Positions 1 through 64,000 of a DNA stretch of 64,000 nt are shown here, one piece after another. The notes under the pieces were generated by a model. It had not been told where the DNA came from and ran no database searches. It saw only the letters and a list, made by a program, of their open reading frames with translations. How positions within the stretch are numbered: the first letter of the stretch is position 1; each line of letters opens with the position of its first letter. A program made the position numbers and the translations under genes. The DNA lies in NCBI RefSeq assembly GCF_023276355.1, contig NZ_JALLPL010000001.1, positions 930,001-994,000 of the forward strand, written 5' to 3'. This DNA is from Haloplanus sp. XH21. GTDB lineage: Archaea > Halobacteriota > Halobacteria > Halobacteriales > Haloferacaceae.

Positions 1-786
1 GGCGACGACGGCAGTCACGGCATCCCCGTCACGTACACGCGGGATATCGTCGCCGACCTGCTCCAGACCGACGCCGACCGCCAGCATCCCGACCTGCCGG
101 TGGAACGAGTGATCATGCCCGACGACATCCTCGATGCGATGGCCGAGGGGCTGGACGACGCGCCCGTCTTCTCCCGCGCCGAGGCCGCGGAGTACGAAAA
201 CCGCCTCGCGGTCGTCAAGAGTCACGTCTTCGACCGGCAGGAGGCCGACGTTCTCGACGCCGTGCTCGCGGAGAAAGGCGTCGACGAGGAGACGGTCAAC
301 GAGTACGTCGAACACGTCTTCGCGTGGGCCAACGACGAGCAGGTGGCCACCGACCGCGGCGCGGTCGATCCCGACCCCCTGTTGTTGAAGGTGTTCGAAA
401 CCGAGCATCTCGGCCGGTTCGACGAGGGTGCTTACGACGGCGCCACGCCGACCGCCCCCGTCGTGGCGTTCCGCAACGAGAAGGTCATCACCGCCATCAA
501 CCGCTACGCGTGGGAGAACCGCGACGAAGACTTCGCCATCGAGAACGTCGACGTCGCGGAGATTCCGGTCATCCGGGCGGTGCTCGACGCCCACGACTGG
601 AGCGACGTACAGCGCCTCTTCGAGGAGTTCGATCCCACGCAGTGGGCGGATCCGCCATCGGGAACGGAGACCGCTCGGGTCAAAGACCGGACGCTCGCGG
701 CCCTCCGCGAACGAGGGTACACGCCCGAATCGGCCGAGCTGACCAGCCGCAAGGTGATGCGGGAGGTGAGTTACCGATGGGACTGA
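1..786 (+). CDS. prkA: PrkA-family serine protein kinase, C-terminal part (5' end outside window)
   Basis: The frame is open from base 1, so the gene starts upstream; the first ATG inside the window is not its start. The visible 261 residues match the C-terminal part of PrkA-type kinases, an AAA-like ATPase fused to a kinase-like domain. An Ile-Pro-Val-Thr-Tyr-Thr-Arg segment lies near residue 8 of the visible part, and a conserved Asn-Arg-Tyr-Ala-Trp segment follows later. Its last codons overlap the start of the DUF444 gene by 10 bp, and SpoVR comes next. PrkA, YeaH/DUF444 and SpoVR are a well-known co-occurring trio in bacteria and haloarchaea, linked to stress and stationary phase; the substrate is unknown. 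Identity is sure at family level. Confidence 0.85.
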
Positions 787-2114
787 GGGAGGATCTCGAC
801 CGCTTCCGCGAGGTGGGCGAAGAGCGCCGCGAGGACCTGGCGGCGTTCATCCAGCACGGTGACCTCGGCGGGAGCGACCCGGACAGCATCCGGATCCCGA
901 TCAAAGTCGTCGACCTGCCGGAGTTCGTCTACGACCCGCGGGAACAGGGAGGCGTCGGTCAGGGACAGGACGGAACGCCCGATGTCGGCGACCCGGTCGG
1001 TCAGCCCGAGCCAGCCGATGTCGACGCTGACGGCGACGAGGATGGGGACGAAGACGGCGACCCCGGCGACGAGCGCGGCGAGCACGAGTATTACGAGATG
1101 GACCCCGAGGAGTTCGCCCAGGAACTCGACGAGGAACTCGGTCTCGACCTGGAGCCCAAGGGGAAGGAAGTGGTCGAGGAGATGGAGGGCGATTTCACCG
1201 AACTCACCCGCGCCGGGCCGAACAGCACGCTCGACTTCGAGCGCCTGTTCAAGAAAGGCCTCAAGCGGAAACTGGCGATGGATTTCGACGAGTCGTTCGT
1301 CCGCGAGGCGATGCGCGTCGCCGGGGCCACGCCGGACGATGTCTTCCGGTGGTGCCGCGAGCAGAACGTCCTCGTCTCCCAGGCGTGGATCGACGACCAG
1401 TGGGACGAAATTCCCGCGGACGAACGCGACCGCTGGGAGAGTTTCGAGTCGATGGCCGAGCACGTCGACCGGACGACCACGCTCGACCGCATCCGAGAGG
1501 AGGGCCTCCGCGACGTGCCCTTCCGCCGCGAGGACGAACGCTACCGCCACCCCGAGGTCGTCGAGAAGACGGAGAAGAACGTGGTCGTGGTGAACATCCG
1601 CGACGTGTCCGGAAGCATGCGCGAGGGGAAACGCGAACTCGTGGAGCGGACCTTTACGCCGCTCGATTGGTATCTCACCGGCAAGTACGACCGCGCCGAG
1701 TTCGTCTACATCGCCCACGACGCGGAAGCGTGGGAGGTTGAGCGGGAGGACTTCTTCGGCATCCGTAGCGGCGGCGGGACGCGCATCTCGTCGGCGTACG
1801 AACTCGCCGCGGAGGTCCTTGCGGAACGCTACCCGTGGGCGGAGTGGAACCGCTACGTCTTCGCGGCGGGCGACAGCGAGAACTCCAGCAACGACACCCG
1901 GGAGCACGTCATCCCCCTGATGCGGGAGATCCCGGCGAACCTGCACGCGTACGTCGAGACGCAGCCGGGCGGGACGGCCATCAACGCCACCCACGCCGAA
2001 GAGGTGGAGAGCGCCTTCGACGACGGCGAGGATGTCGTCGTCGCCTACGTCGCCGACCCGTCGGACGTGACCGACGCCATCTACCACATCCTGAGCACGG
2101 AGGACGACGCATGA
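777..2114 (+). CDS. yeaH: DUF444/YeaH (UPF0229) family protein
   Basis: This 445-residue protein is the middle member of the PrkA-YeaH-SpoVR set. The ATG at 777 is chosen because it overlaps the prkA stop and begins a recognisable N-terminus ([10 protein letters not shown]); the open frame further upstream is only an antiparallel-rich shadow. Residues from about 75 to 105 form an acidic Asp/Glu/Gly-rich linker, as is common in haloarchaea. The C-terminal half has a von Willebrand A-like fold signature, with a metal-site-like Asp-Val-Ser-Gly-Ser segment (a Ser-x-Ser MIDAS-type motif) and a Gly-Gly-Gly-Thr-Arg-Ile-Ser motif typical of the family. Biochemical function is not established. It overlaps spoVR by 4 bp (ATGA), so the genes are probably co-translated. 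Confidence 0.88.
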
Positions 2115-5100
2115 GAGACGACCGCATCGACGCCCGACGGGAAGCGAGTCGCCTCACCGAACCGGTCGAACAGGCCGCGGATCTGGCCCGACGGCTAGGA
2201 CTCGACCCCTCCCCCGTCAACTACTGGGTCGTCGACCACGACGAGATGAACGAACTCATCGCCTACGGCGGGTTCCAGCACCGCTACCCCCACTGGCGGT
2301 GGGGGATGGCCTACGACCGCCAGCGCAAGCAGGATCAGTTCGGCATGGGCAAGGCCTTCGAAATCGTCAACAACGACAACCCTGCCCACGCCTTTCTCCA
2401 GGAGTCCAACTCGCTGGCCGACCAGAAGGCAGTCATCACGCACGTCGAAGCCCACGCCGACTTCTTCGCCAACAACGAGTGGTTCGGCCTGTTCGGCGAC
2501 GGCCAGGGCGACGACCGGTCGGCGCTCGACGCCGCGGCCATGCTCGAACGCCATGCGGAGACCATCCGTGGCTACGCCGAGGACCCAGATATCGACCGCG
2601 AGGAAGTCGAGCGGTTCATCGACGCCGTCCTCTGTCTGGAGGACACTATCGACCAACACCGCGCGTTCGACCGCGCGGACGAACGCCGCGAGGGAGACGC
2701 CCCCGTTGACCTCGGTGACCGACTCGACGACCTCGACGTTTCCGAGGACGTTCGCCGCCACGCCTTCGACGAGGCGTGGCTGGACGACCTCTCGGACGCC
2801 GAGGAGGCGGCGGCCCGCCTCGACGAGCCGCACGCCGACGTGCTCGCCTTCCTCCGCGACCACGGCCAGCAGTACGACGACGAGTCCGGCAAGGCCGTCG
2901 CGTTCGAACCGTGGCAGACGGACGTGCTCGACATCCTCCGGCGGGAGGCGTACTACTTCGCGGGGCAGAAAATGACGAAGGTGATGAACGAGGGGTGGGC
3001 CTGTGTCGCACCGGAGACGCCCGTATTCACGGAGCGAGGGCTGATTCCGATGCGGGAGGTCGTCGTCGACGGGGCCGATGTCTCGGACGGCGACGGACGG
3101 CGACGGGTCTACGACACGAATGTCATCTCGGATCACGATACCGTCACGGTCGAAACCCGGCGCGGATTCGAGTTGACTGGCTCCGACAACCATCGGGTGC
3201 GACGACCCGACGGTTCGTGGGTCGAACTCGGCGACTTGGCTCCCGGCGACGAAATCGAGGTGTCCGGCGGAAACGGCCTCTGGCCGACCGAGTACGTCGA
3301 CATCGACTGGGAACACCCCGAGACCACGACACTCGGCGACGTCGCGGACGTTGCTGGTGTCTCGCTGTCGACGGTGATTCGATACCGAAAGCTCGGAAGG
3401 GCTGAGAAAAGCGAAGCCATCGAACGAGCGCTGGAACAGTACGATGGCCCACCGCAGTCCGAAGCGGCGAGCAATCCGATTCGGGTGCCCGACGCGGTCA
3501 CCGAGGATGTCGCTCGATTCCTCGGTTTGCTTGTCGGCGACGGCCACGTCTCGGCTGCCTCGAATCAGGTGGGATTCACTGCCGACGAGCGGGCGAAAGT
3601 CACGGAGTTCGCCGGGTTAGTCGAAGAACTGTTCGGCGTCCCGACGACAGTCAGCGAAGACGGGGCGCGCTGGCGGGCGTACGTCTACTCGGCGAACCTC
3701 GTCCGGTTGCTCACCGACGCCTTCGACGCGACGGTCGGTGCCGGTGACAAGGTGGTCCCCGAAGCCATCCAGCGCTCGCCGAAGGCCGTGGTTGCCGCAT
3801 TCCTGCAGGGACTGTTCGATGCGGACGGCTACGCCGGTGACCACGGCGTGATTCTGAGTACGAAAAGTGACGCCATCGGCTCGACGGTGCAACTGCTCTT
3901 GACGAACTTCAATATCGTCTCTCGCCGTCGTGAACAGGCCGACGGCTGTCAGCACGTCCACCTGACCGGCGAGTCCGCACGGCGCTTCCACGAGGAAATC
4001 GGCTATAGCTACGCCGCCAAAGACGCTGCACTCCAGACGTATCTTGACGACCTCGAATGGTTCGAGACGGAACGGTGGGCCGACGAAGTCGTCTCAGTGA
4101 CGTCTGGCACGGGAGAGGTGTACGACATCTCCGTCGAGGAGACGCATCGATACGCAGCCGGCGGATTCGTGAACCACAACTCGTACTGGGAATCGCGCAT
4201 GATGAGCGACGAGGGCTTCGCCGAGGCCGACGAGTTCGTCACCTACGCCGACCACATGGCGCGCGTCCTCGGGTCGCCCGGACTCAACCCCTACAAACTC
4301 GGGAAGGAACTCTGGGAGCACGTCGAGAACGTGACCAACCGGCGGGAGGTGGCCGATCACCTCCTGCGGGTCGAGGGCGTCACCTGGCGCAACTTCCACG
4401 ACGTGATCGATTTCGAGGACGTGGCGGACCTGCTGGCGCCCGATCCCGCCGTCGCGTCGATCAACCCCGAGTCGCTCGCCGACCTCGATCCGTCGGATCC
4501 GCGCATCGACGCCGAGGGACTCGAACGCGCGCGGGCGAGCGAGGTCGACATCGAGCGCTACCCCTGGAAGGTGCTGACGACGGCGGGCCTGGCCGAGCGT
4601 CACTTCTCGCTGTGCCGACCACAGAACCGCGGCTTCCTCCAGTCCATCCCTCGCTCCGAACTCGAACGGCTGGCGCGGTACATGTTCGACGACGCGAAAT
4701 ACGAGTCGGTGGCCGCCGCCATCGCGGACGTCGACTACGTCGCGGGCTGGGAGCGGATGCGCGAGGTTCGCGAGAGTCACAACGACGTGACCTTCATCGA
4801 CGCCTTCCTCTCGCCGAAGTTCGTCTACGAGAACGACTACTTCACGTACGAGTTCTCGCAGGCGACGGGCGATTTCCGGGTCGCCTCCGACGACCCCGAG
4901 GACGTGAAGAAGAAACTCCTCCTCCAGCTCACCAACTTCGGGAAGCCCACTATCGCCGTCTACGACGGCAACTACGACAACCGGAACGAACTGCTCCTCG
5001 GCCACCAGTACAACGGCATCGGTCTCGACACCGACCAGGCAAAGCGCGTCCTCGAACGCACCTACGATCTGTGGGGTCGGCCGGTCAACCTGATGACCAT

Positions 5101-5296
5101 CGTCAAAGAGTACGACGACCACGAACTCGAAATCGCCCGGCGGCGGAACCGCGAACCGACGCCAACCGAGGTCGGCAAGCGCATCCGATACGACGGCGAG
5201 GGGTTCGAGACCCACGACCTCGACCCGGACCTCGAAGCGCGCATTGCGGCCGACGATATCGACTACGACACCAGACCCGACGGGTGGTTGAGTTAG
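2111..5296 (+). CDS. spoVR: SpoVR family protein interrupted by an intein
   Basis: The frame encodes 1061 residues: about 668 of SpoVR and 393 of intein. The N-terminal extein has the family's early Tyr/Trp/His-rich segment ([14 protein letters not shown]) and the intein sits in the conserved Asn-Glu-Gly-Trp-Ala/Ser-Tyr-Trp block. After splicing this block reads continuously as [13 protein letters not shown], as in uninterrupted SpoVR proteins. SpoVR works with PrkA and YeaH, but its reaction is unknown. The start overlaps the DUF444 stop. The C-terminus is complete and the stop at 5294-5296 precedes the tRNA-Glu region. Confidence 0.93.
3002..4180 (+). other. Intein with LAGLIDADG homing endonuclease and HTH segment, inside spoVR
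   Basis: The 393-residue intein starts with Cys ([13 protein letters not shown], block A) and ends His-Asn, followed by a Ser as the +1 extein residue (block G), so all splice-junction residues are present. A block B-like TGSDNHRV segment follows about 60 residues in. The two dodecapeptides of a LAGLIDADG endonuclease are visible as [11 protein letters not shown] and [12 protein letters not shown]. Between block B and the first dodecapeptide there is a helix-turn-helix-like stretch, [20 protein letters not shown], which may help DNA recognition. The intein looks intact and probably active. Confidence 0.92.
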
Positions 5297-5433
5297 GGCG
5301 GCGCTCGCGGAGTGGTTTGAGAGACCTACTCGGTCAGGGGTGGCCCCGATTGCGAGACTCACTGCTGCTCGTCTCGCGTGGTTCAAACCCCCATCTGTGC
5401 GTGCTTTTACTCACTCCGCTCGTTCAAGAACCA
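5297..5433. repeat. Gene-free stretch with decayed tRNA 3'-end fragments
   Basis: No gene is seen between the spoVR stop and tRNA-Glu. The 11-bp CTCGGTCAGGG at 5329-5339 repeats the 3' acceptor/T-stem sequence of the neighbouring tRNA-Glu (5435-5445). A T-arm-like GTGGTTCAAACCCC occurs near 5378-5391 in the opposite sense. These look like remnants of earlier integrations at this tRNA, resembling the clearer remnants near 7271-7711. They are too short to be certain. Confidence 0.4.
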
Positions 5434-5508
5434 TGCTCGGTCAGGGATTTGAACCCTGGTCGTCGGCTCGAAAGGCCAACATGATTGGCCGGACTACACC
5501 AACCGAGC
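5434..5508 (-). tRNA. tRNA-Glu (anticodon TTC)
   Basis: The minus-strand sequence folds as a 75-nt tRNA. The acceptor is GCTCGGT/ACCGAGC with discriminator A, the anticodon stem is TTGGC/GCCGA around the loop CTTTCGA (anticodon TTC), and the T-arm is CAGGG-TTCAAAT-CCCTG. No CCA is encoded. A TATA-like box lies about 40 bp upstream of the 5' end. Confidence 0.93.
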
Positions 5509-5545
5509 GTTCGGGTTTCCCCGTACTTCGGTGGATGGGATGGCT

Positions 5546-5556
5546 ATTGATAAATC
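5546..5556 (-). promoter_or_regulatory. TATA-like box for tRNA-Glu
   Basis: On the minus strand an A/T-rich TTTATCAATA stands in otherwise GC-rich sequence, about 38-48 bp before the tRNA-Glu 5' end. That is a reasonable place for an archaeal TATA box with a short 5' leader. Assigned from position and composition only. Confidence 0.45.
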
Positions 5557-5629
5557 CGTCTCTTTCGGTCGCGAGAGCGTGGTACGGCGTCACGCAACGA
5601 CCGCGAAGTCCGGCCGTGCCCCGGATCGC

Positions 5630-6181
5630 TCACTCCCGCACCGTGAACTGCGTCGACACTTCCGCCGAGGTGCGGTGCAGTTGGAGTTCGCCGATGGCTA
5701 CCGTCGCCGTCAGGTCGCCCACCGGCCACTCGGCCGTCTCGAACGTCATCGCGTCCTCCCAGGTGTAGAGACCCGCCTCGTCGACTTGGCGGTCCATGTC
5801 CCGGAACTGTCGGGTGATCAGGTCACCGTCGTGGAGGATGTCGACGCCCTCCTTGAGATTGATCGTCCCTTCGGGCACCCGGAGGCGGTATCGGAAGGCG
5901 ACGACCGCGGGCTGCCCGCGCCGGACGCTCTCGACCTGATTCGCCTGCAGATCGCCGGGTTCGCTCCACATAGAAACGAGCGCCGCGTCCAGTAACTGTG
6001 GCTGGTACTGGCGTTCCGGTGGCGTCCGCGTCGCCGTCGTTGTCGTCGGTGTCGCGGTACTCGTCGGCGTTTCCGTCCCGTCCGTGTCGGTCGGCGTGGC
6101 CGCTCCGTCCCCGCCTTCCCCACATCCAGCCATGCCCGAGAGGCCGGCGCCCACGACGGTCAGAAACGCGCGTCGATCCAT
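5630..6181 (-). CDS. Predicted secreted lipoprotein of unknown function
   Basis: The protein has 183 residues. The N-terminus MDRRAFLTVVGAGLSGMAGC has a twin-arginine-like start, a hydrophobic core and a lipobox ending in Cys20, so it is probably exported by the Tat route and lipid-anchored, which is common in haloarchaea. Residues about 25-55 are a Thr/Pro-rich linker, typical of surface lipoproteins. The remaining globular part (about 125 residues) has no motif I recognise. It is transcribed alone, away from the ribosomal and spoVR operons. Function unknown. Confidence 0.8.
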   Translation of the reverse strand: MDRRAFLTVVGAGLSGMAGCGEGGDGAATPTDTDGTETPTSTATPTTTTATRTPPERQYQPQLLDAALVSMWSEPGDLQANQVESVRRGQPAVVAFRYRLRVPEGTINLKEGVDILHDGDLITRQFRDMDRQVDEAGLYTWEDAMTFETAEWPVGDLTATVAIGELQLHRTSAEVSTQFTVRE

Positions 6182-6248
6182 GGTCGCCGTGAGTGAGTCA
6201 GCCTGATAAGGGTTTTCGGGCGGGGGATCGGCACGATGTCATCCGTGG

Positions 6249-6407
6249 ATGCCGTACTACGTGCGGTGCTATACGGATGAACTCCTTCGGGAGCATCTCA
6301 AGTCCCTCGAAGAAGACGCGAACGTACTCGTCAAATATCTCGCGGACGACACGCTGGTTCGTCGCGAACCGGGCGACCAGTTCGGGTGCCCTACTCCGGC
6401 GGCGTGA
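6249..6407 (+). CDS. Small hypothetical protein (52 aa)
   Basis: An ATG at 6249 opens a 52-residue frame starting MPYYVRCYTDELLREHLKSL. The third-position GC preference and balanced composition suggest real coding, and nothing convincing lies on the other strand. It sits alone between a lipoprotein gene and the ZIP transporter gene, both on the minus strand. I do not recognise the family. It could also be a chance frame or a fragment of a longer lost gene. Confidence 0.4.
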   Translation: MPYYVRCYTDELLREHLKSLEEDANVLVKYLADDTLVRREPGDQFGCPTPAA

Positions 6408-6513
6408 CTGTCATGTCGGTCGCGATCCACTCGTCGGTGTTGCCCGACCCAACCGTGTACGGTGGTGCGGAGATATCCGAAAGCGCGGACCGTCCCGTCG
6501 CTTCGCCCATCCC

Positions 6514-7230
6514 TCAGTGGAGCATATCGAGCAGGAAGATAGCGAGGAACCCGGCGAAAAAGAGCGTCGTCGACACCGGTGTCTCGGGGACCTCCCCGGC
6601 CTTCACGAGCAGTTCCTCGGTGACGAGATACAGCAGGGCCGCAGAGCCGAACGCGAGGATAAGCGCGATCGGGGCACCGGTCACGCCGTCCAGTGTAAGC
6701 ACGCCACCGATCACCCCCGACACGAGCAGCAGTCCGAAGACCGCCGGGACCGCGAGTTTCCGGACGACGCCGAGGTCCCGTGGCAGCGCGACGACGCCAG
6801 CGACACCGAGAAAGAGCACCTCGATGGCCAGCGCCACGGCGATAATGATGCCAGTGTCGGGATTGTCGAGAAACGTCACTCCGATGAGGACCCCGTCGAT
6901 GAGCATATCGATACTGACCGTGATGAGTAGCCCGGCCGCACCTGCGAACTGTCCGCCGATGTCGCGCTTCTCGATAGTTTTGCTCAACTGGTGAATGCTC
7001 AGCATCGTCGCGACCCCGATGGCGAACCCGAGAACGACGATCAGCGGCGCCCGTCCGTGAACGTCCGGTAGTAGCTCAGCGGCGACGGCGGCGGTAACGA
7101 CCCCCGCTGCGAAATGTTGGATGTTGCTTTCCATCTGTGGATCCGGAGCGTGGTAAACGGCGATCACTCCGCCGACCAGGGCAGCGACGACCGCGAGCGC
7201 GGTGTACGACAACGCCTGAACCAGTACCAT
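6514..7230 (-). CDS. ZIP family metal transporter
   Basis: This 238-residue protein is almost entirely hydrophobic, with about seven or eight membrane segments. An early His-Phe-Ala-Ala-Gly segment followed by Glu-Leu-Leu-Pro, and later SIDMLIDGVLIGV and a Glu-containing helix (AIEVLFLGVAG), match the metal-binding helices IV and V of ZIP transporters. The usual His of helix IV appears replaced by Ser-Ile-Asp. ZIP proteins bring zinc or other divalent metals into the cytoplasm; the metal cannot be told here. The gene is monocistronic and ends the chromosomal flank before the integration scar. Confidence 0.85.
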   Translation of the reverse strand: MVLVQALSYTALAVVAALVGGVIAVYHAPDPQMESNIQHFAAGVVTAAVAAELLPDVHGRAPLIVVLGFAIGVATMLSIHQLSKTIEKRDIGGQFAGAAGLLITVSIDMLIDGVLIGVTFLDNPDTGIIIAVALAIEVLFLGVAGVVALPRDLGVVRKLAVPAVFGLLLVSGVIGGVLTLDGVTGAPIALILAFGSAALLYLVTEELLVKAGEVPETPVSTTLFFAGFLAIFLLDMLH

Positions 7231-7617
7231 GGGGCTCCATCCTGCCTGAAGCGCAAAGAAGCTTGAGTGAGCGCTGGCTGGGATTGTGAACCACGGTCGT
7301 TCCGCTCCGCTCCACTCCCTGATTCAAATCCACAGGTGACGATTTTTCCCTCACCGCTCACTCGTCGCTTCGCTCCTCGTTCGTCGTGTTCGGCAAAAAT
7401 GCGCTGGCTGGGATTGTGAACCAGAACCAGACGTGCTCGCTCCCTTCGGTCGCTGCGCGCGACTGGTAGGGTTCGAATCAGGGACGATTTCGCCTCGAAA
7501 CGCGTCTCGCACCGCTCGTCGGTTTGCTTCGGCAAAAATGCGCTGGCTGGGATTTGAACCACGGTCGTTCTGCTCACTTCGTTCGCGCCACTCCCTGATT
7601 CAAATCCGCAGGAGACG

Positions 7618-7670
7618 ATTTTCAGGATTCAGACGACTCGCTTCGCTCGTCGTTGTTGAATCCTGAAAAT
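7618..7670. repeat. Long inverted repeat abutting attL
   Basis: The arms ATTTTCAGGATTCA (7618-7631) and TGAATCCTGAAAAT (7657-7670) are perfect 14-bp inverted copies separated by 25 bp that are themselves partly self-complementary. The right arm ends directly at the att tRNA sequence. It could be a cruciform or recombinase-binding site, or a transcription stop. Confidence 0.7.
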
Positions 7671-7711
7671 GCGCTGGCTGGGATTTGAACCCAGGTTGTG
7701 ACCATGGCAAG
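7669..7711. repeat. attL: 43-bp direct repeat of tRNA-Gly 3' end
   Basis: The 43 bases beginning ATGCGCTGGCTGGGATTTGA are identical to 55571-55613 and correspond to the tRNA-Gly 3' part from the anticodon region (CCATGGCAAG) to the discriminator base. The match ends exactly at 7711/55613. This is the left junction of the integrated element. Confidence 0.93.
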
Positions 7712-7713
7712 CC

Positions 7714-7778
7714 CTGTCGGACAGACTAGCGGTTTTCCAGCAAATCTCTCCGGATTTCGCACCGAATCTGATTTGCTG
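7714..7778. repeat. Inverted repeats just inside attL
   Basis: Three bases inside attL there is CTGTC-G-GACAG (7714-7724), and then a pair of arms CAGCAAATC (7738-7746) and GATTTGCTG (7770-7778). Their position next to the att core makes them candidate integrase arm or excision-factor sites; they could also be a terminator for the ATPase gene that ends at 7904. Confidence 0.4.
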
Positions 7779-7903
7779 AATTCAGGGATCGCCTCACCGT
7801 CCCGTGATTTCCGTTGTCAGCGTCCGTTTTCGCTACCTGAGTTATACTACAGCATTCTACATAAAACCGCCAGCTCATGGTTGCAGAGGTCATCGAGGCT
7901 GTA

Positions 7904-8704
7904 CTACATTTGGAGCATTTCCAACCCGACTTCGCTCTCGCCTTCCTGATCGGCTTTCCGTCCTGCCCGCAACAGAGTCTCCAGGGCTTCTCGACAGTCA
8001 CCGGATTTCTCAGCGACTGATTCTGCGATCTCCTCGATGACTTCGTCAGGGACGGTTCCTGGTCTGAAGGACTGTTTCACTCTCTGCTTCAGAATCTGTT
8101 CCAGCTGGACGGCACTGTATGGTTGGAACTGGAGTGTCTGGCAGTTCAACCGGCTCCGGCTTCGCGGGTCGAGTTGGAGTTTAGAGGGGTGCTGGTTGGA
8201 GACCATGACAACTCCTATCTTGTTTTCCGCTTCCTGATTCAGCATCTGGAGATCATAGATAACCTCTGTCCGCTCCTCCAGTTGGTCGAACTCATCGAGA
8301 GCGACAGCGACGTTCCGTTTCTTGTCCAGCCATTCCCGGATCTTGGAAAGAAGTTCGTCGACCGGCTTCCCTTTCCTCGGTGCAGGATATCCGAGTTCGA
8401 TAAGCAACTGAGTGAGAAGGGATGAACGAGTATTGTACTGCCAGCAGTTGATGTAGACGGACCGAGCCGAGGTCTCCTTCTCTAAACGATTGAAAACGTG
8501 CTTGACACAGGTCGTTTTCCCGACCCCCGCCGGGCCATGAATCAAGAGGTTATCCGGCTTTTTCCTCCTTGCTAAAGGCTTGACTGCCTCGGCTATCCTC
8601 TGCACCTCAACGTCTCTCCCGACCGGCTGATCGGGATGATAGGTGCTGGTGAGATAGTTTTCGCTTCTGAGTACGCCCTTCGAACTATTCGACTTGTTGA
8701 ACAG
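7904..8704 (-). CDS. Orc1/Cdc6-like AAA+ ATPase, short form lacking winged helix
   Basis: The protein has an Orc/Cdc6 N-terminus ending in Asp-Gln-Pro-Val-Gly-Arg-Asp, Walker A GPAGVGKT, Walker B VALDEFD and a sensor-1 region VVMVSNQHP. The conserved PVGRD motif lies upstream of the first GTG (8605), so that codon cannot be the start. In frame there is no ATG, GTG or TTG before the stop at 8759-8761. CTG at 8704-8702, eight bases after a GGAGG, is my best start (266 residues). Length stops after the AAA+ lid, so the C-terminal winged-helix DNA-binding domain of normal Orc1/Cdc6 proteins is absent. It may regulate replication or partner the divergent full-length paralogue. Confidence 0.75.
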   Translation of the reverse strand: MFNKSNSSKGVLRSENYLTSTYHPDQPVGRDVEVQRIAEAVKPLARRKKPDNLLIHGPAGVGKTTCVKHVFNRLEKETSARSVYINCWQYNTRSSLLTQLLIELGYPAPRKGKPVDELLSKIREWLDKKRNVAVALDEFDQLEERTEVIYDLQMLNQEAENKIGVVMVSNQHPSKLQLDPRSRSRLNCQTLQFQPYSAVQLEQILKQRVKQSFRPGTVPDEVIEEIAESVAEKSGDCREALETLLRAGRKADQEGESEVGLEMLQM

Positions 8705-8874
8705 TATAATCCCCTCCCCCTCTATGGAGAACGTATATGATGTGGGTTTGATCCCGGCTTACCCACACCGTGTTTCGCTTGACCAATCTATTTCAGAATT
8801 AGGCAGCGAGATTTTTCAAGTGAAACCCGGTCAATCTCAGCCAGTGTAACCGTCCAACCCTATCCTGTATCTCT
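8705..8874. other. Candidate replication origin between divergent Orc genes
   Basis: This gene-free stretch separates two divergent Orc1/Cdc6-like genes, the usual layout of haloarchaeal origins. It holds two related 15-bp elements in inverted orientation, TCAAGTGAAACCCGG on plus at 8816-8830 and TCAAGCGAAACACGG on minus (8768-8782). Their TTTCAAGTGAAA-like dyad followed by a G-rich end resembles the dyad-plus-G layout of archaeal origin recognition boxes. The similarity is by eye, not a consensus match. Confidence 0.5.
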
Positions 8875-9897
8875 ATGACCGTAATCGAAGACTCGACGCC
8901 CCTACAACAGAACCATCTACCCGACGAAATCATCGACAGAGAGAGTGAAAGAGAACAACTCCAAAAAGCGCCAACAGACCAGAACCTCCACATCCACGGC
9001 CCACGCGGAACCGGGAAAACCCACCTCATCAAAAAATACGTGGAGGATATAGACGGGAAGGCCTGCTACATCTCCTGCCTCGAACACGACACCCAGTACA
9101 AAATCCTGCAACAACTCGTCTCCCAACTCACCCACGACTCCATCCAGACAGGCCACCACACCTCAGAACTACAGCGCAAAATCGAAGAACACACCGACGT
9201 CCTCGACTTCACAGTAGTACTCGACGAACTCGACTTCCTGCTGCTGAACGACGGCGACGACCTACTATACTTCCTCTCACGCCTCAACAACCCGCCCAGA
9301 ATCATCACCATCACCGCCAACACAGAAGACCTGAAACAACAGATAGAACCCCGCACATACAGCTCCCTCCACCCACGGCGAATCCAGTTCGAACCCTACA
9401 CTGGACAGCAAATCTATGAAATACTCGCTGACAGAGCCTCAAAAACCCTGAAACCGAAGTCACTGCATCGAAACGCCGCAACCTACATCGCCTCCTCAAC
9501 ACAGAACGCGGAACTAGCCCTGACCTGGCTCAGAACAGCAGCCCAACACGCAGACGAAGCCGTAACCGAAGAACTCGTCCAAGAAATACGAGAAGACGCC
9601 TACAACCTCCACATCGAGAAACACCTAGAAAAACTCTCACAGCACCACCGAAACCTCTACCAAGCTATCCAAGAGCTCTCCAAAGAGAAAGGCCCGGTCG
9701 TCAACGCAGGAAGCATCTACCAGAGATACCAGAAAATCACCGAAGAGCGAGGCAGAGAACCACTTTCCAACCGGAGAACCAGCGACTACCTCAAACAGCT
9801 TGAAGAGCTGAATCTGATTAAAGCTGAATACCACTACGGCGGAGAGAAAGGGAAAACACGGGAAGTACGCTTAACAGACCAAGCCGACAATATCTGA
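8875..9897 (+). CDS. Orc1/Cdc6-like replication initiator
   Basis: This 340-residue protein has the full archaeal Orc1/Cdc6 layout. An N-terminal lead-in with the DEIIDRE motif is followed by Walker A GPRGTGKTH (about residue 43), Walker B VVLDELDF (about 120), a sensor-1 TITANTEDL, an arginine-finger/sensor-2 region, and a C-terminal winged-helix part ending in a basic wing-like segment GGEKGKTREVRLT. It probably binds the repeats in the adjacent intergenic region and starts replication of the excised element. Codons are A-rich and unlike the chromosomal flanks. Confidence 0.85.
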   Translation: MTVIEDSTPLQQNHLPDEIIDRESEREQLQKAPTDQNLHIHGPRGTGKTHLIKKYVEDIDGKACYISCLEHDTQYKILQQLVSQLTHDSIQTGHHTSELQRKIEEHTDVLDFTVVLDELDFLLLNDGDDLLYFLSRLNNPPRIITITANTEDLKQQIEPRTYSSLHPRRIQFEPYTGQQIYEILADRASKTLKPKSLHRNAATYIASSTQNAELALTWLRTAAQHADEAVTEELVQEIREDAYNLHIEKHLEKLSQHHRNLYQAIQELSKEKGPVVNAGSIYQRYQKITEERGREPLSNRRTSDYLKQLEELNLIKAEYHYGGEKGKTREVRLTDQADNI

Positions 9898-9904
9898 TCA
9901 AGCG

Positions 9905-10546
9905 ATGGGCAGCAAAGGCGTAGAGACAGATGGAGTCATAGATTGGCTGACTATACACTACGCTAGATGGACTCACAGGAAGATACTCGATATCCAAGAG
10001 TACTCTGCTGAGGGCGTCGAGGACTCCATATATTGGTACAACTCGGATTCAAACAGAGGTGGACACTGCACACCCTTCAACACGATCTTAATGAATCAGA
10101 ACCCTCTCGAAGAAGTCTCAAAAAAGGTCACAGATTATGTCTTCCTGCACGAATCCGGTCACGCAAACCAACATCCAATCTTACGGGTCATGCTATACGC
10201 AGCACTCTTCCCGACGATCATTATGGCAATCGCGGCCCCTTTCTTCGCTGTAGCACAAACAATATCCGTCTTTGTACTGACCGAATCACTCAGACTGACC
10301 GCGCTCAAAGGAGCAGCAAGCCTCATAGTCGTAGGCATTACCACCTCGGCATTTGGACTGGTTTCCTGGATCGATGAAGGATACGCAGAGCTATTCGCGT
10401 TAAACAGACTTGGAAAGGAAACATACCTGCAATCCCATCAAGAAATACGAGAACACGCAGATAGACCCATCTACAGGAAGATCATACACCGCGTCAGATA
10501 TCCTTTCCCCTGTTTCATAGTATGGATCTCAGAGAATCTCAGATAG
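9905..10546 (+). CDS. Membrane-bound zinc metallopeptidase-like protein
   Basis: The protein has 213 residues. A zinc-binding His-Glu-Ser-Gly-His motif (FLHESGHA, about residue 80) is followed by two strongly hydrophobic segments (about 95-125 and 135-155) and then by WIDEGYAELFAL, whose Glu could be the third zinc ligand. This order is like M48/M56-type membrane peptidases, though the overall sequence is not one I can assign to a named family. It begins 7 bp after the Orc gene and its end overlaps the converging coiled-coil gene by 18 bp. Substrate unknown. Confidence 0.6.
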   Translation: MGSKGVETDGVIDWLTIHYARWTHRKILDIQEYSAEGVEDSIYWYNSDSNRGGHCTPFNTILMNQNPLEEVSKKVTDYVFLHESGHANQHPILRVMLYAALFPTIIMAIAAPFFAVAQTISVFVLTESLRLTALKGAASLIVVGITTSAFGLVSWIDEGYAELFALNRLGKETYLQSHQEIREHADRPIYRKIIHRVRYPFPCFIVWISENLR

Positions 10547-10921
10547 AGAACTGTCGATCTCATCAAGCTCTCTCTGTAACTCACGCCTCTCCTTCTCCAG
10601 CTCCTGCCTGTCACGCCAATGCCGACGTCTCTCCACTCTGAGCGACTCGTAAAATCCCTCAATTTTCTCTTTCAGTTTATCGACGGATTCCGGTCCGACC
10701 GAATTGTACTCCTCCTGTAACCGCTCCAGATACCAATCCAGCTTTGACTCTAACTCGCTACGATTCTCCTCAAATATTCGATCCCGCTCCTCCAACTGTT
10801 CTTCAATTCGCTCAAGCTCCTGTTCCAACCGCAGTTCCTGATGCCGCTGCGACTTCTCCAGAAACTCCTCCACGTCGAATCCAGTGTCCAAGTTCTCAGT
10901 TCCGTAGTCGAAGTATTCCAC
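10529..10921 (-). CDS. Coiled-coil protein of unknown function
   Basis: The 130-residue protein is nearly all charged heptad-like helix (Glu/Arg/Leu-rich from about residue 20 to the end), so a long coiled coil is very likely. There is no enzymatic motif. It converges on the metallopeptidase gene and lies 33 bp downstream of a small gene on the same strand. Function unknown. Confidence 0.6.
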   Translation of the reverse strand: MEYFDYGTENLDTGFDVEEFLEKSQRHQELRLEQELERIEEQLEERDRIFEENRSELESKLDWYLERLQEEYNSVGPESVDKLKEKIEGFYESLRVERRRHWRDRQELEKERRELQRELDEIDSSLSEIL

Positions 10922-10954
10922 ATGGAACTAATGGGTGACTACCTGGGTTACTGG

Positions 10955-11107
10955 TTATTCCTCGCCTCGGTTCCGAAGCCGCTGGAATTTCCTTGCCTTC
11001 CTCTGATACAGCTTCGGCAACTCCTTGATCTCCTCCTCGTTCCAGGACTCGACTTTGTCCAAGAGTTCCTCGGCTTCGAAGACTTCGCTTGACGCAATGC
11101 GGGTCAT
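10955..11107 (-). CDS. Small hypothetical protein (50 aa)
   Basis: The frame starts at the ATG at 11107-11105 (MTRIASSEVFEAEELLDKVE) and ends with a basic stretch. A TATA-like GGTATATTT about 28 bp before this ATG suggests a leaderless transcript and supports this start over the longer frame. It precedes the coiled-coil gene. No family recognised. Confidence 0.55.
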   Translation of the reverse strand: MTRIASSEVFEAEELLDKVESWNEEEIKELPKLYQRKARKFQRLRNRGEE

Positions 11108-11128
11108 ACCACAACAACGAGAGGAGGG

Positions 11129-11138
11129 AAAATATACC
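11129..11138 (-). promoter_or_regulatory. TATA box for the 50-aa gene
   Basis: Minus-strand CGGTATATTTTCC lies about 22-32 bp upstream of the ATG at 11107, the expected distance for a leaderless haloarchaeal mRNA. Confidence 0.5.
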
Positions 11139-11164
11139 GGTGTCACCACACCGGACTTCTGAAG

Positions 11165-12406
11165 CTAACTCTCCAGTCGCTCCAACTTCTCCAGTACACC
11201 CTTCTCTTCCAGCTCTGTGAGACGCTCTAACACCTCTTGCTTCTCCTCTTTCTCCGCCTCTCCTTCCAAGCTGAGAGGCCGTCCACATTCCCGACACTCG
11301 CTGTAGTTCGGCTGGTTTGTGGTGCCGCAGAACGGGCATTCCTGCATCTGCTCTTCCTCGTCCTCCTCTGTTTCGAGATTGAACTCGTCCCGGATGGCCT
11401 GGTTGACATCGTCGTTGTTGAGATGGACGTAGACCTTGGCTCGGCCTGATCCGGGCACCCAGCCAGCGAACTTGTTCAACTGCTCGTACCCCATGAACGT
11501 CGCCACCTCCGTCAATCGAGTGTGCCGCAGGTTGTACGGCCTCCGCTTGTTCTCTGGGATACCGGCCTCCTCGCAGGCGTCTTTGAATCGGCGTCGATAG
11601 GCAGGATAGTTCATCTTATCCCGCTTGTCAGGTACGTAATCGCAGGAATCCCTGTGTCGATGGAATGAGTCGCCGCACTTCTTGCACTGTTGTTGCTGGA
11701 GCTTCACCCATAGTGGAGCTGAAGAATCGTCGATATCGCCGACCTCGCCTCCAAAGGGATGGTGAGCAAGCCACTCACGCAAGGTTCGCCCCGCTCGAAC
11801 CAATTGATTGGTGCGGTCGGGCGTCCCCTTCAGCCCCTCAAGAAAGATGAAGTCGCCCTTGCCGTTAGCCGTGAAATCGCCTATACTACAGTTAAGAAGC
11901 TCTCCAGGCCTTGAAGCAGTCTCATAGAGCGCCATCGTGAACGCCCGATCCCTGACGTTGTTGAAGCCCCTGAGAAGAGCCTTCAGCTCCTGATCAGTGA
12001 ACAGGTCGTCGCGAGAGACGTTTGAACCGCTTCGGTTGCCGTTGTGAACTGAGAAGAAATCTACTTTCTCGGGATGCTCTGTTCCGCCGTTCTCTACCTT
12101 GTAGAACTTCTTCAACGCGGCTCGAAACTTCGCCTTCGTCGACTCCGCGTAACTGCTTCTATTGACTTCGCCCAGCACCAACTTGAGCTCCTCTTCCGAG
12201 GCTCCACGTAGTTCGAAGTCCTCGGGGGCGAACTTTTGAAGCAGCGTCTTGAGACTGTAGACGTGTCGTTGCTGCTGACTGTCGCCAATTCCTTCTGCAG
12301 CACAATGATTGATGAAGTCGCGTATCGCCTCGAAGTTCTCCTGACTTACCTCTTCTTTGAGATTTTGAATGGTTCTGTTGACGTTGATGTACTCGGTTGT
12401 GCTCAT
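11165..12406 (-). CDS. Tyrosine recombinase with zinc-finger insert and zinc-ribbon tail
   Basis: This 413-residue protein has an N-terminal SAM-like core-binding domain (about 1-110) and a catalytic domain. Catalytic residues are visible as Arg in ETASRPGELL, His-x-x-Arg in LRHTRLTEV, a Trp/His-box GWVPGSGRA and the nucleophile Tyr in KVYVHLNND. A CxxC...H...C finger (CKKCGDSFHRHRDSC) is inserted in the catalytic domain, and a second zinc ribbon, CPFCGTTN...CRECGRP, lies near the C-terminus before a coiled tail. This is the XerC/D-like type common on haloarchaeal plasmids. It is far from both att sites, so it more likely resolves multimers or serves a second mobility step than integrates this element. 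Confidence 0.85.
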   Translation of the reverse strand: MSTTEYINVNRTIQNLKEEVSQENFEAIRDFINHCAAEGIGDSQQQRHVYSLKTLLQKFAPEDFELRGASEEELKLVLGEVNRSSYAESTKAKFRAALKKFYKVENGGTEHPEKVDFFSVHNGNRSGSNVSRDDLFTDQELKALLRGFNNVRDRAFTMALYETASRPGELLNCSIGDFTANGKGDFIFLEGLKGTPDRTNQLVRAGRTLREWLAHHPFGGEVGDIDDSSAPLWVKLQQQQCKKCGDSFHRHRDSCDYVPDKRDKMNYPAYRRRFKDACEEAGIPENKRRPYNLRHTRLTEVATFMGYEQLNKFAGWVPGSGRAKVYVHLNNDDVNQAIRDEFNLETEEDEEEQMQECPFCGTTNQPNYSECRECGRPLSLEGEAEKEEKQEVLERLTELEEKGVLEKLERLES

Positions 12407-12792
12407 AGATTAGATACCGTTCCGGAAACTGGAGGAGAACACGGTCAGCCCTGGCTTCTCTTGGCCGGAAGTCGCTGAGACACTCAAGCGAAGAAGGGTT
12501 TGATGGTCTTCCGAAGACCGTTACCAAGCGTACGGATCCCTCCCTCGAAAAATCTCAGCGCCTTTCTCTTGGCCATTCAGGACCTCAATTCGGATGCGGA
12601 CCACCGAACCCTCAATAAGGTTCTCGGGTGGACCAGCTTATTATCCGTTCACTTCCCTCTTCTCTGCTCTCCTCCTTTCGTTTGGATTTTCAAGAGAAAA
12701 TTGGTGTTTAGCTTTTTTATAATCTAGGTTGGTGTTTATCGCTACTACGGGCAAAGAATGAAATAACTCATCTGCGATTTTCTATCCAAGCC
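12407..12792. promoter_or_regulatory. Divergent control region with hairpin, TATA box and direct repeats
   Basis: No gene is seen in these 386 bp. There is a strong hairpin GGTCTTC-C-GAAGACC (12505-12519). A TATA box TTTTTTATAATC (about 12713-12724) sits about 70 bp upstream of the ATG at 12793. The 10-mer TTGGTGTTTA occurs twice, at 12701-12710 and 12729-12738, one copy on each side of the TATA box, so it is a candidate operator for the DUF262 gene. Confidence 0.5.
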
Positions 12793-15375
12793 ATGGGAAT
12801 TGAGGTCCCTGAAGAGGGGGAGATTACGAACGGCGATCTCAACTACCGAGATCTCATCAAATATATCGACGACGGAAGTATTCATATCCCAGAGTTCCAG
12901 CGAGAATTCGTCTGGAATGAGCAGAAGATCCTGGACCTTCTCGACAGCATCTACAAGAACTACCCTATTGGCAGCCTGATTTTCTGGGTTACGAACGAGG
13001 ACTTCACATACTCTGCACCAATTGGAGACGGCGAATCAAGCTCCTCCACCCTCAAATACCGATTCTTTGTAATCGACGGCCAGCAGAGGTTGAAAAGCCT
13101 CTACTATGCCGCAAAGAGCGAGGAACTGGAAATGCAGGGCGGGGAGAAGGAGATAGACGTCGTCTTCGACTTAGAAGAGGAGAAATTCATCCTAGAAGGG
13201 GATATCCGGGATCGAAAAAAGAGTATGTACTCTGTTCCCGGAGTCAAGTCCGACGACATGCTGATGCAGGTTCTTGAGGGCGTAGAAAATAACTCGCTTG
13301 ATGATGTCCAAGAGAACCTTGACCTCGGAGATAGTCCTCTTGATGGATTCCTCAGCAGCTTAGTAGACATCAATATTCTTTCAGAGACGGAGGAGGACTA
13401 CGAACTCACTCCGGATGGCGAACATGCGCTGGAGAACCGCGACTACCAATACGTTGCTAACATCCTCGTCAACCAGACCAAGTTCATCAAGGAAACACTC
13501 GAAATCATCCAAGAGAATCCTGGCATCACCCGAAACGGGGCTAAACCAGAGTTCCAAGAAATCTACGGTGGATCCTCCTCAACAGCTTACCACGAATTTG
13601 GGAAACGGTGCAAATGGCTTCGACCACTACAACTAATCAGAAAAGAAGACGGCGGATACTATATCACAGACTCAGGAGAGGCCATCCTCGACGATATACA
13701 GCAAACTGAGAAAGAGATCGAATCACGATTCATTCCCTTAGAGCAGATCCTCGTAGATCAATCAGATCTAGACTTCGAGTACCTCAGTAAGTTCTCAGAA
13801 GAGCGGCGAGAGAAACTTAACCACCTGAGAAAAGTCTTCCACGACTACGACTTCTCAATTATACTCGCCAACAAAGCTGACTGGGAGGCAGTCTGCGATA
13901 TCTTCGAACGGATCAACACAAAGGGCCAGACTCTGACCGTCGTCGACCTAATGATCGCGAAGACGTGGAGCGGCCAAGAATTCAATCTACGCGACGAGCT
14001 GGCCAAATTCAAGGATGAAATCGGGGAAGACCTTCCAGACATAACTATCCTACAAGCAGTATCCCTCAACATCGCAGGACGCTGCCGTCGACAGGACATC
14101 CTCGGACTGGATAGCGAAGAGGTCAAAGAAGAGTGGGAAGACGTTATTGAATCAATCAAGAAATCCATCGACTTCCTCGATAACAACCTCAGCCTTCCAA
14201 CCCTCGACCTGCTCCCATACCCTGCCCAGGTAGTGCCTCTAAGCCGATTCTTCTACCTGATGGGCAACAAGGAACCAAGCCAAGAACAGAAACAAAAGCT
14301 CATCCGCTGGTTCTGGAAATCCGCCATCTCCAACCGATTCGACTCTGCCGTCGCCAGCAAGTTAGAGGAAGACGGACAGTCGATGGAAGAGATAGTCAAA
14401 GAGGAACCTGTCGAGTTCAAGTATAGCTATATCCAGAGAACTGCCGAAGACATCATCGACCAAAACTACTCCCTGAGAAACGCATTTGTCAAAACCATAA
14501 TCTGCCTATTCGCCAGTCAAAACCCGGCTAACCCCGTAAACAACGCTCCGGTCTCGCATGACAACTTCTCCAAATACAAACAGACGGAGATGCACCACAT
14601 CTTCCCACGGAACTACCTCCGTACCCAGGGAGTGGAGGACGAGATGATCAACAGTATAGCGAACATCATGTTCCTCCCGGCAAACATCAACAAATCTTCT
14701 GACTTCAGCGACTCGCCGCAAGAATACCTGAACGAGATTGACAACCCGCAGCTCGAAGACGCGCTCGAAACACACCTCATCCCGAACCTAGACGAGTCCG
14801 GCTTGATGGAGAATAACTACGACCGATTCCTGAACTACAGAGCCCAACAAATACTGAACAAGCTAGAGGAAGTTACCGGCGAAGAAGATATTTCGGGAGG
14901 TGCTAGAGCTCTCTCACCGGAAACACCGTTCACTAACGAAATGAACATTCGGGAACTCGTCCGCAAATCAGACTCCTACCTCTACTGGTTTGACAAGTAC
15001 TTCACCCGGAAAGGCCTGGAATACATCATCCAAGAGATCGACACAGACGATATCGACGAAGTCCGCATCCTCACCGGTACCCCACAAACCGACCACAACC
15101 TCAGAGCAGACTTCGAGAGATTCAAAGAAGAACTCGAAGAGAAAGGAATCAACGCCGAGATGCGGGTCATCTCAGGCGACACAGCAGCCGAAATACACGA
15201 CCGATGGCTGATCTCGGAGAACCACGCCTACAACATCCCCTCAATCAACACCATTGGAAGAGGACAATACGCTGAGATCACCGAAGCAGCATCCCGACCA
15301 CCATTCGAAGAGTGGTGGAACAAAGGCAACGACATACTAGAAGACTGGAACGAAGTACAGAGGATTATCAACTAA
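12793..15375 (+). CDS. DUF262-DUF1524 (GmrSD-like) defence protein with PLD-like C-terminal domain
   Basis: The protein has 860 residues and at least four parts. Residues 10-130 and 310-400 form a DUF262 domain: QREFVW at 36-41, the nucleotidase signature DGQQR at 95-99, and FERINTKGQ. A winged-helix segment, about 185-300 (LTPDGEHAL; TAYHEFGKRCKWL), is inserted in it. A DUF1524 HNH-like nuclease domain around residue 610 has MHHIFPRNYL and a following Asn-Ile-Met-Phe-Leu segment. The last 150 residues form a PLD-like or TOTE-like module with an IHDRWLIS motif. DUF262-DUF1524 proteins are type IV restriction enzymes (GmrSD, BrxU) that cut modified foreign DNA. The inserted winged helix and the added PLD-like tail are not usual. 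It converges on the next ATPase gene. Confidence 0.82.
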   Translation: MGIEVPEEGEITNGDLNYRDLIKYIDDGSIHIPEFQREFVWNEQKILDLLDSIYKNYPIGSLIFWVTNEDFTYSAPIGDGESSSSTLKYRFFVIDGQQRLKSLYYAAKSEELEMQGGEKEIDVVFDLEEEKFILEGDIRDRKKSMYSVPGVKSDDMLMQVLEGVENNSLDDVQENLDLGDSPLDGFLSSLVDINILSETEEDYELTPDGEHALENRDYQYVANILVNQTKFIKETLEIIQENPGITRNGAKPEFQEIYGGSSSTAYHEFGKRCKWLRPLQLIRKEDGGYYITDSGEAILDDIQQTEKEIESRFIPLEQILVDQSDLDFEYLSKFSEERREKLNHLRKVFHDYDFSIILANKADWEAVCDIFERINTKGQTLTVVDLMIAKTWSGQEFNLRDELAKFKDEIGEDLPDITILQAVSLNIAGRCRRQDILGLDSEEVKEEWEDVIESIKKSIDFLDNNLSLPTLDLLPYPAQVVPLSRFFYLMGNKEPSQEQKQKLIRWFWKSAISNRFDSAVASKLEEDGQSMEEIVKEEPVEFKYSYIQRTAEDIIDQNYSLRNAFVKTIICLFASQNPANPVNNAPVSHDNFSKYKQTEMHHIFPRNYLRTQGVEDEMINSIANIMFLPANINKSSDFSDSPQEYLNEIDNPQLEDALETHLIPNLDESGLMENNYDRFLNYRAQQILNKLEEVTGEEDISGGARALSPETPFTNEMNIRELVRKSDSYLYWFDKYFTRKGLEYIIQEIDTDDIDEVRILTGTPQTDHNLRADFERFKEELEEKGINAEMRVISGDTAAEIHDRWLISENHAYNIPSINTIGRGQYAEITEAASRPPFEEWWNKGNDILEDWNEVQRIIN

Positions 15376-15413
15376 CAACCATACTTTCCGATACGCCGAA
15401 CTCCCCGAAACGC

Positions 15414-17381
15414 TCACTCGGTATCGATCTCTAACTCGTTGAACTGCCGAAACAGTCGAAACACCACGGAATCAGAATCCAATCCGTTCTCTTCCAGTCT
15501 CTGCTTCAGTCCGTCTCGAATCTCCTTGTTTCGGCAGGCGATCCAGACGATGAATCCGCGTTCGATGTGATCCTCTACGTGGCCGATTTCTCTTGGGTTA
15601 TCGCCCATCGCTACTTCGACCACTAACTCTGTGTTTCCCATGTTGACGTAGACATCGGCATCGAACTTTTCGAGGAAGGCATCCCAACCCGCTTCTTCGA
15701 ATGCATCCTTGATCCGATGCTGCCAGTACCGATGAACTACTCCGCCTCGACCCATATGTTTCACTTCCAGATTTAGGGACTCGGCGTAGTCCCGGCCTTT
15801 CTCCGTCAACTGAAGCAGCTTCCTCTGCTCCCCCACCCGGACGTTCCTCTCGACGACAAGGCCATGGTCGACCAAGTCGTTCTTCGCCTTGTTTCCCTTG
15901 TAACTGCTAGGGAACTCCTCATACCTCTCGGTCAGAGACTTGAACGGATTCTCGACGATATCTTCCAGTAACCGATCCGCGTCTTCTGAGACCTCGATCT
16001 CTCCTTCCGGGTCGTCAGGGATTTCTCTTGGCTCTTGGTCGGAGAGGACGGCCTGTTCGAACTCAGGTGTCGCATCCCTCGGAGTTGAGTCGAGTTCGTC
16101 CCAGTTCTTCGCTTGCTGTTTTTCGAGCACTTCATCCGAAACCTGCTTCTCTATCTCGTAGTTCTTGAGCTTGACCGGGACTGGGTCACCGCTTCCGACC
16201 TGGACAATCGCCTCGCCAACTTCGAGGCCTTGGGCAAACTCCGCCTGCCTCTCCGAGAGATTCATCGCTTCCGAAACCGCTTGGAACTGCTTCCTCCCCG
16301 CCGTAGGCAGTAGCAGTTTGGTGTAGGTATTGGCCTTGATCGAATCAGTCAGCTTCGAAGCCTCCTGATCCGCAACCACCAAACCCTCCCCAAACTCCCG
16401 CATCTTCGCCGTCAACTCATCAACCTCCGGAATACCAGAAGCATCCTGCCGCTCCTTGTACACCGAGAAAACTCGCTTTCCCTCGTCGAGGAAGAAGACG
16501 TGGTTGAGCCCCTCGTCCCTGTGACTCTGCGCCAACCTGTACTCAAAGACGTACGCAAAGAGAATCTCCATCAGGAAGTTCTGAATGTCTCGGGAAAGAC
16601 CGTCGAACTCGAAGACAACATCCCGCTGTAGAAGCTCTTGGATCGAATAACCTTGACTACAGTCAAAGACGGTTCCAGCGACAAGGTTCATCGCCTCCAA
16701 ACGGTTGAGCAGTGTATCGCGGTAGTCTGACTGTTTCCTGACAAAGTTGACACCATCCGAGTTGATCAGCATCTCCAACTCGTGGAGACTGGGATACGGT
16801 TTTTCGACTCGGTCGAACAGATTGTACAATTGGTACAGCTCGACAATCTTCTTCACCAGATAGTTCTTCGAACCGCTGAGGAGAGCAGTAGCGTGGCCGA
16901 AGATCTCGGCGAAAACCTGGGCCCAGCGCCGGGGCGAAACACCCTCCGGCGGCTTCAACGGATTGAACCGGAGCTCCGACCACGGGAGTACCAAGATGTC
17001 GTCGACGTGCCGGTAGTCCTGCTTCAGATCGAACGCCCAGAACGGCTTCTCAATCTCCTCCATCAACGAGTAGAACAGCGTGGTCTTCCCCGAACCCGAC
17101 TGCCCGACAGCGAGAAGATGCTTAGTGAGATCTTCCTGCGAAAGCTGGAAACGCTGATTCTGGAACGTCCTTCCCAGTTCGATATCTCCTACGTGTGATT
17201 GCCGGTCGAAAGGATACTCCCAGTGCCGAACCGACTTCCCCAGAACAATTTTCGAGGCAGTCTCTTGGAGGTGATGATTGTCGGAAATACCGGCGGCTAA
17301 GACCAGCTTCCGTACCTCTGGATCATCGAGGAGATCATTGCGTTTCGCTACGTTGAGTAGATTCTCGCCGTCAACACTCAC
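15414..17381 (-). CDS. HerA/VirB4-like P-loop ATPase with winged helix and nuclease-like C-terminus
   Basis: The 655-residue protein has Walker A VGQSGSGKTT (about residue 92), a Walker B-like HVFFLDEGKRVF and a motif LVVADQEASKL, which place it among HerA/FtsK-type motor ATPases (DUF87-like). After about residue 470 there is a winged-helix segment (LVDHGLVVERNVRVG). The final 130 residues include DADVYVNMGNTELVVEVAM, an Asp...Glu-x-Val pattern resembling a PD-(D/E)xK nuclease core, though the Lys is not evident. It faces the DUF262 fusion gene tail to tail and precedes the type I R-M operon on the same strand. A DNA translocase in defence or transfer is likely; exact role unknown. Confidence 0.65.
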   Translation of the reverse strand: MSVDGENLLNVAKRNDLLDDPEVRKLVLAAGISDNHHLQETASKIVLGKSVRHWEYPFDRQSHVGDIELGRTFQNQRFQLSQEDLTKHLLAVGQSGSGKTTLFYSLMEEIEKPFWAFDLKQDYRHVDDILVLPWSELRFNPLKPPEGVSPRRWAQVFAEIFGHATALLSGSKNYLVKKIVELYQLYNLFDRVEKPYPSLHELEMLINSDGVNFVRKQSDYRDTLLNRLEAMNLVAGTVFDCSQGYSIQELLQRDVVFEFDGLSRDIQNFLMEILFAYVFEYRLAQSHRDEGLNHVFFLDEGKRVFSVYKERQDASGIPEVDELTAKMREFGEGLVVADQEASKLTDSIKANTYTKLLLPTAGRKQFQAVSEAMNLSERQAEFAQGLEVGEAIVQVGSGDPVPVKLKNYEIEKQVSDEVLEKQQAKNWDELDSTPRDATPEFEQAVLSDQEPREIPDDPEGEIEVSEDADRLLEDIVENPFKSLTERYEEFPSSYKGNKAKNDLVDHGLVVERNVRVGEQRKLLQLTEKGRDYAESLNLEVKHMGRGGVVHRYWQHRIKDAFEEAGWDAFLEKFDADVYVNMGNTELVVEVAMGDNPREIGHVEDHIERGFIVWIACRNKEIRDGLKQRLEENGLDSDSVVFRLFRQFNELEIDTE

Positions 17382-17442
17382 TACGAAGACTAAACGAGGA
17401 ATTCTCTTCTATACAAAGATAGGCACAGTTTCTTTTGAAATT

Positions 17443-20433
17443 CTACGCCGCTGCACCACCATAGAACGCTTCGGCCTGAGCTACGATTGGATCAACCAAA
17501 TCTTCGTGCTGGTAGAGATTCAAGCCATTATCTCTCAAAACTGCCTTCACTTCGGTCTTAATTTCGGCACGAATCTTCTCACGGTTCGTCCAATCAACTT
17601 CGATACTATCCTTCAGATTCTGCTTTAGCTCCCGAGCGATATCTTTCAGCGTCTCTTCGTCGATATCCGTATCAGTATTCGCTGAAATCGCATCATAGAA
17701 GGCTAGCTCTTCATCACTCAAGTCCAACTGCTCTTGTCGGTCGTCCGTCTCCTGAATCTCCTCTGCATAACCCTTGAGCTCCTTGATGACCTCCTGAGTA
17801 GAAAGAAAGTCATTATTGTACTCCTCAATAGTCTCTTCCAACTCCTCTTCGAATGACTCGTACTTCGCTAAGTTACCCTTCTTCCGAGTTGATATCTCGT
17901 TACGGATCAACTGCTCCAGCATCTTCACCTGAAGATTCTCGAACTCCACCTCCTCAACGTCCGACATGAACTTCTCACCGAGAATCGGCTTCTCTTCTTC
18001 CCAAGTATCGAACCCCGAAAGCTCCACCAAGTCCTCTATTCCAACGCCTTCTGCAACGAGTTCTTTCATCGCAGAATCAAGCTCTTCGACATCTTCATCG
18101 CCTCCAGGATTTTCCATGCTCCTGATGCTGTCAAGAACACCCTCGAAGAACACCATATCCTGCCGTATCTCATTAGAGGCCGGATGAGGGGAAACCAGCG
18201 AAAAAGCCTTCCTCAACTCCTTCATCGCCTCCTTGAACTTCTGCTCTCGCTCCTCCGTAACCAACACATCGTTCTGCGCCTTGTGGACCAGGCGTTGCTG
18301 CTCCAGATTGTCGAGATGCGGCCAATCACTGTAATCGACGTGATCGAAGAAACTAGCGACCTTCTCGTGCTTCTGATGCATTACCTCAACCGCTTCCTCC
18401 AAGTCGAGCATCGCGGTTTCCTGAATCTCAGTCGTGTACTTATCCAAGGCCTGCTTGAGATTCTCCGCGATACCCATATAGTCGACAATCAGGCCGCCCG
18501 GCTTGTCTTTGTAGACCCGGTTAACTCGGCCGATAGCCTGTAGCAGATTGTGGTTTTTCATCGGCTTATCGATATACATCGTGTGAAGACACGGGACGTC
18601 GAAGCCGGTCAGCCACTTATCACAGACAACTGCCAGTTTGAGCGGATCGTCATCGTCCTTGAAACGACGCTTCAGCTCTTCGTTATCCTCCGGATCATCA
18701 AGGAAGTCCTCTGCACCAGAAATAACGACCTCAACTTCCGGAGCCTCAGGGATCTCCTCAATAGCCTCCTTGTAGTTGATAGCAGCTTGCCGGCTTATCG
18801 CGACGACCATCCCCTTTCCTTCGAGCTCCCGGTCGTTAAAGTGGTCAACAATATCCTCCGCAATCTGCCGTGTTCGCTCATCGCTATTCTCAATTATACG
18901 GCGGAGACTAGTCCACCGCTTAGTCATCTCTTCCCGCAAATCATCCGACTTCGACTCCATCAACTCCTCAAAATGCCTTCCTATCTCCGGATCATTAATC
19001 TGAAGCTTCGCCAAACGACTCTCATAGTAGATCGGGACAGTGGAACCGTCTTTCTGAGACTGGTCAATAGTATACTGGCTGATGTAGCCACCGAATGTGT
19101 TGGTCGTCGACCGATCTTCTTTCTCAATAGGCGTAGCAGTAAAGCCCAGATATGATGCATTCGGAAGAGCTCTCCTCACGTTCGCAGCTAACTCTTTGTA
19201 CTGGGTACGGTGAGCTTCATCCGCGACCACAATCATGTTCTCGCGGTCATTCACCTCCGGATAGACCGCTTCCTCATCCGTCGTCTGGAACTTCTGAACC
19301 GTAGCAAAGACTATGCCTCCGGACTCCCGATCCAGCCGATCCCGGAGCTCAACTCTATTATCATCGTCTGCCCATTCCGCCGGCAAACCATGCTTCTTGA
19401 ACTCCTTGAACAATTGCTCGTCCAGATCATTACGATCGGTTAGGAAAACGAGAGTCGGATTACGGGCTTCTTCCAGCTGCCGAACCTTATTCGCATAGAA
19501 AACCATAGAAAGCGACTTGCCCGAACCCTGCGTGTGCCAGACCACCCCGATCCGATTATCATCGGGATTCGGGACAGTTTCCTTACTACTCTCAACAGCT
19601 TTGTTGACAGCGTAGAACTGGTGGTACGCTGCCAACTTCTTACTCAACTCCCCACCTTCATCAGAATACAAAACGAAGTTCTTGATTAAATCTAGAACCC
19701 GTACGGGGTCAAAGGCACCACGTATCAGAACCTCTGACGGCGAATACTCATCTGTCGCATCCTTCTCCTCATCGATATACCTCCAAGGAGAGAACCATTC
19801 CCAGCCAGCACTGAGACAACCCAGTCTGGCGTTGCTCAGGTCCATCACACCGATCAACTCGTTGTAATGGAACAAGTCGGGAATATCGTTGACGTACCGA
19901 TCCGTGACCTGCTTATACGCCTTCCCGATGGAGGCGTTCGGATCAGTCGGATTCTTCATCTCCAAAACACCTATCGGCAGACCGTTAACAAAAACGACTA
20001 TATCTGGCCGTCTCTCCGGGTTATCTCCAAACTGGATCGTGACCTGATTCGACACCAAGAAATCGTTATTCTCCGGATTCTCAAAGTCGATGACGTCTAC
20101 AAAATCCCCAACGGGCTCTCCATTAACTTCATACTCTACTTGAATACCGTCGGTCAGATTATCGTGGAAATTCTTGTTATTCTTTAACAGGCGGGTGGAG
20201 TTATAACCGAGGAGCTGGGAAATCGCATCCTCAATAGCCTCATCCGGCAGAGACGGATTGAAATCCCGCAACTTATCCTCCAACCGGCCTCGAAGCACAA
20301 CATCAGAAAGCGACTCACGCTCAGGATCATCCCCATTCGGCCCAAGCTCAGACCCAGGCTTATACTCATACCCGATATCCTGGAAAACCTGCAAAGCCGG
20401 CTTCTCCGACAACTCCATCTCATTCAAAGACAT
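17443..20433 (-). CDS. hsdR: Type I restriction enzyme, HsdR subunit
   Basis: At 996 residues this is a full-length type I restriction subunit. The N-terminal nuclease domain shows the Asp...Glu-x-Lys core in [21 protein letters not shown]. The SF2 motor shows Walker A HTQGSGKS (about residue 308), DEAHR, and helicase motifs further on including QAIGRVNR. With HsdM and HsdS it forms the complex that translocates and cleaves unmethylated DNA. It follows HsdS by 6 bp, giving the gene order M-S-R. The reading frame is uninterrupted. Confidence 0.95.
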
Positions 20434-20439
20434 AACCCA

Positions 20440-21726
20440 TCAAACCTCACTACCAACCTCTAAATCATCAAGACTAATGTCATTAACCCTGACCTCCCCC
20501 GACACCAATTTTGGGAGAAGTGTATCACGAAGACTCTCCAAATTTCTATTCTCTATCTGGTTTTCTCTAATCTGTTCTATCGTTGCTGTAACTTGATCGT
20601 GGAATTTCGCCCGATCTTCTTCAGGAGGAAGAACCACGTCTTGCTCGTTCAAGGTTCTCTTAGTAATCGTGTCAAATACGGTTCCATGAGTTCTACTCAT
20701 TAGATTGTTTAGTATCGCATCCATCAGGAAGTAGACGAAATACCTGTCCTCTTCTCGTTCTGAAACAAGACTGTAGCAGGATTGGTTGATCGCCATATCG
20801 AAAGCAGGCATCGCTAACTCGCCTACTGTTCCTCTTGCTGTAATGATCGTCGAATTTTTTGGGGCTATCTCCGTGGAGCTCTCTTCCAACCCTTTCTCCG
20901 TTATATTCTTTTCAGTTTCAGAGATGAATGCCTCTTGTTCATTCGAAACGTCCTTAGCTTTTGCCCATACAATATCGCCGCCCCAATAAGAGTCTTCACT
21001 AGAATCTGGCGTTCCACCCAGTACTACGTCAGTAATATCCGTTAATCCTGCCACCTCAAACTCATCAGGGATTTGACCACGTTCTGAATCCTTAAATGAA
21101 TCATAGGGTTCGAAATCTACAAACCGGTACTCAAATAGAGATCGTGCTACTTCCTCAAGAAGTGAATTTATTTTCTGGTTCGTCTTGATTTTCTCGTCAA
21201 AGTAGCTCAAAATAGTCCCAATCTTTTTCTGATCCTCAAGCCTCGGCAGGTCTCGGAGTTCAAAAGATCTCAGATCACTCAGATTTAGATGATCTACAGT
21301 GGATCCCGTACTCAAAGCTTCAAATCTATTTTGGACCTCATCAGTAAGTAGAAGATATCTAAGGAACTGATTATCTAAGATTTCGGGATTTGGCCTTATT
21401 AAAACAGTACGTTGACCCAAGCAAATCTGTTTTCCTTCCGGAACAATACCGACTCTACCGACTGGGGCTTCTCTGGTAAGAACTATGTCACCTGGTTCAG
21501 GATTTAACCGTCTTGTCCACTCCTCATAGGATTCTTCACCCACATAAGAGACATCCTCAAAGTGGATCCGACCATTTTCTATATCTGACGTTTTCACATA
21601 TGGATATCCTTCTTCTATCTCTGGTGCAGATTTGTGCTCTGAATCGACGATATGGGTAGTTGCATCCCGCAATTCTAGGGAACGGGCCTCCCCCGAAGTG
21701 TCAAACGTCTGCTGTTCTGAAGTCAA
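20440..21726 (-). CDS. hsdS: Type I restriction enzyme, HsdS specificity subunit
   Basis: This 428-residue protein has two target-recognition domains, each followed by a conserved helical spacer (DLPRLEDQKKIGTILSYFDEKI at about 155, and the equivalent near the C-terminus, LPPEEDRAKFHDQVTATI). LTREAPVGRVGIVPEG is the usual motif after the first domain. The start is a TTG at 21726-21724 overlapping the hsdM stop and preceded by GGAGGT. It determines the recognition sequence, which I cannot read from the protein. Confidence 0.93.
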   Translation of the reverse strand: MTSEQQTFDTSGEARSLELRDATTHIVDSEHKSAPEIEEGYPYVKTSDIENGRIHFEDVSYVGEESYEEWTRRLNPEPGDIVLTREAPVGRVGIVPEGKQICLGQRTVLIRPNPEILDNQFLRYLLLTDEVQNRFEALSTGSTVDHLNLSDLRSFELRDLPRLEDQKKIGTILSYFDEKIKTNQKINSLLEEVARSLFEYRFVDFEPYDSFKDSERGQIPDEFEVAGLTDITDVVLGGTPDSSEDSYWGGDIVWAKAKDVSNEQEAFISETEKNITEKGLEESSTEIAPKNSTIITARGTVGELAMPAFDMAINQSCYSLVSEREEDRYFVYFLMDAILNNLMSRTHGTVFDTITKRTLNEQDVVLPPEEDRAKFHDQVTATIEQIRENQIENRNLESLRDTLLPKLVSGEVRVNDISLDDLEVGSEV

Positions 21727-23303
21727 AATCCTACCTCCTGAAGGCTCTTCTCAATTTTCTTCTGTAACTCGTTTGATTTTTGGAAGTTCTCTCGGAGGTC
21801 GGATGATAGCCTCTCCATTTTCCTCTCGAAGGGTTCGTCGTTATCGTCATCTTCTCTAACCCCAACATATCTTCCGGGAGTGACGATATACTTGTTGTCT
21901 GAAATTTCATTAATATCCGACACCTTACAGAAGCCCTTCTGATCTTCGTAGCTTTCGACCCCTTCTTCTCCTCGATAGGATCTGACCGTGTTTGCAATTT
22001 TCTCTATCTGGCTCTCCCCTAACTCATTTTGTGTTTGATTAACGCTTTCATAGAGGTCTGTCGCATCAATAAAGAGGGTCTCTCCGCTTCTGTCCCGATA
22101 TTGATCGTCCTCTTTTCCTTTGCTTAGAATGAAGATGCATGCTGGGATACTAGTCGTATAGAACAACTCTTTCGGCAAAGCGATTACAGTGTCCAGCAGA
22201 TCGTCTTCGACTATCCCTTTTCGAATCTCTCCTTCATTGTTCTGGGCAGACATGGCGCCGTTTGCCATGACTGTTGCTGCCATCCCTGTATCATTGAGAT
22301 GGTGAATCATATGCTGAATGAAGGCATAATTAGCATTATTGGTGGGAGGAATTCCGTATTTGAATCGGGGATCGTCGTCCGCTATCTGATCTTTCCCCCA
22401 TTCGCTCATATTAAACGGTGGATTCGTCAGGATGTAGTCTGCTTCGAGGCCTTTGTGTTGGTCGTTGAGGATGCTGTCCCCTTGTTTGATGTTTCCGTCC
22501 AGACCTCGAAGGTAGAGGTTCATTTTGGAGATCTGGAGTGTGCTTTCCTTGATCTCCTGGCCATAGATGGAGATCTTGTCCGTGTCTCCGCCGTGGCTTT
22601 TTATGAATTTCTGGCTTTGGACGAACATACCGCCTGAACCGCTGAAGGGGTCAAAGATTCGGCCTTCGTATGGCTCGAGGATTTCAACCATGAGTTCGAC
22701 GACGCTCTTTGGTGTGTAGAATTCGCCTCCTTTCTGGCCGCCCTCCATTGCGAACTGCTTGATGAAGTATTCGTAGATGCGGCCAAAGATGTCCTCATCT
22801 TGATCTCCGTTACTTGCCTCCATATCGAGGTCTGCAAAGAGATTGATCAGGCCTTCTAACGCATCTGAGGAGTTATCGGAGAGCGAAGACCGGGAGTACC
22901 CCTTAGGTAAAATACCTTTGAGTCGAGGATTTTCGTCTTCGATTGCTCGCATCGCATCATCGATCTTTTTCCCGATTTGTGGGTCAGTTGCGTTGTCGAC
23001 GAAGTACTGCCAACGTGCCTTTTCGGGGAGGTAGAAGACGTTTTCTCGTTTGTATTCATCTTTGTCAGTCAGAATGTACTGTCGTTCCTGCTCGTCCTCA
23101 GTATAGTAGCGCGAATCAGAATCGCGGGTTTTCTCCTCAAGTTCCTGTCGACGCGCCTCGAAAGAGTCAGACATACTCTTGAGGAACAGAAGCCCGAGAG
23201 CGAAATCCTTGTATTCCGATGGATCAACAGGCCCTCGTAGTTTCTCTGCAGTTTCCCAGAGCTTCTTTTCAAGCTCGCCGTTAGAATTCCCCGCAATAGC
23301 CAT
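21723..23303 (-). CDS. hsdM: Type I DNA methyltransferase, HsdM subunit
   Basis: The 526-residue protein has the HsdM N-terminal helical domain, the AdoMet-binding motif I as DPFSGSGGMF and catalytic motif IV as NPPFN, the N6-adenine type. It heads the hsdMSR operon. A TATA-like CCTTAACAG about 27 bp before the ATG points to a leaderless transcript. All parts look intact, so the host genome should carry this methylation. Confidence 0.95.
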   Translation of the reverse strand: MAIAGNSNGELEKKLWETAEKLRGPVDPSEYKDFALGLLFLKSMSDSFEARRQELEEKTRDSDSRYYTEDEQERQYILTDKDEYKRENVFYLPEKARWQYFVDNATDPQIGKKIDDAMRAIEDENPRLKGILPKGYSRSSLSDNSSDALEGLINLFADLDMEASNGDQDEDIFGRIYEYFIKQFAMEGGQKGGEFYTPKSVVELMVEILEPYEGRIFDPFSGSGGMFVQSQKFIKSHGGDTDKISIYGQEIKESTLQISKMNLYLRGLDGNIKQGDSILNDQHKGLEADYILTNPPFNMSEWGKDQIADDDPRFKYGIPPTNNANYAFIQHMIHHLNDTGMAATVMANGAMSAQNNEGEIRKGIVEDDLLDTVIALPKELFYTTSIPACIFILSKGKEDDQYRDRSGETLFIDATDLYESVNQTQNELGESQIEKIANTVRSYRGEEGVESYEDQKGFCKVSDINEISDNKYIVTPGRYVGVREDDDNDEPFERKMERLSSDLRENFQKSNELQKKIEKSLQEVGF

Positions 23304-23324
23304 GGGTAGTAGTGCTAAGGATAC

Positions 23325-23335
23325 TCTGTTAAGGG
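23325..23335 (-). promoter_or_regulatory. TATA-like box of the hsdMSR operon
   Basis: Minus-strand CCCTTAACAGAG is centred about 27 bp upstream of the hsdM ATG, as expected for a leaderless haloarchaeal promoter. Confidence 0.45.
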
Positions 23336-23374
23336 TTGCGCTGAAACGATCACCTCGAAACCGCTATACGATAT

Positions 23375-23914
23375 TTAGGTTGAGAGGCTGGCCAGTTTTT
23401 GGCGCAGATGTGCGGCAGATTCCTGAGCTATTTCCTCGTGAATAGTGCCACTGATGATCGTCTTTCCACTTGCAAATATTAGATTTACTGTACCGGGCTC
23501 TGGCGGTCTATAGATGACTCCAGGAAACTGCTCCGGTTCGTACTCCACGTTTTCTAAGCCGAGATGAACAGCTAAAGTCTCTAGCTCAACCGTGGTCTCA
23601 AGGTCTTCAAGATAGACTGAATTCTTGTGATCAAAGGCAGTGTCGGGGATTTCCAAGCCAATTCCTCTGAGGGCGCTCAGAAGTTCTTTATTTGCGTCGA
23701 ATAGGTGTTGTCTACTCTCCGTCCCTCGGATCTGGTACGAACCAGTGCGATAGAGAGTAAACGCAGGGCCCCCTGATTCTAATCGAACGGTGGCCATCGA
23801 GTTGCTATGCTTGTTTGCCTCGATATCGAACTCCTCTTTGAGAGCCTGAATTACAGAATCCAACTCAAGTTCGCGTCTCAGATCACCGCTCCCCATCGTA
23901 CTCACAACGTGCAT
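23375..23914 (-). CDS. tbp: TATA-box-binding protein homologue
   Basis: This 179-residue protein has the two direct-repeat halves of TBP. The diagnostic segment YEPEQFPGVIYRPPEP followed by NLIFASGKTIISGT, in the second half, is the DNA-saddle signature. The first half is more divergent (ATVRLESGGPAFTLYRTG). Haloarchaea often have several TBPs, and plasmids carry extra ones. This copy, next to the R-M operon, may steer transcription of element genes. The first ATG (23914) is kept because the N-terminal MHVVST aligns with the usual start of the TBP fold; the ATG at 23896 is also possible. Confidence 0.9.
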   Translation of the reverse strand: MHVVSTMGSGDLRRELELDSVIQALKEEFDIEANKHSNSMATVRLESGGPAFTLYRTGSYQIRGTESRQHLFDANKELLSALRGIGLEIPDTAFDHKNSVYLEDLETTVELETLAVHLGLENVEYEPEQFPGVIYRPPEPGTVNLIFASGKTIISGTIHEEIAQESAAHLRQKLASLST

Positions 23915-23984
23915 AGCAAATTATTCTCTACATTAGATTTTGACCACCTCCCCCTTCAGTTCTTCCGAAGCTATCGACTCTGCA

Positions 23985-24695
23985 TCACCAGTTATGCCGG
24001 AGGGATTTCTGTTGGAGCCGTTCCCTGCAAATTTCTACGTACTCTTCGTCTATCTCGATACCTAGATAGTGGCGACCGAGTTGCTGGGCTGCTACACAAG
24101 TTGTCCCAGTTCCTGCGAACGGGTCAACGACGAAGTCGCCCTCCTTACTCCACCACTTGATCAGCTCCGCGATGAGTTCCTCCGGTTTCTGAGTCGGATG
24201 ATCTTCGCCTGTGCCTCTGCCGTTGACTGACGCCTTGATGACGTTGTGACGCTGCCCCAGATGTTCTTGGAAGTGATGTCCCTCCCCTTGATTTGCTGTT
24301 GCGATAATAAGCTCTTCAACTGCCTCCTGCCATTTCACGCCGAACATCTGCGGAGTTGGATTGGTCTTGTGCCAGTACGCCTTCTGTCGGAGCTCAAGCC
24401 CAGCATCCCGAACTGCCGAGATCACGTCCCCCATCTTCCGATTATCGTAGAATGCGATCACTACACCTGTCTCTTTCAATAGAGGCACAACCTCAGATAT
24501 CCAGTCCTGTGGCTGAATACTGCCGTCATCCCAATCCCCAGCTTCGTAGCCGACGTCGCTTCGGTCAGGAAATTCGATTTTGAAATCCGAGGAGAGATTG
24601 TACGGAGGATCAGTCAATACGAGATCCACCGACTTGTCAGGTATCTTCTCGATGCAGTCCCGGAAATCTCCCTGAAGTATGATATCCCTCTTAAC
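23985..24695 (-). CDS. DNA methyltransferase, beta-type (N4-cytosine/N6-adenine), with non-canonical GTT start
   Basis: Catalytic motif IV LTDPPYNL comes near the N-terminus and AdoMet motif I (DPFAGTGTTCVAAQQLG) near the C-terminus, the order of beta-class enzymes. A GTG at 24629 would start right at VDLVLTDPPY and remove the conserved lead-in. In-frame sequence further upstream reads KRDIILQGDFRDCIEKIPDKS, typical of the family, but offers no ATG, GTG or TTG before a stop. GTT at 24695-24693 stands six bases after GGTGA, exactly where a start should be. Either GTT is used or the start has mutated. No restriction partner is next to it. Confidence 0.72.
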   Translation of the reverse strand, partial: VKRDIILQGDFRDCIEKIPDKSVDLVLTDPPYNLSSDFKIEFPDRSDVGYEAGDWDDGSIQPQDWISEVVPLLKETGVVIAFYDNRKMGDVISAVRDAGLELRQKAYWHKTNPTPQMFGVKWQEAVEELIIATANQGEGHHFQEHLGQRHNVIKASVNGRGTGEDHPTQKPEELIAELIKWWSKEGDFVVDPFAGTGTTCVAAQQLGRHYLGIEIDEEYVEICRERLQQKSLRHNW

Positions 24696-24701
24696 GAACC
24701 A

Positions 24702-25142
24702 TCACCAGTCCGCTAACCCGCTCTGTTCTGTGAGGACTTCGGTAGCTTCCTCGACTTTTCTGTTCCCGGATTTTCTCAGTACTAACCCGATGTACTGCTC
24801 TTTTCCGTGTCTATCTGCCAGGTTTTCTAGGTAGTGTTCTGCTTCTTCGATGGAGCCGAAGAACGGATCGACCATTTCGTCGCCGGCGTCGGTGTGGTAG
24901 ACGATTCCCTCTTCGCCGCTCCAGTAGTACTGCGTCCTTGAACCGCCGTCCGGCAGAATCTCCTGCTCCCATTCTTCTTTGATCCGCTTGCTGATCTCCC
25001 GGTTGTAGTGTGCCTCGGGAAAGTACGCGAACGTCTCCCACTGTAGTTCGTCTTGGGCGTCGAGGAATAGCCAGTACGGTTTTCTCTGGAACCGGTGTCG
25101 CTCGTCGACGTACTCCTCCAAGATTTCATCGACTGCGTCTAT
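24702..25142 (-). CDS. Hypothetical protein with apparent ATA start
   Basis: The protein has about 146 residues, rich in Tyr, Trp and acidic residues (PYWLFLDAQDELQWETFAYF; EEGIVYHTDAGDEMVDPFFG). I do not recognise the family. A TTG at 25121 is the first standard start, but in-frame coding continues upstream as DAVDEI to an ATA at 25142-25140, placed six bases after GGTGA. The stop overlaps the Shine-Dalgarno of the methyltransferase gene, so the two are likely translated together. Confidence 0.62.
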   Translation of the reverse strand: MDAVDEILEEYVDERHRFQRKPYWLFLDAQDELQWETFAYFPEAHYNREISKRIKEEWEQEILPDGGSRTQYYWSGEEGIVYHTDAGDEMVDPFFGSIEEAEHYLENLADRHGKEQYIGLVLRKSGNRKVEEATEVLTEQSGLADW

Positions 25143-25450
25143 ACGTCATCACCTTCTTCCAGCATTGCTTCTAACTCGGTTTCGTAGACTGCGACGATAT
25201 CCTCAACTTCTCCGCCATCAGGGAACAGCGGTGCCTCGTCCTCCGGATCTAGGTCGGTTCGGTAAGCTCCTGCCTCCATTAGCTGATCTTGGGAGAAGTA
25301 GCCGTACTCCCATTCCCCGTACGTGTTTGGGGAGCGGACGCGGCCGAAGTAGACGCCGTCCTCTTCCTTGTCGTAGGCCTCCCACTCCCAGTCCGGGAGG
25401 AAAGCGGCCTCCCACTGGGCTATCGGTTCCTCTTCGTCGAAGTCAGTAAT
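25139..25450 (-). CDS. Hypothetical acidic protein with apparent ATT start
   Basis: There is an open minus-strand frame of 103 codons with no ATG, GTG or TTG near its start. It begins TDFDEEEPIAQWEAAFLPDW and ends LEAMLEEGDDV, with very acidic, Trp/Tyr-rich composition like its neighbours. ATT at 25450-25448 lies six bases after GGTGA. Alternatively an ATG at 25511, overlapping the stop of the preceding gene, gives 22 codons (MKQMLIPRDRNPERW...) in the adjacent frame and would need a +1 shift near 25445. Family unknown. The gene fills what would otherwise be a gap of about 360 bp. Confidence 0.6.
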   Translation of the reverse strand: MTDFDEEEPIAQWEAAFLPDWEWEAYDKEEDGVYFGRVRSPNTYGEWEYGYFSQDQLMEAGAYRTDLDPEDEAPLFPDGGEVEDIVAVYETELEAMLEEGDDV

Positions 25451-25507
25451 TGTACCTCACCGCTACCCATCGCTCCGGATTTCGATCTCGTGGAATCAGC
25501 ATCTGCT

Positions 25508-26497
25508 TCATGCCTCCACGTCGTGGAGTTCCCGGAGTTCTCGAAGGGTTTCAGTCTCGCCCTCCCACAGTGGCTCAGTATCTCCCCGCTCAACGAGGTC
25601 ACGGGTTCGTCTCTCAACTGCTTGCTGTCCCAGTCGTTCTGGTTCCGGAATCTCGTTCCTGCCCGTTTCGAGGAGCTGGGCCGCCTGTTCAAACCCGTCG
25701 GCTAACTCGTAGTCAGGAACATGGGTGTAGTGCGTGAGGGCGCGTGTGGCCGCGTTGTACGTCTCCCACAGCGTCGGAGCCTCCGGATCCTCAACCTCAT
25801 CGTACAACGCATTGAGTAGATCCGGGACAGGCTGTTCGAGATACTGGCCGATACCCGAATCCATCAGGACCAGCAGGGCCTCATCCTGATTCATCAACTC
25901 CCGATTCTGAGCCTCAGCCAGTCGGTGCTCAATCTCCACCGGACTCTCAATGACAGCGTCGACAGCGTTGTACGCTAGGCTGGGCTGGAACGGGTCGCTG
26001 TGGGTCTGGTCGAAGCTGAGGTCGGAGATGAAGGCCGTCATCCCGTTACTGCATACCTGGCGCTCTGCACCCACATCGTACTTCAAGCCGTGGAAGCCGG
26101 AGTGCCCGCTCTGCACCTGTAACCCGAGGTCGATAGGGTCGTCCTCGTTGGCGTAGACCGTGGCCCCGTAGAAGTTGATGGAAGCCGACATCTTGTGGGC
26201 TGTAGGCGAGATCGAGACCCTGCCTCTCGGCGTAATGTCTTCGTGGCGGTTGACGGCGTCACCGATAGTCTCCAGAATATCGCCGTACTGGATGATGTTA
26301 TAGAAGTCTTGAGAGGCGGAGACCACGCCGGTCGCTCTCCCATCATCCGTCCAGAGACTGTCGCGGTACGGCACCTCCTCCCACTCATCATCCACGGAGT
26401 GGTGGGCGTAGACGTCGTGACGGTCGACCTCAGGAAGCTGTTCAGCGGTTTCGTAAAGCTCGTCTAAATCGTCGAAAGCGTACTGTTCACCTTGAAT
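25508..26497 (-). CDS. DUF932-like protein with apparent ATT start
   Basis: The protein resembles the DUF932 (phage/plasmid-related) family of haloarchaea. It has an N-terminal AFDDLDELYETAEQLPEVDRH, followed by VPYRDSLWTDD and later a CSNGM segment with the conserved Cys. The first GTG (26395) would cut off this conserved N-terminus. In frame upstream there is no standard start before a stop at 26506-26504, but ATT at 26497-26495 is six bases after GGTGA. It heads a four-gene minus-strand cluster ending with the methyltransferase. Function of the family is unknown; it is common on plasmids. Confidence 0.68.
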   Translation of the reverse strand: MQGEQYAFDDLDELYETAEQLPEVDRHDVYAHHSVDDEWEEVPYRDSLWTDDGRATGVVSASQDFYNIIQYGDILETIGDAVNRHEDITPRGRVSISPTAHKMSASINFYGATVYANEDDPIDLGLQVQSGHSGFHGLKYDVGAERQVCSNGMTAFISDLSFDQTHSDPFQPSLAYNAVDAVIESPVEIEHRLAEAQNRELMNQDEALLVLMDSGIGQYLEQPVPDLLNALYDEVEDPEAPTLWETYNAATRALTHYTHVPDYELADGFEQAAQLLETGRNEIPEPERLGQQAVERRTRDLVERGDTEPLWEGETETLRELRELHDVEA

Positions 26498-26525
26498 AGA
26501 GTATCACCTTGTATAGAATGGAAAC

Positions 26526-26551
26526 GGTACGTACCCTTAGGTCAGAACCTA
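26526..26551. promoter_or_regulatory. Palindromes upstream of the DUF932 cluster
   Basis: A perfect 10-bp palindrome GGTACGTACC (26526-26535) is followed by TAGGT-CAGA-ACCTA (26538-26551, arms 26538-26542 and 26547-26551). They lie between the divergent DUF932-like gene and the winged-helix regulator gene, so they are candidate operators. The AGGT...ACCT half-sites recur in the operator at 27551-27569. Confidence 0.4.
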
Positions 26552-26656
26552 GACGCCGAGCTTCGTTTGAAGAGATAGGTTCAGCATCGAGAAGTTGCTA
26601 CAGCCGAAATTTTCTCCCTTCCAAACTTTTACTTGGGGAAATTACAACCAGCGTAT

Positions 26657-27493
26657 ATGTCAGAATCCCCGTTTGAAAATGACTATGAGTTGATGGAGTT
26701 CCTCTTTGGAACACCTAATCGTACATACGCCTTTCTCGAATTCTATCAAGGCGAGGAAGAGCAGGAGTATCTGCCGGATATCAAAATAAATCGTTCAACT
26801 AAAAGTACTCAGCTTGGTAAGCTTGAAAAACGCGGCCTACTGAACAAAATCTCGCGAGGGAATTACGAACTCACACCCACGGGCGAGATCGCAATCGAGC
26901 ATATGCATAACTGGATGAAAGATGCACATATCATCAATAGGCTATTCCCTCTCACCCCATTCCTGAGGCAGATCAGTAACTTCGACGAGTTTCTTGATCA
27001 AAATGAACTGGAGTACCTAGCTAACGCCCGTATAGAAGTCCAGAGTGAGGACTCTGGGAGAAATCATGCTAAGCGTCTATATCACGAAATGATCGACGAA
27101 GCCAGCGAAATTAGGGAAGTCATCCATCGAACCTACGATCCTGAATACGTAAGAAAACAGCTGGTAAGCGGCGAACTGGATAGTATACACGTTGTATCCA
27201 GTATTGACATGGAAAAGGCCGTTAGAAATGACGAGGAAGCATTCAAGCGGTGGAAAGAGATGTACGCAAACGGTTCAACGCACATTACCGTCTCTGAGGA
27301 AATTCCAACCGACTATAGTATCACCATATTTGATGGTGAAATAGTGGGAATTTTGACAACTGATGTTGACCAAGGAGCACCCGACGTCTATCTAGTCAGT
27401 TCCAACGAAGATGTTGTGAACTGGGCCTCTAACCTAGTTGACCGATACACTGAGAAGGGAGAAGAGTCCGTCCCGGTCGAAAATGACCGATAG
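26657..27493 (+). CDS. Winged-helix transcriptional regulator, haloarchaeal type
   Basis: From the ATG at 26657 the protein has 278 residues; a TTG at 26633 is less likely. An N-terminal winged helix (about 10-85, LEKRGLLNKISRGNYELTPTGEIA) is followed by a helical middle and a C-terminal sensor-like domain (TDYSITIFDGEIVGILTTD) of the kind seen in many haloarchaeal regulators that use a PLD-like fold for ligand or partner sensing. It stands just upstream of the conjugation-like operon, whose promoter carries a palindrome, so it is the natural candidate regulator of that operon. Confidence 0.75.
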   Translation: MSESPFENDYELMEFLFGTPNRTYAFLEFYQGEEEQEYLPDIKINRSTKSTQLGKLEKRGLLNKISRGNYELTPTGEIAIEHMHNWMKDAHIINRLFPLTPFLRQISNFDEFLDQNELEYLANARIEVQSEDSGRNHAKRLYHEMIDEASEIREVIHRTYDPEYVRKQLVSGELDSIHVVSSIDMEKAVRNDEEAFKRWKEMYANGSTHITVSEEIPTDYSITIFDGEIVGILTTDVDQGAPDVYLVSSNEDVVNWASNLVDRYTEKGEESVPVENDR

Positions 27494-27694
27494 AAATTAT
27501 CGGTAGCCGAAACATCCGTCAGACGTTTATCTCACCGAAATTTTCGTGAAAGGTTATATATTCTAACCTGTCTCTAGACCCTACCGTAGTCTAGGCGCGA
27601 AGCAATGTAGCGCTCACGGGTCACTCCAACTATCCAGGCCGGTGTGATCCGCGAGCACTGACGGGAGCCACCGCAGTAAACGGAGGAACTCCCC
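27494..27694 (+). promoter_or_regulatory. Promoter and leader of the conjugation-like operon with palindromic operator
   Basis: The palindrome AGGTTA-TATATTC-TAACCT (27551-27569) encloses a TATA box, so a protein bound here would block TBP. The likely start of transcription near 27595 leaves a leader of about 100 bases, long for haloarchaea, with a minimal ATG-TAG at 27602-27607. Translation begins after GGAGG (27681-27685) at the ATG at 27695. Confidence 0.6.
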
Positions 27695-28096
27695 ATGACA
27701 GAGTTTACCGGACAGGTCAAAAAAGCGGCGGAAAGAGCGGGTCGAATCGGAGCTGAACAAACCAAACGGGTTCTCTTCCGGCTGATTCCAGCAGTTCTGC
27801 TGTTCACAACTCCAGCAACTGCCTCGCACGGAACGCTGAACTGTTCATCATCACAGGCGTTCGAACCGCTGTTCCAGTTGCTTCACTCCCTCACCGAGCT
27901 GGCGTTCCTCGGCGGGGTTGGACTCGCTACGCTCGGATTCACCACGGCCGGGATCCTGATCATCGTTCCAGGTCAGGAGTACAATCGGCGTGGGAAGCAG
28001 GTTGCGAAAAGCGTGCTGGTCGGCACCGTTCTGCTCCTGAGCGCGAACATGATTGTCCAGTTTATTATAAATCAGCTTGGAGGCGTGGTCTGCTGA
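27695..28096 (+). CDS. Small membrane protein, pilin-like (VirB2/TrbC-like) candidate
   Basis: This 133-residue protein has a basic N-terminal region (about 1-28), a hydrophobic segment with possible cleavage after ATASH (about residue 44), and two further membrane helices (about 68-90 and 104-127) separated by a short polar loop with Arg and Lys. This layout matches VirB2/TrbC pilins. It is the first gene of an operon with VirB6-, VirB4- and VirD4-like genes, which supports the idea; the sequence itself is not diagnostic. The stop overlaps the next ATG. Confidence 0.55.
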   Translation: MTEFTGQVKKAAERAGRIGAEQTKRVLFRLIPAVLLFTTPATASHGTLNCSSSQAFEPLFQLLHSLTELAFLGGVGLATLGFTTAGILIIVPGQEYNRRGKQVAKSVLVGTVLLLSANMIVQFIINQLGGVVC

Positions 28097-29184
28097 TGAA
28101 GTACGCACACGCGTCTTTCGTGCTTCTAATCGTTCTCACAGTATGTGTCGCACCAGGAATCGCGCAAGAGGATACTGAAGACGAAGAAGAGGACAACAGC
28201 GGGATTATAGACGCGATCAACGAACTCGTCGAGGCGATCCAAGAGTTCACCGGCGACTGGGACGCCACCTTAGAAGACGTGCTGATCGCCGTCCTGTTCC
28301 ACCCATTCAAGACGCTTGCACAACAACTGCTCCGCCAGCTCACCCTTGTACTGACAACCATACCCGCAGTCCATCCGAACCCAGCGGTCGAAGAAATCCA
28401 CCAGCTTACGCTGCCAGTCGCCTTCCTACTCTCCTCACTCGTCTTCATGGCCGCGGGCCTGCTCTACATGATCGGGCCTATCCTCGGCATCTCCTACGGA
28501 CAGATTCGGATGATTCTACCCCGAACCATACTGGCCCTCATCTTCGCCACGATCAGTCTCCCGGTCCTACAACTCGGCGTCGACTTCAGCAACGCCCTGG
28601 TCCAAGCCTTCGCACCCAGCGGACTCTCCATGTCGTCGATGCAGGCAGCGGGAGTCTCCGCCGGAATATACTTGGCATACGTCATCAACTCGGCCCTCCT
28701 GCTGGCTGTCGTCGTGGTCTTCCTCATCCGCAACGTCTACATCATGTTCGTCGCCGCAATCTCACCACTACTCGCTATCGGATGGTCACTCCCACGTGTG
28801 CGAAGATACTCCGACTCCTTCATCGCAGGCTGGTTCGCAGCCCTCCTAATGGGACCACTCGACGTCCTAGTCCTGAAGCTCTCCATGTCACTACTCTCCA
28901 CCAGCCTCTTCCAAGGAACCCAAGCACTCTCAAACTGGATTCTCGGAGTCGCATCCTTCAGCCTCCTCCTCTTCGTCCCCTACCAGCTCTACGGAGCCTC
29001 ACAGATGGCAGTCGGGAAAGCCCGCAGCTTCTCGTCCAAATTGACCAAGAGGGTCAAAAAGAAGAGGAATACGAGGGGTGGCCTCCAGCTAAACCAAGAC
29101 GAAAGGAACCGGCTTCAGGCCTACCGGCGGCGCAAGAGCCAAGAAAAAGTCACCGACGGAGGATGGAACGATGACGAAGATTAG
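28096..29184 (+). CDS. VirB6/TrbL-like polytopic membrane protein
   Basis: The protein has 362 residues. A signal-like segment (about 5-22) is followed by an acidic stretch (EDTEDEEEDN), an amphipathic region, and about six membrane helices between residues 110 and 305, then a basic Arg/Lys-rich cytoplasmic tail. The arrangement is that of VirB6/TrbL channel components of type IV secretion systems. It overlaps the VirB4-like gene by 14 bp. Assignment relies on topology and on its neighbours. Confidence 0.6.
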   Translation: MKYAHASFVLLIVLTVCVAPGIAQEDTEDEEEDNSGIIDAINELVEAIQEFTGDWDATLEDVLIAVLFHPFKTLAQQLLRQLTLVLTTIPAVHPNPAVEEIHQLTLPVAFLLSSLVFMAAGLLYMIGPILGISYGQIRMILPRTILALIFATISLPVLQLGVDFSNALVQAFAPSGLSMSSMQAAGVSAGIYLAYVINSALLLAVVVVFLIRNVYIMFVAAISPLLAIGWSLPRVRRYSDSFIAGWFAALLMGPLDVLVLKLSMSLLSTSLFQGTQALSNWILGVASFSLLLFVPYQLYGASQMAVGKARSFSSKLTKRVKKKRNTRGGLQLNQDERNRLQAYRRRKSQEKVTDGGWNDDED

Positions 29185-31342
29185 AATGCCGGGAGACATC
29201 CAAGTCCCCACCAAGTTCTTCGGCTTCCTCACGCCGAAAGACCTGATCCGACTTGGAACTCCCAGCCTGACCGTCATCTTCCAGTCCTACGGATCGCCGT
29301 CCCTGGCCACCCTCGGCTGGCTGTTCATCGCCGCCATCATCGGGATCGTGTGGAGCGCCTGGAAGCCGTACGGACGACCGCTCGACAACCACCTCTACAA
29401 CGCAATCCGGTGGAAAACCATCGAGCAGCTGTCGGAAACGTCTGAAGTCGAAAGCATCGACGAGGGTGTCGTTGAATCCCACGACGGTTCGGCTGTCGCG
29501 GTGGTTGAGGTTCAACCCACTAACCTCGAAATGAAAACCCAGGCTGAACAGAGGGCCGTCCACAACATCTACCGGGAGCTGATCCACGCGGTCAACTACC
29601 CGCTCGAAGTCCACTCCCGGCAGGAACAACTCGAACTCACGGACTATGTCGACCACCTCAAACAGAGAGATTCGGACGGACCGCTCCGAGAGGATTACAT
29701 CGACTACTGCGCCGACCTCGCCGAACGAGAGTTCACCATCACCAAGCACTACATCGTGCTTCGAGTCGAGGAACCAGCGCCTCCAATCACCGAGCTACTC
29801 CCGGTCGAGGAAGTCGAGTGGCTTCCCATCGACTTCGAGGAGGAAGAACAGGGCTTCGCGGTTCGGAAGGAACTGGAGAACCGAGCGAGCAAAGTCCTGA
29901 GCAAATTCAACACGGCAGATCTGACCGCTGATCTCGTCGTCGAAGACGAACTTGAGAGACTCGTGGCAGACCTCGACGATCCGGAACAGGAGACTTGGGA
30001 CTGGACAGCTCATCCCGAAGAAGAAGAAGGCGAGTACCGACGCACCGTTTCGATCACGGAGTATCCCTCGAACGTCGAACTGGGCTGGCCGCGAGAACTG
30101 CTCAGGACCGATGGTCTCGTCGATGTCGTCCAAGTCATCAGACCGCGAAACTCCGGGAAGACCAGTCGAAAACTTCAGCGGTTGTCGGAAAAGCTGAACG
30201 CCGAGATCGACTCCTTCCTCAGCCAAGGCTACCGCGGCACGAACAAACTCGAGTCCCTCTTGGACGACGTTGAGTGGATCCTCAATCTGCTCGCGGATCG
30301 TGAGGATCAGCCCGTCGACTACAGCACGTACATCACCGTCCACCACCCGGACAAAGAGATCTGCCAGCAGGCCTTCGAACAGCTCTGCAACCGGCTCAAG
30401 ACCCTGCAGATAGACTACCAGCAGCCGGTCTTCTGTACTGACCAAGCCTACCAAACCCAGTCGCTGTTCTACCCCGACAGGCTCGACCAGCGCTTGCTCG
30501 TGCCCGCGGCCTCCGCCGCCGCAGGCCTTCCCTTCGTCACCCAGTCAATTGAGGAAGCCAAAGGTGTGATCTACGGAATCGACACGTCCGACCGAACACC
30601 GATTCTCCTCGACCGATTCTCTTGGCCGAGCCACTCCATGGCCCGCATGGGAATGGTCGGCTCCGGCAAGAGCTACGCCACCAAACAGGAGATACTCCGA
30701 AGCTACCTCGTCTACGACGACCTGCAAATCATCGTCGTCGACCCGAAAAAAGAGTACAAACACCTGATCGACAGCCTCGGCGGAACCACCCACACCCTCC
30801 ACGCCGGCATCAAAGTCGGATCGAAACTCGAGGAAGACGTGGTCAGCTTCGAGGTCAAGGAACGCGGGAAACAGGAGAACGCGGATAGACTAGCCGAACT
30901 CGTCGAAAAACTCTACAACCAAGTCTCTCAGGACCGGCGGAAAACCCTGGTCGTCATCGACGAGGCCCGAATCCTGATGAACCACGACCACGGCCGGGAC
31001 GTGCTCAACCAATTCGTCCTCGAAGGCCGAGACACCAACACCGCAATCACCCTCGTCACACAGAACGCCTCCCACTTCACCCACTGCCGCGAAGGCCGAG
31101 AAATCCTCGACAACATGCCCGGCAAGATCTTCATGCGGCACGACCGCGTTCCCGACTCGGTCGTCGACTACTTCGACCTCTCCCAGCGAGAGAAGCAGGA
31201 ACTCTTCGAACTGAAGACAGGGACCGACGCCGACCACAGCGAGGGCCTCGTCAAAATCTCCGGCAACCTCGACACCAGAGTCCGAGTAGAAGCCACCGAC
31301 ACCGAACACGAACTCATCGAAAAACGGAGGGTCAAACTATGA
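29171..31342 (+). CDS. VirB4/TraC-like conjugation ATPase
   Basis: The 723-residue protein has two membrane segments near the N-terminus (about residues 25-60), resembling a VirB3/PrgI part fused to VirB4. A large C-terminal ATPase follows, with Walker A MVGSGKSYAT (about 494), the strand IIVVDPKKEYKHL typical of VirB4/HerA proteins, Walker B KTLVVIDEARIL and a motif ITLVTQNASHF. VirB4 powers assembly of the transfer channel. It overlaps the next gene by 4 bp. Confidence 0.88.
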   Translation: MTKIRMPGDIQVPTKFFGFLTPKDLIRLGTPSLTVIFQSYGSPSLATLGWLFIAAIIGIVWSAWKPYGRPLDNHLYNAIRWKTIEQLSETSEVESIDEGVVESHDGSAVAVVEVQPTNLEMKTQAEQRAVHNIYRELIHAVNYPLEVHSRQEQLELTDYVDHLKQRDSDGPLREDYIDYCADLAEREFTITKHYIVLRVEEPAPPITELLPVEEVEWLPIDFEEEEQGFAVRKELENRASKVLSKFNTADLTADLVVEDELERLVADLDDPEQETWDWTAHPEEEEGEYRRTVSITEYPSNVELGWPRELLRTDGLVDVVQVIRPRNSGKTSRKLQRLSEKLNAEIDSFLSQGYRGTNKLESLLDDVEWILNLLADREDQPVDYSTYITVHHPDKEICQQAFEQLCNRLKTLQIDYQQPVFCTDQAYQTQSLFYPDRLDQRLLVPAASAAAGLPFVTQSIEEAKGVIYGIDTSDRTPILLDRFSWPSHSMARMGMVGSGKSYATKQEILRSYLVYDDLQIIVVDPKKEYKHLIDSLGGTTHTLHAGIKVGSKLEEDVVSFEVKERGKQENADRLAELVEKLYNQVSQDRRKTLVVIDEARILMNHDHGRDVLNQFVLEGRDTNTAITLVTQNASHFTHCREGREILDNMPGKIFMRHDRVPDSVVDYFDLSQREKQELFELKTGTDADHSEGLVKISGNLDTRVRVEATDTEHELIEKRRVKL

Positions 31343-32310
31343 ACCTGAAATTAGCCCTCCTCAACGACCACATCTCGTTGACAGAGGGAGAGGCCGAACA
31401 CCTCCGAGAAACAAAAGGAGGAGGCTACACCGTCGAGGTTCGACCACCGCGGAACGGAGAGATACCGTCGACACTATCGGACTTCATCCAGAACATCACT
31501 GAATTCCAGACCAAAGTACTCGGACTCGGAAACGCTTCGCCCACCACCGTCTTCGAGATCCGACGCAACTCGAATCTGACGTTCCAGTTCACCGTCCCGA
31601 CCAAACGCCTGGAGCGAAAACTGCGGACACACCTCTCCGACACCATCCCCGGAATCGGATTCAACGACGGAGTCTCCGGACTGCCTGTCGCCGAGGAGAC
31701 AACAGTAGGGGGCGGACTGCTGACCACGGGACGTCCCAGCTACTTCCCACTCCGCACCGACTTCGACTCCCCGCCCACGAACTCGCTAGCGTCAGCATTA
31801 CACCGGCACGCCATGCAGAACACACGGGTCGTCGTCCAGCTTCTGTTTACGCCGATAGTCGGCCAACCAGTCCGAAACTGGTGGTGGAAGACCTGGGCCT
31901 ACAAACGCCGCAACTACCTCAAAAAAGAGAAAGAGAAGCTGTGGGGAAACAGGACGCCGACCAAACGGGAGAAGACACAGGCCAGACAGGTCGACCGAAA
32001 AGCAGGGACAGGCCGGTTCAAGACTGCGATCCGCTTCCTCTTCATCGGCTCCGGAGAGTACACCGCAAGCCGAGTGAAAGAGCTGGCCGGAGCCTTCAAC
32101 ATCTACGAAAACCCCGACACCGGCCAGTACCTCAACGCCGTAACCGTCCGCTCCCTACGGAGGTCACAGATCCTCCGGTTCGCCCAGGCTGTAGCCGATA
32201 GGCAGTACCGAGGCTGGAGCCGCAGCTTCCGCACCACTCCCAGCGAACTCGCCGCACTCGTCTCAATCCCCGACCGCAACCAAAAGAACATCCGAAACGC
32301 ACAGCCATGA
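31339..32310 (+). CDS. Probable coupling-protein partner of the conjugation system
   Basis: The 323-residue protein has no catalytic motif. It has two alpha/beta segments, and RFLFIGSGEYTASRVKELAGAF (about 234-255) resembles the N-terminal accessory part found fused to VirD4/HerA-type conjugation ATPases in other prokaryotes, with a basic Lys/Arg-rich stretch before it. It overlaps both neighbours by 4 bp, so it is made together with the VirD4-like ATPase. I infer that it is the split N-terminal half of the coupling protein. Confidence 0.5.
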   Translation: MNLKLALLNDHISLTEGEAEHLRETKGGGYTVEVRPPRNGEIPSTLSDFIQNITEFQTKVLGLGNASPTTVFEIRRNSNLTFQFTVPTKRLERKLRTHLSDTIPGIGFNDGVSGLPVAEETTVGGGLLTTGRPSYFPLRTDFDSPPTNSLASALHRHAMQNTRVVVQLLFTPIVGQPVRNWWWKTWAYKRRNYLKKEKEKLWGNRTPTKREKTQARQVDRKAGTGRFKTAIRFLFIGSGEYTASRVKELAGAFNIYENPDTGQYLNAVTVRSLRRSQILRFAQAVADRQYRGWSRSFRTTPSELAALVSIPDRNQKNIRNAQP

Positions 32311-34211
32311 CTCCCGAAGAAGTTCAGAGCCTGATCGAGAGCACCGGGAACCAGTCGATCACCTACCTCGGCAGCCGCAACTCCATCATGGGCGTCGAGG
32401 AGAACATCACCCTCGACGACGACAAGCGACGGACACACGTCCTCAACGTCGGCCCAACTGGTCACGGCAAGACCCAACTCCTGCTCCACGCCGCCCTCCA
32501 AGACGCGGAGAAAGGGCACGGCATCTGCATTATCAACCCGAAAGGAGCGATGATCGACGAATTCCTCGCCAAACTCCCCGAAGACAGGGTCGAAGATGTC
32601 GTCTACATCAACCCGGCCCAGGAACCGGTGACGCCAATCAACGTCCTCGAACCCTACATCACCGAGGACATGAACACGGCGCAGAAAGAAAACCAGAAGG
32701 AGATCATCGTCTCCGACCTCATCGACCTGTTCAAACGCCAAAGCGAGAACTGGGGCGACCAGTTCGGCCGCGTCCTCGAAACCCTGCTCCGAGCCCACCT
32801 CGACCTCAACATCAAACAGGGAGAATCGAAAACACTGATCGACGTCTTCCGCTGCGTCATCAACCAAGATCAACTCTCCGAACTAATCGACCAAACCCAA
32901 GACTCGGTGATACGGGAACAGCTCGTCCGAATCAAGGAAGACATGTCCTCCTACGATATGGAGCCGTTGCAGCGCCGCCTCAACGACTTCGTGATGAACG
33001 CCACCATCCGGAGAGTGATCGGGGCCAAAGACTCCGGCGTCGACTTCCGCGAAGTAGTGGATGAAGGCAAAATCCTGCTCGTCGACGTACAGAAGGGAGA
33101 GGTTGGCGAAACCGTCTCGGAACTCGTCGGCTCTATAGTCATCACCAAGATATGGGCCGCGGCACAGAGCAGGATCACCGAACCGGAGGAGGAAAGAACA
33201 CCGTTCTACCTGTACGTCGACGAACTCCAGAACTTCGCTGGCGAAGGCAGTAACTTCACCAAGATCCTTAGCGAGGCTCGAGAGTACCGGCTTGGTTGCT
33301 GGCTCGCCACCCAGTACCTCCAGCAACTCTCCACCGAGATGCGGAGAGCGGTATCCAACAACTGCCGCACCAAGATATTCTTCGACCCCAGCGGAAGCGA
33401 AGACGAAAACCGGATCGCCGGAATGCTCCACGGAATCAGCAAGCATGAACTGACTTCCCTCGGCAAGTACCGGGCAGCGATCCAGAAACCCGCCGAACGA
33501 AACCAGCGAGACGCAGTCACCTTCGACACCTACCCACCGTGGAACGCAGACTACAGCGACGTAGAACAGATCAAAGAACACCAGGCAGCCTCAACCTCCA
33601 CGACGGAGATCAAGCTGGAACAATCCCTCGGCAACCAGGCCAACGCCGGCGACGAAAAGCATCAGGAAATGCTCGCACAGGCGAAGAAACAGCTGGACGA
33701 ACGCGGCTTCCAGACCACCCTGCTACACCAAGGACATAACGAGGAGAAACCCGATGGTCACGTTCACCTACCTGACGGAGAAATCGCACACCTGGAAGCC
33801 GAATGCGAGACGCTCTCCAAACCAGGAAAAGTACTCAAAAACCTGCGGCGCGGCCATAAGGAAGACCGGGAAGTCTTCTTCGTCGTCGAGGAAGGAGACG
33901 CGGCGAAACTGGAGAACATCGTCTCCAACCCCGTCAACCGACGCGGCTCAGAATACGAAGACGAGAATGGGAGCTACAGCTACTACACCGTCGACGGAGA
34001 ACCAGTCACCGACATAGACGAACTGAAACAGGTCGAATACCGGATCCTCGAACTCTCCAACGAAGACCTGAGAAAACGCGACAAGGTGGAGATCGAATGC
34101 CCGGAACTCGACCACAACCAGCGAGAAGACCTGGAAGAGTTCTGCCTCTACCGCGAGGAAGACGGATTCTGCACCGAACTCGAAACCCAGTGCGTCCTCC
34201 TCGAACAATGA
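32307..34211 (+). CDS. VirD4/TraD-like coupling ATPase
   Basis: This 634-residue protein has Walker A VGPTGHGKTQLL (about residue 49), INPKGAMIDEF, a Walker B FYLYVDELQNF (about 304) and the VirD4 motif GCWLATQYLQQLS, followed by KIFFDPSGSEDENRIAGML. These are the hallmarks of type IV coupling proteins that deliver DNA to the channel. No transmembrane helix is evident at its N-terminus, which suits a partner protein anchoring it. The C-terminal 200 residues are acidic and unlike known domains. Confidence 0.88.
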   Translation: MTPEEVQSLIESTGNQSITYLGSRNSIMGVEENITLDDDKRRTHVLNVGPTGHGKTQLLLHAALQDAEKGHGICIINPKGAMIDEFLAKLPEDRVEDVVYINPAQEPVTPINVLEPYITEDMNTAQKENQKEIIVSDLIDLFKRQSENWGDQFGRVLETLLRAHLDLNIKQGESKTLIDVFRCVINQDQLSELIDQTQDSVIREQLVRIKEDMSSYDMEPLQRRLNDFVMNATIRRVIGAKDSGVDFREVVDEGKILLVDVQKGEVGETVSELVGSIVITKIWAAAQSRITEPEEERTPFYLYVDELQNFAGEGSNFTKILSEAREYRLGCWLATQYLQQLSTEMRRAVSNNCRTKIFFDPSGSEDENRIAGMLHGISKHELTSLGKYRAAIQKPAERNQRDAVTFDTYPPWNADYSDVEQIKEHQAASTSTTEIKLEQSLGNQANAGDEKHQEMLAQAKKQLDERGFQTTLLHQGHNEEKPDGHVHLPDGEIAHLEAECETLSKPGKVLKNLRRGHKEDREVFFVVEEGDAAKLENIVSNPVNRRGSEYEDENGSYSYYTVDGEPVTDIDELKQVEYRILELSNEDLRKRDKVEIECPELDHNQREDLEEFCLYREEDGFCTELETQCVLLEQ

Positions 34212-34609
34212 CCTCACTCAGAGAGAAAGACCGCATCATCCTCACCTGCATCGCCAACGGGAAAGACGACGTCCAGAAGATCACCGCAGCCACCACCCTC
34301 GAAAACCACCACGTCACCTACGCCTTCAAAAAACTCGAAAAACACGGCCTCATCCAAGTCGAGAAACCCGACGGCATGGTCAAACGCGAAATCAACGGCC
34401 AGAAACGCGTCTTCCAACACCCAAAACAATCAGAACTAACCGACAAAGGCCAACAGCGACTGGAACACGAAGAAAAGGATCTAGACCAGTACGAGAACCT
34501 GACCCACCGAGAACTCGTGGAGAAAGTACATCAGTTGGAGGAAAAGGTAGAACGGATAGATAGGAAAATAGACACTCTTCGGGAGCAGATCCTGGAGAGG
34601 ATAGAGTGA
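34208..34609 (+). CDS. Winged-helix protein with coiled-coil tail
   Basis: The ATG at 34208 overlaps the stop of the VirD4-like gene (ATGA), giving 133 residues. Residues 1-80 form a MarR-like winged helix (ITAATTLENHHVTYAFKKLE; a Val-Lys-Arg wing). The last 40 residues form a heptad coiled coil (LVEKVHQLEEKVERIDRKI). It is the last gene of the transfer operon and may regulate it. It ends 6 bp from the converging OLD-family gene. Confidence 0.7.
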   Translation: MTSLREKDRIILTCIANGKDDVQKITAATTLENHHVTYAFKKLEKHGLIQVEKPDGMVKREINGQKRVFQHPKQSELTDKGQQRLEHEEKDLDQYENLTHRELVEKVHQLEEKVERIDRKIDTLREQILERIE

Positions 34610-34615
34610 AGGGAA

Positions 34616-36280
34616 CTAATCCTCCTGACTTGGCAGACAGCTATCAACAAATACCTCTATTTCCTCGATCCTTTCCCCTTGGTCATACATCGCTCTGACG
34701 ACCTCCCTACCATGCTTGACCTTCGAATAGGAGTCTTCCGCGGAATGGCCCTCTGGTAAGTGTTCTATTTCGATTTGACGCTCTATCTCCTCTACTGGAT
34801 CCCCATATTCAGGTACGAATCCAGGATCAACAGAGAGTCCAAACACCTCGTTTACTCCTTGTGCTGAGAAGTAATTCTCAATCGCAGTACGATCAAGAAT
34901 CATACACGGAATCCCCTCCTCTTCTGCCTCAATCTGTATATCCCGTGCTACAGAATTAGGCTCATCATCTGCTGACTCCCTATCACTGTCAAGTAGAAAT
35001 GCACAGTCACGATTGATCTTCTTCAAATCACCCGGATCACAGTACTCAAGATTCCCAGTCCCTCCCAAGTGCTGAATTATGACATTTCTGCTATCCCAGC
35101 TCTCAAACGCATTCCGACAGACTTCCTCAATAATTCTCGCATCCGAAGGCCCCTCAACATAGAGGACGAAATCGCTCTGAAGCAAATCACTGTTTTTCGC
35201 GCCGATCTCATCAACAGCTCTGAACGCGTCTTCTTCGACCTGTTCAAATTGAGATTCTCCGTTCTCACGCTTCACAATATAGAGTCGTCCCTTTTCGGTA
35301 CGGTCTATGAACACCTCCGAATGCGTTGTCAGCATTATTTGACCGCCTTCCTCTGAAATCCCTCTCAGTGCATCCAACATCTTCCTCTCCGCACTCGGAT
35401 GTAACCAGTTTCCCGGCTCCTCAAACAAAACAAAATACCCCTCTCCGACCTGCATATCAACGTAAGCCTGCATCAAGGACAGAATGAATAGGCTCCCCAC
35501 TCCAGACCCTCTCTCCGAGATATCGACGCTATCTGGAAGATATTCATCCTTCAGTTCCACAGTCGGAGAAATCGCCTTTTGCAGGCTTACACCCCCATGC
35601 TGAATATTAATCTCCTCTACGTCTGGGAGGTGGGTTTGAATACTCTCAGTCAGCTGCTCTCCGATCTCATTCGACGTTTCAGCCAGAGTAGCCTCCAGAG
35701 ACTCTTTCGTCTCACGTATCGTCTCACTCTCCCCAATTCCGCCCTGTTCCAATACCGGAACCAAGAGTTGATTCAGCAACGTTCCTCCCTTCAGCTTGGT
35801 TTCCTCACTCACATCCCTTTCCGCCTCAATCAGTATAGGAGACGGCATGTACTCCCAGATGTAGTCCCTAGACTTCGCCTTCGATAGATCCTCATCACCT
35901 GTGTTGACGGCTCCCGACGACAATTCTTCCCCGTTAACATACGTCGTAGCCCCCGGTGTCGTAGAACTTCTCTTATAGAATTCCCGTGTGACAACGAACT
36001 CAGAACCATCATAATATTCTTCGCTAAGCACCTCTCCAAGCTCATCAGGAACCTCAGAGAAAGAAACCTCAATCTCGATATCCTCATCACGGTACTTATG
36101 AAACTGGTTGTGACTCGGCTTACCCGCATTTAGAAAGATCTCCAAGGCTTGGAGCAAGGAGGACTTCCCAGCGTCATTCTTTCCCACTAAGACGTTGAAG
36201 TCCGTGATATCAACCTTGCCCGAGTGGGCAATTGATTTGAAATTGCGAACCTCCACGGATTCAACAGTTAGAACCGACAT
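34616..36280 (-). CDS. OLD-family ATP-dependent nuclease (ABC ATPase plus TOPRIM)
   Basis: The 554-residue protein has an N-terminal ABC-type ATPase, with Walker A VGKNDAGKSSLL (about residue 32), a signature-like SERGSGVGSLF and Walker B YFVLFEEPGNWLHP. The C-terminal TOPRIM nuclease domain has LYVEGPSDARIIEEV and FLLDSDRESADD. OLD proteins cut DNA and act in phage defence, alone or with a UvrD-like helicase as in Gabija. No GajB-like gene is next to it. It begins 26 bp after the HerA gene on the same strand, so it may be the last gene of the Argonaute operon. Confidence 0.85.
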   Translation of the reverse strand: MSVLTVESVEVRNFKSIAHSGKVDITDFNVLVGKNDAGKSSLLQALEIFLNAGKPSHNQFHKYRDEDIEIEVSFSEVPDELGEVLSEEYYDGSEFVVTREFYKRSSTTPGATTYVNGEELSSGAVNTGDEDLSKAKSRDYIWEYMPSPILIEAERDVSEETKLKGGTLLNQLLVPVLEQGGIGESETIRETKESLEATLAETSNEIGEQLTESIQTHLPDVEEINIQHGGVSLQKAISPTVELKDEYLPDSVDISERGSGVGSLFILSLMQAYVDMQVGEGYFVLFEEPGNWLHPSAERKMLDALRGISEEGGQIMLTTHSEVFIDRTEKGRLYIVKRENGESQFEQVEEDAFRAVDEIGAKNSDLLQSDFVLYVEGPSDARIIEEVCRNAFESWDSRNVIIQHLGGTGNLEYCDPGDLKKINRDCAFLLDSDRESADDEPNSVARDIQIEAEEEGIPCMILDRTAIENYFSAQGVNEVFGLSVDPGFVPEYGDPVEEIERQIEIEHLPEGHSAEDSYSKVKHGREVVRAMYDQGERIEEIEVFVDSCLPSQED

Positions 36281-36306
36281 GGATTCAAATCACCTCTTTC
36301 CTGATC

Positions 36307-37938
36307 TTAGAGTCTAGCATCTCTATCCTCCGCTCCCTCTTCCTGTTCGGGATCGGCTACGCCCTCCGTCTGCCTTCTGTGATTGGCTTTCCACGTCTTC
36401 TGCCACTCCTCGGTCGCAGGCACGCTTTCGGCTTCGTGAGTCGTGTACCGCTCTCTGATACGGGCCGGGAACGGCGTGTTGACGCTGTCGCCGGCGATGA
36501 TCGCCTGTCCCGGAGTAAGGCCTGGTAGCTCGGAAAGCAGGTCTTCGCCCACATCCTCGACACCTTTCTTCACCGCGTCCTGATCCAACGGGTTCTGGAT
36601 CTGCATGATGATCTGCGTCTTGCACTGCGACAGGACATCGTCGTCAATCTTGCTCGGACGCTGACTGATAATCCCGATCCCGATCCCGAACTTGCGGCCC
36701 TCGCTCAGGATCGTACTCAGGACACCGAGTGAACGGGCATCGCCATCCGCTGGAGCAAAGCGGTGGCCTTCCTCAAGAAGACTGAAAACAGGGAAATCCA
36801 ACTCGCTATCATCCCCTTTCTCGTGCTTCACGCGCTCCCGGTTAATACGCCGGAACAACACCGAGAGAAGCATCTGCTGCTCGCGCAGAGCCATCGTATC
36901 CAACTGGAGGACAGTACACTTCCCCGGCTCCAATAATTCCGACAGAGAGAGATGCTTGTTCGGATCGAACAGGTCTCGGTCTAACGCCTTGTCCAGCCGC
37001 CACTCCAACGCGTTCGCAGTACTCTCGTTATCCGCAACGTCGTGGCACCGGCTCTTGATCTGCTCCAGCGTAACGTACTCGAAATCGACATCGGAGTCAT
37101 TCTTCAACGCACTCCAGCCCTCGGAAAGGACGTGTTCCTGTGCATCGGAGGGATCGTCGACTACGGAGAAGAGATCCGACAGCGAAAGCTCAGAGATCCG
37201 GATCTTGATATCGTCAGGAGTCTTGATATCGACCTCCGGTGAGTAATCCCCTTCGCTGAACCTGCCGTCATCCTCCATCTCTTTGAGCGAGCCGTACTCG
37301 CCGTGCGGATCGACGATGAGCATAGCGGCACGGGAATCCGGCTGCATCATCTCCTCAATGAGGACAGAGGCGGTGTAGGACTTCCCGCTGCCCGTCGAGG
37401 CCAAGATCGAGAGATGTGTCGAGGCGAAGTTGTCTATCGGAAGGTGGATATCGGTGCTTCCCGGCGGCCTGTGAAGCAGGTCTCCGATGTACGCCGAACC
37501 ATCCTGTCCCTCGTCTGCCTCAGTCAGGTACTCTTCCAAGTCTTCATCGGTTGCCAGCTCGATCTCAGTACCCGGCTTCGGAACGATCCGCGGATTCGTA
37601 AAGTCGTTCAATCGGTCATCGTAGAACCCGATAACTGTCGCATTCAAACGGTACAGGTCTACGCCTTCGGTAGCGATACCGAGCTTCCCAGCAACGGATT
37701 CGGGAGAGACACCGGGATCGGACATGAACTGATCCGGATACCCGCGTTTCTGCTCTCGTCCGGTGACACGGGCAAAGATCTTCTCCGTCCGCTCCACCAC
37801 CTCGCCATCATCATTCTCGACCTCGACAGACCCAGTATAGTAGATGAACTCGCCGTTCTTGATCTCCGTATCGTCCGGGGTAACGAAGACGAATTCGTTG
37901 GCCTCCTCGCCCGGTTCAGATACGATTCCGTCGACCAT
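36307..37938 (-). CDS. herA: HerA-type DNA translocase
   Basis: This 543-residue protein has a HAS-barrel-like N-terminal domain (about 10-140), Walker A LASTGSGKSYTASV (about 187), LIVDPHGEYGSL, a Walker B-like FPVFSLLEEGHRF and the HerA motif GIGIISQRPSKIDDDVLSQ. HerA forms a hexamer that drives the NurA nuclease and, with Mre11-Rad50, resects DNA ends in archaea. Here it is separated from NurA only by a 205-residue gene, and all are in one minus-strand train. The start directly follows the stop of that gene. Confidence 0.92.
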   Translation of the reverse strand: MVDGIVSEPGEEANEFVFVTPDDTEIKNGEFIYYTGSVEVENDDGEVVERTEKIFARVTGREQKRGYPDQFMSDPGVSPESVAGKLGIATEGVDLYRLNATVIGFYDDRLNDFTNPRIVPKPGTEIELATDEDLEEYLTEADEGQDGSAYIGDLLHRPPGSTDIHLPIDNFASTHLSILASTGSGKSYTASVLIEEMMQPDSRAAMLIVDPHGEYGSLKEMEDDGRFSEGDYSPEVDIKTPDDIKIRISELSLSDLFSVVDDPSDAQEHVLSEGWSALKNDSDVDFEYVTLEQIKSRCHDVADNESTANALEWRLDKALDRDLFDPNKHLSLSELLEPGKCTVLQLDTMALREQQMLLSVLFRRINRERVKHEKGDDSELDFPVFSLLEEGHRFAPADGDARSLGVLSTILSEGRKFGIGIGIISQRPSKIDDDVLSQCKTQIIMQIQNPLDQDAVKKGVEDVGEDLLSELPGLTPGQAIIAGDSVNTPFPARIRERYTTHEAESVPATEEWQKTWKANHRRQTEGVADPEQEEGAEDRDARL

Positions 37939-38556
37939 CTACATCTCCTCCATTTTCGTCTGCCACTCCAGATTTCGTTGAATCACGTCCAACGCATCGG
38001 CTTCACCGGGCCTCTTCTGCTTCAACCGTTCCAGTATCTGCGAGAGGATGTCCTCGGCAAAGCCACCGGCTACATCCACTACCCGCTGATAGTACTCCAA
38101 CTTCACTTCCCCGTCGACCTCGTGGAAAGCCACCATCTCTTCGTCCGAAAGTTTCTGCACCACATCGCCTACCTCCAGTGTCCACCGCGGAATCGAATGA
38201 TCTGCCTCAACAATCTCTCCGTCTTCTACAGTGACGTGGCCCAACAGTGCAATACCAGTCAAAACCTGCTTCTCATCAACGTAGCTCGGCTGGAAAATGT
38301 TCTGCTCCTCAGGCTGGGCGAGACGTGGCCCCGTCCGGCCCTGATCTGGATCCACGATCCACGTATCGTAGATCACACCGATGAAACAGCACTCCCGATC
38401 AACGATCTCCTTCTGGATATAGACGAACTGGCCGAACTCGTAGTCCGTAGGATCCGGCGGAGTCTCCCGCATCCCATCGCTGTAGATTTCGCAGACATAG
38501 TCGATGTGGGAGTTCGAACCCACGACCTTCCCAATCTGTGTATCGTCTTCATTCAT
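37939..38556 (-). CDS. HAS-barrel-like protein between nurA and herA
   Basis: This 205-residue protein is acidic. Its middle (FGQFVYIQKEIVDRECCFIGVIYDTW, then LTGIALLGHV) looks like the beta-barrel of the HerA/ATP synthase (HAS) type, by strand pattern and by the Gly-Phe-Val-Tyr-Ile beginning. The C-terminal 40 residues are helical. It lies 3 bp from nurA and directly abuts herA, so it is probably a subunit or adaptor of the HerA-NurA machine. I know of no named family for it. Confidence 0.5.
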   Translation of the reverse strand: MNEDDTQIGKVVGSNSHIDYVCEIYSDGMRETPPDPTDYEFGQFVYIQKEIVDRECCFIGVIYDTWIVDPDQGRTGPRLAQPEEQNIFQPSYVDEKQVLTGIALLGHVTVEDGEIVEADHSIPRWTLEVGDVVQKLSDEEMVAFHEVDGEVKLEYYQRVVDVAGGFAEDILSQILERLKQKRPGEADALDVIQRNLEWQTKMEEM

Positions 38557-38559
38557 AGA

Positions 38560-39771
38560 TTATCTACGCCTCCTCTTCTTACTGAGAGCCTTGTTATTCC
38601 ACCGCAGCTCAATATCATTCTCCTCCGAGAAACCCTGATACATCCGCAGGAACTCCTCCCGCTCCTCCCGGCTGATAACCGCATCCGCATCAACAGCCTG
38701 GAGAATCTCCGGATACCCGCGGCCGACACCAACTTCTGCACGGATAGCCGCTAAGACATAGTCAACCAAGCCCTCCTCCTGAACCCATCGAGGAAAGTCG
38801 ATTCGGTCGACTTGAGGCCCGGAATCCGTCTTGAGATACGTAAATAGGATATCTTCCGAAAAATCGTATTCTTGGCCATGGTACGTTATCTGAAGCCAAT
38901 TAAGCGAGTTATCCCTACGCGAATTGAATACAACCGTCCTGTCCCCCCAATCCTCTACTAACTCGTCGACCAGTTGGTAGTCCCGGACAGACTGACTGAG
39001 ATCCACCAAATCTAACCGTTCAATCATCTTCGCCAGGTCACTGGCTTTCGAACCCGCAGTATACCCGACTACAGGCACGCCGTGATGCTCACTGGCCGCT
39101 AACAGCCGAGCCAAGGCCTCACTGTATCTATCCTGAACCGGGCTACTGAACATCTGAGCAAACGAGAGAACGAGAGGTCCGTCGTACAGTACTACCGGTG
39201 TGTCTTCGCTATCAGCGTGTTTCTTGATCTGCCGCTCCAGAACCTTCATCTCAAGCTCAAATCGGCTTATCGAGACCTCCTCGTCGTCAACCTGAAGCAG
39301 GCCCGTATTCGGATCCTCGAAAAGCAGATCCTCCGGCGTCAAAACCTCAGTCTCAGCGTCCTCTTCGTAGTCACCATCCGTAGTATGATTATTAGCAATC
39401 CAGACCGCCTGAACCAGTCCAACAGGCTTCTCGAATTCACTGACCGGGTCAATCTGCGACCCATCCGCCGAAATCGTGGGAATACCTTCGATCTGACTTC
39501 GCGCCCAGTCATTCACCGCCTCATGTGACCCCCATTCCCTGCTTTCCTCAAACCGGACGGTGAGACCGTCTTCCTCCTCAAACTCCTCCGTAGGGAGGGC
39601 AGCCGGCAACTCAAACTCCTCCAACCTTTCCTCTATCTCTCCCCGTGAAAGATCGGAGAGTTCACCAGCCGCATCCTGGAACTCCTCAACCACATCTTGG
39701 CCTATCCCGGATTTGAAATCCGACTTCTTGTCCTCTAGTTCTTGCGCGATTTTGTCTCGATAAAGCGGCAT
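38560..39771 (-). CDS. nurA: NurA-type 5'-3' nuclease
   Basis: The 403-residue protein has the NurA motif around the first catalytic Asp (TISADGSQIDP, about residue 100), a second segment VVLYDGPLVLSF (about 200) with the next Asp, and a long helical N-terminus. NurA digests DNA as a dimer docked on the HerA hexamer. Its ATG overlaps the rad50 stop by one base (TAATG), so translation is coupled. Haloarchaeal NurA-like proteins are divergent, but the order of motifs and the HerA/Rad50/Mre11 context make the call firm. Confidence 0.87.
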   Translation of the reverse strand: MPLYRDKIAQELEDKKSDFKSGIGQDVVEEFQDAAGELSDLSRGEIEERLEEFELPAALPTEEFEEEDGLTVRFEESREWGSHEAVNDWARSQIEGIPTISADGSQIDPVSEFEKPVGLVQAVWIANNHTTDGDYEEDAETEVLTPEDLLFEDPNTGLLQVDDEEVSISRFELEMKVLERQIKKHADSEDTPVVLYDGPLVLSFAQMFSSPVQDRYSEALARLLAASEHHGVPVVGYTAGSKASDLAKMIERLDLVDLSQSVRDYQLVDELVEDWGDRTVVFNSRRDNSLNWLQITYHGQEYDFSEDILFTYLKTDSGPQVDRIDFPRWVQEEGLVDYVLAAIRAEVGVGRGYPEILQAVDADAVISREEREEFLRMYQGFSEENDIELRWNNKALSKKRRRR

Positions 39772-42464
39772 TACTGAGCCCTCACCTCGGTTGAACCGTC
39801 GATCTTCTCCAAGGTGATCGCGTGCTCCGTCACGCTCTCGAAGGAGTCGTCGTGACTGATCACGGTCAACTGATCGAACCCTTCCAAGTTCTGAAGTTGA
39901 TCCACCAAGTTACGCCGCTTCTCTTCGTCGAGGTTCGTTGTCGGCTCGTCGAGGAACACCAGGTCGACATCACTCAGGAGTTCCAAGATGGCGAGGCGGA
40001 CCGCCAAGGCAGCACTCATCTGCTCCCCGCCGCTCAGCTTGTCGAACCCTTTCTCATTCCCATTCTCCCGAACAACAATCTCGTAGTCAGGACGCCACTC
40101 CAGTTCTTCCGTAGCAGTTCCTCGGAGCTGGCGGTAGATCTTGTTGGCCTCGGCCGATATCTCCTTCACCAGTATCTCGGTCATCAACGGCCGGGCATCC
40201 TTGATACTCTGCCGGATGAACTCGCCGAACTCCAAGTCAGCCTCCAACTCCTCGAACTCATCCTGCTTCTCCTCCAGCTCTTCTTCTTGCTCTTCCAACT
40301 CCTCGATCTCTTCCTCTAAGTCACTCAGATTCTCCTTCTGAGTTTCGATCTGGCCGCTCAGGTTTCCTGTCTTCCCCTGAAGCTCCTTGATCCGCTCCTT
40401 CACTTCGTCGTACTCTTCTTCGTCGAACTCTTCCTCAAGCTCCTCAAGGTCCTCTTCAAGGCCTTCGACGTCTTCCTCTAACTCATCAATCTCTTCTTCA
40501 AGCTCGTCGACTTTCTCCTGTCGCTCGTCGACCTTCGAGGCTGTCTCCTTCTTCGAAATATACGTTTGATGCGCGTCTTCAAGCTCTTCGAGGCGCTGTT
40601 CTATCTCCCTGATCTCGTCGTCAAGCCCCTCGAACTCCCGCAGTTCCTCCTCTTTCTCCCGGATCCGGTTGTTCAACTCGCCGAGTTCTTCTTCGACCTC
40701 CTCTAGTTTGTTTTCCGCGTTTTCGTTGTTCTCGTAGGTGGCCTCGGCCGTCTGGTACTCACTTTTCGGATCATCGAGCTCTTCCAACTCCTGTTCGACC
40801 TCGTCTTTCTCTTCGATTTCTTCCTCCAGCTCGTCGATCTTGTCTTCTATCTCGCCGATCTCGTCTTCCTGCTTCTCTCGATTCTCTTTCCAGCCTTCCA
40901 GCTTGTCGTTAAGATCATCAAGCCGGTTTACCTGCTTCTTGGCTTCCTCGGCTTCCTCGATATCGTCTTCCAATTCGTTCAGCTCTTCCTCGATCTCGGA
41001 GATTCGATCCTCGGCTTCGGACTTTTCACTGCGTTTCTCCTCAAGTACGGACTCCCGGTGTTCCTGATCCAAGTCTTGGCCGCAGGTCGGACACTCCGCC
41101 TCTTCGGTGTCCTCCAGCGTCTCGATAGCCTCCTCTAAGTCCTCAACCCGAGCCTCTAAACCAGCTTTCTCGTCGTTCAGACCCTGCTCTTCTTCCTCCA
41201 AGTCATCCAGTTGCTCGGCCTTGTCCTCCAGCTCCTCGATTTCCTCAATTTCCTCTACTAACTCTTCGATGTCATCCTCAATATCTTCTAACTCGTCCTC
41301 GGCCTCACTCAGATCATCTCTCAGATCCTCGATTTTCTCTTCCTTGTCCTCCAACTCGTCTAATTTATCCTCCAGTTCCTCTTGTCGGTCGACGTCGTCC
41401 TCCAACTCTTCCATCGTCTCTTTCGCTTCCTTAGCATCGGAGACGTCGTCCTCCAAGTTGCCTACCTTCTCCTCAAGTCGGCCCTGCTCTTTCTCTAACT
41501 CGTTCAGCTTCTCTTGGATACCATCGCGTTCCTCCTCCAGTTCACGGAGATCGTCCAGCTGGTCCGACTTCTTCTCGTACTCATTGTACTCGTCCCTGAC
41601 CTCGTCGATAATATCCTGGGCCTCTTTCGCCTCTTCTAACGCTGTCTCTGCGTCTTCGAGAGCGTCTCCCTTGTTCCCGATAGTATTCTCTTTCTGCTCT
41701 ATCTTGTTCTCCAATTCATCGATTTCCCCCTCCAGTTCTTCGAGTTCCTCTTCACGTTCCTCTAATTCTTCCAGTTCTTCCTCTAACTCCTCAAGCGCGT
41801 CCTGTTTCTCCTCAATCTCTTCTTCTAGTTCTTCCTTCTCCTCTCGTTTCTTGTCGAGATTCCCGACCTGGCCTTTCAGGTTCTCAATCTTCTCCTTCAA
41901 GTCCTGCTTCTCCCGCTTGATCGCCTTGTTCACGTCCAAGAGATCGTCCCAAGCCTCATCGTATACGTCAACCTCCAGAAGCGGATTGAAAACGCCTTCA
42001 CGCTTACTGGGTGTCTTGGCGAAGTCGTCGGTAAACTGGGTCTGCGGAACACCGATACTCGACTTCCACAGCTTCTCCAACTCCGTCTCCTCGGGAATCC
42101 CGAGATGCTCGTGCAGCCAAGACAGGATTTCATCCTTGCCCGAGAGATCTAGCTCCTTGTTATCCCGCTCCCGGATCACCCGGTACTTCGACCGCTTAGC
42201 GTAGCGTTCAACAGTGTACTCCTCGCCGTCCTTGTTCGAGGTGAACGTAACTCGGACACTTCCCGAGTTCTCCCCGTCCCGGACGAAGTCTTCCTGTGTG
42301 ACTCCGAGGAAATCGAATAGGGCGAATCCGACCGCTTCCTGAATCGTGGACTTGCCCGAACCGTTCTTGCCGACAATCGCGTTGACGCCCTCGGTAAGGT
42401 CGATGCTGTTGATCGCGTCGTCGTAGCTCTTGATGTTGGAAAGTTCGACTTCGGTGATCTTCAT
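39771..42464 (-). CDS. rad50: Rad50 SMC-type ATPase with zinc hook
   Basis: This 897-residue protein begins with an ABC ATPase half (Walker A VGKNGSGKST, about residue 33) and ends with the other half (LSGGEQMSAAL signature, Walker B LVFLDEPTTNLD). The roughly 600 residues between form a coiled coil rich in Glu/Leu/Asp. In the middle lies the zinc hook ECPTCGQDL with CxxC. With Mre11 it tethers and processes DNA ends. It overlaps mre11 by 4 bp. Most haloarchaea also have chromosomal Mre11-Rad50, so this is probably an additional, dedicated copy. Confidence 0.93.
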   Translation of the reverse strand: MKITEVELSNIKSYDDAINSIDLTEGVNAIVGKNGSGKSTIQEAVGFALFDFLGVTQEDFVRDGENSGSVRVTFTSNKDGEEYTVERYAKRSKYRVIRERDNKELDLSGKDEILSWLHEHLGIPEETELEKLWKSSIGVPQTQFTDDFAKTPSKREGVFNPLLEVDVYDEAWDDLLDVNKAIKREKQDLKEKIENLKGQVGNLDKKREEKEELEEEIEEKQDALEELEEELEELEEREEELEELEGEIDELENKIEQKENTIGNKGDALEDAETALEEAKEAQDIIDEVRDEYNEYEKKSDQLDDLRELEEERDGIQEKLNELEKEQGRLEEKVGNLEDDVSDAKEAKETMEELEDDVDRQEELEDKLDELEDKEEKIEDLRDDLSEAEDELEDIEDDIEELVEEIEEIEELEDKAEQLDDLEEEEQGLNDEKAGLEARVEDLEEAIETLEDTEEAECPTCGQDLDQEHRESVLEEKRSEKSEAEDRISEIEEELNELEDDIEEAEEAKKQVNRLDDLNDKLEGWKENREKQEDEIGEIEDKIDELEEEIEEKDEVEQELEELDDPKSEYQTAEATYENNENAENKLEEVEEELGELNNRIREKEEELREFEGLDDEIREIEQRLEELEDAHQTYISKKETASKVDERQEKVDELEEEIDELEEDVEGLEEDLEELEEEFDEEEYDEVKERIKELQGKTGNLSGQIETQKENLSDLEEEIEELEEQEEELEEKQDEFEELEADLEFGEFIRQSIKDARPLMTEILVKEISAEANKIYRQLRGTATEELEWRPDYEIVVRENGNEKGFDKLSGGEQMSAALAVRLAILELLSDVDLVFLDEPTTNLDEEKRRNLVDQLQNLEGFDQLTVISHDDSFESVTEHAITLEKIDGSTEVRAQ

Positions 42465-43831
42465 TCGTCACCACCTCCCATATCAGGGAACAGTTCACGC
42501 CGCCGATTCTTCACCGTCTCCGCCACAGACTCCGGAGACTCGTCCTCCAAGACACTTCGCTTAACCACGGACAAGGTCTCCGCAACTTCCTCCTCTCGGT
42601 CACGGAACCGGGAATCTTGGCCCGCCAACTTCTGGAAAACCGCAGCCTCCAACTTGCCTCGATCAATCTGCTCATCCTCTCCACGAATATCGCCGTCAAG
42701 CTCCTGTTCGATATCCGCGATCTCCTTCGACTCGGTCGCATCAGTCAAGTTCACGTACAGCGCATCCGTCTGCTCCTCGACCAAGTCACGAACCCAGTCA
42801 ATATCCAGCTGGGAACGATTGAACTGAAGCAGGCCCTTCAAACGGAGATCGATCACCGGGTCACGGACACTCCCACCGGCCTTGTAGTACTCTTTCTGCT
42901 GCTTCCCTCGAAGCTTCGGAAGCTCCTCCTCCAACTTCTGCTTGAACCCTTCCTTGAACTCCTGGGGCGTATTGTAGTCATCAACGAAGACGTCGTCGCT
43001 AAACCGGTAGAACGGCCGCCGCTTCGACTCATTAAACTCGTACTCGAAACCGTCTGAATCGACGTCGACGATGTAGTAGCCGTGCTCCCATTGAGCCTCT
43101 CGGGTGTCGTGAGCCTCCAACGAACCAGGATTGAACACCCAGTCACCGTGACTGTACCGCTTGTGAAGATGGCCCAGCCCCAGATAATCAACCACCTCCT
43201 CCAACGGCTCCAACTGGTTGAAAGAGATGCCACCAGCCACACCAGGGATATGATCCTCAACGCCGAAGTGGCCCAGAAGAACCGTCATCTCCGGCTCACC
43301 CTCCTCCTCATTCACTCTCTTAATCGCTTCTGCAACTTCTTCCAAGTAGTCGGAGGTTCGCTGACCCAAGTACTGAAGCCCGAAAACACGGACACCATTC
43401 AAATCAACATAACCCGAAGACGTACCAGGCTCCTCAAAATCATGCTTCTCAAAAACCGGTCCCTCATCCTGCAAATTCGCCTCCAGTAGAATCAGACGCT
43501 CCCGACTGTGCAGATACTCCAGCCAGTTCAAATCCTCCTTGTACAGATTTGCATCATGATTCCCCTGGATCCCAACAACAGGAATCCCGGCCTCGTCAAA
43601 CTCTTCCAGACCGTTCTCGGCATCACTCAACGCCCGCGCATTCACATCCTTATTATGAAACAAGTCGCCGCTGAAAACCGCGAAATCCACACCCTCATCG
43701 ATAGCATCGAGAATCGCAGACCGGAAAGTCATGTACATATCATCACGCCGCTTCTTCACACCGTACTGCCGGTGGCCGATATGTGCGTCTGAAAGGTGAA
43801 CGAAACGTGGATCTTGGTTTGATTGAGTCAT
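42461..43831 (-). CDS. mre11: Mre11 nuclease
   Basis: The protein has 456 residues. The calcineurin-like phosphoesterase motifs appear in order: HLSDAHIGHRQYG (residue 12 on), VFSGDLFHN, GNHDANL, LLGHFGVEDH and GHLHKRYSHGD. All metal ligands of Mre11 are present, so it should be an active Mn-dependent endo/exonuclease. A C-terminal Rad50-binding region follows. It starts 24 bp after the Argonaute gene. Confidence 0.94.
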   Translation of the reverse strand: MTQSNQDPRFVHLSDAHIGHRQYGVKKRRDDMYMTFRSAILDAIDEGVDFAVFSGDLFHNKDVNARALSDAENGLEEFDEAGIPVVGIQGNHDANLYKEDLNWLEYLHSRERLILLEANLQDEGPVFEKHDFEEPGTSSGYVDLNGVRVFGLQYLGQRTSDYLEEVAEAIKRVNEEEGEPEMTVLLGHFGVEDHIPGVAGGISFNQLEPLEEVVDYLGLGHLHKRYSHGDWVFNPGSLEAHDTREAQWEHGYYIVDVDSDGFEYEFNESKRRPFYRFSDDVFVDDYNTPQEFKEGFKQKLEEELPKLRGKQQKEYYKAGGSVRDPVIDLRLKGLLQFNRSQLDIDWVRDLVEEQTDALYVNLTDATESKEIADIEQELDGDIRGEDEQIDRGKLEAAVFQKLAGQDSRFRDREEEVAETLSVVKRSVLEDESPESVAETVKNRRRELFPDMGGGDE

Positions 43832-43855
43832 AGTTTGTAATCCTCGTGTAGTTTG

Positions 43856-46144
43856 TTATATCATTGCCATATTTTCCGGGACGTCGATTCCGGCGGACAG
43901 GTTTTCTCCGAGATTTTGCGTCAGTATCTGCGGCAAGGCGTACTTGCCCTGGCTGAAGATTGAGGACCAGTTCAAGTAGCTCAGGTTGTAGTACTCTTTG
44001 AGTAGACTTTCGGCGGCTGGTTCCGGGACGTCATCCCTGTTTAGGGAGACGTGGTCGTTCGCCGTAATTTCCAGAGGCTTCGCGGTACCCCTTTCCGGCT
44101 TGTGTGAAACTAGGAGTCCGCTTTCATCGCCGTAGATCATCGCGTTCCCGCCGGCAACGTTGTCAAACCCGTTTCCGTCACGGGTGACCACGCGCTTGTT
44201 CGGAGACTTGTTGACGCTGACCACATCGATAATCATATCATCCGGCAGAAGCCCGGATTCGTCGAGGATCTCAGAGATAGGCCGTTTCCCTTCGCTCGGG
44301 ACGCCTTCCCTGATCACCTTCTTCATCATCTTCTGCTCCTTCCAACCGATCTTTCCGTCCTTGGCGAACACCAGCCGCTTGAAGTGGAAGTCCTTCTCAC
44401 CGCTGGTCTCTTGTCGGCGGTGGAACGCCGAAACCTTCCGAAGCAATTCATTCAAAATATCGTGGAACACTTTCGGCGTCAATTTCTCGCCGCCGGTCGG
44501 CTGAGCTCCTGTGGCGATGTAACGCCCGTAGGAATCAGTAGTGGCGCTGTAAGCTGTTGCCGCAGACTTCTTGTCCGGCCTCCGGGAGACGTCGTGGTAA
44601 GCATAACACGTACTGCCAGGTTCGACTCCGGGTACGTGTGCATCTGCGGGTTCATCCAAAATCCAGACTGCTGATCCGACTTTCCCAAGCTTGACGTACA
44701 CTTGGGAAGCCGTATTCACCCCGATGAAGTAGCCGTCATCGTTCGCCAGCTTCACCACGTTCTTGTATTGGATGGCCTGCGCTGGAACCGGATTATTTCC
44801 GAATAACCTCTCGAACAGCTTTCCACGCGCTTGGAAGTACACGTCCTGATTGTGGCCAGGCAGGACAACGAAGGCGATCAGGTCAGAATCGATAGCATCC
44901 AGCTGATCGCGTACCTCGGTAATCCGGTTGGCGTAGGTATTGCTGTTCTGGCTTCCAACCTCGATGATCCCATCGTTTCCGACCTCACTGCACCGGGAGA
45001 TACTACCCAGATTCAACTGGTTGTAGATACTGGCCAGTTCGTCGAATCCGTCTCTAATTTCACGGCCGTCCTCCGGAGTGATGACAACGTACTCACCGTT
45101 GACGGGGCCTGCGTAAGGACCGTTCCTCTTCAGCGACTTGTGAATATCATTAACCCCCGTCTTTCGATCACCGCCCAAGCGGACGTCAAAGTCGTAAGAA
45201 CTACCGAAACTGGGGGTGCTGTAACCCAGCTCCTTCGCAGTGGTGAGCTTACTTAGATCAGCCTCAATCCCGGTGAACTGCATCGAGTCGAAGTACTGGT
45301 CGATTGCCGTAGCAGCTTCTGAAACCCTCTGCTTCGGATCCTTCTTCAAATCATCCGGAAGCGAACGTCCACGGCTGAAGCTTCCGAAGACGACAGACGC
45401 CGGATACGGAAGCTCCATATCGTAATCCGGGATGTAGATGTCAAGCATCTCCTCGTCGCCATCCACGAACTCAATGTCGTACTTTTTCTTCCAGTACTTC
45501 GGCGTCGGGAGGCTTTCCCCGTGGTACTCGAAGGATTTGTCACCGGCTTTGAATCCTGCTCGACCTACCAGTTCACCGCTCTTCCACTTCGGAAGAACCT
45601 GCACATCAACACGCTCATCCGGGTTACCTGCCCGCTGAATATCCTCACCGGATAAACTCTCCATTATGCGAGTACACGGATCAATAGAAATTGCTGGCTC
45701 CCCGTCGATGATCTCCGCTTGGATCTCATAGGCCTCCTTGAAATCCGAGGACGGATTGAGGATATCCTCCACTCTGACATACTTGCGTCCAACCTTCTGG
45801 AACCCGTTCTCCGACAAATGAGTCCTCACCCGGTTCTGCCAGGCCTCCCTGACCTCGTACTGGGTCGCCTTCTTACTGGCCAAGAACTCAGGGCTGAAGC
45901 TGTCGTAAGTGGCTCTGACCAGATCTAGTTCCTTACCGTCAGGACTGAGAAGAGTGATGTCCCCTTCACTGTCCTGCGGTGCCAACGACGCGTCGATACC
46001 CATCTTGTTCAAGTTCGAAATAATGGCCTGTATGAATGAAATCCTGTCCCGTTTCTCGTCGACAGGTAAACCGTTCAATTTGACCCGCCGCATCGACGGA
46101 TTCTGCGGCGCATTCCGCATCTGGAAAATATTAGTCAACATCAT
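43856..46144 (-). CDS. ago: Prokaryotic Argonaute (long type)
   Basis: The 762 residues fit N, PAZ-like (about 120-260), MID (about 375-500) and PIWI (about 505-762) parts. MID shows the Tyr/Gln/Lys region YFQARGKLFERLFG and the conserved SQVYVKLGKVGSAVW. PIWI shows the first catalytic Asp in YHDVSRR (D518), a Glu-finger candidate in GGEKLTPKVF (E553), Asp in FAKDGKIGW (D596) and the family's LSYLNW block (721-726). At the place of the fourth catalytic residue (about 738-748) I see no His or Asp, so slicing may be weak or lost. The ATG overlaps the upstream stop, with GGTGA six bases before it. It heads the Mre11-Rad50-NurA-HerA genes. The call rests on motifs and layout, not a database search. 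Confidence 0.82.
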   Translation of the reverse strand: MMLTNIFQMRNAPQNPSMRRVKLNGLPVDEKRDRISFIQAIISNLNKMGIDASLAPQDSEGDITLLSPDGKELDLVRATYDSFSPEFLASKKATQYEVREAWQNRVRTHLSENGFQKVGRKYVRVEDILNPSSDFKEAYEIQAEIIDGEPAISIDPCTRIMESLSGEDIQRAGNPDERVDVQVLPKWKSGELVGRAGFKAGDKSFEYHGESLPTPKYWKKKYDIEFVDGDEEMLDIYIPDYDMELPYPASVVFGSFSRGRSLPDDLKKDPKQRVSEAATAIDQYFDSMQFTGIEADLSKLTTAKELGYSTPSFGSSYDFDVRLGGDRKTGVNDIHKSLKRNGPYAGPVNGEYVVITPEDGREIRDGFDELASIYNQLNLGSISRCSEVGNDGIIEVGSQNSNTYANRITEVRDQLDAIDSDLIAFVVLPGHNQDVYFQARGKLFERLFGNNPVPAQAIQYKNVVKLANDDGYFIGVNTASQVYVKLGKVGSAVWILDEPADAHVPGVEPGSTCYAYHDVSRRPDKKSAATAYSATTDSYGRYIATGAQPTGGEKLTPKVFHDILNELLRKVSAFHRRQETSGEKDFHFKRLVFAKDGKIGWKEQKMMKKVIREGVPSEGKRPISEILDESGLLPDDMIIDVVSVNKSPNKRVVTRDGNGFDNVAGGNAMIYGDESGLLVSHKPERGTAKPLEITANDHVSLNRDDVPEPAAESLLKEYYNLSYLNWSSIFSQGKYALPQILTQNLGENLSAGIDVPENMAMI

Positions 46145-46863
46145 TGGAACTCACCTCCCAGCTTCTTCTGGAAAGAATCAATATCCAAGTTAGCCACGAC
46201 CTCGTCGGCGATATACCGCAGAATATCCACCTGCACATCTTTCGGGATCTGTCTCCCGTGAATCGTGATCTTGCCCTTCTCATAGAAGGAGATGTTGTAC
46301 GTCGACTGATCAGGAAGATCGACCTTCGCCTTCTCCAAGGGCTCTGCCTCGTACTGCTGCCAGATCTCAGTCTCCTGGAGACCAGGCAGGTACCGTGCCG
46401 AGACACTGTTCGGCTTTTGACTTGACGGCTTGAAATCAGCCTCGCGAACTGTATTCGCCTGATCAACGACGTCCTTGATACCGTTCTCGTCAAACGTCAC
46501 AGCTTCATAGTGGATATCTGTGTCCAACAGATTCGACACCATTCGGACAATAGCGTTTTCTACGTCCTGATTGGGAAGATTCGCGTCGTAGGCCACGTAG
46601 CCGTTCCCGAGGAAGATGATTGGGTACATATCCGCGACCTTGATCTTCTCGTCATCTCCATCTAGGGTCGTGACCTCTGTCTCCTCTTCTTGTGCGTACT
46701 CGACGTAGCAAATCTCGCCCTGGAAGGTTTGGAAGCTGCGCGGCAGAGTGCCACTTCTCAAGTCTGCGCTGGACTCCAGCGCCGACATATTCTCTACGCG
46801 ATTTTCGATCTTTTCGAGATCAATGCCTTCGTTCCGTAATGGTAGTATCTTGTAGCTAGCCAT
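46141..46863 (-). CDS. Unknown protein encoded directly upstream of Argonaute
   Basis: The protein has 240 residues from the ATG at 46863, which has a GGTGAG Shine-Dalgarno and overlaps the preceding stop by 8 bases. I do not recognise the family. There are no membrane segments. The sequence alternates strands and short helices; two beta-rich parts (EICYVEYAQEEE...YPIIFLGNGYVAYD and YNISFYEKGKITIHGRQIP) suggest an alpha/beta or TBP-like repeat fold. It ends in the ATGA overlap with Argonaute, so both proteins are made in equal numbers, as expected for a partner subunit. It could also be a regulatory or decoy protein. Confidence 0.72.
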   Translation of the reverse strand: MASYKILPLRNEGIDLEKIENRVENMSALESSADLRSGTLPRSFQTFQGEICYVEYAQEEETEVTTLDGDDEKIKVADMYPIIFLGNGYVAYDANLPNQDVENAIVRMVSNLLDTDIHYEAVTFDENGIKDVVDQANTVREADFKPSSQKPNSVSARYLPGLQETEIWQQYEAEPLEKAKVDLPDQSTYNISFYEKGKITIHGRQIPKDVQVDILRYIADEVVANLDIDSFQKKLGGEFQ

Positions 46864-47974
46864 TGTACTCACCGTTTTGCGCGATTCTGGTCTGGATGAA
46901 TGGTTTAACCTGATTCTTGACCCTGTAGTACGCTGAACGACCCTGCTTCTCAGACTCAACCAAGCCATCTGCCTGCAAATTCTTCAGGTGGTACGACACC
47001 GTCGACTTGTCCCTGTCCAGCAGGTCGACAAGCTGAGACGGCCGTATTCCCTCCCTATGATTCCACAGCAACATATGGGTCAGAATCGTTACCTTCGTAT
47101 CCGATAACTCATACACTGTCTCCTCCACTTCGTCGAGGTTCAGTTTCCCTGCAGCAGACTCCACCGACTCACTACTACCCAACTCCAACTCCTTCACAAA
47201 CGCCTCGCGTAGCGAAGCAAGCAACAATTCCGTGAAGACACCGGGAATCCCGGTGCTGTACCGGTGGATTTCCTCAAGGAATTCCTCGGGGAGATCCAAC
47301 CCGTCATCGGACAGTACCTTGACTACCTGATTCAACGCCTCCAGTGAATCCTTCTCCGAGAACGGAGAGAGGTGGATCTCAGTAGAGGAGGGAAGTACTG
47401 GTTCAACATCCTCCCTGTGGTGCATCCAGTACTCAGGAGTCCACGACGTGACAAGGAACGCGTCGTCGACAACGCTCTCGATTACACGGAATGATTCGAT
47501 AAGACTCTCCTCCTCTGCCCACTCACAGTCATCAACGTAGACAACGACTTTTTCCAGGCCTCGAAGCTCATCTCTGACCTCGAAGATTCTCTCTTCCTCT
47601 TCACCAAGCTCCGTGAAGTCGTCTGCTTTGAAAGACCGCTGCTCGATCTCCGGTTCGATCTGGCCGAGAAGGTTGGAGACTGTTTGAATGAACTGGGTCT
47701 TCCCTACCTCCGAAATTCCGATAACCGGGAGGTGGTAGACGTTGCTTCGCTGAGAGAAGAACCCGATGTACTCCGCAACTTCCTCTAACTCTTCCTCGTG
47801 GTTTACTGCATTCTCCGGATTCTCCCGAAAGTACTGTTCCAAGTATTCTCTATTTACCTTCTCTGAGTCGATTCCCTGGTCCTGTAGCCAGGCCTCATAG
47901 TTACTGATCTGGCCTTCCTGACCCCTCTCGAATGCTTCTTGGAACCGATTCAGTTTGTCTTGCTCGTCATCCAT
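46856..47974 (-). CDS. P-loop ATPase with C-terminal winged helix, head of the Argonaute operon
   Basis: Start chosen at the ATG at 47974 (MDDEQDKLNRF); an in-frame ATG at 48013 is too close to the TATA box near 48025. The 372-residue protein has Walker A VIGISEVGKTQF (about 95), Walker B KVVVYVDDCEWAEEE and an Orc/STAND-like sensor region SWTPEYWMH. The last 80 residues form an ArsR-like winged helix (PSQLVDLLDRDKSTVSYHLKNLQADGLVE). It may sense invasion and regulate or load the Argonaute complex; that is inference from its position. Confidence 0.75.
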   Translation of the reverse strand: MDDEQDKLNRFQEAFERGQEGQISNYEAWLQDQGIDSEKVNREYLEQYFRENPENAVNHEEELEEVAEYIGFFSQRSNVYHLPVIGISEVGKTQFIQTVSNLLGQIEPEIEQRSFKADDFTELGEEEERIFEVRDELRGLEKVVVYVDDCEWAEEESLIESFRVIESVVDDAFLVTSWTPEYWMHHREDVEPVLPSSTEIHLSPFSEKDSLEALNQVVKVLSDDGLDLPEEFLEEIHRYSTGIPGVFTELLLASLREAFVKELELGSSESVESAAGKLNLDEVEETVYELSDTKVTILTHMLLWNHREGIRPSQLVDLLDRDKSTVSYHLKNLQADGLVESEKQGRSAYYRVKNQVKPFIQTRIAQNGEYNG

Positions 47975-48099
47975 TAGGTGAAACCACTCTCGTTTTCTCA
48001 AACTATACTCCATCAGCAAAACTATTAAAACCTTTGCCGGTTATTCCACTAGTAGGACAGTTGACCGTTTCTAGGTCACACCGGAGGAGGGGAAAACCC
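47975..48099. promoter_or_regulatory. Divergent promoter of the Argonaute operon and the PLD-NTPase gene
   Basis: The AT-rich ACTATTAAAACC (48021-48032) reads as TATA TTTTAATAG on minus, about 50 bp before the ATG at 47974, and can serve the plus-strand gene as well. The plus gene has a very strong Shine-Dalgarno GGAGGAGGGG at 48083-48092, eight bases before its ATG at 48100. Both defence modules may thus share control. Confidence 0.55.
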
Positions 48100-50133
48100 A
48101 TGCCAGAAAACCCAAACACACTCTACGAAACCGCAGTACAGCTCAGCGAAGACGAAGAAGCAGAGCTAGAGTTAGCCACACTCAAAACCAGAGATAACTT
48201 CGAGACCTACTTCACCGACGACGTAACCGACATACGCGCAATCACATACTCCGATTCACCGGAGACACTCCTCAACCTTCTACAAGACATCGGAACAGAC
48301 GACGTCAACCTCGAAGTCGTCATCGGAGACAACACACTCGACTACAGAAAGAAACTACGCGGCAAAGAACAACTCGCCGAAAAACTCGAACGCCTCCAAC
48401 GCGAAAACCGGCTACGCATCTACCTCGCCAGCCTCCGAAGCAACGAGGTCCACTCCAAACTATACATACTACAACACCAAGACGGCTCTCGGACCAACAT
48501 CCTCGGATCACCCAACCTCAGCGAACAAGGCTGGGGATCAACACGGCAAAAAAACGCGATAGCCGTCTTCAAAACCGATGGCAACCAACCGCTCGACAAC
48601 GTCTTCGACACCTGGTACGACGAGCACAAAGGCTACGCCGACCAGTTCATGCAAGACCTCACCGACCAGCTCGAAGAGGTCGACGACAAAGAACGCGAAG
48701 AGATCATACACGCGTGGGTGGACGGCCGCACCACGTCCCAAGAAGAAGAGGCCGAACTCGAACAAGAACTGACCGAACGACTGGACGAAGCAAACGTCGA
48801 AAAAGCAACCATCATAGGAGAATTCGAAGACCCAGACCTGACACTAGCCGTCAGCAACAACGAGAACCAAGCCGATCAGACTATCACACAATCACTCAAC
48901 GGATTCGACGACATTCTCACCGACCTTAGAGAAGAAACCCGCTCCATCGATGCAGCGATAGACGGCAAAACCCTTCGAGCCTCACCCGGTGCGATCAGCA
49001 AACACTCGAAAGAGAAGTTCGGAGCACCGAAGATGTGGTTCAACAGCGACGACAAACTCATACTACAAACTGAATCGGCAAAGCAGCTGGAGCTGACACG
49101 CGAGCTTCCGGACAACCCGGAGAAAATCGATCAAGCCCTGGAATACCTGGAACAGTACTTCCAGACAGTGGACAAGTTCGGGCGCACAGACCATCCAGAG
49201 GCAGTCAAGGCCCAGATGTGGGAAGCCATCATCTGGTTCTTCTGGACACCATTCATCAACCGGTACGCAGCAGTCTACAAAGACAACGGCATAGACCTCG
49301 ACAAGTACCTGCCCAGCCTCTACGTCTACGGAGAACCCGGAAGCGGCAAAGGCACTCTCACCCGCTACGCATTCCATCTACTTTCCAACGGCCATGTCAC
49401 AGAACCCAAAGACGGCGACGACCTAAACAAAACCAACCTCACCAGAGTCCGCAGAGTCGACTCAGTCTTCCCCGTCGTATTCGATGACATCGATCCTAAA
49501 GACCTGGACATCGAGACCTACCTCAACTTCCGGCAGAAGCACTGGACCGGCGAAGTAGATATTCCAGCACTCGCATTCATCAGCAACGACAACCTCCCCC
49601 GAAGCCGGATACAGCACCGGGCCAAAATCCTCAACTTCGACATCCAATTCAAAGACACTCATCAAACCGCGAAGTACGTGAACGACCTAACAGAGCGAAG
49701 CAACCCCTTGTTCACTTGGTTCGCGGAAATCTTCAAAACCAGAGACGTCATAATGCGGAGCCAAGACGCCGACACCCTCGCAGAAGCCCGGCAAATCTTC
49801 AAAAACCTCTACAACCGGGCAAACCGGGAACTACCCAGCTACTTCCCTGAAGAACCTGCCGAGAAAAAATACGATATCGGGAAATGGATGTGGGAAGACG
49901 CCTACGAAAGCGGCCTCATCCAATTCCAGAGAAGAAACGGTAACCTCATCGCCAAGTTCGACGATTCACTCAGCGTCTACAGCAGTGTCCGGAAATACGG
50001 CCGCACACTCCCAAACGAAGCACGCGCACAACAGGACGGCAACCAGATACAAATCAAAGCCGAAGAAGCCGTAGCAGACTGGTTCCCCTTCAACATCAAC
50101 GAAGACAAAGGCCTAATCTCACGATTCCTGTGA
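48100..50133 (+). CDS. PLD-like nuclease fused to P-loop NTPase (SF3-like)
   Basis: From the ATG at 48100 the protein has 677 residues. The N-terminal 200 form a phospholipase D-like domain with HSKLYIL (His118, Lys120) and SPNLSEQGW, one HKD-type half-site, so it should dimerise. A helical linker follows. The C-terminal motor has Walker A YGEPGSGKGTLTR (411-419), Walker B VVFDDID and a sensor Asn in AFISNDN, which resembles D5/SF3-type helicases. The combination suggests a DNA-cutting defence or replication protein. It is transcribed divergently from the Argonaute operon. Confidence 0.7.
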   Translation: MPENPNTLYETAVQLSEDEEAELELATLKTRDNFETYFTDDVTDIRAITYSDSPETLLNLLQDIGTDDVNLEVVIGDNTLDYRKKLRGKEQLAEKLERLQRENRLRIYLASLRSNEVHSKLYILQHQDGSRTNILGSPNLSEQGWGSTRQKNAIAVFKTDGNQPLDNVFDTWYDEHKGYADQFMQDLTDQLEEVDDKEREEIIHAWVDGRTTSQEEEAELEQELTERLDEANVEKATIIGEFEDPDLTLAVSNNENQADQTITQSLNGFDDILTDLREETRSIDAAIDGKTLRASPGAISKHSKEKFGAPKMWFNSDDKLILQTESAKQLELTRELPDNPEKIDQALEYLEQYFQTVDKFGRTDHPEAVKAQMWEAIIWFFWTPFINRYAAVYKDNGIDLDKYLPSLYVYGEPGSGKGTLTRYAFHLLSNGHVTEPKDGDDLNKTNLTRVRRVDSVFPVVFDDIDPKDLDIETYLNFRQKHWTGEVDIPALAFISNDNLPRSRIQHRAKILNFDIQFKDTHQTAKYVNDLTERSNPLFTWFAEIFKTRDVIMRSQDADTLAEARQIFKNLYNRANRELPSYFPEEPAEKKYDIGKWMWEDAYESGLIQFQRRNGNLIAKFDDSLSVYSSVRKYGRTLPNEARAQQDGNQIQIKAEEAVADWFPFNINEDKGLISRFL

Positions 50134-50162
50134 AAGCTTAGAGAACCGAGGGAGTCTGTAGC

Positions 50163-52700
50163 TTAGGCTGCTGCGGGTTGGTCCTGTTCAGCTAAACGTA
50201 CGTACTCATTCAGAGAAGCATTACAGAGAGCATAGAAGGATATGAAGAAGTGTATTGAGAGTTCACGACTGTTTTCTATAACATCTCCATGTGCGATTTG
50301 ATTACGTCGCTGTCTTACAGTCTCATCTAAGAAGGTGCTGAAGACGCCATCAAAGAAGTGTGAAATCAAACTACCCAGATTCTTTGTTTGGCTACGATCT
50401 CTTCCAGGCATCTTGAACTTGGTCTCGTGATCTTCCTCAATTATCTCTCCGCCGGCCTCCTCAACTAGATCAGCTAACACTCCTTCAAACTGGAGAACAA
50501 TGCCGGCCAGGAACCCCCTGTAGTGTCCTTCCTCAAACTCCATCAACAAATCGTTCAACAGTTCTCTACGCTCCTCAAAGAACTCGATATTCTCAAACGT
50601 ATTTCGAGCCTGATCTAGGAGCTCTTGGTCAAAACGGTTAACGACAAACTCCCGCGCTTCCTCTTTATCTGACTCCAGCAGTTCCTGAAACTCCTCGAAC
50701 TCGGGTAGAGTCATAAACCAAGACCAAGCGTAATTATCTCTGGACGCCAAGTACTGACGAAGCGCCTGTCTTCCTTCATCACTTTCACAGCTTTCTATCA
50801 GAAGCTGATTCAAACTAATCAAGTCATTGTCATCATCCGGCGGAAAGAACGGAGCCATCCGGTCAAATACATCCTCGGTAAGAGCCTTCTTGATAATGGG
50901 AATATCCTTAGCCTGGCCGATATTCATCCGATACCAATCCAAATTCATCGTGCCGGCGAATGTCTGGAAGAACTCTCTGTAAAGTGGTGTATTCAGCAAT
51001 CGTGATATTGCATCTGCTATCTGATCGTTTTCAACTTGGACACCAATCATCGTATTATCAAACATTGCGTCCTCAACCTCTACAGAGTAGCAGCGAGGAG
51101 TGTCGAAGAATTCGGGAATAACCAAGTCCACGCTGTCGATTTTGCCCCGGTATTCAGGTAGGAAATACGGTCCTCTTTTGCGGGGATTAACTGATACATC
51201 CCGTAGATAGTCAGCTAAACCACTGTATCCATCATTCTCCAGCTCTTTGATGATGTTCTCCTCTGTGACCTCAACTCCCTTCTTCTCCTGCTCTTCCACA
51301 TAGGATTGTAGATCTAAGATATATCGATTAATTCTATCCTCAGTAATTGAGTGGATGTCATCACGAGGGTTCTTGATAAGTGGTCGGAAGAATCGGTCCT
51401 CGATTTCCGAATCTTCTTTTTCACCAACGTTGAAATAAAATAAATCATTATTTCCTGTTTGAACACCTGATCCGAGAGTGACACCAGGTAAATCACCCAG
51501 TCTTGGGAACTGTTCAGAGGTGACTATGTCGTAGATTGGCGGGTTTGAGAGTATCCGCATCACATTTTTACCTTCAAGATCGGCGTGAGATGCTCGCACG
51601 ATTTCTGCGTCGTAGGGATTATGTCGGTTTTGAACAATTCCTTTCAACGGTTGCTCAAAGAGTCCACGAGCATTTTCTGGTAGTTCTGGCTTGTTGAATC
51701 TCGCAATCCCTGTTTCTCGCTCTTCCGGCGACCTATTCTCTTTGATAAAGGTTAGCAGCACCAGTTCTGGAGCTCTAGCGTAGTTGAATGTGCCAATCGG
51801 CATTTCTACGATTCTATGGATGCTACAGGATTCAACCAGATGTTGCACCAGACCCTCTCTCAAAGCGGTTTTGGGAAGTACGAATGCTCCACGTCCTCCT
51901 TCTTTCAGGTGCTCTGCTGCCTTCGCTACGAACCCAGCTGCAGTCGTGGATCCGATATCCGGGTATCTGTTTCGGAGTTCATCACGTTTCTCCGGAATGA
52001 TTTGATGCATTCTTCCGACCGGTGGGTTCCCAATCACCGCGTCAAACTTTCGTGATTCATCCTTTTCACCCAGCTCTTGCTGACCTAACTGATTCCAGTC
52101 GAAGAAATCGGTATTCAGAATCTCAGCGTTGCTAATGTCTTTCAACCGGGCTTGAGCTAATTTAGCGATAACCGGATTAATCTCTATCCCGACCAATTGC
52201 GCCTCTTCGTTCTCTTCGGCGGCTTGTTTCAGAAGGTTGCCTGTTCCCGTCGCAATATCCAAAACAGAATCGTCAGACGAGGAGACTGCCCAGCCAGCTA
52301 AAATCTCGGTTACCGCTTTGGGAGTAAACCCTGCTAAGTACCCAGAATCAATCAGCTTCTCTAACGCTTCATCAATGCTGATCTCATCACCCTGTATTTG
52401 GCCAATAATTATCTCCTCCAAGAGTTCTACAAGTGAGTTTGCTTCGGAAGAGGTGTAGTACCGTGCCGTCTTGTCGAATCCTATGAATCCGTTTGCAGTA
52501 GCGAAGAAGGTCCGATCAACATCGTCTGGAAGATCTTCTAACTGACTCTGCGGCCTTCTCGGTCGGTAGAAGTAAAGAGTAGAATCTTCTAATGTGATTT
52601 TAATTCCGTCATCCAAGACCTCGCTTGATTCTACCCTCGATATCTCTGATAACCCTTTGAATAAGTCCGGATCTAGTTGGGGAAGGTCATTATGACGCAT
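50163..52700 (-). CDS. N6-adenine DNA methyltransferase, large stand-alone
   Basis: This 845-residue protein has AdoMet motif I LDIATGTGNLLKQA (about residue 148), the acidic end of strand 2 in GIEINPVIAK, and catalytic motif IV as GNPPVG. In gamma-class enzymes the fourth residue is normally Tyr or Phe, so the Val is unusual. An HsdM-like N-terminus precedes it and a long C-terminal part of unknown role follows; the final 100 residues could be a specificity or dimerisation region. No restriction subunit, PglZ or BREX gene is next to it. It could be an orphan modification enzyme or part of a defence system with the neighbours. Confidence 0.75.
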   Translation of the reverse strand: MRHNDLPQLDPDLFKGLSEISRVESSEVLDDGIKITLEDSTLYFYRPRRPQSQLEDLPDDVDRTFFATANGFIGFDKTARYYTSSEANSLVELLEEIIIGQIQGDEISIDEALEKLIDSGYLAGFTPKAVTEILAGWAVSSSDDSVLDIATGTGNLLKQAAEENEEAQLVGIEINPVIAKLAQARLKDISNAEILNTDFFDWNQLGQQELGEKDESRKFDAVIGNPPVGRMHQIIPEKRDELRNRYPDIGSTTAAGFVAKAAEHLKEGGRGAFVLPKTALREGLVQHLVESCSIHRIVEMPIGTFNYARAPELVLLTFIKENRSPEERETGIARFNKPELPENARGLFEQPLKGIVQNRHNPYDAEIVRASHADLEGKNVMRILSNPPIYDIVTSEQFPRLGDLPGVTLGSGVQTGNNDLFYFNVGEKEDSEIEDRFFRPLIKNPRDDIHSITEDRINRYILDLQSYVEEQEKKGVEVTEENIIKELENDGYSGLADYLRDVSVNPRKRGPYFLPEYRGKIDSVDLVIPEFFDTPRCYSVEVEDAMFDNTMIGVQVENDQIADAISRLLNTPLYREFFQTFAGTMNLDWYRMNIGQAKDIPIIKKALTEDVFDRMAPFFPPDDDNDLISLNQLLIESCESDEGRQALRQYLASRDNYAWSWFMTLPEFEEFQELLESDKEEAREFVVNRFDQELLDQARNTFENIEFFEERRELLNDLLMEFEEGHYRGFLAGIVLQFEGVLADLVEEAGGEIIEEDHETKFKMPGRDRSQTKNLGSLISHFFDGVFSTFLDETVRQRRNQIAHGDVIENSRELSIHFFISFYALCNASLNEYVRLAEQDQPAAA

Positions 52701-52758
52701 TGATTGTATCGTGTGTCTCCCTCAACTCTCATATGTATTAGGCCAGATATTTGGAGAC

Positions 52759-52998
52759 CTACCCCTCTTTCCTCAAGTCATATCTTCGGAAGTGGATGTC
52801 CGGTATTTCGCCGTTGTCCAGTTGGATGGTGTAGATGAAGTTGTCTTCGCTGTTGCCGGTGATTGATGAGGCGTCGTCGAATTCAATATGGATGATCTCT
52901 CCGGTTTTGCCGTGGAGGTGTGTGTCGGGGCCGCGTTCTTTGTCGAGTATGAGTTTGATGCGGTCTCCTTTCTGGTAGGCCTGCGCGATAGGAATCAC
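52759..52998 (-). CDS. Small SH3/KOW-like hypothetical protein
   Basis: This 79-residue protein is probably all-beta (GDRIKLIL...HGKTGEIIHIEFDD...NFIYTIQLDNGEIPDIHFRRYDLR), the pattern of small SH3- or KOW-like barrels found on haloarchaeal plasmids. It overlaps the following HTH gene's stop by 4 bp. Function unknown. Confidence 0.6.
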   Translation of the reverse strand: MIPIAQAYQKGDRIKLILDKERGPDTHLHGKTGEIIHIEFDDASSITGNSEDNFIYTIQLDNGEIPDIHFRRYDLRKEG

Positions 52999-53225
52999 TC
53001 CGTAGCGTGTTCAAGGAGTTTGTCTTGTGCGAGGGCGGTGATCAGGAGGGTTCGTTCCTGTGGGGTCATTTTTTGGAAGGCGTTTTTGTAGCGGTTGATG
53101 GTGTCGCGGGAGACGTTGAGTTCGTCGGCGGTCTGTGTCTGGTTGAGGCGTGTGATTGCGTCGATGTACTGCTGGGTGGTTTTTCGGGTTAGTCCGTATT
53201 TTTCGAGGAGTTGGTCCGCGTTCAT
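52995..53225 (-). CDS. Small helix-turn-helix protein
   Basis: The ATG at 53225 gives 76 residues. YGLTRKTTQQYIDAI and TADELNVSRDTINRYKNAF form helix-turn-helix-type DNA-binding helices, similar to the small HTH proteins of phages and plasmids. Longer upstream frames are Arg/His-rich shadows. It overlaps the KOW-like gene, which suggests a two-gene unit. Confidence 0.65.
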   Translation of the reverse strand: MNADQLLEKYGLTRKTTQQYIDAITRLNQTQTADELNVSRDTINRYKNAFQKMTPQERTLLITALAQDKLLEHATE

Positions 53226-53296
53226 CTCTGAAAAATTGTCTACTGTTTGAATTTTATTAGAGAAAGGGGAGGATGGGAAAAGAGCAGTGTTTTTTG

Positions 53297-53641
53297 TTAC
53301 TGGTTTGTGTTGGTGAATCCTTGTTTTTTGAGGTTGCGGCTCCACTGCTCTGCGAATTCTTGGACTGAGGGAAGCCCGTTTTCGCTGTGTTGGTGAATGT
53401 TGGGGTGTTGTGTGTATCGGACTGGGGTCCATTCGTTGTCTTGGATTTTGAAGACGATTTCGGGGTCGCTCATGATGTCGCCGTGCTGTGTGTAGTAGTG
53501 TGCGACGCTTAGCCGGTTCTCTCCGATTTTCTCGATGGTGAGGTCCATCGATCCGGAGGCTTCTATCTCGTAGTGTTCCCCGATCTCCATGTCCTCGGCT
53601 GTGGTTCCCTGTTCTCGAAGGATTTGTTTGACTGCTTCCAC
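53297..53641 (-). CDS. Hypothetical protein, DUF6908-like
   Basis: This 114-residue protein has the pattern MDLTIEKIGENRLSVAHYYTQHGDIMSDPEIVFKI...WTPVRYTQHP, which I associate with the plasmid-borne DUF6908 family; this match is from memory of the pattern. No function is known. It lies between the HTH gene and another small gene, all on the minus strand. Confidence 0.6.
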   Translation of the reverse strand: MEAVKQILREQGTTAEDMEIGEHYEIEASGSMDLTIEKIGENRLSVAHYYTQHGDIMSDPEIVFKIQDNEWTPVRYTQHPNIHQHSENGLPSVQEFAEQWSRNLKKQGFTNTNQ

Positions 53642-53650
53642 CCCTGGCTT

Positions 53651-53935
53651 TCACCCTTCGACGGCCTCTCTCACGCTGGACGGGTTTTGGTTGATTAGCT
53701 GGTCGAGTCGTTGTTTCAGGTCTTGCGGTGAGTCGAAGGCTGTGATGGTGTAGCTCTCGACGACTGTCCCGTCCCGGTTCCTGACGTTGTACTCGTCGTG
53801 TTCGGGGTGGCTCCAGTCCACTTTTTCGAGGGTGTAGCCTCGGTATTCTACGGTGTGGCCGCAGGGCCTGTTTAGTGCGTAGTTGTATAGGGTTTCGAAC
53901 TTTTCCAACTGGTCGTCGTGTGTGCCGACTTGCAT
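53651..53935 (-). CDS. Hypothetical protein (94 aa)
   Basis: The ATG at 53935 is preceded by AAGGTGAT at Shine-Dalgarno distance. The protein has 94 residues; the core VEYRGYTLEKVDWSHPEHDEYNVRN is beta-rich, and a C-terminal amphipathic helix (SPQDLKQRLDQLI) follows. Family unknown. It is the first gene of a four-gene minus-strand group. Confidence 0.6.
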   Translation of the reverse strand: MQVGTHDDQLEKFETLYNYALNRPCGHTVEYRGYTLEKVDWSHPEHDEYNVRNRDGTVVESYTITAFDSPQDLKQRLDQLINQNPSSVREAVEG

Positions 53936-53946
53936 CAAAATCACCT

Positions 53947-53988
53947 TATCTTACAAATAGTCTACAACTTTTAAATAAGTATCTTACA
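53947..53988 (-). promoter_or_regulatory. Promoter with flanking TGTAAGATA repeats
   Basis: On the minus strand TGTAAGATA occurs at 53988-53980 and again at 53955-53947, with a TATA-like TATTTAAAAG between. Identical repeats bracketing a TATA box are a likely operator of the small-gene operon starting at 53935. Confidence 0.5.
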
Positions 53989-54252
53989 CTTCGACAGATA
54001 AGGGTTTGAAAACCTGCCCCGAAACAGCTCCGGACCAAACACCAGGAACGCAACGATGGGCCTGAAACAGGTCAGAAACAAACTCGGCAGGTCAGACAGA
54101 AAGGTTTGAAACAGTGCTGAGAAACTAACGACTTACTACTGTACGTTGATCTCGAAAGATTCGGAGCCGGTTATCTCTCAGGGCCTACTGCCTTAGTCAA
54201 GGGGCCAAATCCCCTCCGAAGTACTCCATCGAGTACCTGATACTTGGCTGTG
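53989..54252. other. Gene-free stretch with short repeated motifs
   Basis: No credible gene is seen. Variants of GGTTTGAAA occur at about 54004-54012 and 54107-54115, and CCTGAAACAGG occurs near 54064. A T-rich minus-strand region toward 54240 may end the small-gene transcripts. Nothing is clear enough to name an origin or RNA. Confidence 0.3.
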
Positions 54253-55374
54253 TTAGCCCATTTTGTTGAGCGCGTCTTTCCTGTCCTCGACGGGTGCTTG
54301 ATCGTACTTCATCGTGGTCTTCTCGGATTTGTGCCGGAGTTGTGCTTGTGCGGCGGCGAGGCCTTCTTCTCGTGCCATGTAGGTGCCGACCGAGTGACGT
54401 ATTGAGTACCAGGTGATGTCTCGGTTTTCTGTGTCGATTCCGGCGGTTTCGCAGAGTTTGTCCAGCAGGTAATTCAGGGAGTGGCTGCTGTATCCGTTCC
54501 TGCTGCGTGTCAGCCAGACCTTATCGCTGCCCTCGTACCGCTCCCGATTCTTCCTCTCTTGTAACCACTGTTCGAGGAAGTAGACCGTCCGGTCGAGGAG
54601 GCTGATGGTCCAGTTGTCGGTGTTTTTGGAGGAGTCTTCTTTGGGGATGCGGAGGACTCCGTTGTCGAGGTCGATCCACGAAACCTTGGCGCGTTGTACT
54701 TCTACGGGTCGGAGGCCGGCATCCATCGCGGTCCAGACCATGCTCGGCGTCTTGAAGCTGTTCGCCCGGTCCCAGTCCGACTTGGTGACCCGTTCTTTCG
54801 GCTTCTCGAACCGTTGCGCGAGGTAGGCCTTCCACTCGTCACGCTCCTCCGGTGTAAGGGAGTTGTAGTGGGGTATGGATCCGTGTTCCAACGAGGCTTC
54901 CCGGATCTTGCGGCGTTCGTCCCGGCTGAGGTAGTCGCGTGGGTTGTCCGTCCCACTGTTATCGCTGTAGGTGATGACGGGTTCCCAGTCGATGTCTTCG
55001 CCTTGCTCCCAGCTCCGGTACTTGAACAGAGTCTTCACCGCTTTTTGGCAACAGGATTTGTAGCTCGACGCGTAGTCTTGGTGCGCTAAGTGTTTCATCC
55101 ACGCGTCCGCGTGCGAGACGGATACGTCCTCGGTGTAGCCGTCTTCCTGCTCCCAGACCCAGCGGTAGAATTTGTCGAGCCGGGCCATCCGGGTTTTCAC
55201 CGTGGATTCTGCGTACCCATTCGCTTTCTCGGGGTCCTTACCGAGGTTCTGCATCCACTGGGCGAGTTGGCGGCGGTGTTCGCGGTAGGATGCGAGTTGC
55301 CGGGGGTTTACGTATTGTCTCGATTCGTCGGTCACGAGCACGGCCGCGCCGATATGATTCTCGTCGTCAGTCAT
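54253..55374 (-). CDS. Tyrosine integrase of the element
   Basis: From the ATG at 55374, behind GGAGGT, the protein has 373 residues. The N-terminal domain is an SAM-like core-binding domain (LDKFYRWVWEQ, VKTLFKYRSW). The catalytic domain has Arg in DAGLRPVEVQR, His-x-x-x box SIRHSVGTYM, His in QLRHKSEKTTMKYDQ and the nucleophile Tyr just after it. It lies 200 bp from the tRNA-Gly end of the element and is transcribed away from it, the usual place for the enzyme that made this insertion. No excisionase gene is obvious nearby. Confidence 0.92.
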   Translation of the reverse strand: MTDDENHIGAAVLVTDESRQYVNPRQLASYREHRRQLAQWMQNLGKDPEKANGYAESTVKTRMARLDKFYRWVWEQEDGYTEDVSVSHADAWMKHLAHQDYASSYKSCCQKAVKTLFKYRSWEQGEDIDWEPVITYSDNSGTDNPRDYLSRDERRKIREASLEHGSIPHYNSLTPEERDEWKAYLAQRFEKPKERVTKSDWDRANSFKTPSMVWTAMDAGLRPVEVQRAKVSWIDLDNGVLRIPKEDSSKNTDNWTISLLDRTVYFLEQWLQERKNRERYEGSDKVWLTRSRNGYSSHSLNYLLDKLCETAGIDTENRDITWYSIRHSVGTYMAREEGLAAAQAQLRHKSEKTTMKYDQAPVEDRKDALNKMG

Positions 55375-55390
55375 CGACTCTACCTCCACA

Positions 55391-55431
55391 TCTAGAGTCT
55401 AGACTAGCTCTCCCCGACTTTTTTATACGTA
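55391..55431 (-). promoter_or_regulatory. Integrase promoter with palindromic operator
   Basis: Minus-strand TACGTATAAAAAAGTC (TATA, about 55420-55429) is followed about 20 bases later by CTAGTCTAGACTCTAG, with perfect palindrome AGTCTAGACT at 55396-55405, at the expected transcription start. A repressor or the integrase itself could bind there. The Shine-Dalgarno GGAGGT of the integrase follows. Confidence 0.5.
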
Positions 55432-55570
55432 TTGTTGAAGTGACCCTGATACGTTTTCTAATCGCTGTACGGCTTCGGGGCTCCGATTTGGAACCCACCT
55501 CGTGACCTGTAACGTACATTCATTGCTCCCAGCGAAAACGGCGGAATTCGGGAGGAAGAAGGCCGCAGGG

Positions 55571-55613
55571 ATGCGCTGGCTGGGATTTGAACCCAGGTTG
55601 TGACCATGGCAAG
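55571..55613. repeat. attR: 43-bp repeat inside tRNA-Gly
   Basis: Identical to 7669-7711. It covers the anticodon loop side, T-arm, acceptor 3' strand, discriminator and one flanking base of tRNA-Gly. The tRNA gene stays functional because the missing 5' half lies to the right. Confidence 0.93.
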
Positions 55614-55642
55614 GTCACGTGATACCACTACACTACCAGCGC
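55572..55642 (-). tRNA. tRNA-Gly (anticodon GCC), integration target
   Basis: This 71-nt tRNA is on the minus strand: acceptor GCGCTGG/CCAGCGC, anticodon stem TGACC/GGTCA around TTGCCAT (anticodon GCC), T-arm CTGGG-TTCAAAT-CCCAG, discriminator A. No CCA is encoded. It is intact despite the insertion downstream of its 3' end. Confidence 0.95.
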
Positions 55643-55669
55643 CCTTCGCATCCAAACCAAGCCGGGATG

Positions 55670-55679
55670 GATTATTAAG
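55670..55679 (-). promoter_or_regulatory. TATA-like box for tRNA-Gly
   Basis: Minus-strand CCTTAATAATCC stands about 28-37 bp before the tRNA-Gly 5' end, in GC-rich surroundings. Confidence 0.5.
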
Positions 55680-55797
55680 GGTTCCGAAATCCCGGCCGAT
55701 TCGGCGCCGGCGTGGGGGTCTCTCTCGTGCGAGAAAATCCCATGAATCGGCGTTTCGCGGCGTGTGACGCCCTCACAGCCCGCCGAGATTTTCGCTA

Positions 55798-55807
55798 CCC
55801 TTTTACC
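55798..55807 (+). promoter_or_regulatory. Possible TATA box of the methyltransferase/ribosomal operon
   Basis: CCCTTTTACC lies about 55 bp before the ATG at 55862 in a GC-rich 220-bp gap between divergent tRNA-Gly and this gene. It is the only A/T-rich element there. Confidence 0.35.
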
Positions 55808-55861
55808 GGAGGCTCTGGTACGAATGGCACAGTCTAGTGACGTGACGCGGAAAGGCTCGGC

Positions 55862-56704
55862 ATGACGCTCAGCGTGCTCGTGCCGTCGTCCCTCGTCCGA
55901 GAAGCCGAGGACAAACGCGAGGCAACTCGCAAGATCGGCTACGTCGCCCGCGCGGCGACGGTGTTTCGGGCGGATCGCCTGGTCGTCTTCCCCGACGGGG
56001 AGGGCGAGCGGCGCTGGGGAGGCGGGTTCGTTGAGGTCGTACTTCGGTACGCCGCCACGCCCCCTCACCTCCGAAAGGAAGCGTGGGGACGGCGGGACGA
56101 ACTGGAGTACGCTGGCGTCCTGCCGCCCCTCCGCGTCGCGTCGCGGACCGGCTCCGGACCTGAGCGTCCGGGGTCGTTACAAGAGGGAATCGTGACCGAG
56201 GTCGGACCTGACGGCCGCGTTCGGGTCAATTGCGGACTGCAACACCCGATCTCCCTCCTCCTCCCCGACGGGATGGAGGTGAGCGAAGGAGAGCGCGTCG
56301 CCATCAGGATCTCTTCGAGAGAACCGGTCCGTGCCCGGATCGTCGACGAACCCCTTCCGGGGTTCGAGATCCGGCGCACGGACCTGCCGGAAGCGCTGGC
56401 CCGCCCCGACGCGGGGCTACGCATCGCCACGTCCCGCCACGGGACGGCGTTGTCGGTCGACGGATTGGCCGACATCGTCGGGCGCTCGGACGACATGACC
56501 GTCGTCTTCGGGGCGCCCGGACGAGGGCTTCCGGACATCCTCGACGTACCAGTCGAGGTCGTCGCCGACGGAGGCGACACGGACGTCGAACCCGGTCCGG
56601 GGTTCGACCTCTGGCTGAATACGATTCCGCGACAGGGAAGCAAAACGGTGCGAACGGAGGAGGCGATGTTCGCGTCGCTCGCGCCCCTGACACTCACGGA
56701 GTAA
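55862..56704 (+). CDS. SPOUT-type RNA methyltransferase (COG2106 family)
   Basis: This 280-residue protein begins MTLSVLVPSSLVREAEDKREATRKIGYVARAATVF, the typical start of the archaeal COG2106 family annotated as putative RNA uridine N3-methyltransferase. It has an inserted OB-like domain (about 100-165) and a C-terminal knot region with VVFGAPGRGLPDIL and NTIPRQGSKTVRTEEA, the AdoMet-binding trefoil loops. It precedes uL3 by 4 bp, the standard archaeal arrangement, so it is likely co-expressed with ribosome synthesis. The exact rRNA target is not shown by the sequence. Confidence 0.88.
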   Translation: MTLSVLVPSSLVREAEDKREATRKIGYVARAATVFRADRLVVFPDGEGERRWGGGFVEVVLRYAATPPHLRKEAWGRRDELEYAGVLPPLRVASRTGSGPERPGSLQEGIVTEVGPDGRVRVNCGLQHPISLLLPDGMEVSEGERVAIRISSREPVRARIVDEPLPGFEIRRTDLPEALARPDAGLRIATSRHGTALSVDGLADIVGRSDDMTVVFGAPGRGLPDILDVPVEVVADGGDTDVEPGPGFDLWLNTIPRQGSKTVRTEEAMFASLAPLTLTE

Positions 56705-56708
56705 ATCC

Positions 56709-57725
56709 ATGCCACAACCAAGCAGACCACGAAAAGGCTCGATGGGATTCGGTCCGCGCAAGCGCGCGGTCAGCGAAGTCCCGCGTATCCGATCGTGGCC
56801 CGACGACGAGGGCGCCCCTGCGCTGCAGGGCTTTGCCGGCTACAAGGCCGGAATGACCCACGTCGTTATGGTCAACGATCAGGCCGACTCCCCCCGCGAG
56901 GGGATGGAGGAGTCGGTGCCGGTGACCGTCGTCGAGACGCCGCCGATGCGCGCCGTTGCCCTGCGAGCCTACGAACAGACGTCGTACGGACTGAAGCCGG
57001 CAACCGAAGTGTGGACCGACGAGTTCCATTCGGAGCTCGACCGCACGCTCGACCTGCCGGCCGAAGACAGCTTCGAGGCGGACGCCGAGGCACTCCGCGA
57101 GGCCGTCGAACGCGGTGCGGTCGACGACCTTCGGATGATCACCCACACGGTGCCGAGCGACCTGGCGAACGTCCCGAAGAAGAAACCCGACGTGATGGAG
57201 ACGCGAGTCGGCGGTGGCTCGCTCGAGGAACGCGTCGACTTCGCGCTCGATCTCGTCGAAGACGGCGGGGAACACGCCATGTCTGACGTGTTCCGCGCGG
57301 GCGAGTACATGGACGCGAGCGGAATCACGAAAGGGAAAGGCACCCAGGGCCCCGTCAAGCGCTGGGGCGTCCAGAAGCGGAAGGGCAAACACGCCCGCCA
57401 GGGGTGGCGCCGACGCATCGGCAACCTCGGTCCGTGGAACCCGTCCCGTGTGCGCTCGACGGTCCCCCAGCAGGGACAGACGGGCTACCACCAGCGGACG
57501 GAACTCAACAAGCGACTCATCGACATGGGCGACGGCGACGAGCCGTCGGTCGACGGCGGGTTCGTCAACTACGGCGAAATCGACGGCCCGTACGCCCTCG
57601 TCAAAGGGTCGCTTCCGGGACCGGACCAGCGACTCCTTCGCTTCCGTCCGGCCGTCCGACCGAACGACCAACCGCGCCTCGACCCCGAGGTGCGCTACGT
57701 TTCCACCGCATCCAACCAGGGATAA
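56709..57725 (+). CDS. rpl3: Large ribosomal subunit protein uL3
   Basis: The 338 residues match archaeal uL3, with the basic N-terminus PSRPRKGSMGFGPRKRA and the conserved KGKGTQGPVKRWGVQKRKGKHARQ loop that reaches toward the peptidyl transferase centre. It is the first ribosomal gene of the cluster, and its frame is intact. Confidence 0.97.
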   Translation: MPQPSRPRKGSMGFGPRKRAVSEVPRIRSWPDDEGAPALQGFAGYKAGMTHVVMVNDQADSPREGMEESVPVTVVETPPMRAVALRAYEQTSYGLKPATEVWTDEFHSELDRTLDLPAEDSFEADAEALREAVERGAVDDLRMITHTVPSDLANVPKKKPDVMETRVGGGSLEERVDFALDLVEDGGEHAMSDVFRAGEYMDASGITKGKGTQGPVKRWGVQKRKGKHARQGWRRRIGNLGPWNPSRVRSTVPQQGQTGYHQRTELNKRLIDMGDGDEPSVDGGFVNYGEIDGPYALVKGSLPGPDQRLLRFRPAVRPNDQPRLDPEVRYVSTASNQG

Positions 57726-57728
57726 CAT

Positions 57729-58475
57729 ATGCAAGCAACAGTACGCGATCTGAACGGCGAGGATGCGGGCACGGTGGACCTGCCGGAGGTCTTCGAGACG
57801 GCCTACCGGCCGGACCTCATCAAGCGTGCCGTCCTGGCCGCGCAGGCGAACCGAAAACAGGCGTACGGTGCCGACCCCCTCGCCGGGCTGCGAACCCCGG
57901 CGGAGTCCTTCGGTAGCGGCCGCGGTATGGCCCACGTGCCCCGCGAGAACGGACAGGGTGCCCGTGTGCCCCAGACCGTCGGTGGGCGCAAGGCGCACCC
58001 GCCGAAAGCCGAGAAGGACCAGGGCAAAGGAATCAACGACAAGGAGCGAAAGCTCGCCATCCGCTCGGCCATCGCAGCCACGGTCGACGGCGAGCGCGTG
58101 GCCGAGCGCGGTCACCAGTTCGACGACGGCGTCGAGCTCCCGCTTGTCGTCAGCGACGAGTTCGAGGATCTGGTCAAGACCCGCGAGGTCGTCGACCTCC
58201 TCGAGAACCTCGGTGTCCACCAGGACGTCGAACGCGCCGACGAGGGACGCACGGTCAAGGCCGGCCGCGGGAAGACCCGCGGACGGAAATACCGTCGTCC
58301 GTCGTCGATCCTGTTCGTGACGAGCGAGGAGCCGTCGAAGGCGGCGCGCAACCTCGCCGGCGCGGACGTGACGACCGCACGCGAGGTCAACGCCGAGGAA
58401 CTCGCCCCCGGCACGCAGGCCGGTCGACTCACCATCTGGACGGAGAGCGCCGTCGCGGAGGTGGCCGACCGATGA
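57729..58475 (+). CDS. rpl4: Large ribosomal subunit protein uL4
   Basis: The 248 residues match archaeal uL4. The extended loop GSGRGMAHVPRENGQGARVPQ enters the exit tunnel, and the C-terminal globular domain includes KAGRGKTRGRKYRRPSS. It begins 3 bp after uL3 and overlaps uL23 by 4 bp. Confidence 0.97.
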   Translation: MQATVRDLNGEDAGTVDLPEVFETAYRPDLIKRAVLAAQANRKQAYGADPLAGLRTPAESFGSGRGMAHVPRENGQGARVPQTVGGRKAHPPKAEKDQGKGINDKERKLAIRSAIAATVDGERVAERGHQFDDGVELPLVVSDEFEDLVKTREVVDLLENLGVHQDVERADEGRTVKAGRGKTRGRKYRRPSSILFVTSEEPSKAARNLAGADVTTAREVNAEELAPGTQAGRLTIWTESAVAEVADR

Positions 58476-58726
58476 GCCTGCTCATCAAACATCCGCTGGT
58501 GACCGAGAAGGCGATGGACAAGATGGACTTCGAGAACAAGCTCCAGTTCATCGTCGACATCGACGCAACCAAGCCGGAGATCGTCGACGCCATCGAGTCG
58601 CGCTACGACGTGACGATCACGAACGTCAACACGGAGATCACGCCTGATGCGGAGAAGAAGGCGATCGTGACCCTCTCCGAGGACGACGACGCACAGGAAA
58701 TTGCCTCGCGAATCGGGGTGTTCTAA
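58472..58726 (+). CDS. rpl23: Large ribosomal subunit protein uL23
   Basis: This 84-residue protein has the short archaeal uL23 fold, with HPLVTEKAMDKM at the N-terminus and the double beta hairpin VTITNVNTEIT. It sits at the tunnel exit, where signal recognition particle binds. Confidence 0.96.
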   Translation: MSLLIKHPLVTEKAMDKMDFENKLQFIVDIDATKPEIVDAIESRYDVTITNVNTEITPDAEKKAIVTLSEDDDAQEIASRIGVF

Positions 58727-58728
58727 CA

Positions 58729-59451
58729 ATGGGACGACGCATTCAGGGCCAGCGGCGTGGTCGTGGTGGGCCAACCTTCCGTGCCCCCAGCCATCGCTAC
58801 AAGGCCGATCTCGAACACAAGAAAGAGGAACAGGAAGACGTCATCAACGGCGAGATCGTCGGCATCGAACACGATCCCGCCCGCTCGTCGCCCATCGCGG
58901 ACGTCGAGTTCGAGGACGGCGACCGCCGGCTCATCCTCGCGCCCGAGGGTGTGACCGTCGGCGAAACTATCCAGGTCGGCGTCTCCGCCGAGATCAAGCC
59001 CGGGAACACGCTCCCGCTGGCCGAGATCCCGGAAGGGGTCCCGGTCTGTAACGTCGAGAGCAGCCCCGGCGACGGCGGCAAGTTCGCTCGCGCCTCCGGC
59101 ACGAGCGCACAGCTCATGACCCACGACAAGCGCGTCGCGGTCGTGAAGCTGCCGAGCGGCCAGGTCAAACGACTCAACCCGCAGTGTCGCGCCACGATCG
59201 GCGTGGTCGCGGGCGGTGGCCGAACGGAGAAGCCGTTCGTCAAAGCCGGCAACAACCACCACAAGATGAAAGCGCGGGGCACGAAGTGGCCCCGTGTTCG
59301 AGGCGTCGCGATGAACGCCGTCGACCACCCGTTCGGTGGCGGCGGCCGACAGCATCCCGGCCAGCCCAAGTCCGTCTCGCGGGACGCCCCGCCGGGCCGG
59401 AAGGTCGGTGACATCGCCTCGAAGCGAACCGGACGAGGCAGTAACAAGTAA
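58729..59451 (+). CDS. rpl2: Large ribosomal subunit protein uL2
   Basis: These 240 residues start [24 protein letters not shown], and the universally conserved C-terminal block [11 protein letters not shown] contains the His-Pro-Phe-Gly motif near the peptidyl transferase centre. Complete, 2 bp after uL23. Confidence 0.97.
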
Positions 59452-59453
59452 CC

Positions 59454-59876
59454 ATGAGTTCCGAATACCGAACCGGCCGCGAAGGTGAGTTCACCTACCG
59501 CGGTCACACGCTCGACGAGCTGCAGTCCATGTCGCTCGACGAGGTCGCGGAACTGCTTCCCGCACGACAGCGGCGAACCATCACCCGAGGCCTGTCGGTC
59601 GAACACCAGAAACTGCTCGACCGCGCCCGCGAGGCCGACGAGGAGGAGACGGCCAACGACCCGATCCGGACGCATCTCCGGGACATGCCGATCCTCCCCG
59701 AGTTCGTCGGACTGACCTTCGCCGTGTACAACGGCCAGGAGTTCCAGCGCGTCGAGGTCGAGCCCGAGATGATCGGGCATTACCTCGGCGAGTTCCAGCT
59801 CACCCGCACGTCGGTCGAGCACGGTCAGGCCGGTATCGGCGCGACCAGGTCCTCGAAGTTCGTGCCACTCAAGTAA
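59454..59876 (+). CDS. rps19: Small ribosomal subunit protein uS19
   Basis: The 140 residues include the typical central segment [24 protein letters not shown] and the C-terminal [16 protein letters not shown]. The haloarchaeal form has an acidic N-terminal extension. Confidence 0.96.
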
Positions 59877-59879
59877 CAC

Positions 59880-60341
59880 ATGGGAATCAACTACAGCGTC
59901 GAGGCCGACCCGGAGACCACCGCCAAGGCGATGCTCCGAGAGCGGCCCATCAGTATCAAGCACAGCAAGGCCATCGCCCGTCAGCTCAAGGGCATGACCG
60001 TCGCCGACGCCGAGGAGTATCTCCAGGCAGTCATCGACGGCGACCGGTCGGTCCCGTTCAAGCAGCACAACACGGGCGTCGGTCACCGCAGCGACATCGA
60101 CGGCTGGGACGCCGGTCGCTACCCGGAGAAAGCCAGCGAGGACTTCCTGAAACTGCTCGAGAACGCGAGCAACAACGCCGACGAGCAGGGTTTCGAGGGC
60201 GAGAGCATGGCCATCAAGCACGTCGCCGCCCACAAGGTCGGCGAACGGCAGGGGCGCAAGCCTCGTGCCTTCGGCCGTGCCGACCCGTGGAACACGCCGC
60301 TCTGTGATGTCGAACTCATCATCGAGGAGGTCGAGGAATAA
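59880..60341 (+). CDS. rpl22: Large ribosomal subunit protein uL22
   Basis: This 153-residue protein is an archaeal-length uL22 with the conserved hairpin KHVAAHKVGERQGRKPRAFGRADPWN reaching into the exit tunnel. The stop overlaps the uS3 start by one base. Confidence 0.96.
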   Translation: MGINYSVEADPETTAKAMLRERPISIKHSKAIARQLKGMTVADAEEYLQAVIDGDRSVPFKQHNTGVGHRSDIDGWDAGRYPEKASEDFLKLLENASNNADEQGFEGESMAIKHVAAHKVGERQGRKPRAFGRADPWNTPLCDVELIIEEVEE

Positions 60342-61324
60342 TGGCTGACGAACAGCAGTTCATCGAGAACGGCCTGCAGCGCTCCCAGATCGACGAGTTC
60401 TTCGCCGACGAACTCGGCCGCGCGGGCTACGGCGGCATGGACGTCGCCAAGACTCCGATGGGGACTCAGATCGTCCTCAAGGCCGAGAAACCCGGGATGG
60501 TCATCGGCAAGGGTGGGAAGAACATCCGCAAGGTGACCACGGAACTCGAAGAGCGGTTCGACCTCGACGACCCTCAGATCGACGTGCAGGAAGTCGACGA
60601 GCCGGACCTCAACGCCCGCATCGTCGCGGACCGCCTGGCCAACGCCCTCGAGCGCGGCTGGTACTTCCGCAAAGCGGGCCATACGACCATCGACCGGATC
60701 ATGGAAGCCGGCGCCCTCGGCGCCGAAATCGTCCTGTCCGGGAAGGTCACTGGCGCCCGGTCGCGCGTCGAGAAGTTCAACCGCGGCTACATCAAGCACA
60801 ACGGCGAACCCGCCGAGTCCATCGTGGACGAGGGCCAGGGCGTCGCCGTGATGAAACTCGGTACCATCGGCGTGACGGTGAAGATCATCCCGCCGGGTGC
60901 CGAGCTCCCCGACGACTTCGAAATCGCCGAGGACGCCGACGTCGAACCCGTCGAGCAGGCGGCCGAAACCGGCGGTGGCGTCGAGGAACTCCTCGAGGAA
61001 GAGCCCGAGGAGATCCCGGATGTCGGCGAAGACGAAGAGGTCGACGTGCCGACCGAAGGGCCGGAAGACGTCATCGACGAGGAGATCGACGAAGAGGTCG
61101 TCGAGGAGGTCGTCGAAGAGACGCAGGCCCAGACCGCGGACGACGAACCGCCGACCGACGTGTCCCCCGAGGAACCCGTCGAGACCGCGACGCCCGAGGA
61201 GGGCATCGAGTCCGAGGAAGAGCTCGACGAAGAGATCGAGGAGGAAGCCGCCGACCTCGTCGAAGAGATGGAGGAGACGGCCGACGACCAGCCCAACGTC
61301 GACGTTGAGGAGGAGGAAGAATAA
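60341..61324 (+). CDS. rps3: Small ribosomal subunit protein uS3 with long acidic tail
   Basis: The first about 205 residues form uS3, with the KH motif VIGKGGKNIRKVTTELEERF and the C-terminal domain. The remaining about 120 residues are low-complexity Glu/Asp/Val/Pro, a haloarchaeal-type extension whose role is not known. The gene shares single bases with both neighbours' stop/start codons. Confidence 0.96.
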   Translation: MADEQQFIENGLQRSQIDEFFADELGRAGYGGMDVAKTPMGTQIVLKAEKPGMVIGKGGKNIRKVTTELEERFDLDDPQIDVQEVDEPDLNARIVADRLANALERGWYFRKAGHTTIDRIMEAGALGAEIVLSGKVTGARSRVEKFNRGYIKHNGEPAESIVDEGQGVAVMKLGTIGVTVKIIPPGAELPDDFEIAEDADVEPVEQAAETGGGVEELLEEEPEEIPDVGEDEEVDVPTEGPEDVIDEEIDEEVVEEVVEETQAQTADDEPPTDVSPEEPVETATPEEGIESEEELDEEIEEEAADLVEEMEETADDQPNVDVEEEEE

Positions 61325-61527
61325 TGGCCATCCTGCACACCGAAGAGATCCGCGACATGACGCCCGCCGAACGCGAGGCTGAACTCGAGGACCTCGAGAC
61401 GGAACTGCTGAACGCCAAGGCCGTCCAGGCCGCTGGCGGGATGCCGGACAACCCCTCGCGACTCGGCGAACTCAAGAAGACGATCGCGCGAATCAAGACG
61501 ATTCAGCGCGAAGAAGGCGATATCTGA
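61324..61527 (+). CDS. rpl29: Large ribosomal subunit protein uL29
   Basis: The 67 residues form two helices, with TEEIRDMTPAEREAEL at the start and PSRLGELKKTIARIKTIQRE at the end, the classical uL29 signature. Confidence 0.95.
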   Translation: MAILHTEEIRDMTPAEREAELEDLETELLNAKAVQAAGGMPDNPSRLGELKKTIARIKTIQREEGDI

Positions 61528-61916
61528 TGGCGCTCACACCCGAGACCCTGTGTCGACACGAGCTCATCGGCCTGCACGCGCGGGTCGTCGAGTCGACCAA
61601 TCCCGACACCGTCGGGATCAGCGGCCGCGTCGTCGACGAGACGATGCGCACGCTGAGCCTGTCGGCCGGGGATCGGGTGTGGTGTCTGCCCAAGCGGGGC
61701 ACGACCTTCGAATTCGAGATTCCGTGCACAGATGAAGCCGCCGACGCCGCGAAGGCGTCGGGGACCGCGCCCAAACTTCCGTCGGAAACTGCCGGCCCAC
61801 AAGCCGGTCAGTCGGGCGGTTGCGAGGACGCGGCCTACGTTACGGTGGATGGCACACGACTGCTCTCACGACCCGCCCTGCGAACAGAGAAGACAGGTGT
61901 ATCCACATGGCGATAG
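61527..61916 (+). CDS. rnp1: Ribonuclease P protein component 1 (Rpp29 homologue)
   Basis: This 129-residue protein has the Rpp29 barrel core [29 protein letters not shown] and the downstream GTTFEFEI strand. An acidic/Ala-Pro-rich insert (about 70-95) is as in other haloarchaea. It binds the RNase P RNA. Position between uL29 and uS17 is standard in Euryarchaeota. It overlaps uS17 by 10 bp. Confidence 0.93.
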
Positions 61917-62233
61917 GACTGAACGTAACCGAACCGGAGGAGGCCTGCGCCGACCAGAACTGCCCGTTCCACGGCTCGTTGTCCGTGCGCGGACAGACGC
62001 TGGAAGGCACGGTCGCTTCCACAGCGATGGAAAAGACGGTCGTCGTGGAGCGCGAATACGACGTTCGCGTTCCCAAATACGACCGATACATGAAACGCCG
62101 GAGCCGCGTTCCGGCCCACGCACCCCCGTGCCTGGGTCTCTCGGAAGGCGACACGGTCCGGATTGCGGAGACGCGACCCCTCTCGAAGACCAAATCACAC
62201 GTGGTCGTCGAGATACTGGGAGGTGACGAGTGA
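61907..62233 (+). CDS. rps17: Small ribosomal subunit protein uS17
   Basis: The ATG at 61907 ([23 protein letters not shown]) gives 108 residues. The OB-fold core [31 protein letters not shown] is conserved. Starts upstream of it would run inside the RNase P gene. Confidence 0.95.
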
Positions 62234-62631
62234 TGGAGGCGCTGAAGGCCGACGTCACCCGTGGTCTCGCCAAGGGATCGCTCATCAACTGTGCCGACAA
62301 CACGGGGGCTCGCGAACTGAAGGTTATCAGCGTCGCGGGCTACTCCGGCACGAAGAATCGACACCCCAAAGCGGGGATCGGCGATAAGGTGACCGTCTCG
62401 GTCACCAAGGGCACGCCGGAAATGCGCCGGCAGGTGCTGGAGGCGGTCGTCGTCCGCCAGCGCAAGCCCATCCGCCGCCCCAGCGGCACGCGCGTCAAAT
62501 TCGAGGACAACGCCGCCGTCGTCATCGACGACATGGAGGAGCCTCGCGGGACCGAGATCAAGGGTCCCGTCGCGCGCGAAGTCGCCGAACGCTTCGGGAG
62601 CATCGCATCAACCGCGACGATGATCGTATGA
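62233..62631 (+). CDS. rpl14: Large ribosomal subunit protein uL14
   Basis: The ATG at 62233 overlaps the uS17 stop. The 132 residues contain [17 protein letters not shown] and the C-terminal ARE(V)[11 protein letters not shown] block, typical of uL14 at the subunit interface. Confidence 0.96.
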
Positions 62632-62984
62632 CTCGACAGCCACACAAAGAGCGCAAACGAAAGCGAACGGCGCCCCTGCACGAGCGACACGACCAGGTTC
62701 GTGCGACGCTTGCCGACGACCTCCGCGAGGAGTACGGCCAGCGCAATGTCCGCGTCAACGCGGGCGATACCGTCGAGGTGCTTCGTGGCGACCACGCCGG
62801 CACGGAAGCCGAGGTCGTTGCGGTGGACCTGACGGACGAGGTCGTTCACGTCGAGGACGTGACCGTCGAGAAGGCCGACGGCGAGGAAGTGCCCCGGCCC
62901 ATCGACGCGAGCAACCTTCGCGTGACCGATCTGGACCTGGAAGACGAGCGCCGGCAGGCGCGTCTGGAGGCAGATAGCGAATGA
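62628..62984 (+). CDS. rpl24: Large ribosomal subunit protein uL24
   Basis: This 118-residue protein has the KOW motif [25 protein letters not shown] and a basic N-terminus [17 protein letters not shown]. It overlaps neighbours on both sides by 4 bp. Confidence 0.96.
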
Positions 62985-63700
62985 CCCGACACCAGAAACG
63001 ACTCTCAGTTCCGAAGTCCTGGCCGGTCGAGCGAAAGACCGCGACCTGGACGGTGAAAGCCGGCGCCGGTCCGCACGGCGAGGCAGGGGTTCCCCTGCTG
63101 ATCGTCCTGCGGGACGTGCTCGGCTACGCCGACTCGCGCAAGGAAGCCAACTACGCCCTCAATCAGGACAGCGTCCTCGTCAACGGGGACGCCGTCTCCG
63201 ATGTCGAGCGTCCCATCGGGATGTTCGACATCCTGACCTTCGAGGAACGCGAGGAGTCCTACCGCGTGTTCCCCGACGAGGGCGGTCGACTCGCCCTGAC
63301 GCCGATCGACGCCGAGGCGGCCCAGAGCCGCCTCGGCAAGATCGTCGGCAAGGCCCAGGTCACCGGCGGCGACTTCCAGTTCACCCTCCACGACGGGACG
63401 AACGTCCGCGTCGACGAGGACGAGGCTGGCACGTACGCCCCCGGCGACTCGCTGGTCGTCGACAACAAGACCAAAGAGATCGTCGCCCACTTCACCTACG
63501 AAGAGGGCGCGCTCGTGACGGCCGTCGCTGGCAGCCACGCCGGCGAGATCGGTCGGATCGACACGATCACCGTCACGCCCGGGAGCGGGGACAACATCGT
63601 CACCGTCACCCAGGACGACTTCGACGGCGAGGGCTTCGAAACGATCGAAGAGTACGTCGTCGTGATCGACGAGAACTTCATCGAGGGTGATGACGAATGA
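62981..63700 (+). CDS. rps4e: Small ribosomal subunit protein eS4
   Basis: These 239 residues have the S4 RNA-binding segment [22 protein letters not shown] and the central and C-terminal KOW-type domains, including [12 protein letters not shown]. eS4 is specific to archaea and eukaryotes. Confidence 0.96.
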
Positions 63701-64000
63701 GCGAAATCGAGACCGCTGACTTCCACGAGATGCGCGAACCGCGTATCGAGAAAGTCGTCGTCCACATGGGCGTCGGCGAAGGTGGTCGCGAACTCGCGGA
63801 CGCCGAGGACATCCTCGAGGACATCACCGGCCAACAGAGCGTGCGGACGAGTGCCAAACGCACCGTCCAGGCGTTCAACATCCGCGAGGGCGACCCGATC
63901 GGTGCGAAGGTCACGCTCCGTGGCGAGACCGCTGAAGACTTCCTTCAGACGGCGCTGCCACTGGTCGACCTCTCCGCCTCACAGTTCGACGAGACGGGGA
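63697..64000 (+). CDS. rpl5: Large ribosomal subunit protein uL5 (3' end outside window)
   Basis: The first 101 residues are visible: [25 protein letters not shown] and the [21 protein letters not shown] block of uL5, the 5S rRNA-binding protein. The gene runs off the window. Its start overlaps the eS4 stop. Confidence 0.95.

Follow-up and report, generated by a model that had tools for sequence, protein, structure and literature searches.

The question raised by this locus is whether translation can begin, in several genes of one cluster, at codons other than ATG, GTG or TTG. The window (i.e., the whole stretch of DNA that was analysed) comprises 64,000 nucleotides of the Haloplanus sp. XH21 contig NZ_JALLPL010000001.1. 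On its minus strand four consecutive frames, g1 to g4, are followed by a TBP-family gene, hsdM, hsdS and hsdR. The original prediction placed a GGTGA Shine-Dalgarno (SD) motif six bases ahead of an ATT, ATT, ATA and GTT codon, respectively, in these four frames, and all four motifs were confirmed (Table 1).

The frames and their leaders

No ATG, GTG or TTG is present between the TGA of the SD and the conserved N-terminus in any of the four window frames. At six-base spacing this TGA is in frame with the gene, and a start further upstream is therefore impossible without a frameshift; upstream starts were ruled out for g1 to g3 on this basis. A mechanical list of open reading frames began g1 at GTG 26395 (with the loss of 34 codons), g3 at TTG 25121 and g4 at GTG 24629. 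The g2 frame was absent from that list at 60 amino acids or more, as expected from the earlier claim that it is invisible to standard gene finders.

The g1 product scored 27.9 bits against Pfam PF06067 (DUF932; gathering cut-off 23) and the g4 product 135.1 bits against N6_N4_Mtase (gathering cut-off 26.7). Searches of PADLOC, PHROGs and NCBIfam returned no function for g1 to g3, and the predicted structures were of low confidence (pLDDT of 54.8 for g1 and 47.1 for g3).

Table 1. Features of the cluster, with window positions; all lie on the minus strand.
Feature	Positions	Strand	Leader and start	Basis
Promoter-like block CGAAGCTCGGCGTCT, 68 nt upstream of the g1 ATT	26551..26565	-		YGAAAC-NN-GGTGTCTC in most g1 loci
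SD of g1, GGTGA	26504..26508	-		Sequence; kept in homologues
g1, DUF932 protein, 329 aa	25508..26497	-	GGTGA (26508-26504), TACTCT, ATT (26497-26495)	Pfam PF06067; ATH in 26/33 homologues
SD of g2, GGTGA	25457..25461	-		Sequence; conserved
g2, acidic protein, 103 aa, no family	25139..25450	-	GGTGA (25461-25457), GGTACA, ATT (25450)	12 distinct ATH-start homologues
SD of g3, GGTGA, within the g2 3' end	25149..25153	-		Sequence
g3, 146 aa, no family	24702..25142	-	GGTGA (25153-25149), TGACGT, ATA (25142), overlapping the g2 TAG stop	ATH homologues
SD-like GGTGA at the g3 end, ahead of g4	24702..24706	-		Sequence
g4, N6_N4 DNA methyltransferase, 236 aa	23985..24695	-	GGTGA (24706-24702), TGGTTC, apparent start GTT (24695)	Pfam; start weakly supported
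TBP-family gene, same-locus control	23375..23914	-	ATG	Pfam TBP; homologues ATG
hsdM, same-locus control	21723..23303	-	ATG without SD	Pfam N6_Mtase/HsdM_N; all listed homologues ATG
hsdS	20440..21726	-		Pfam Methylase_S
hsdR	17443..20433	-	ATG	Pfam HSDR_N and others; homologues ATG or GTG

Start codons of the homologues

Haloarchaeal genomes were searched for g1, g2, g3 and g4, and the start context was taken from every useful homologue. The g1 start is ATH (i.e., ATT, ATC or ATA) in 26 of 33 homologues, with 17 ATT and 9 ATC; six others have ATG and one CTG. For g2, 12 distinct ATH starts were found beside five ATG and one GTG, and the g3 homologues gave nine ATA, three ATC and one ATT. The spacing of six or seven nucleotides between the SD and ATT, ATC or ATA is kept in homologues from many genera and several haloarchaeal families, a spread that excludes an error in a single assembly or a recent loss for g1 to g3.

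On a maximum-likelihood tree of g1, ATT and ATC each require at least seven gains or losses, and the third base is therefore free to be T or C, and rarely G. The ATG starts are confined to three small clades and have at least three origins; in these clades the SD is either GGCGA or a GGTGA at a distance of 8, 10 or 11 bases. This joint gain of ATG and degradation or mis-spacing of the SD suggests that initiation at AUH has been selected to be weak and driven by the SD. The mean SD pairing energy within families was -11.0 kcal/mol for ATH starts and -7.2 kcal/mol for ATG starts (p = 8e-5; the homologues are not independent and their relatedness is ignored, so p values here are guides only), and this exchange of a strong SD with ATH for a weak one with ATG suggests selection for low dose. 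On the g1 tree and by the energies, non-AUG codons go with a strong SD and AUG with a weaker one, but the trade-off is not strict, since some g2 homologues (L060, L062, L063 and L065) have ATG despite a good SD.

Three g1 homologues were recorded individually. At L049 (genome G403) GGTGA-N5-CTG replaces ATT, and an in-frame GTG is present three codons upstream. The g1 frame of Halovenus salina (L019, 6001-6645) is broken past codon 215, with its start context, GGTGG-N6-ATT, intact. Haloferax gibbonsii carries one g1 homologue.

Comparison of the homologous clusters at their start sites thus gave mostly ATH in many genomes for g1 to g3, but the GTT of g4 was found in the window only, and two close homologues of g4 are arranged otherwise. 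An ATG GTT CGT TAA lies out of frame at a TGATG overlap near the g4 start, and an indel at this point would be a fair alternative explanation for the GTT. The non-canonical initiation originally proposed for all four genes is strongly supported for g1 to g3, where ATH and not ATG is kept across haloarchaeal families, and unproven for g4, which is no part of the evidence for ATH initiation.

Coding constraint and codon usage

The window was compared with its nearest relative, G068. Ahead of g1 the two sequences are alike from the SD onwards, with ATT or ATC as the sole difference in the start. The differences at codon positions 1, 2 and 3 numbered 16, 4 and 83 in g1 (codons 35-329), 4, 3 and 30 in g2, and 5, 2 and 21 in g3 (codons 1-88). 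Changes that fall mostly at third positions are typical of coding sequence under purifying selection. The ‘region of lost starts’ entertained in the original prediction is refuted for g1 to g3, in which the frames are so constrained and the ATH codon is old and conserved.

It was also considered that ATH might be a conserved internal isoleucine codon. Among 60 distinct SD-ATH genes, part of which were picked by script because an SD was present, the first codon was ATT in 30, ATC in 16 and ATA in 14, whereas the interior isoleucine codons of the same genes were ATC (261), ATT (87) and ATA (78; p = 2e-7). This explanation was rejected, since start usage is unlike interior usage and unrelated proteins share the ATH codon. 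The genes with seven-base spacing have no in-frame stop inside the SD; most have upstream stops without an intervening canonical start.

ATH starts in neighbouring genes and in background DNA

Unrelated families within the same 20-kb loci also open with an SD, six or seven nucleotides and ATH. Across 20 homologous loci, chosen by g1, the starts at GGTGR-N6/7 (n = 59) comprised 36 ATH, 14 canonical and 9 other codons, and four scrambled SD motifs yielded no ATH in the same 20 loci. The same scan, with a simple coding score, was applied to sampled stretches amounting to 1.33 Mb of haloarchaeal DNA. No SD-ATH coding start emerged, whether from the window's own chromosome (400 kb, plus 160 kb of flanks), from 19 other genomes (380 kb) or from secondary replicons (391 kb); a genome-wide habit of ATH starts was rejected on these counts. 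Within the loci themselves, the controls hsdM, hsdR and TBP start with ATG, one hsdR having GTG.

The additional families include a 500-residue sacsin-like ATPase with an SD-ATA start and a small ‘DEFGRS’ family in which ATC occurs three times beside ATT, ATA and GTA. A second small family (39% identity) has ATC in G070 and ATA in G101. SD-ATH starts are also carried by other genes of the G070 island, among them those of a helix-turn-helix protein and a methyltransferase. The sacsin-like protein, in which the ATPase domain is N-terminal, is encoded downstream of g3 at L118 (11219-12721) and L121 (4246-5748); at L118 the gene precedes TBP-hsdMSR. It is possibly a defence gene. At L136 of G070 (16101-19536), overlapping genes repeat the junction GGTGA-N6-GTAGTG, whose TAG is the stop of one gene and whose GTG (or GTA) is the start of the following one. 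The GTA starts of this operon were set aside, as GTG follows directly.

Setting of the cassette

TBP, hsdMSR or both adjoin the g1-g3 cassette in many of the compared loci, the window included, and the cassette is also present without either. Together g1 to g3 form a small mobile set, spread horizontally and located near DNA-restriction genes. The viral, phage and plasmid collections searched contained no homologue of this haloarchaeal g1 group, and an origin from such elements was set aside.

About 70 nucleotides before the g1 start, in the window and at most of loci L117 to L135, a conserved YGAAAC-NN-GGTGTCTC is followed by TACTAC. The block resembles a BRE (CGAAA) in which GGTGTCT stands where a TATA box would be expected, and may serve as a special core promoter or as an operator. 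A divergent TBP gene lies near it at many of the same loci.

A single tRNA gene, for leucine, was found in the 20 loci, and initiator-type arms in ten genomes carried the anticodon CAT only; a locus-borne tRNA or an initiator with a variant anticodon was thus rejected as the reader of AUH. Each of the four genomes checked in the window's genus (G000, G068, G070 and G076; loci L205-L208 and L212-L216) contains at least two initiator-type GGGYTCATAACCC arms, and ARAGORN called tRNA-Met (CAT) for those tested, L207 excepted; the other six genomes have one. The cassette products included DUF932, no-hit and methyltransferase families only, with no translation factor among them.

A model for initiation at AUH

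These comparisons make it likely that g1 to g3 are translated by SD-driven initiation at AUU, AUC or AUA with the ordinary methionine initiator tRNA, and that this initiation is kept weak, most probably for a low, set dose of the products. A strong SD (GGTGA) would position the 30S subunit on the AUH codon, where the initiator tRNA (CAU) would pair with the first two bases and be mismatched at the third. With the third base held as T, C or A, initiation would be weak and dependent on the SD, and its most likely purpose would be to fix the amount of these proteins at a low level. Archaeal aIF1 acts against non-canonical starts (PMC6237735), and the output of the cassette should therefore be low.

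Conservation of AUH across many genera suggests a translation start that is deliberately weak or controlled. Initiation by ribosomes at AUH, the tRNA used and low dose as the selected trait are all read from comparative evidence, and AUG would be avoided for the sake either of low dose or of regulation. The deliberate weak expression put forward in the original prediction is the likely reason for non-canonical initiation in g1 to g3, as judged from sequence.

Alternative explanations

The main rival is a switch of the infC type, in which AUH starts form a regulatory gate and translation rises when start-codon fidelity drops, e.g., with low aIF1, stress or infection. The bacterial precedent of AUU in infC, with IF3 (PMC9410913), the discrimination by archaeal aIF1 against non-canonical starts (PMC6237735), the long avoidance of a third-base G in several co-operonic genes and the proximity of restriction genes in many compared loci are all in keeping with such a gate. 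However, the cassette encodes no translation factor, and in g1 AUH has given way on three or more occasions to ATG behind a weak or mis-spaced SD, which a gate that depends on codon identity would not tolerate; the switch is considered unlikely. A wider version, in which haloarchaeal mobile genes have a distinct AUH mode that the host normally silences at the start codon and that altered fidelity or a cassette product switches on, is similarly doubtful.

A special initiator tRNA or a cassette factor (possibly DUF932, g2 or g3) might instead read AUH. Two other traced families with ATH starts were found only in genomes that carry g1, and the other DNA sampled had no ATH starts, both of which speak for such a reader. 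The co-occurrence may merely reflect one mobile element, however, and with one leucine tRNA in 20 loci and CAT alone in the initiator-type arms this explanation is very improbable.

Equally improbable is initiation at the GTG within GGTGA, or at another nearby start, followed by a shift of frame into the gene, which was the principal alternative in the original prediction. At six-base spacing the GTG frame does have a constant +1 offset from the gene. Across the 60 genes, however, the spacing from SD to ATH was 6 in 39, 7 in 20 and 8 in one, which would need different shifts, and no slippery codon is common to the intervals; i.e., neither the constant frame relation nor the shared slippery site of programmed +1 frameshifting was found. 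Unrelated proteins, moreover, all have ATH exactly six or seven bases after the SD.

Initiation further downstream, with the N-terminal stretch untranslated, would find a GTG, TTG or ATG codon further in within every window frame, but these codons differ in place among homologues, the N-termini that precede them are conserved and vary chiefly at third codon positions, and g2 would lose more than half its length; there is scarcely any likelihood of such starts. Decay of the genes, with starts lost by mutation or sequencing error, fits g4 alone, whose start is not conserved and whose out-of-frame ATG suggests an indel, but is refuted for g1 to g3, in which codons of this kind recur across many independent genomes and the frames are under purifying selection.

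Significance and comparison with known systems

Weak, SD-driven initiation at AUH is therefore the favoured explanation for g1 to g3. AUU, AUC and AUA starts have been regarded as curiosities, and gene finding based on ATG, GTG and TTG ignores them; comparative sequence here indicates several gene families held at AUH in many haloarchaeal genera. Archaeal operons with AUH starts were not reported in the literature searched, which omits most subscription journals. If the model is confirmed, annotations lack whole genes or shorten them, and the selection of starts by aIF1 and initiator tRNA could be tested in vivo in the tractable genus Haloferax.

Two E. coli genes, infC and pcnB, start with AUU, and the inefficient start of pcnB has been described as limiting its translation (PMC9410913). 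The cassette resembles them in AUU initiation; however, they are single bacterial genes, whereas the cassette consists of several unrelated, co-operonic archaeal genes with AUU, AUC and AUA. Set against the infC type, it has the SD, the normal spacing and AUU, AUC or AUA, but its product is not an initiation factor. The product of g1 belongs with the DUF932 proteins by the Pfam cut-off. The type I restriction-modification loci with TBP adjoin the cassette but start with ATG or GTG. Normal SD-led haloarchaeal genes share with it the GGTGA core and the spacing of six to seven nucleotides, and differ in the codon itself: a review of archaeal initiation gives AUG, GUG and UUG as start codons (PMC7531240), and in the cassette the corresponding position is occupied by ATH.
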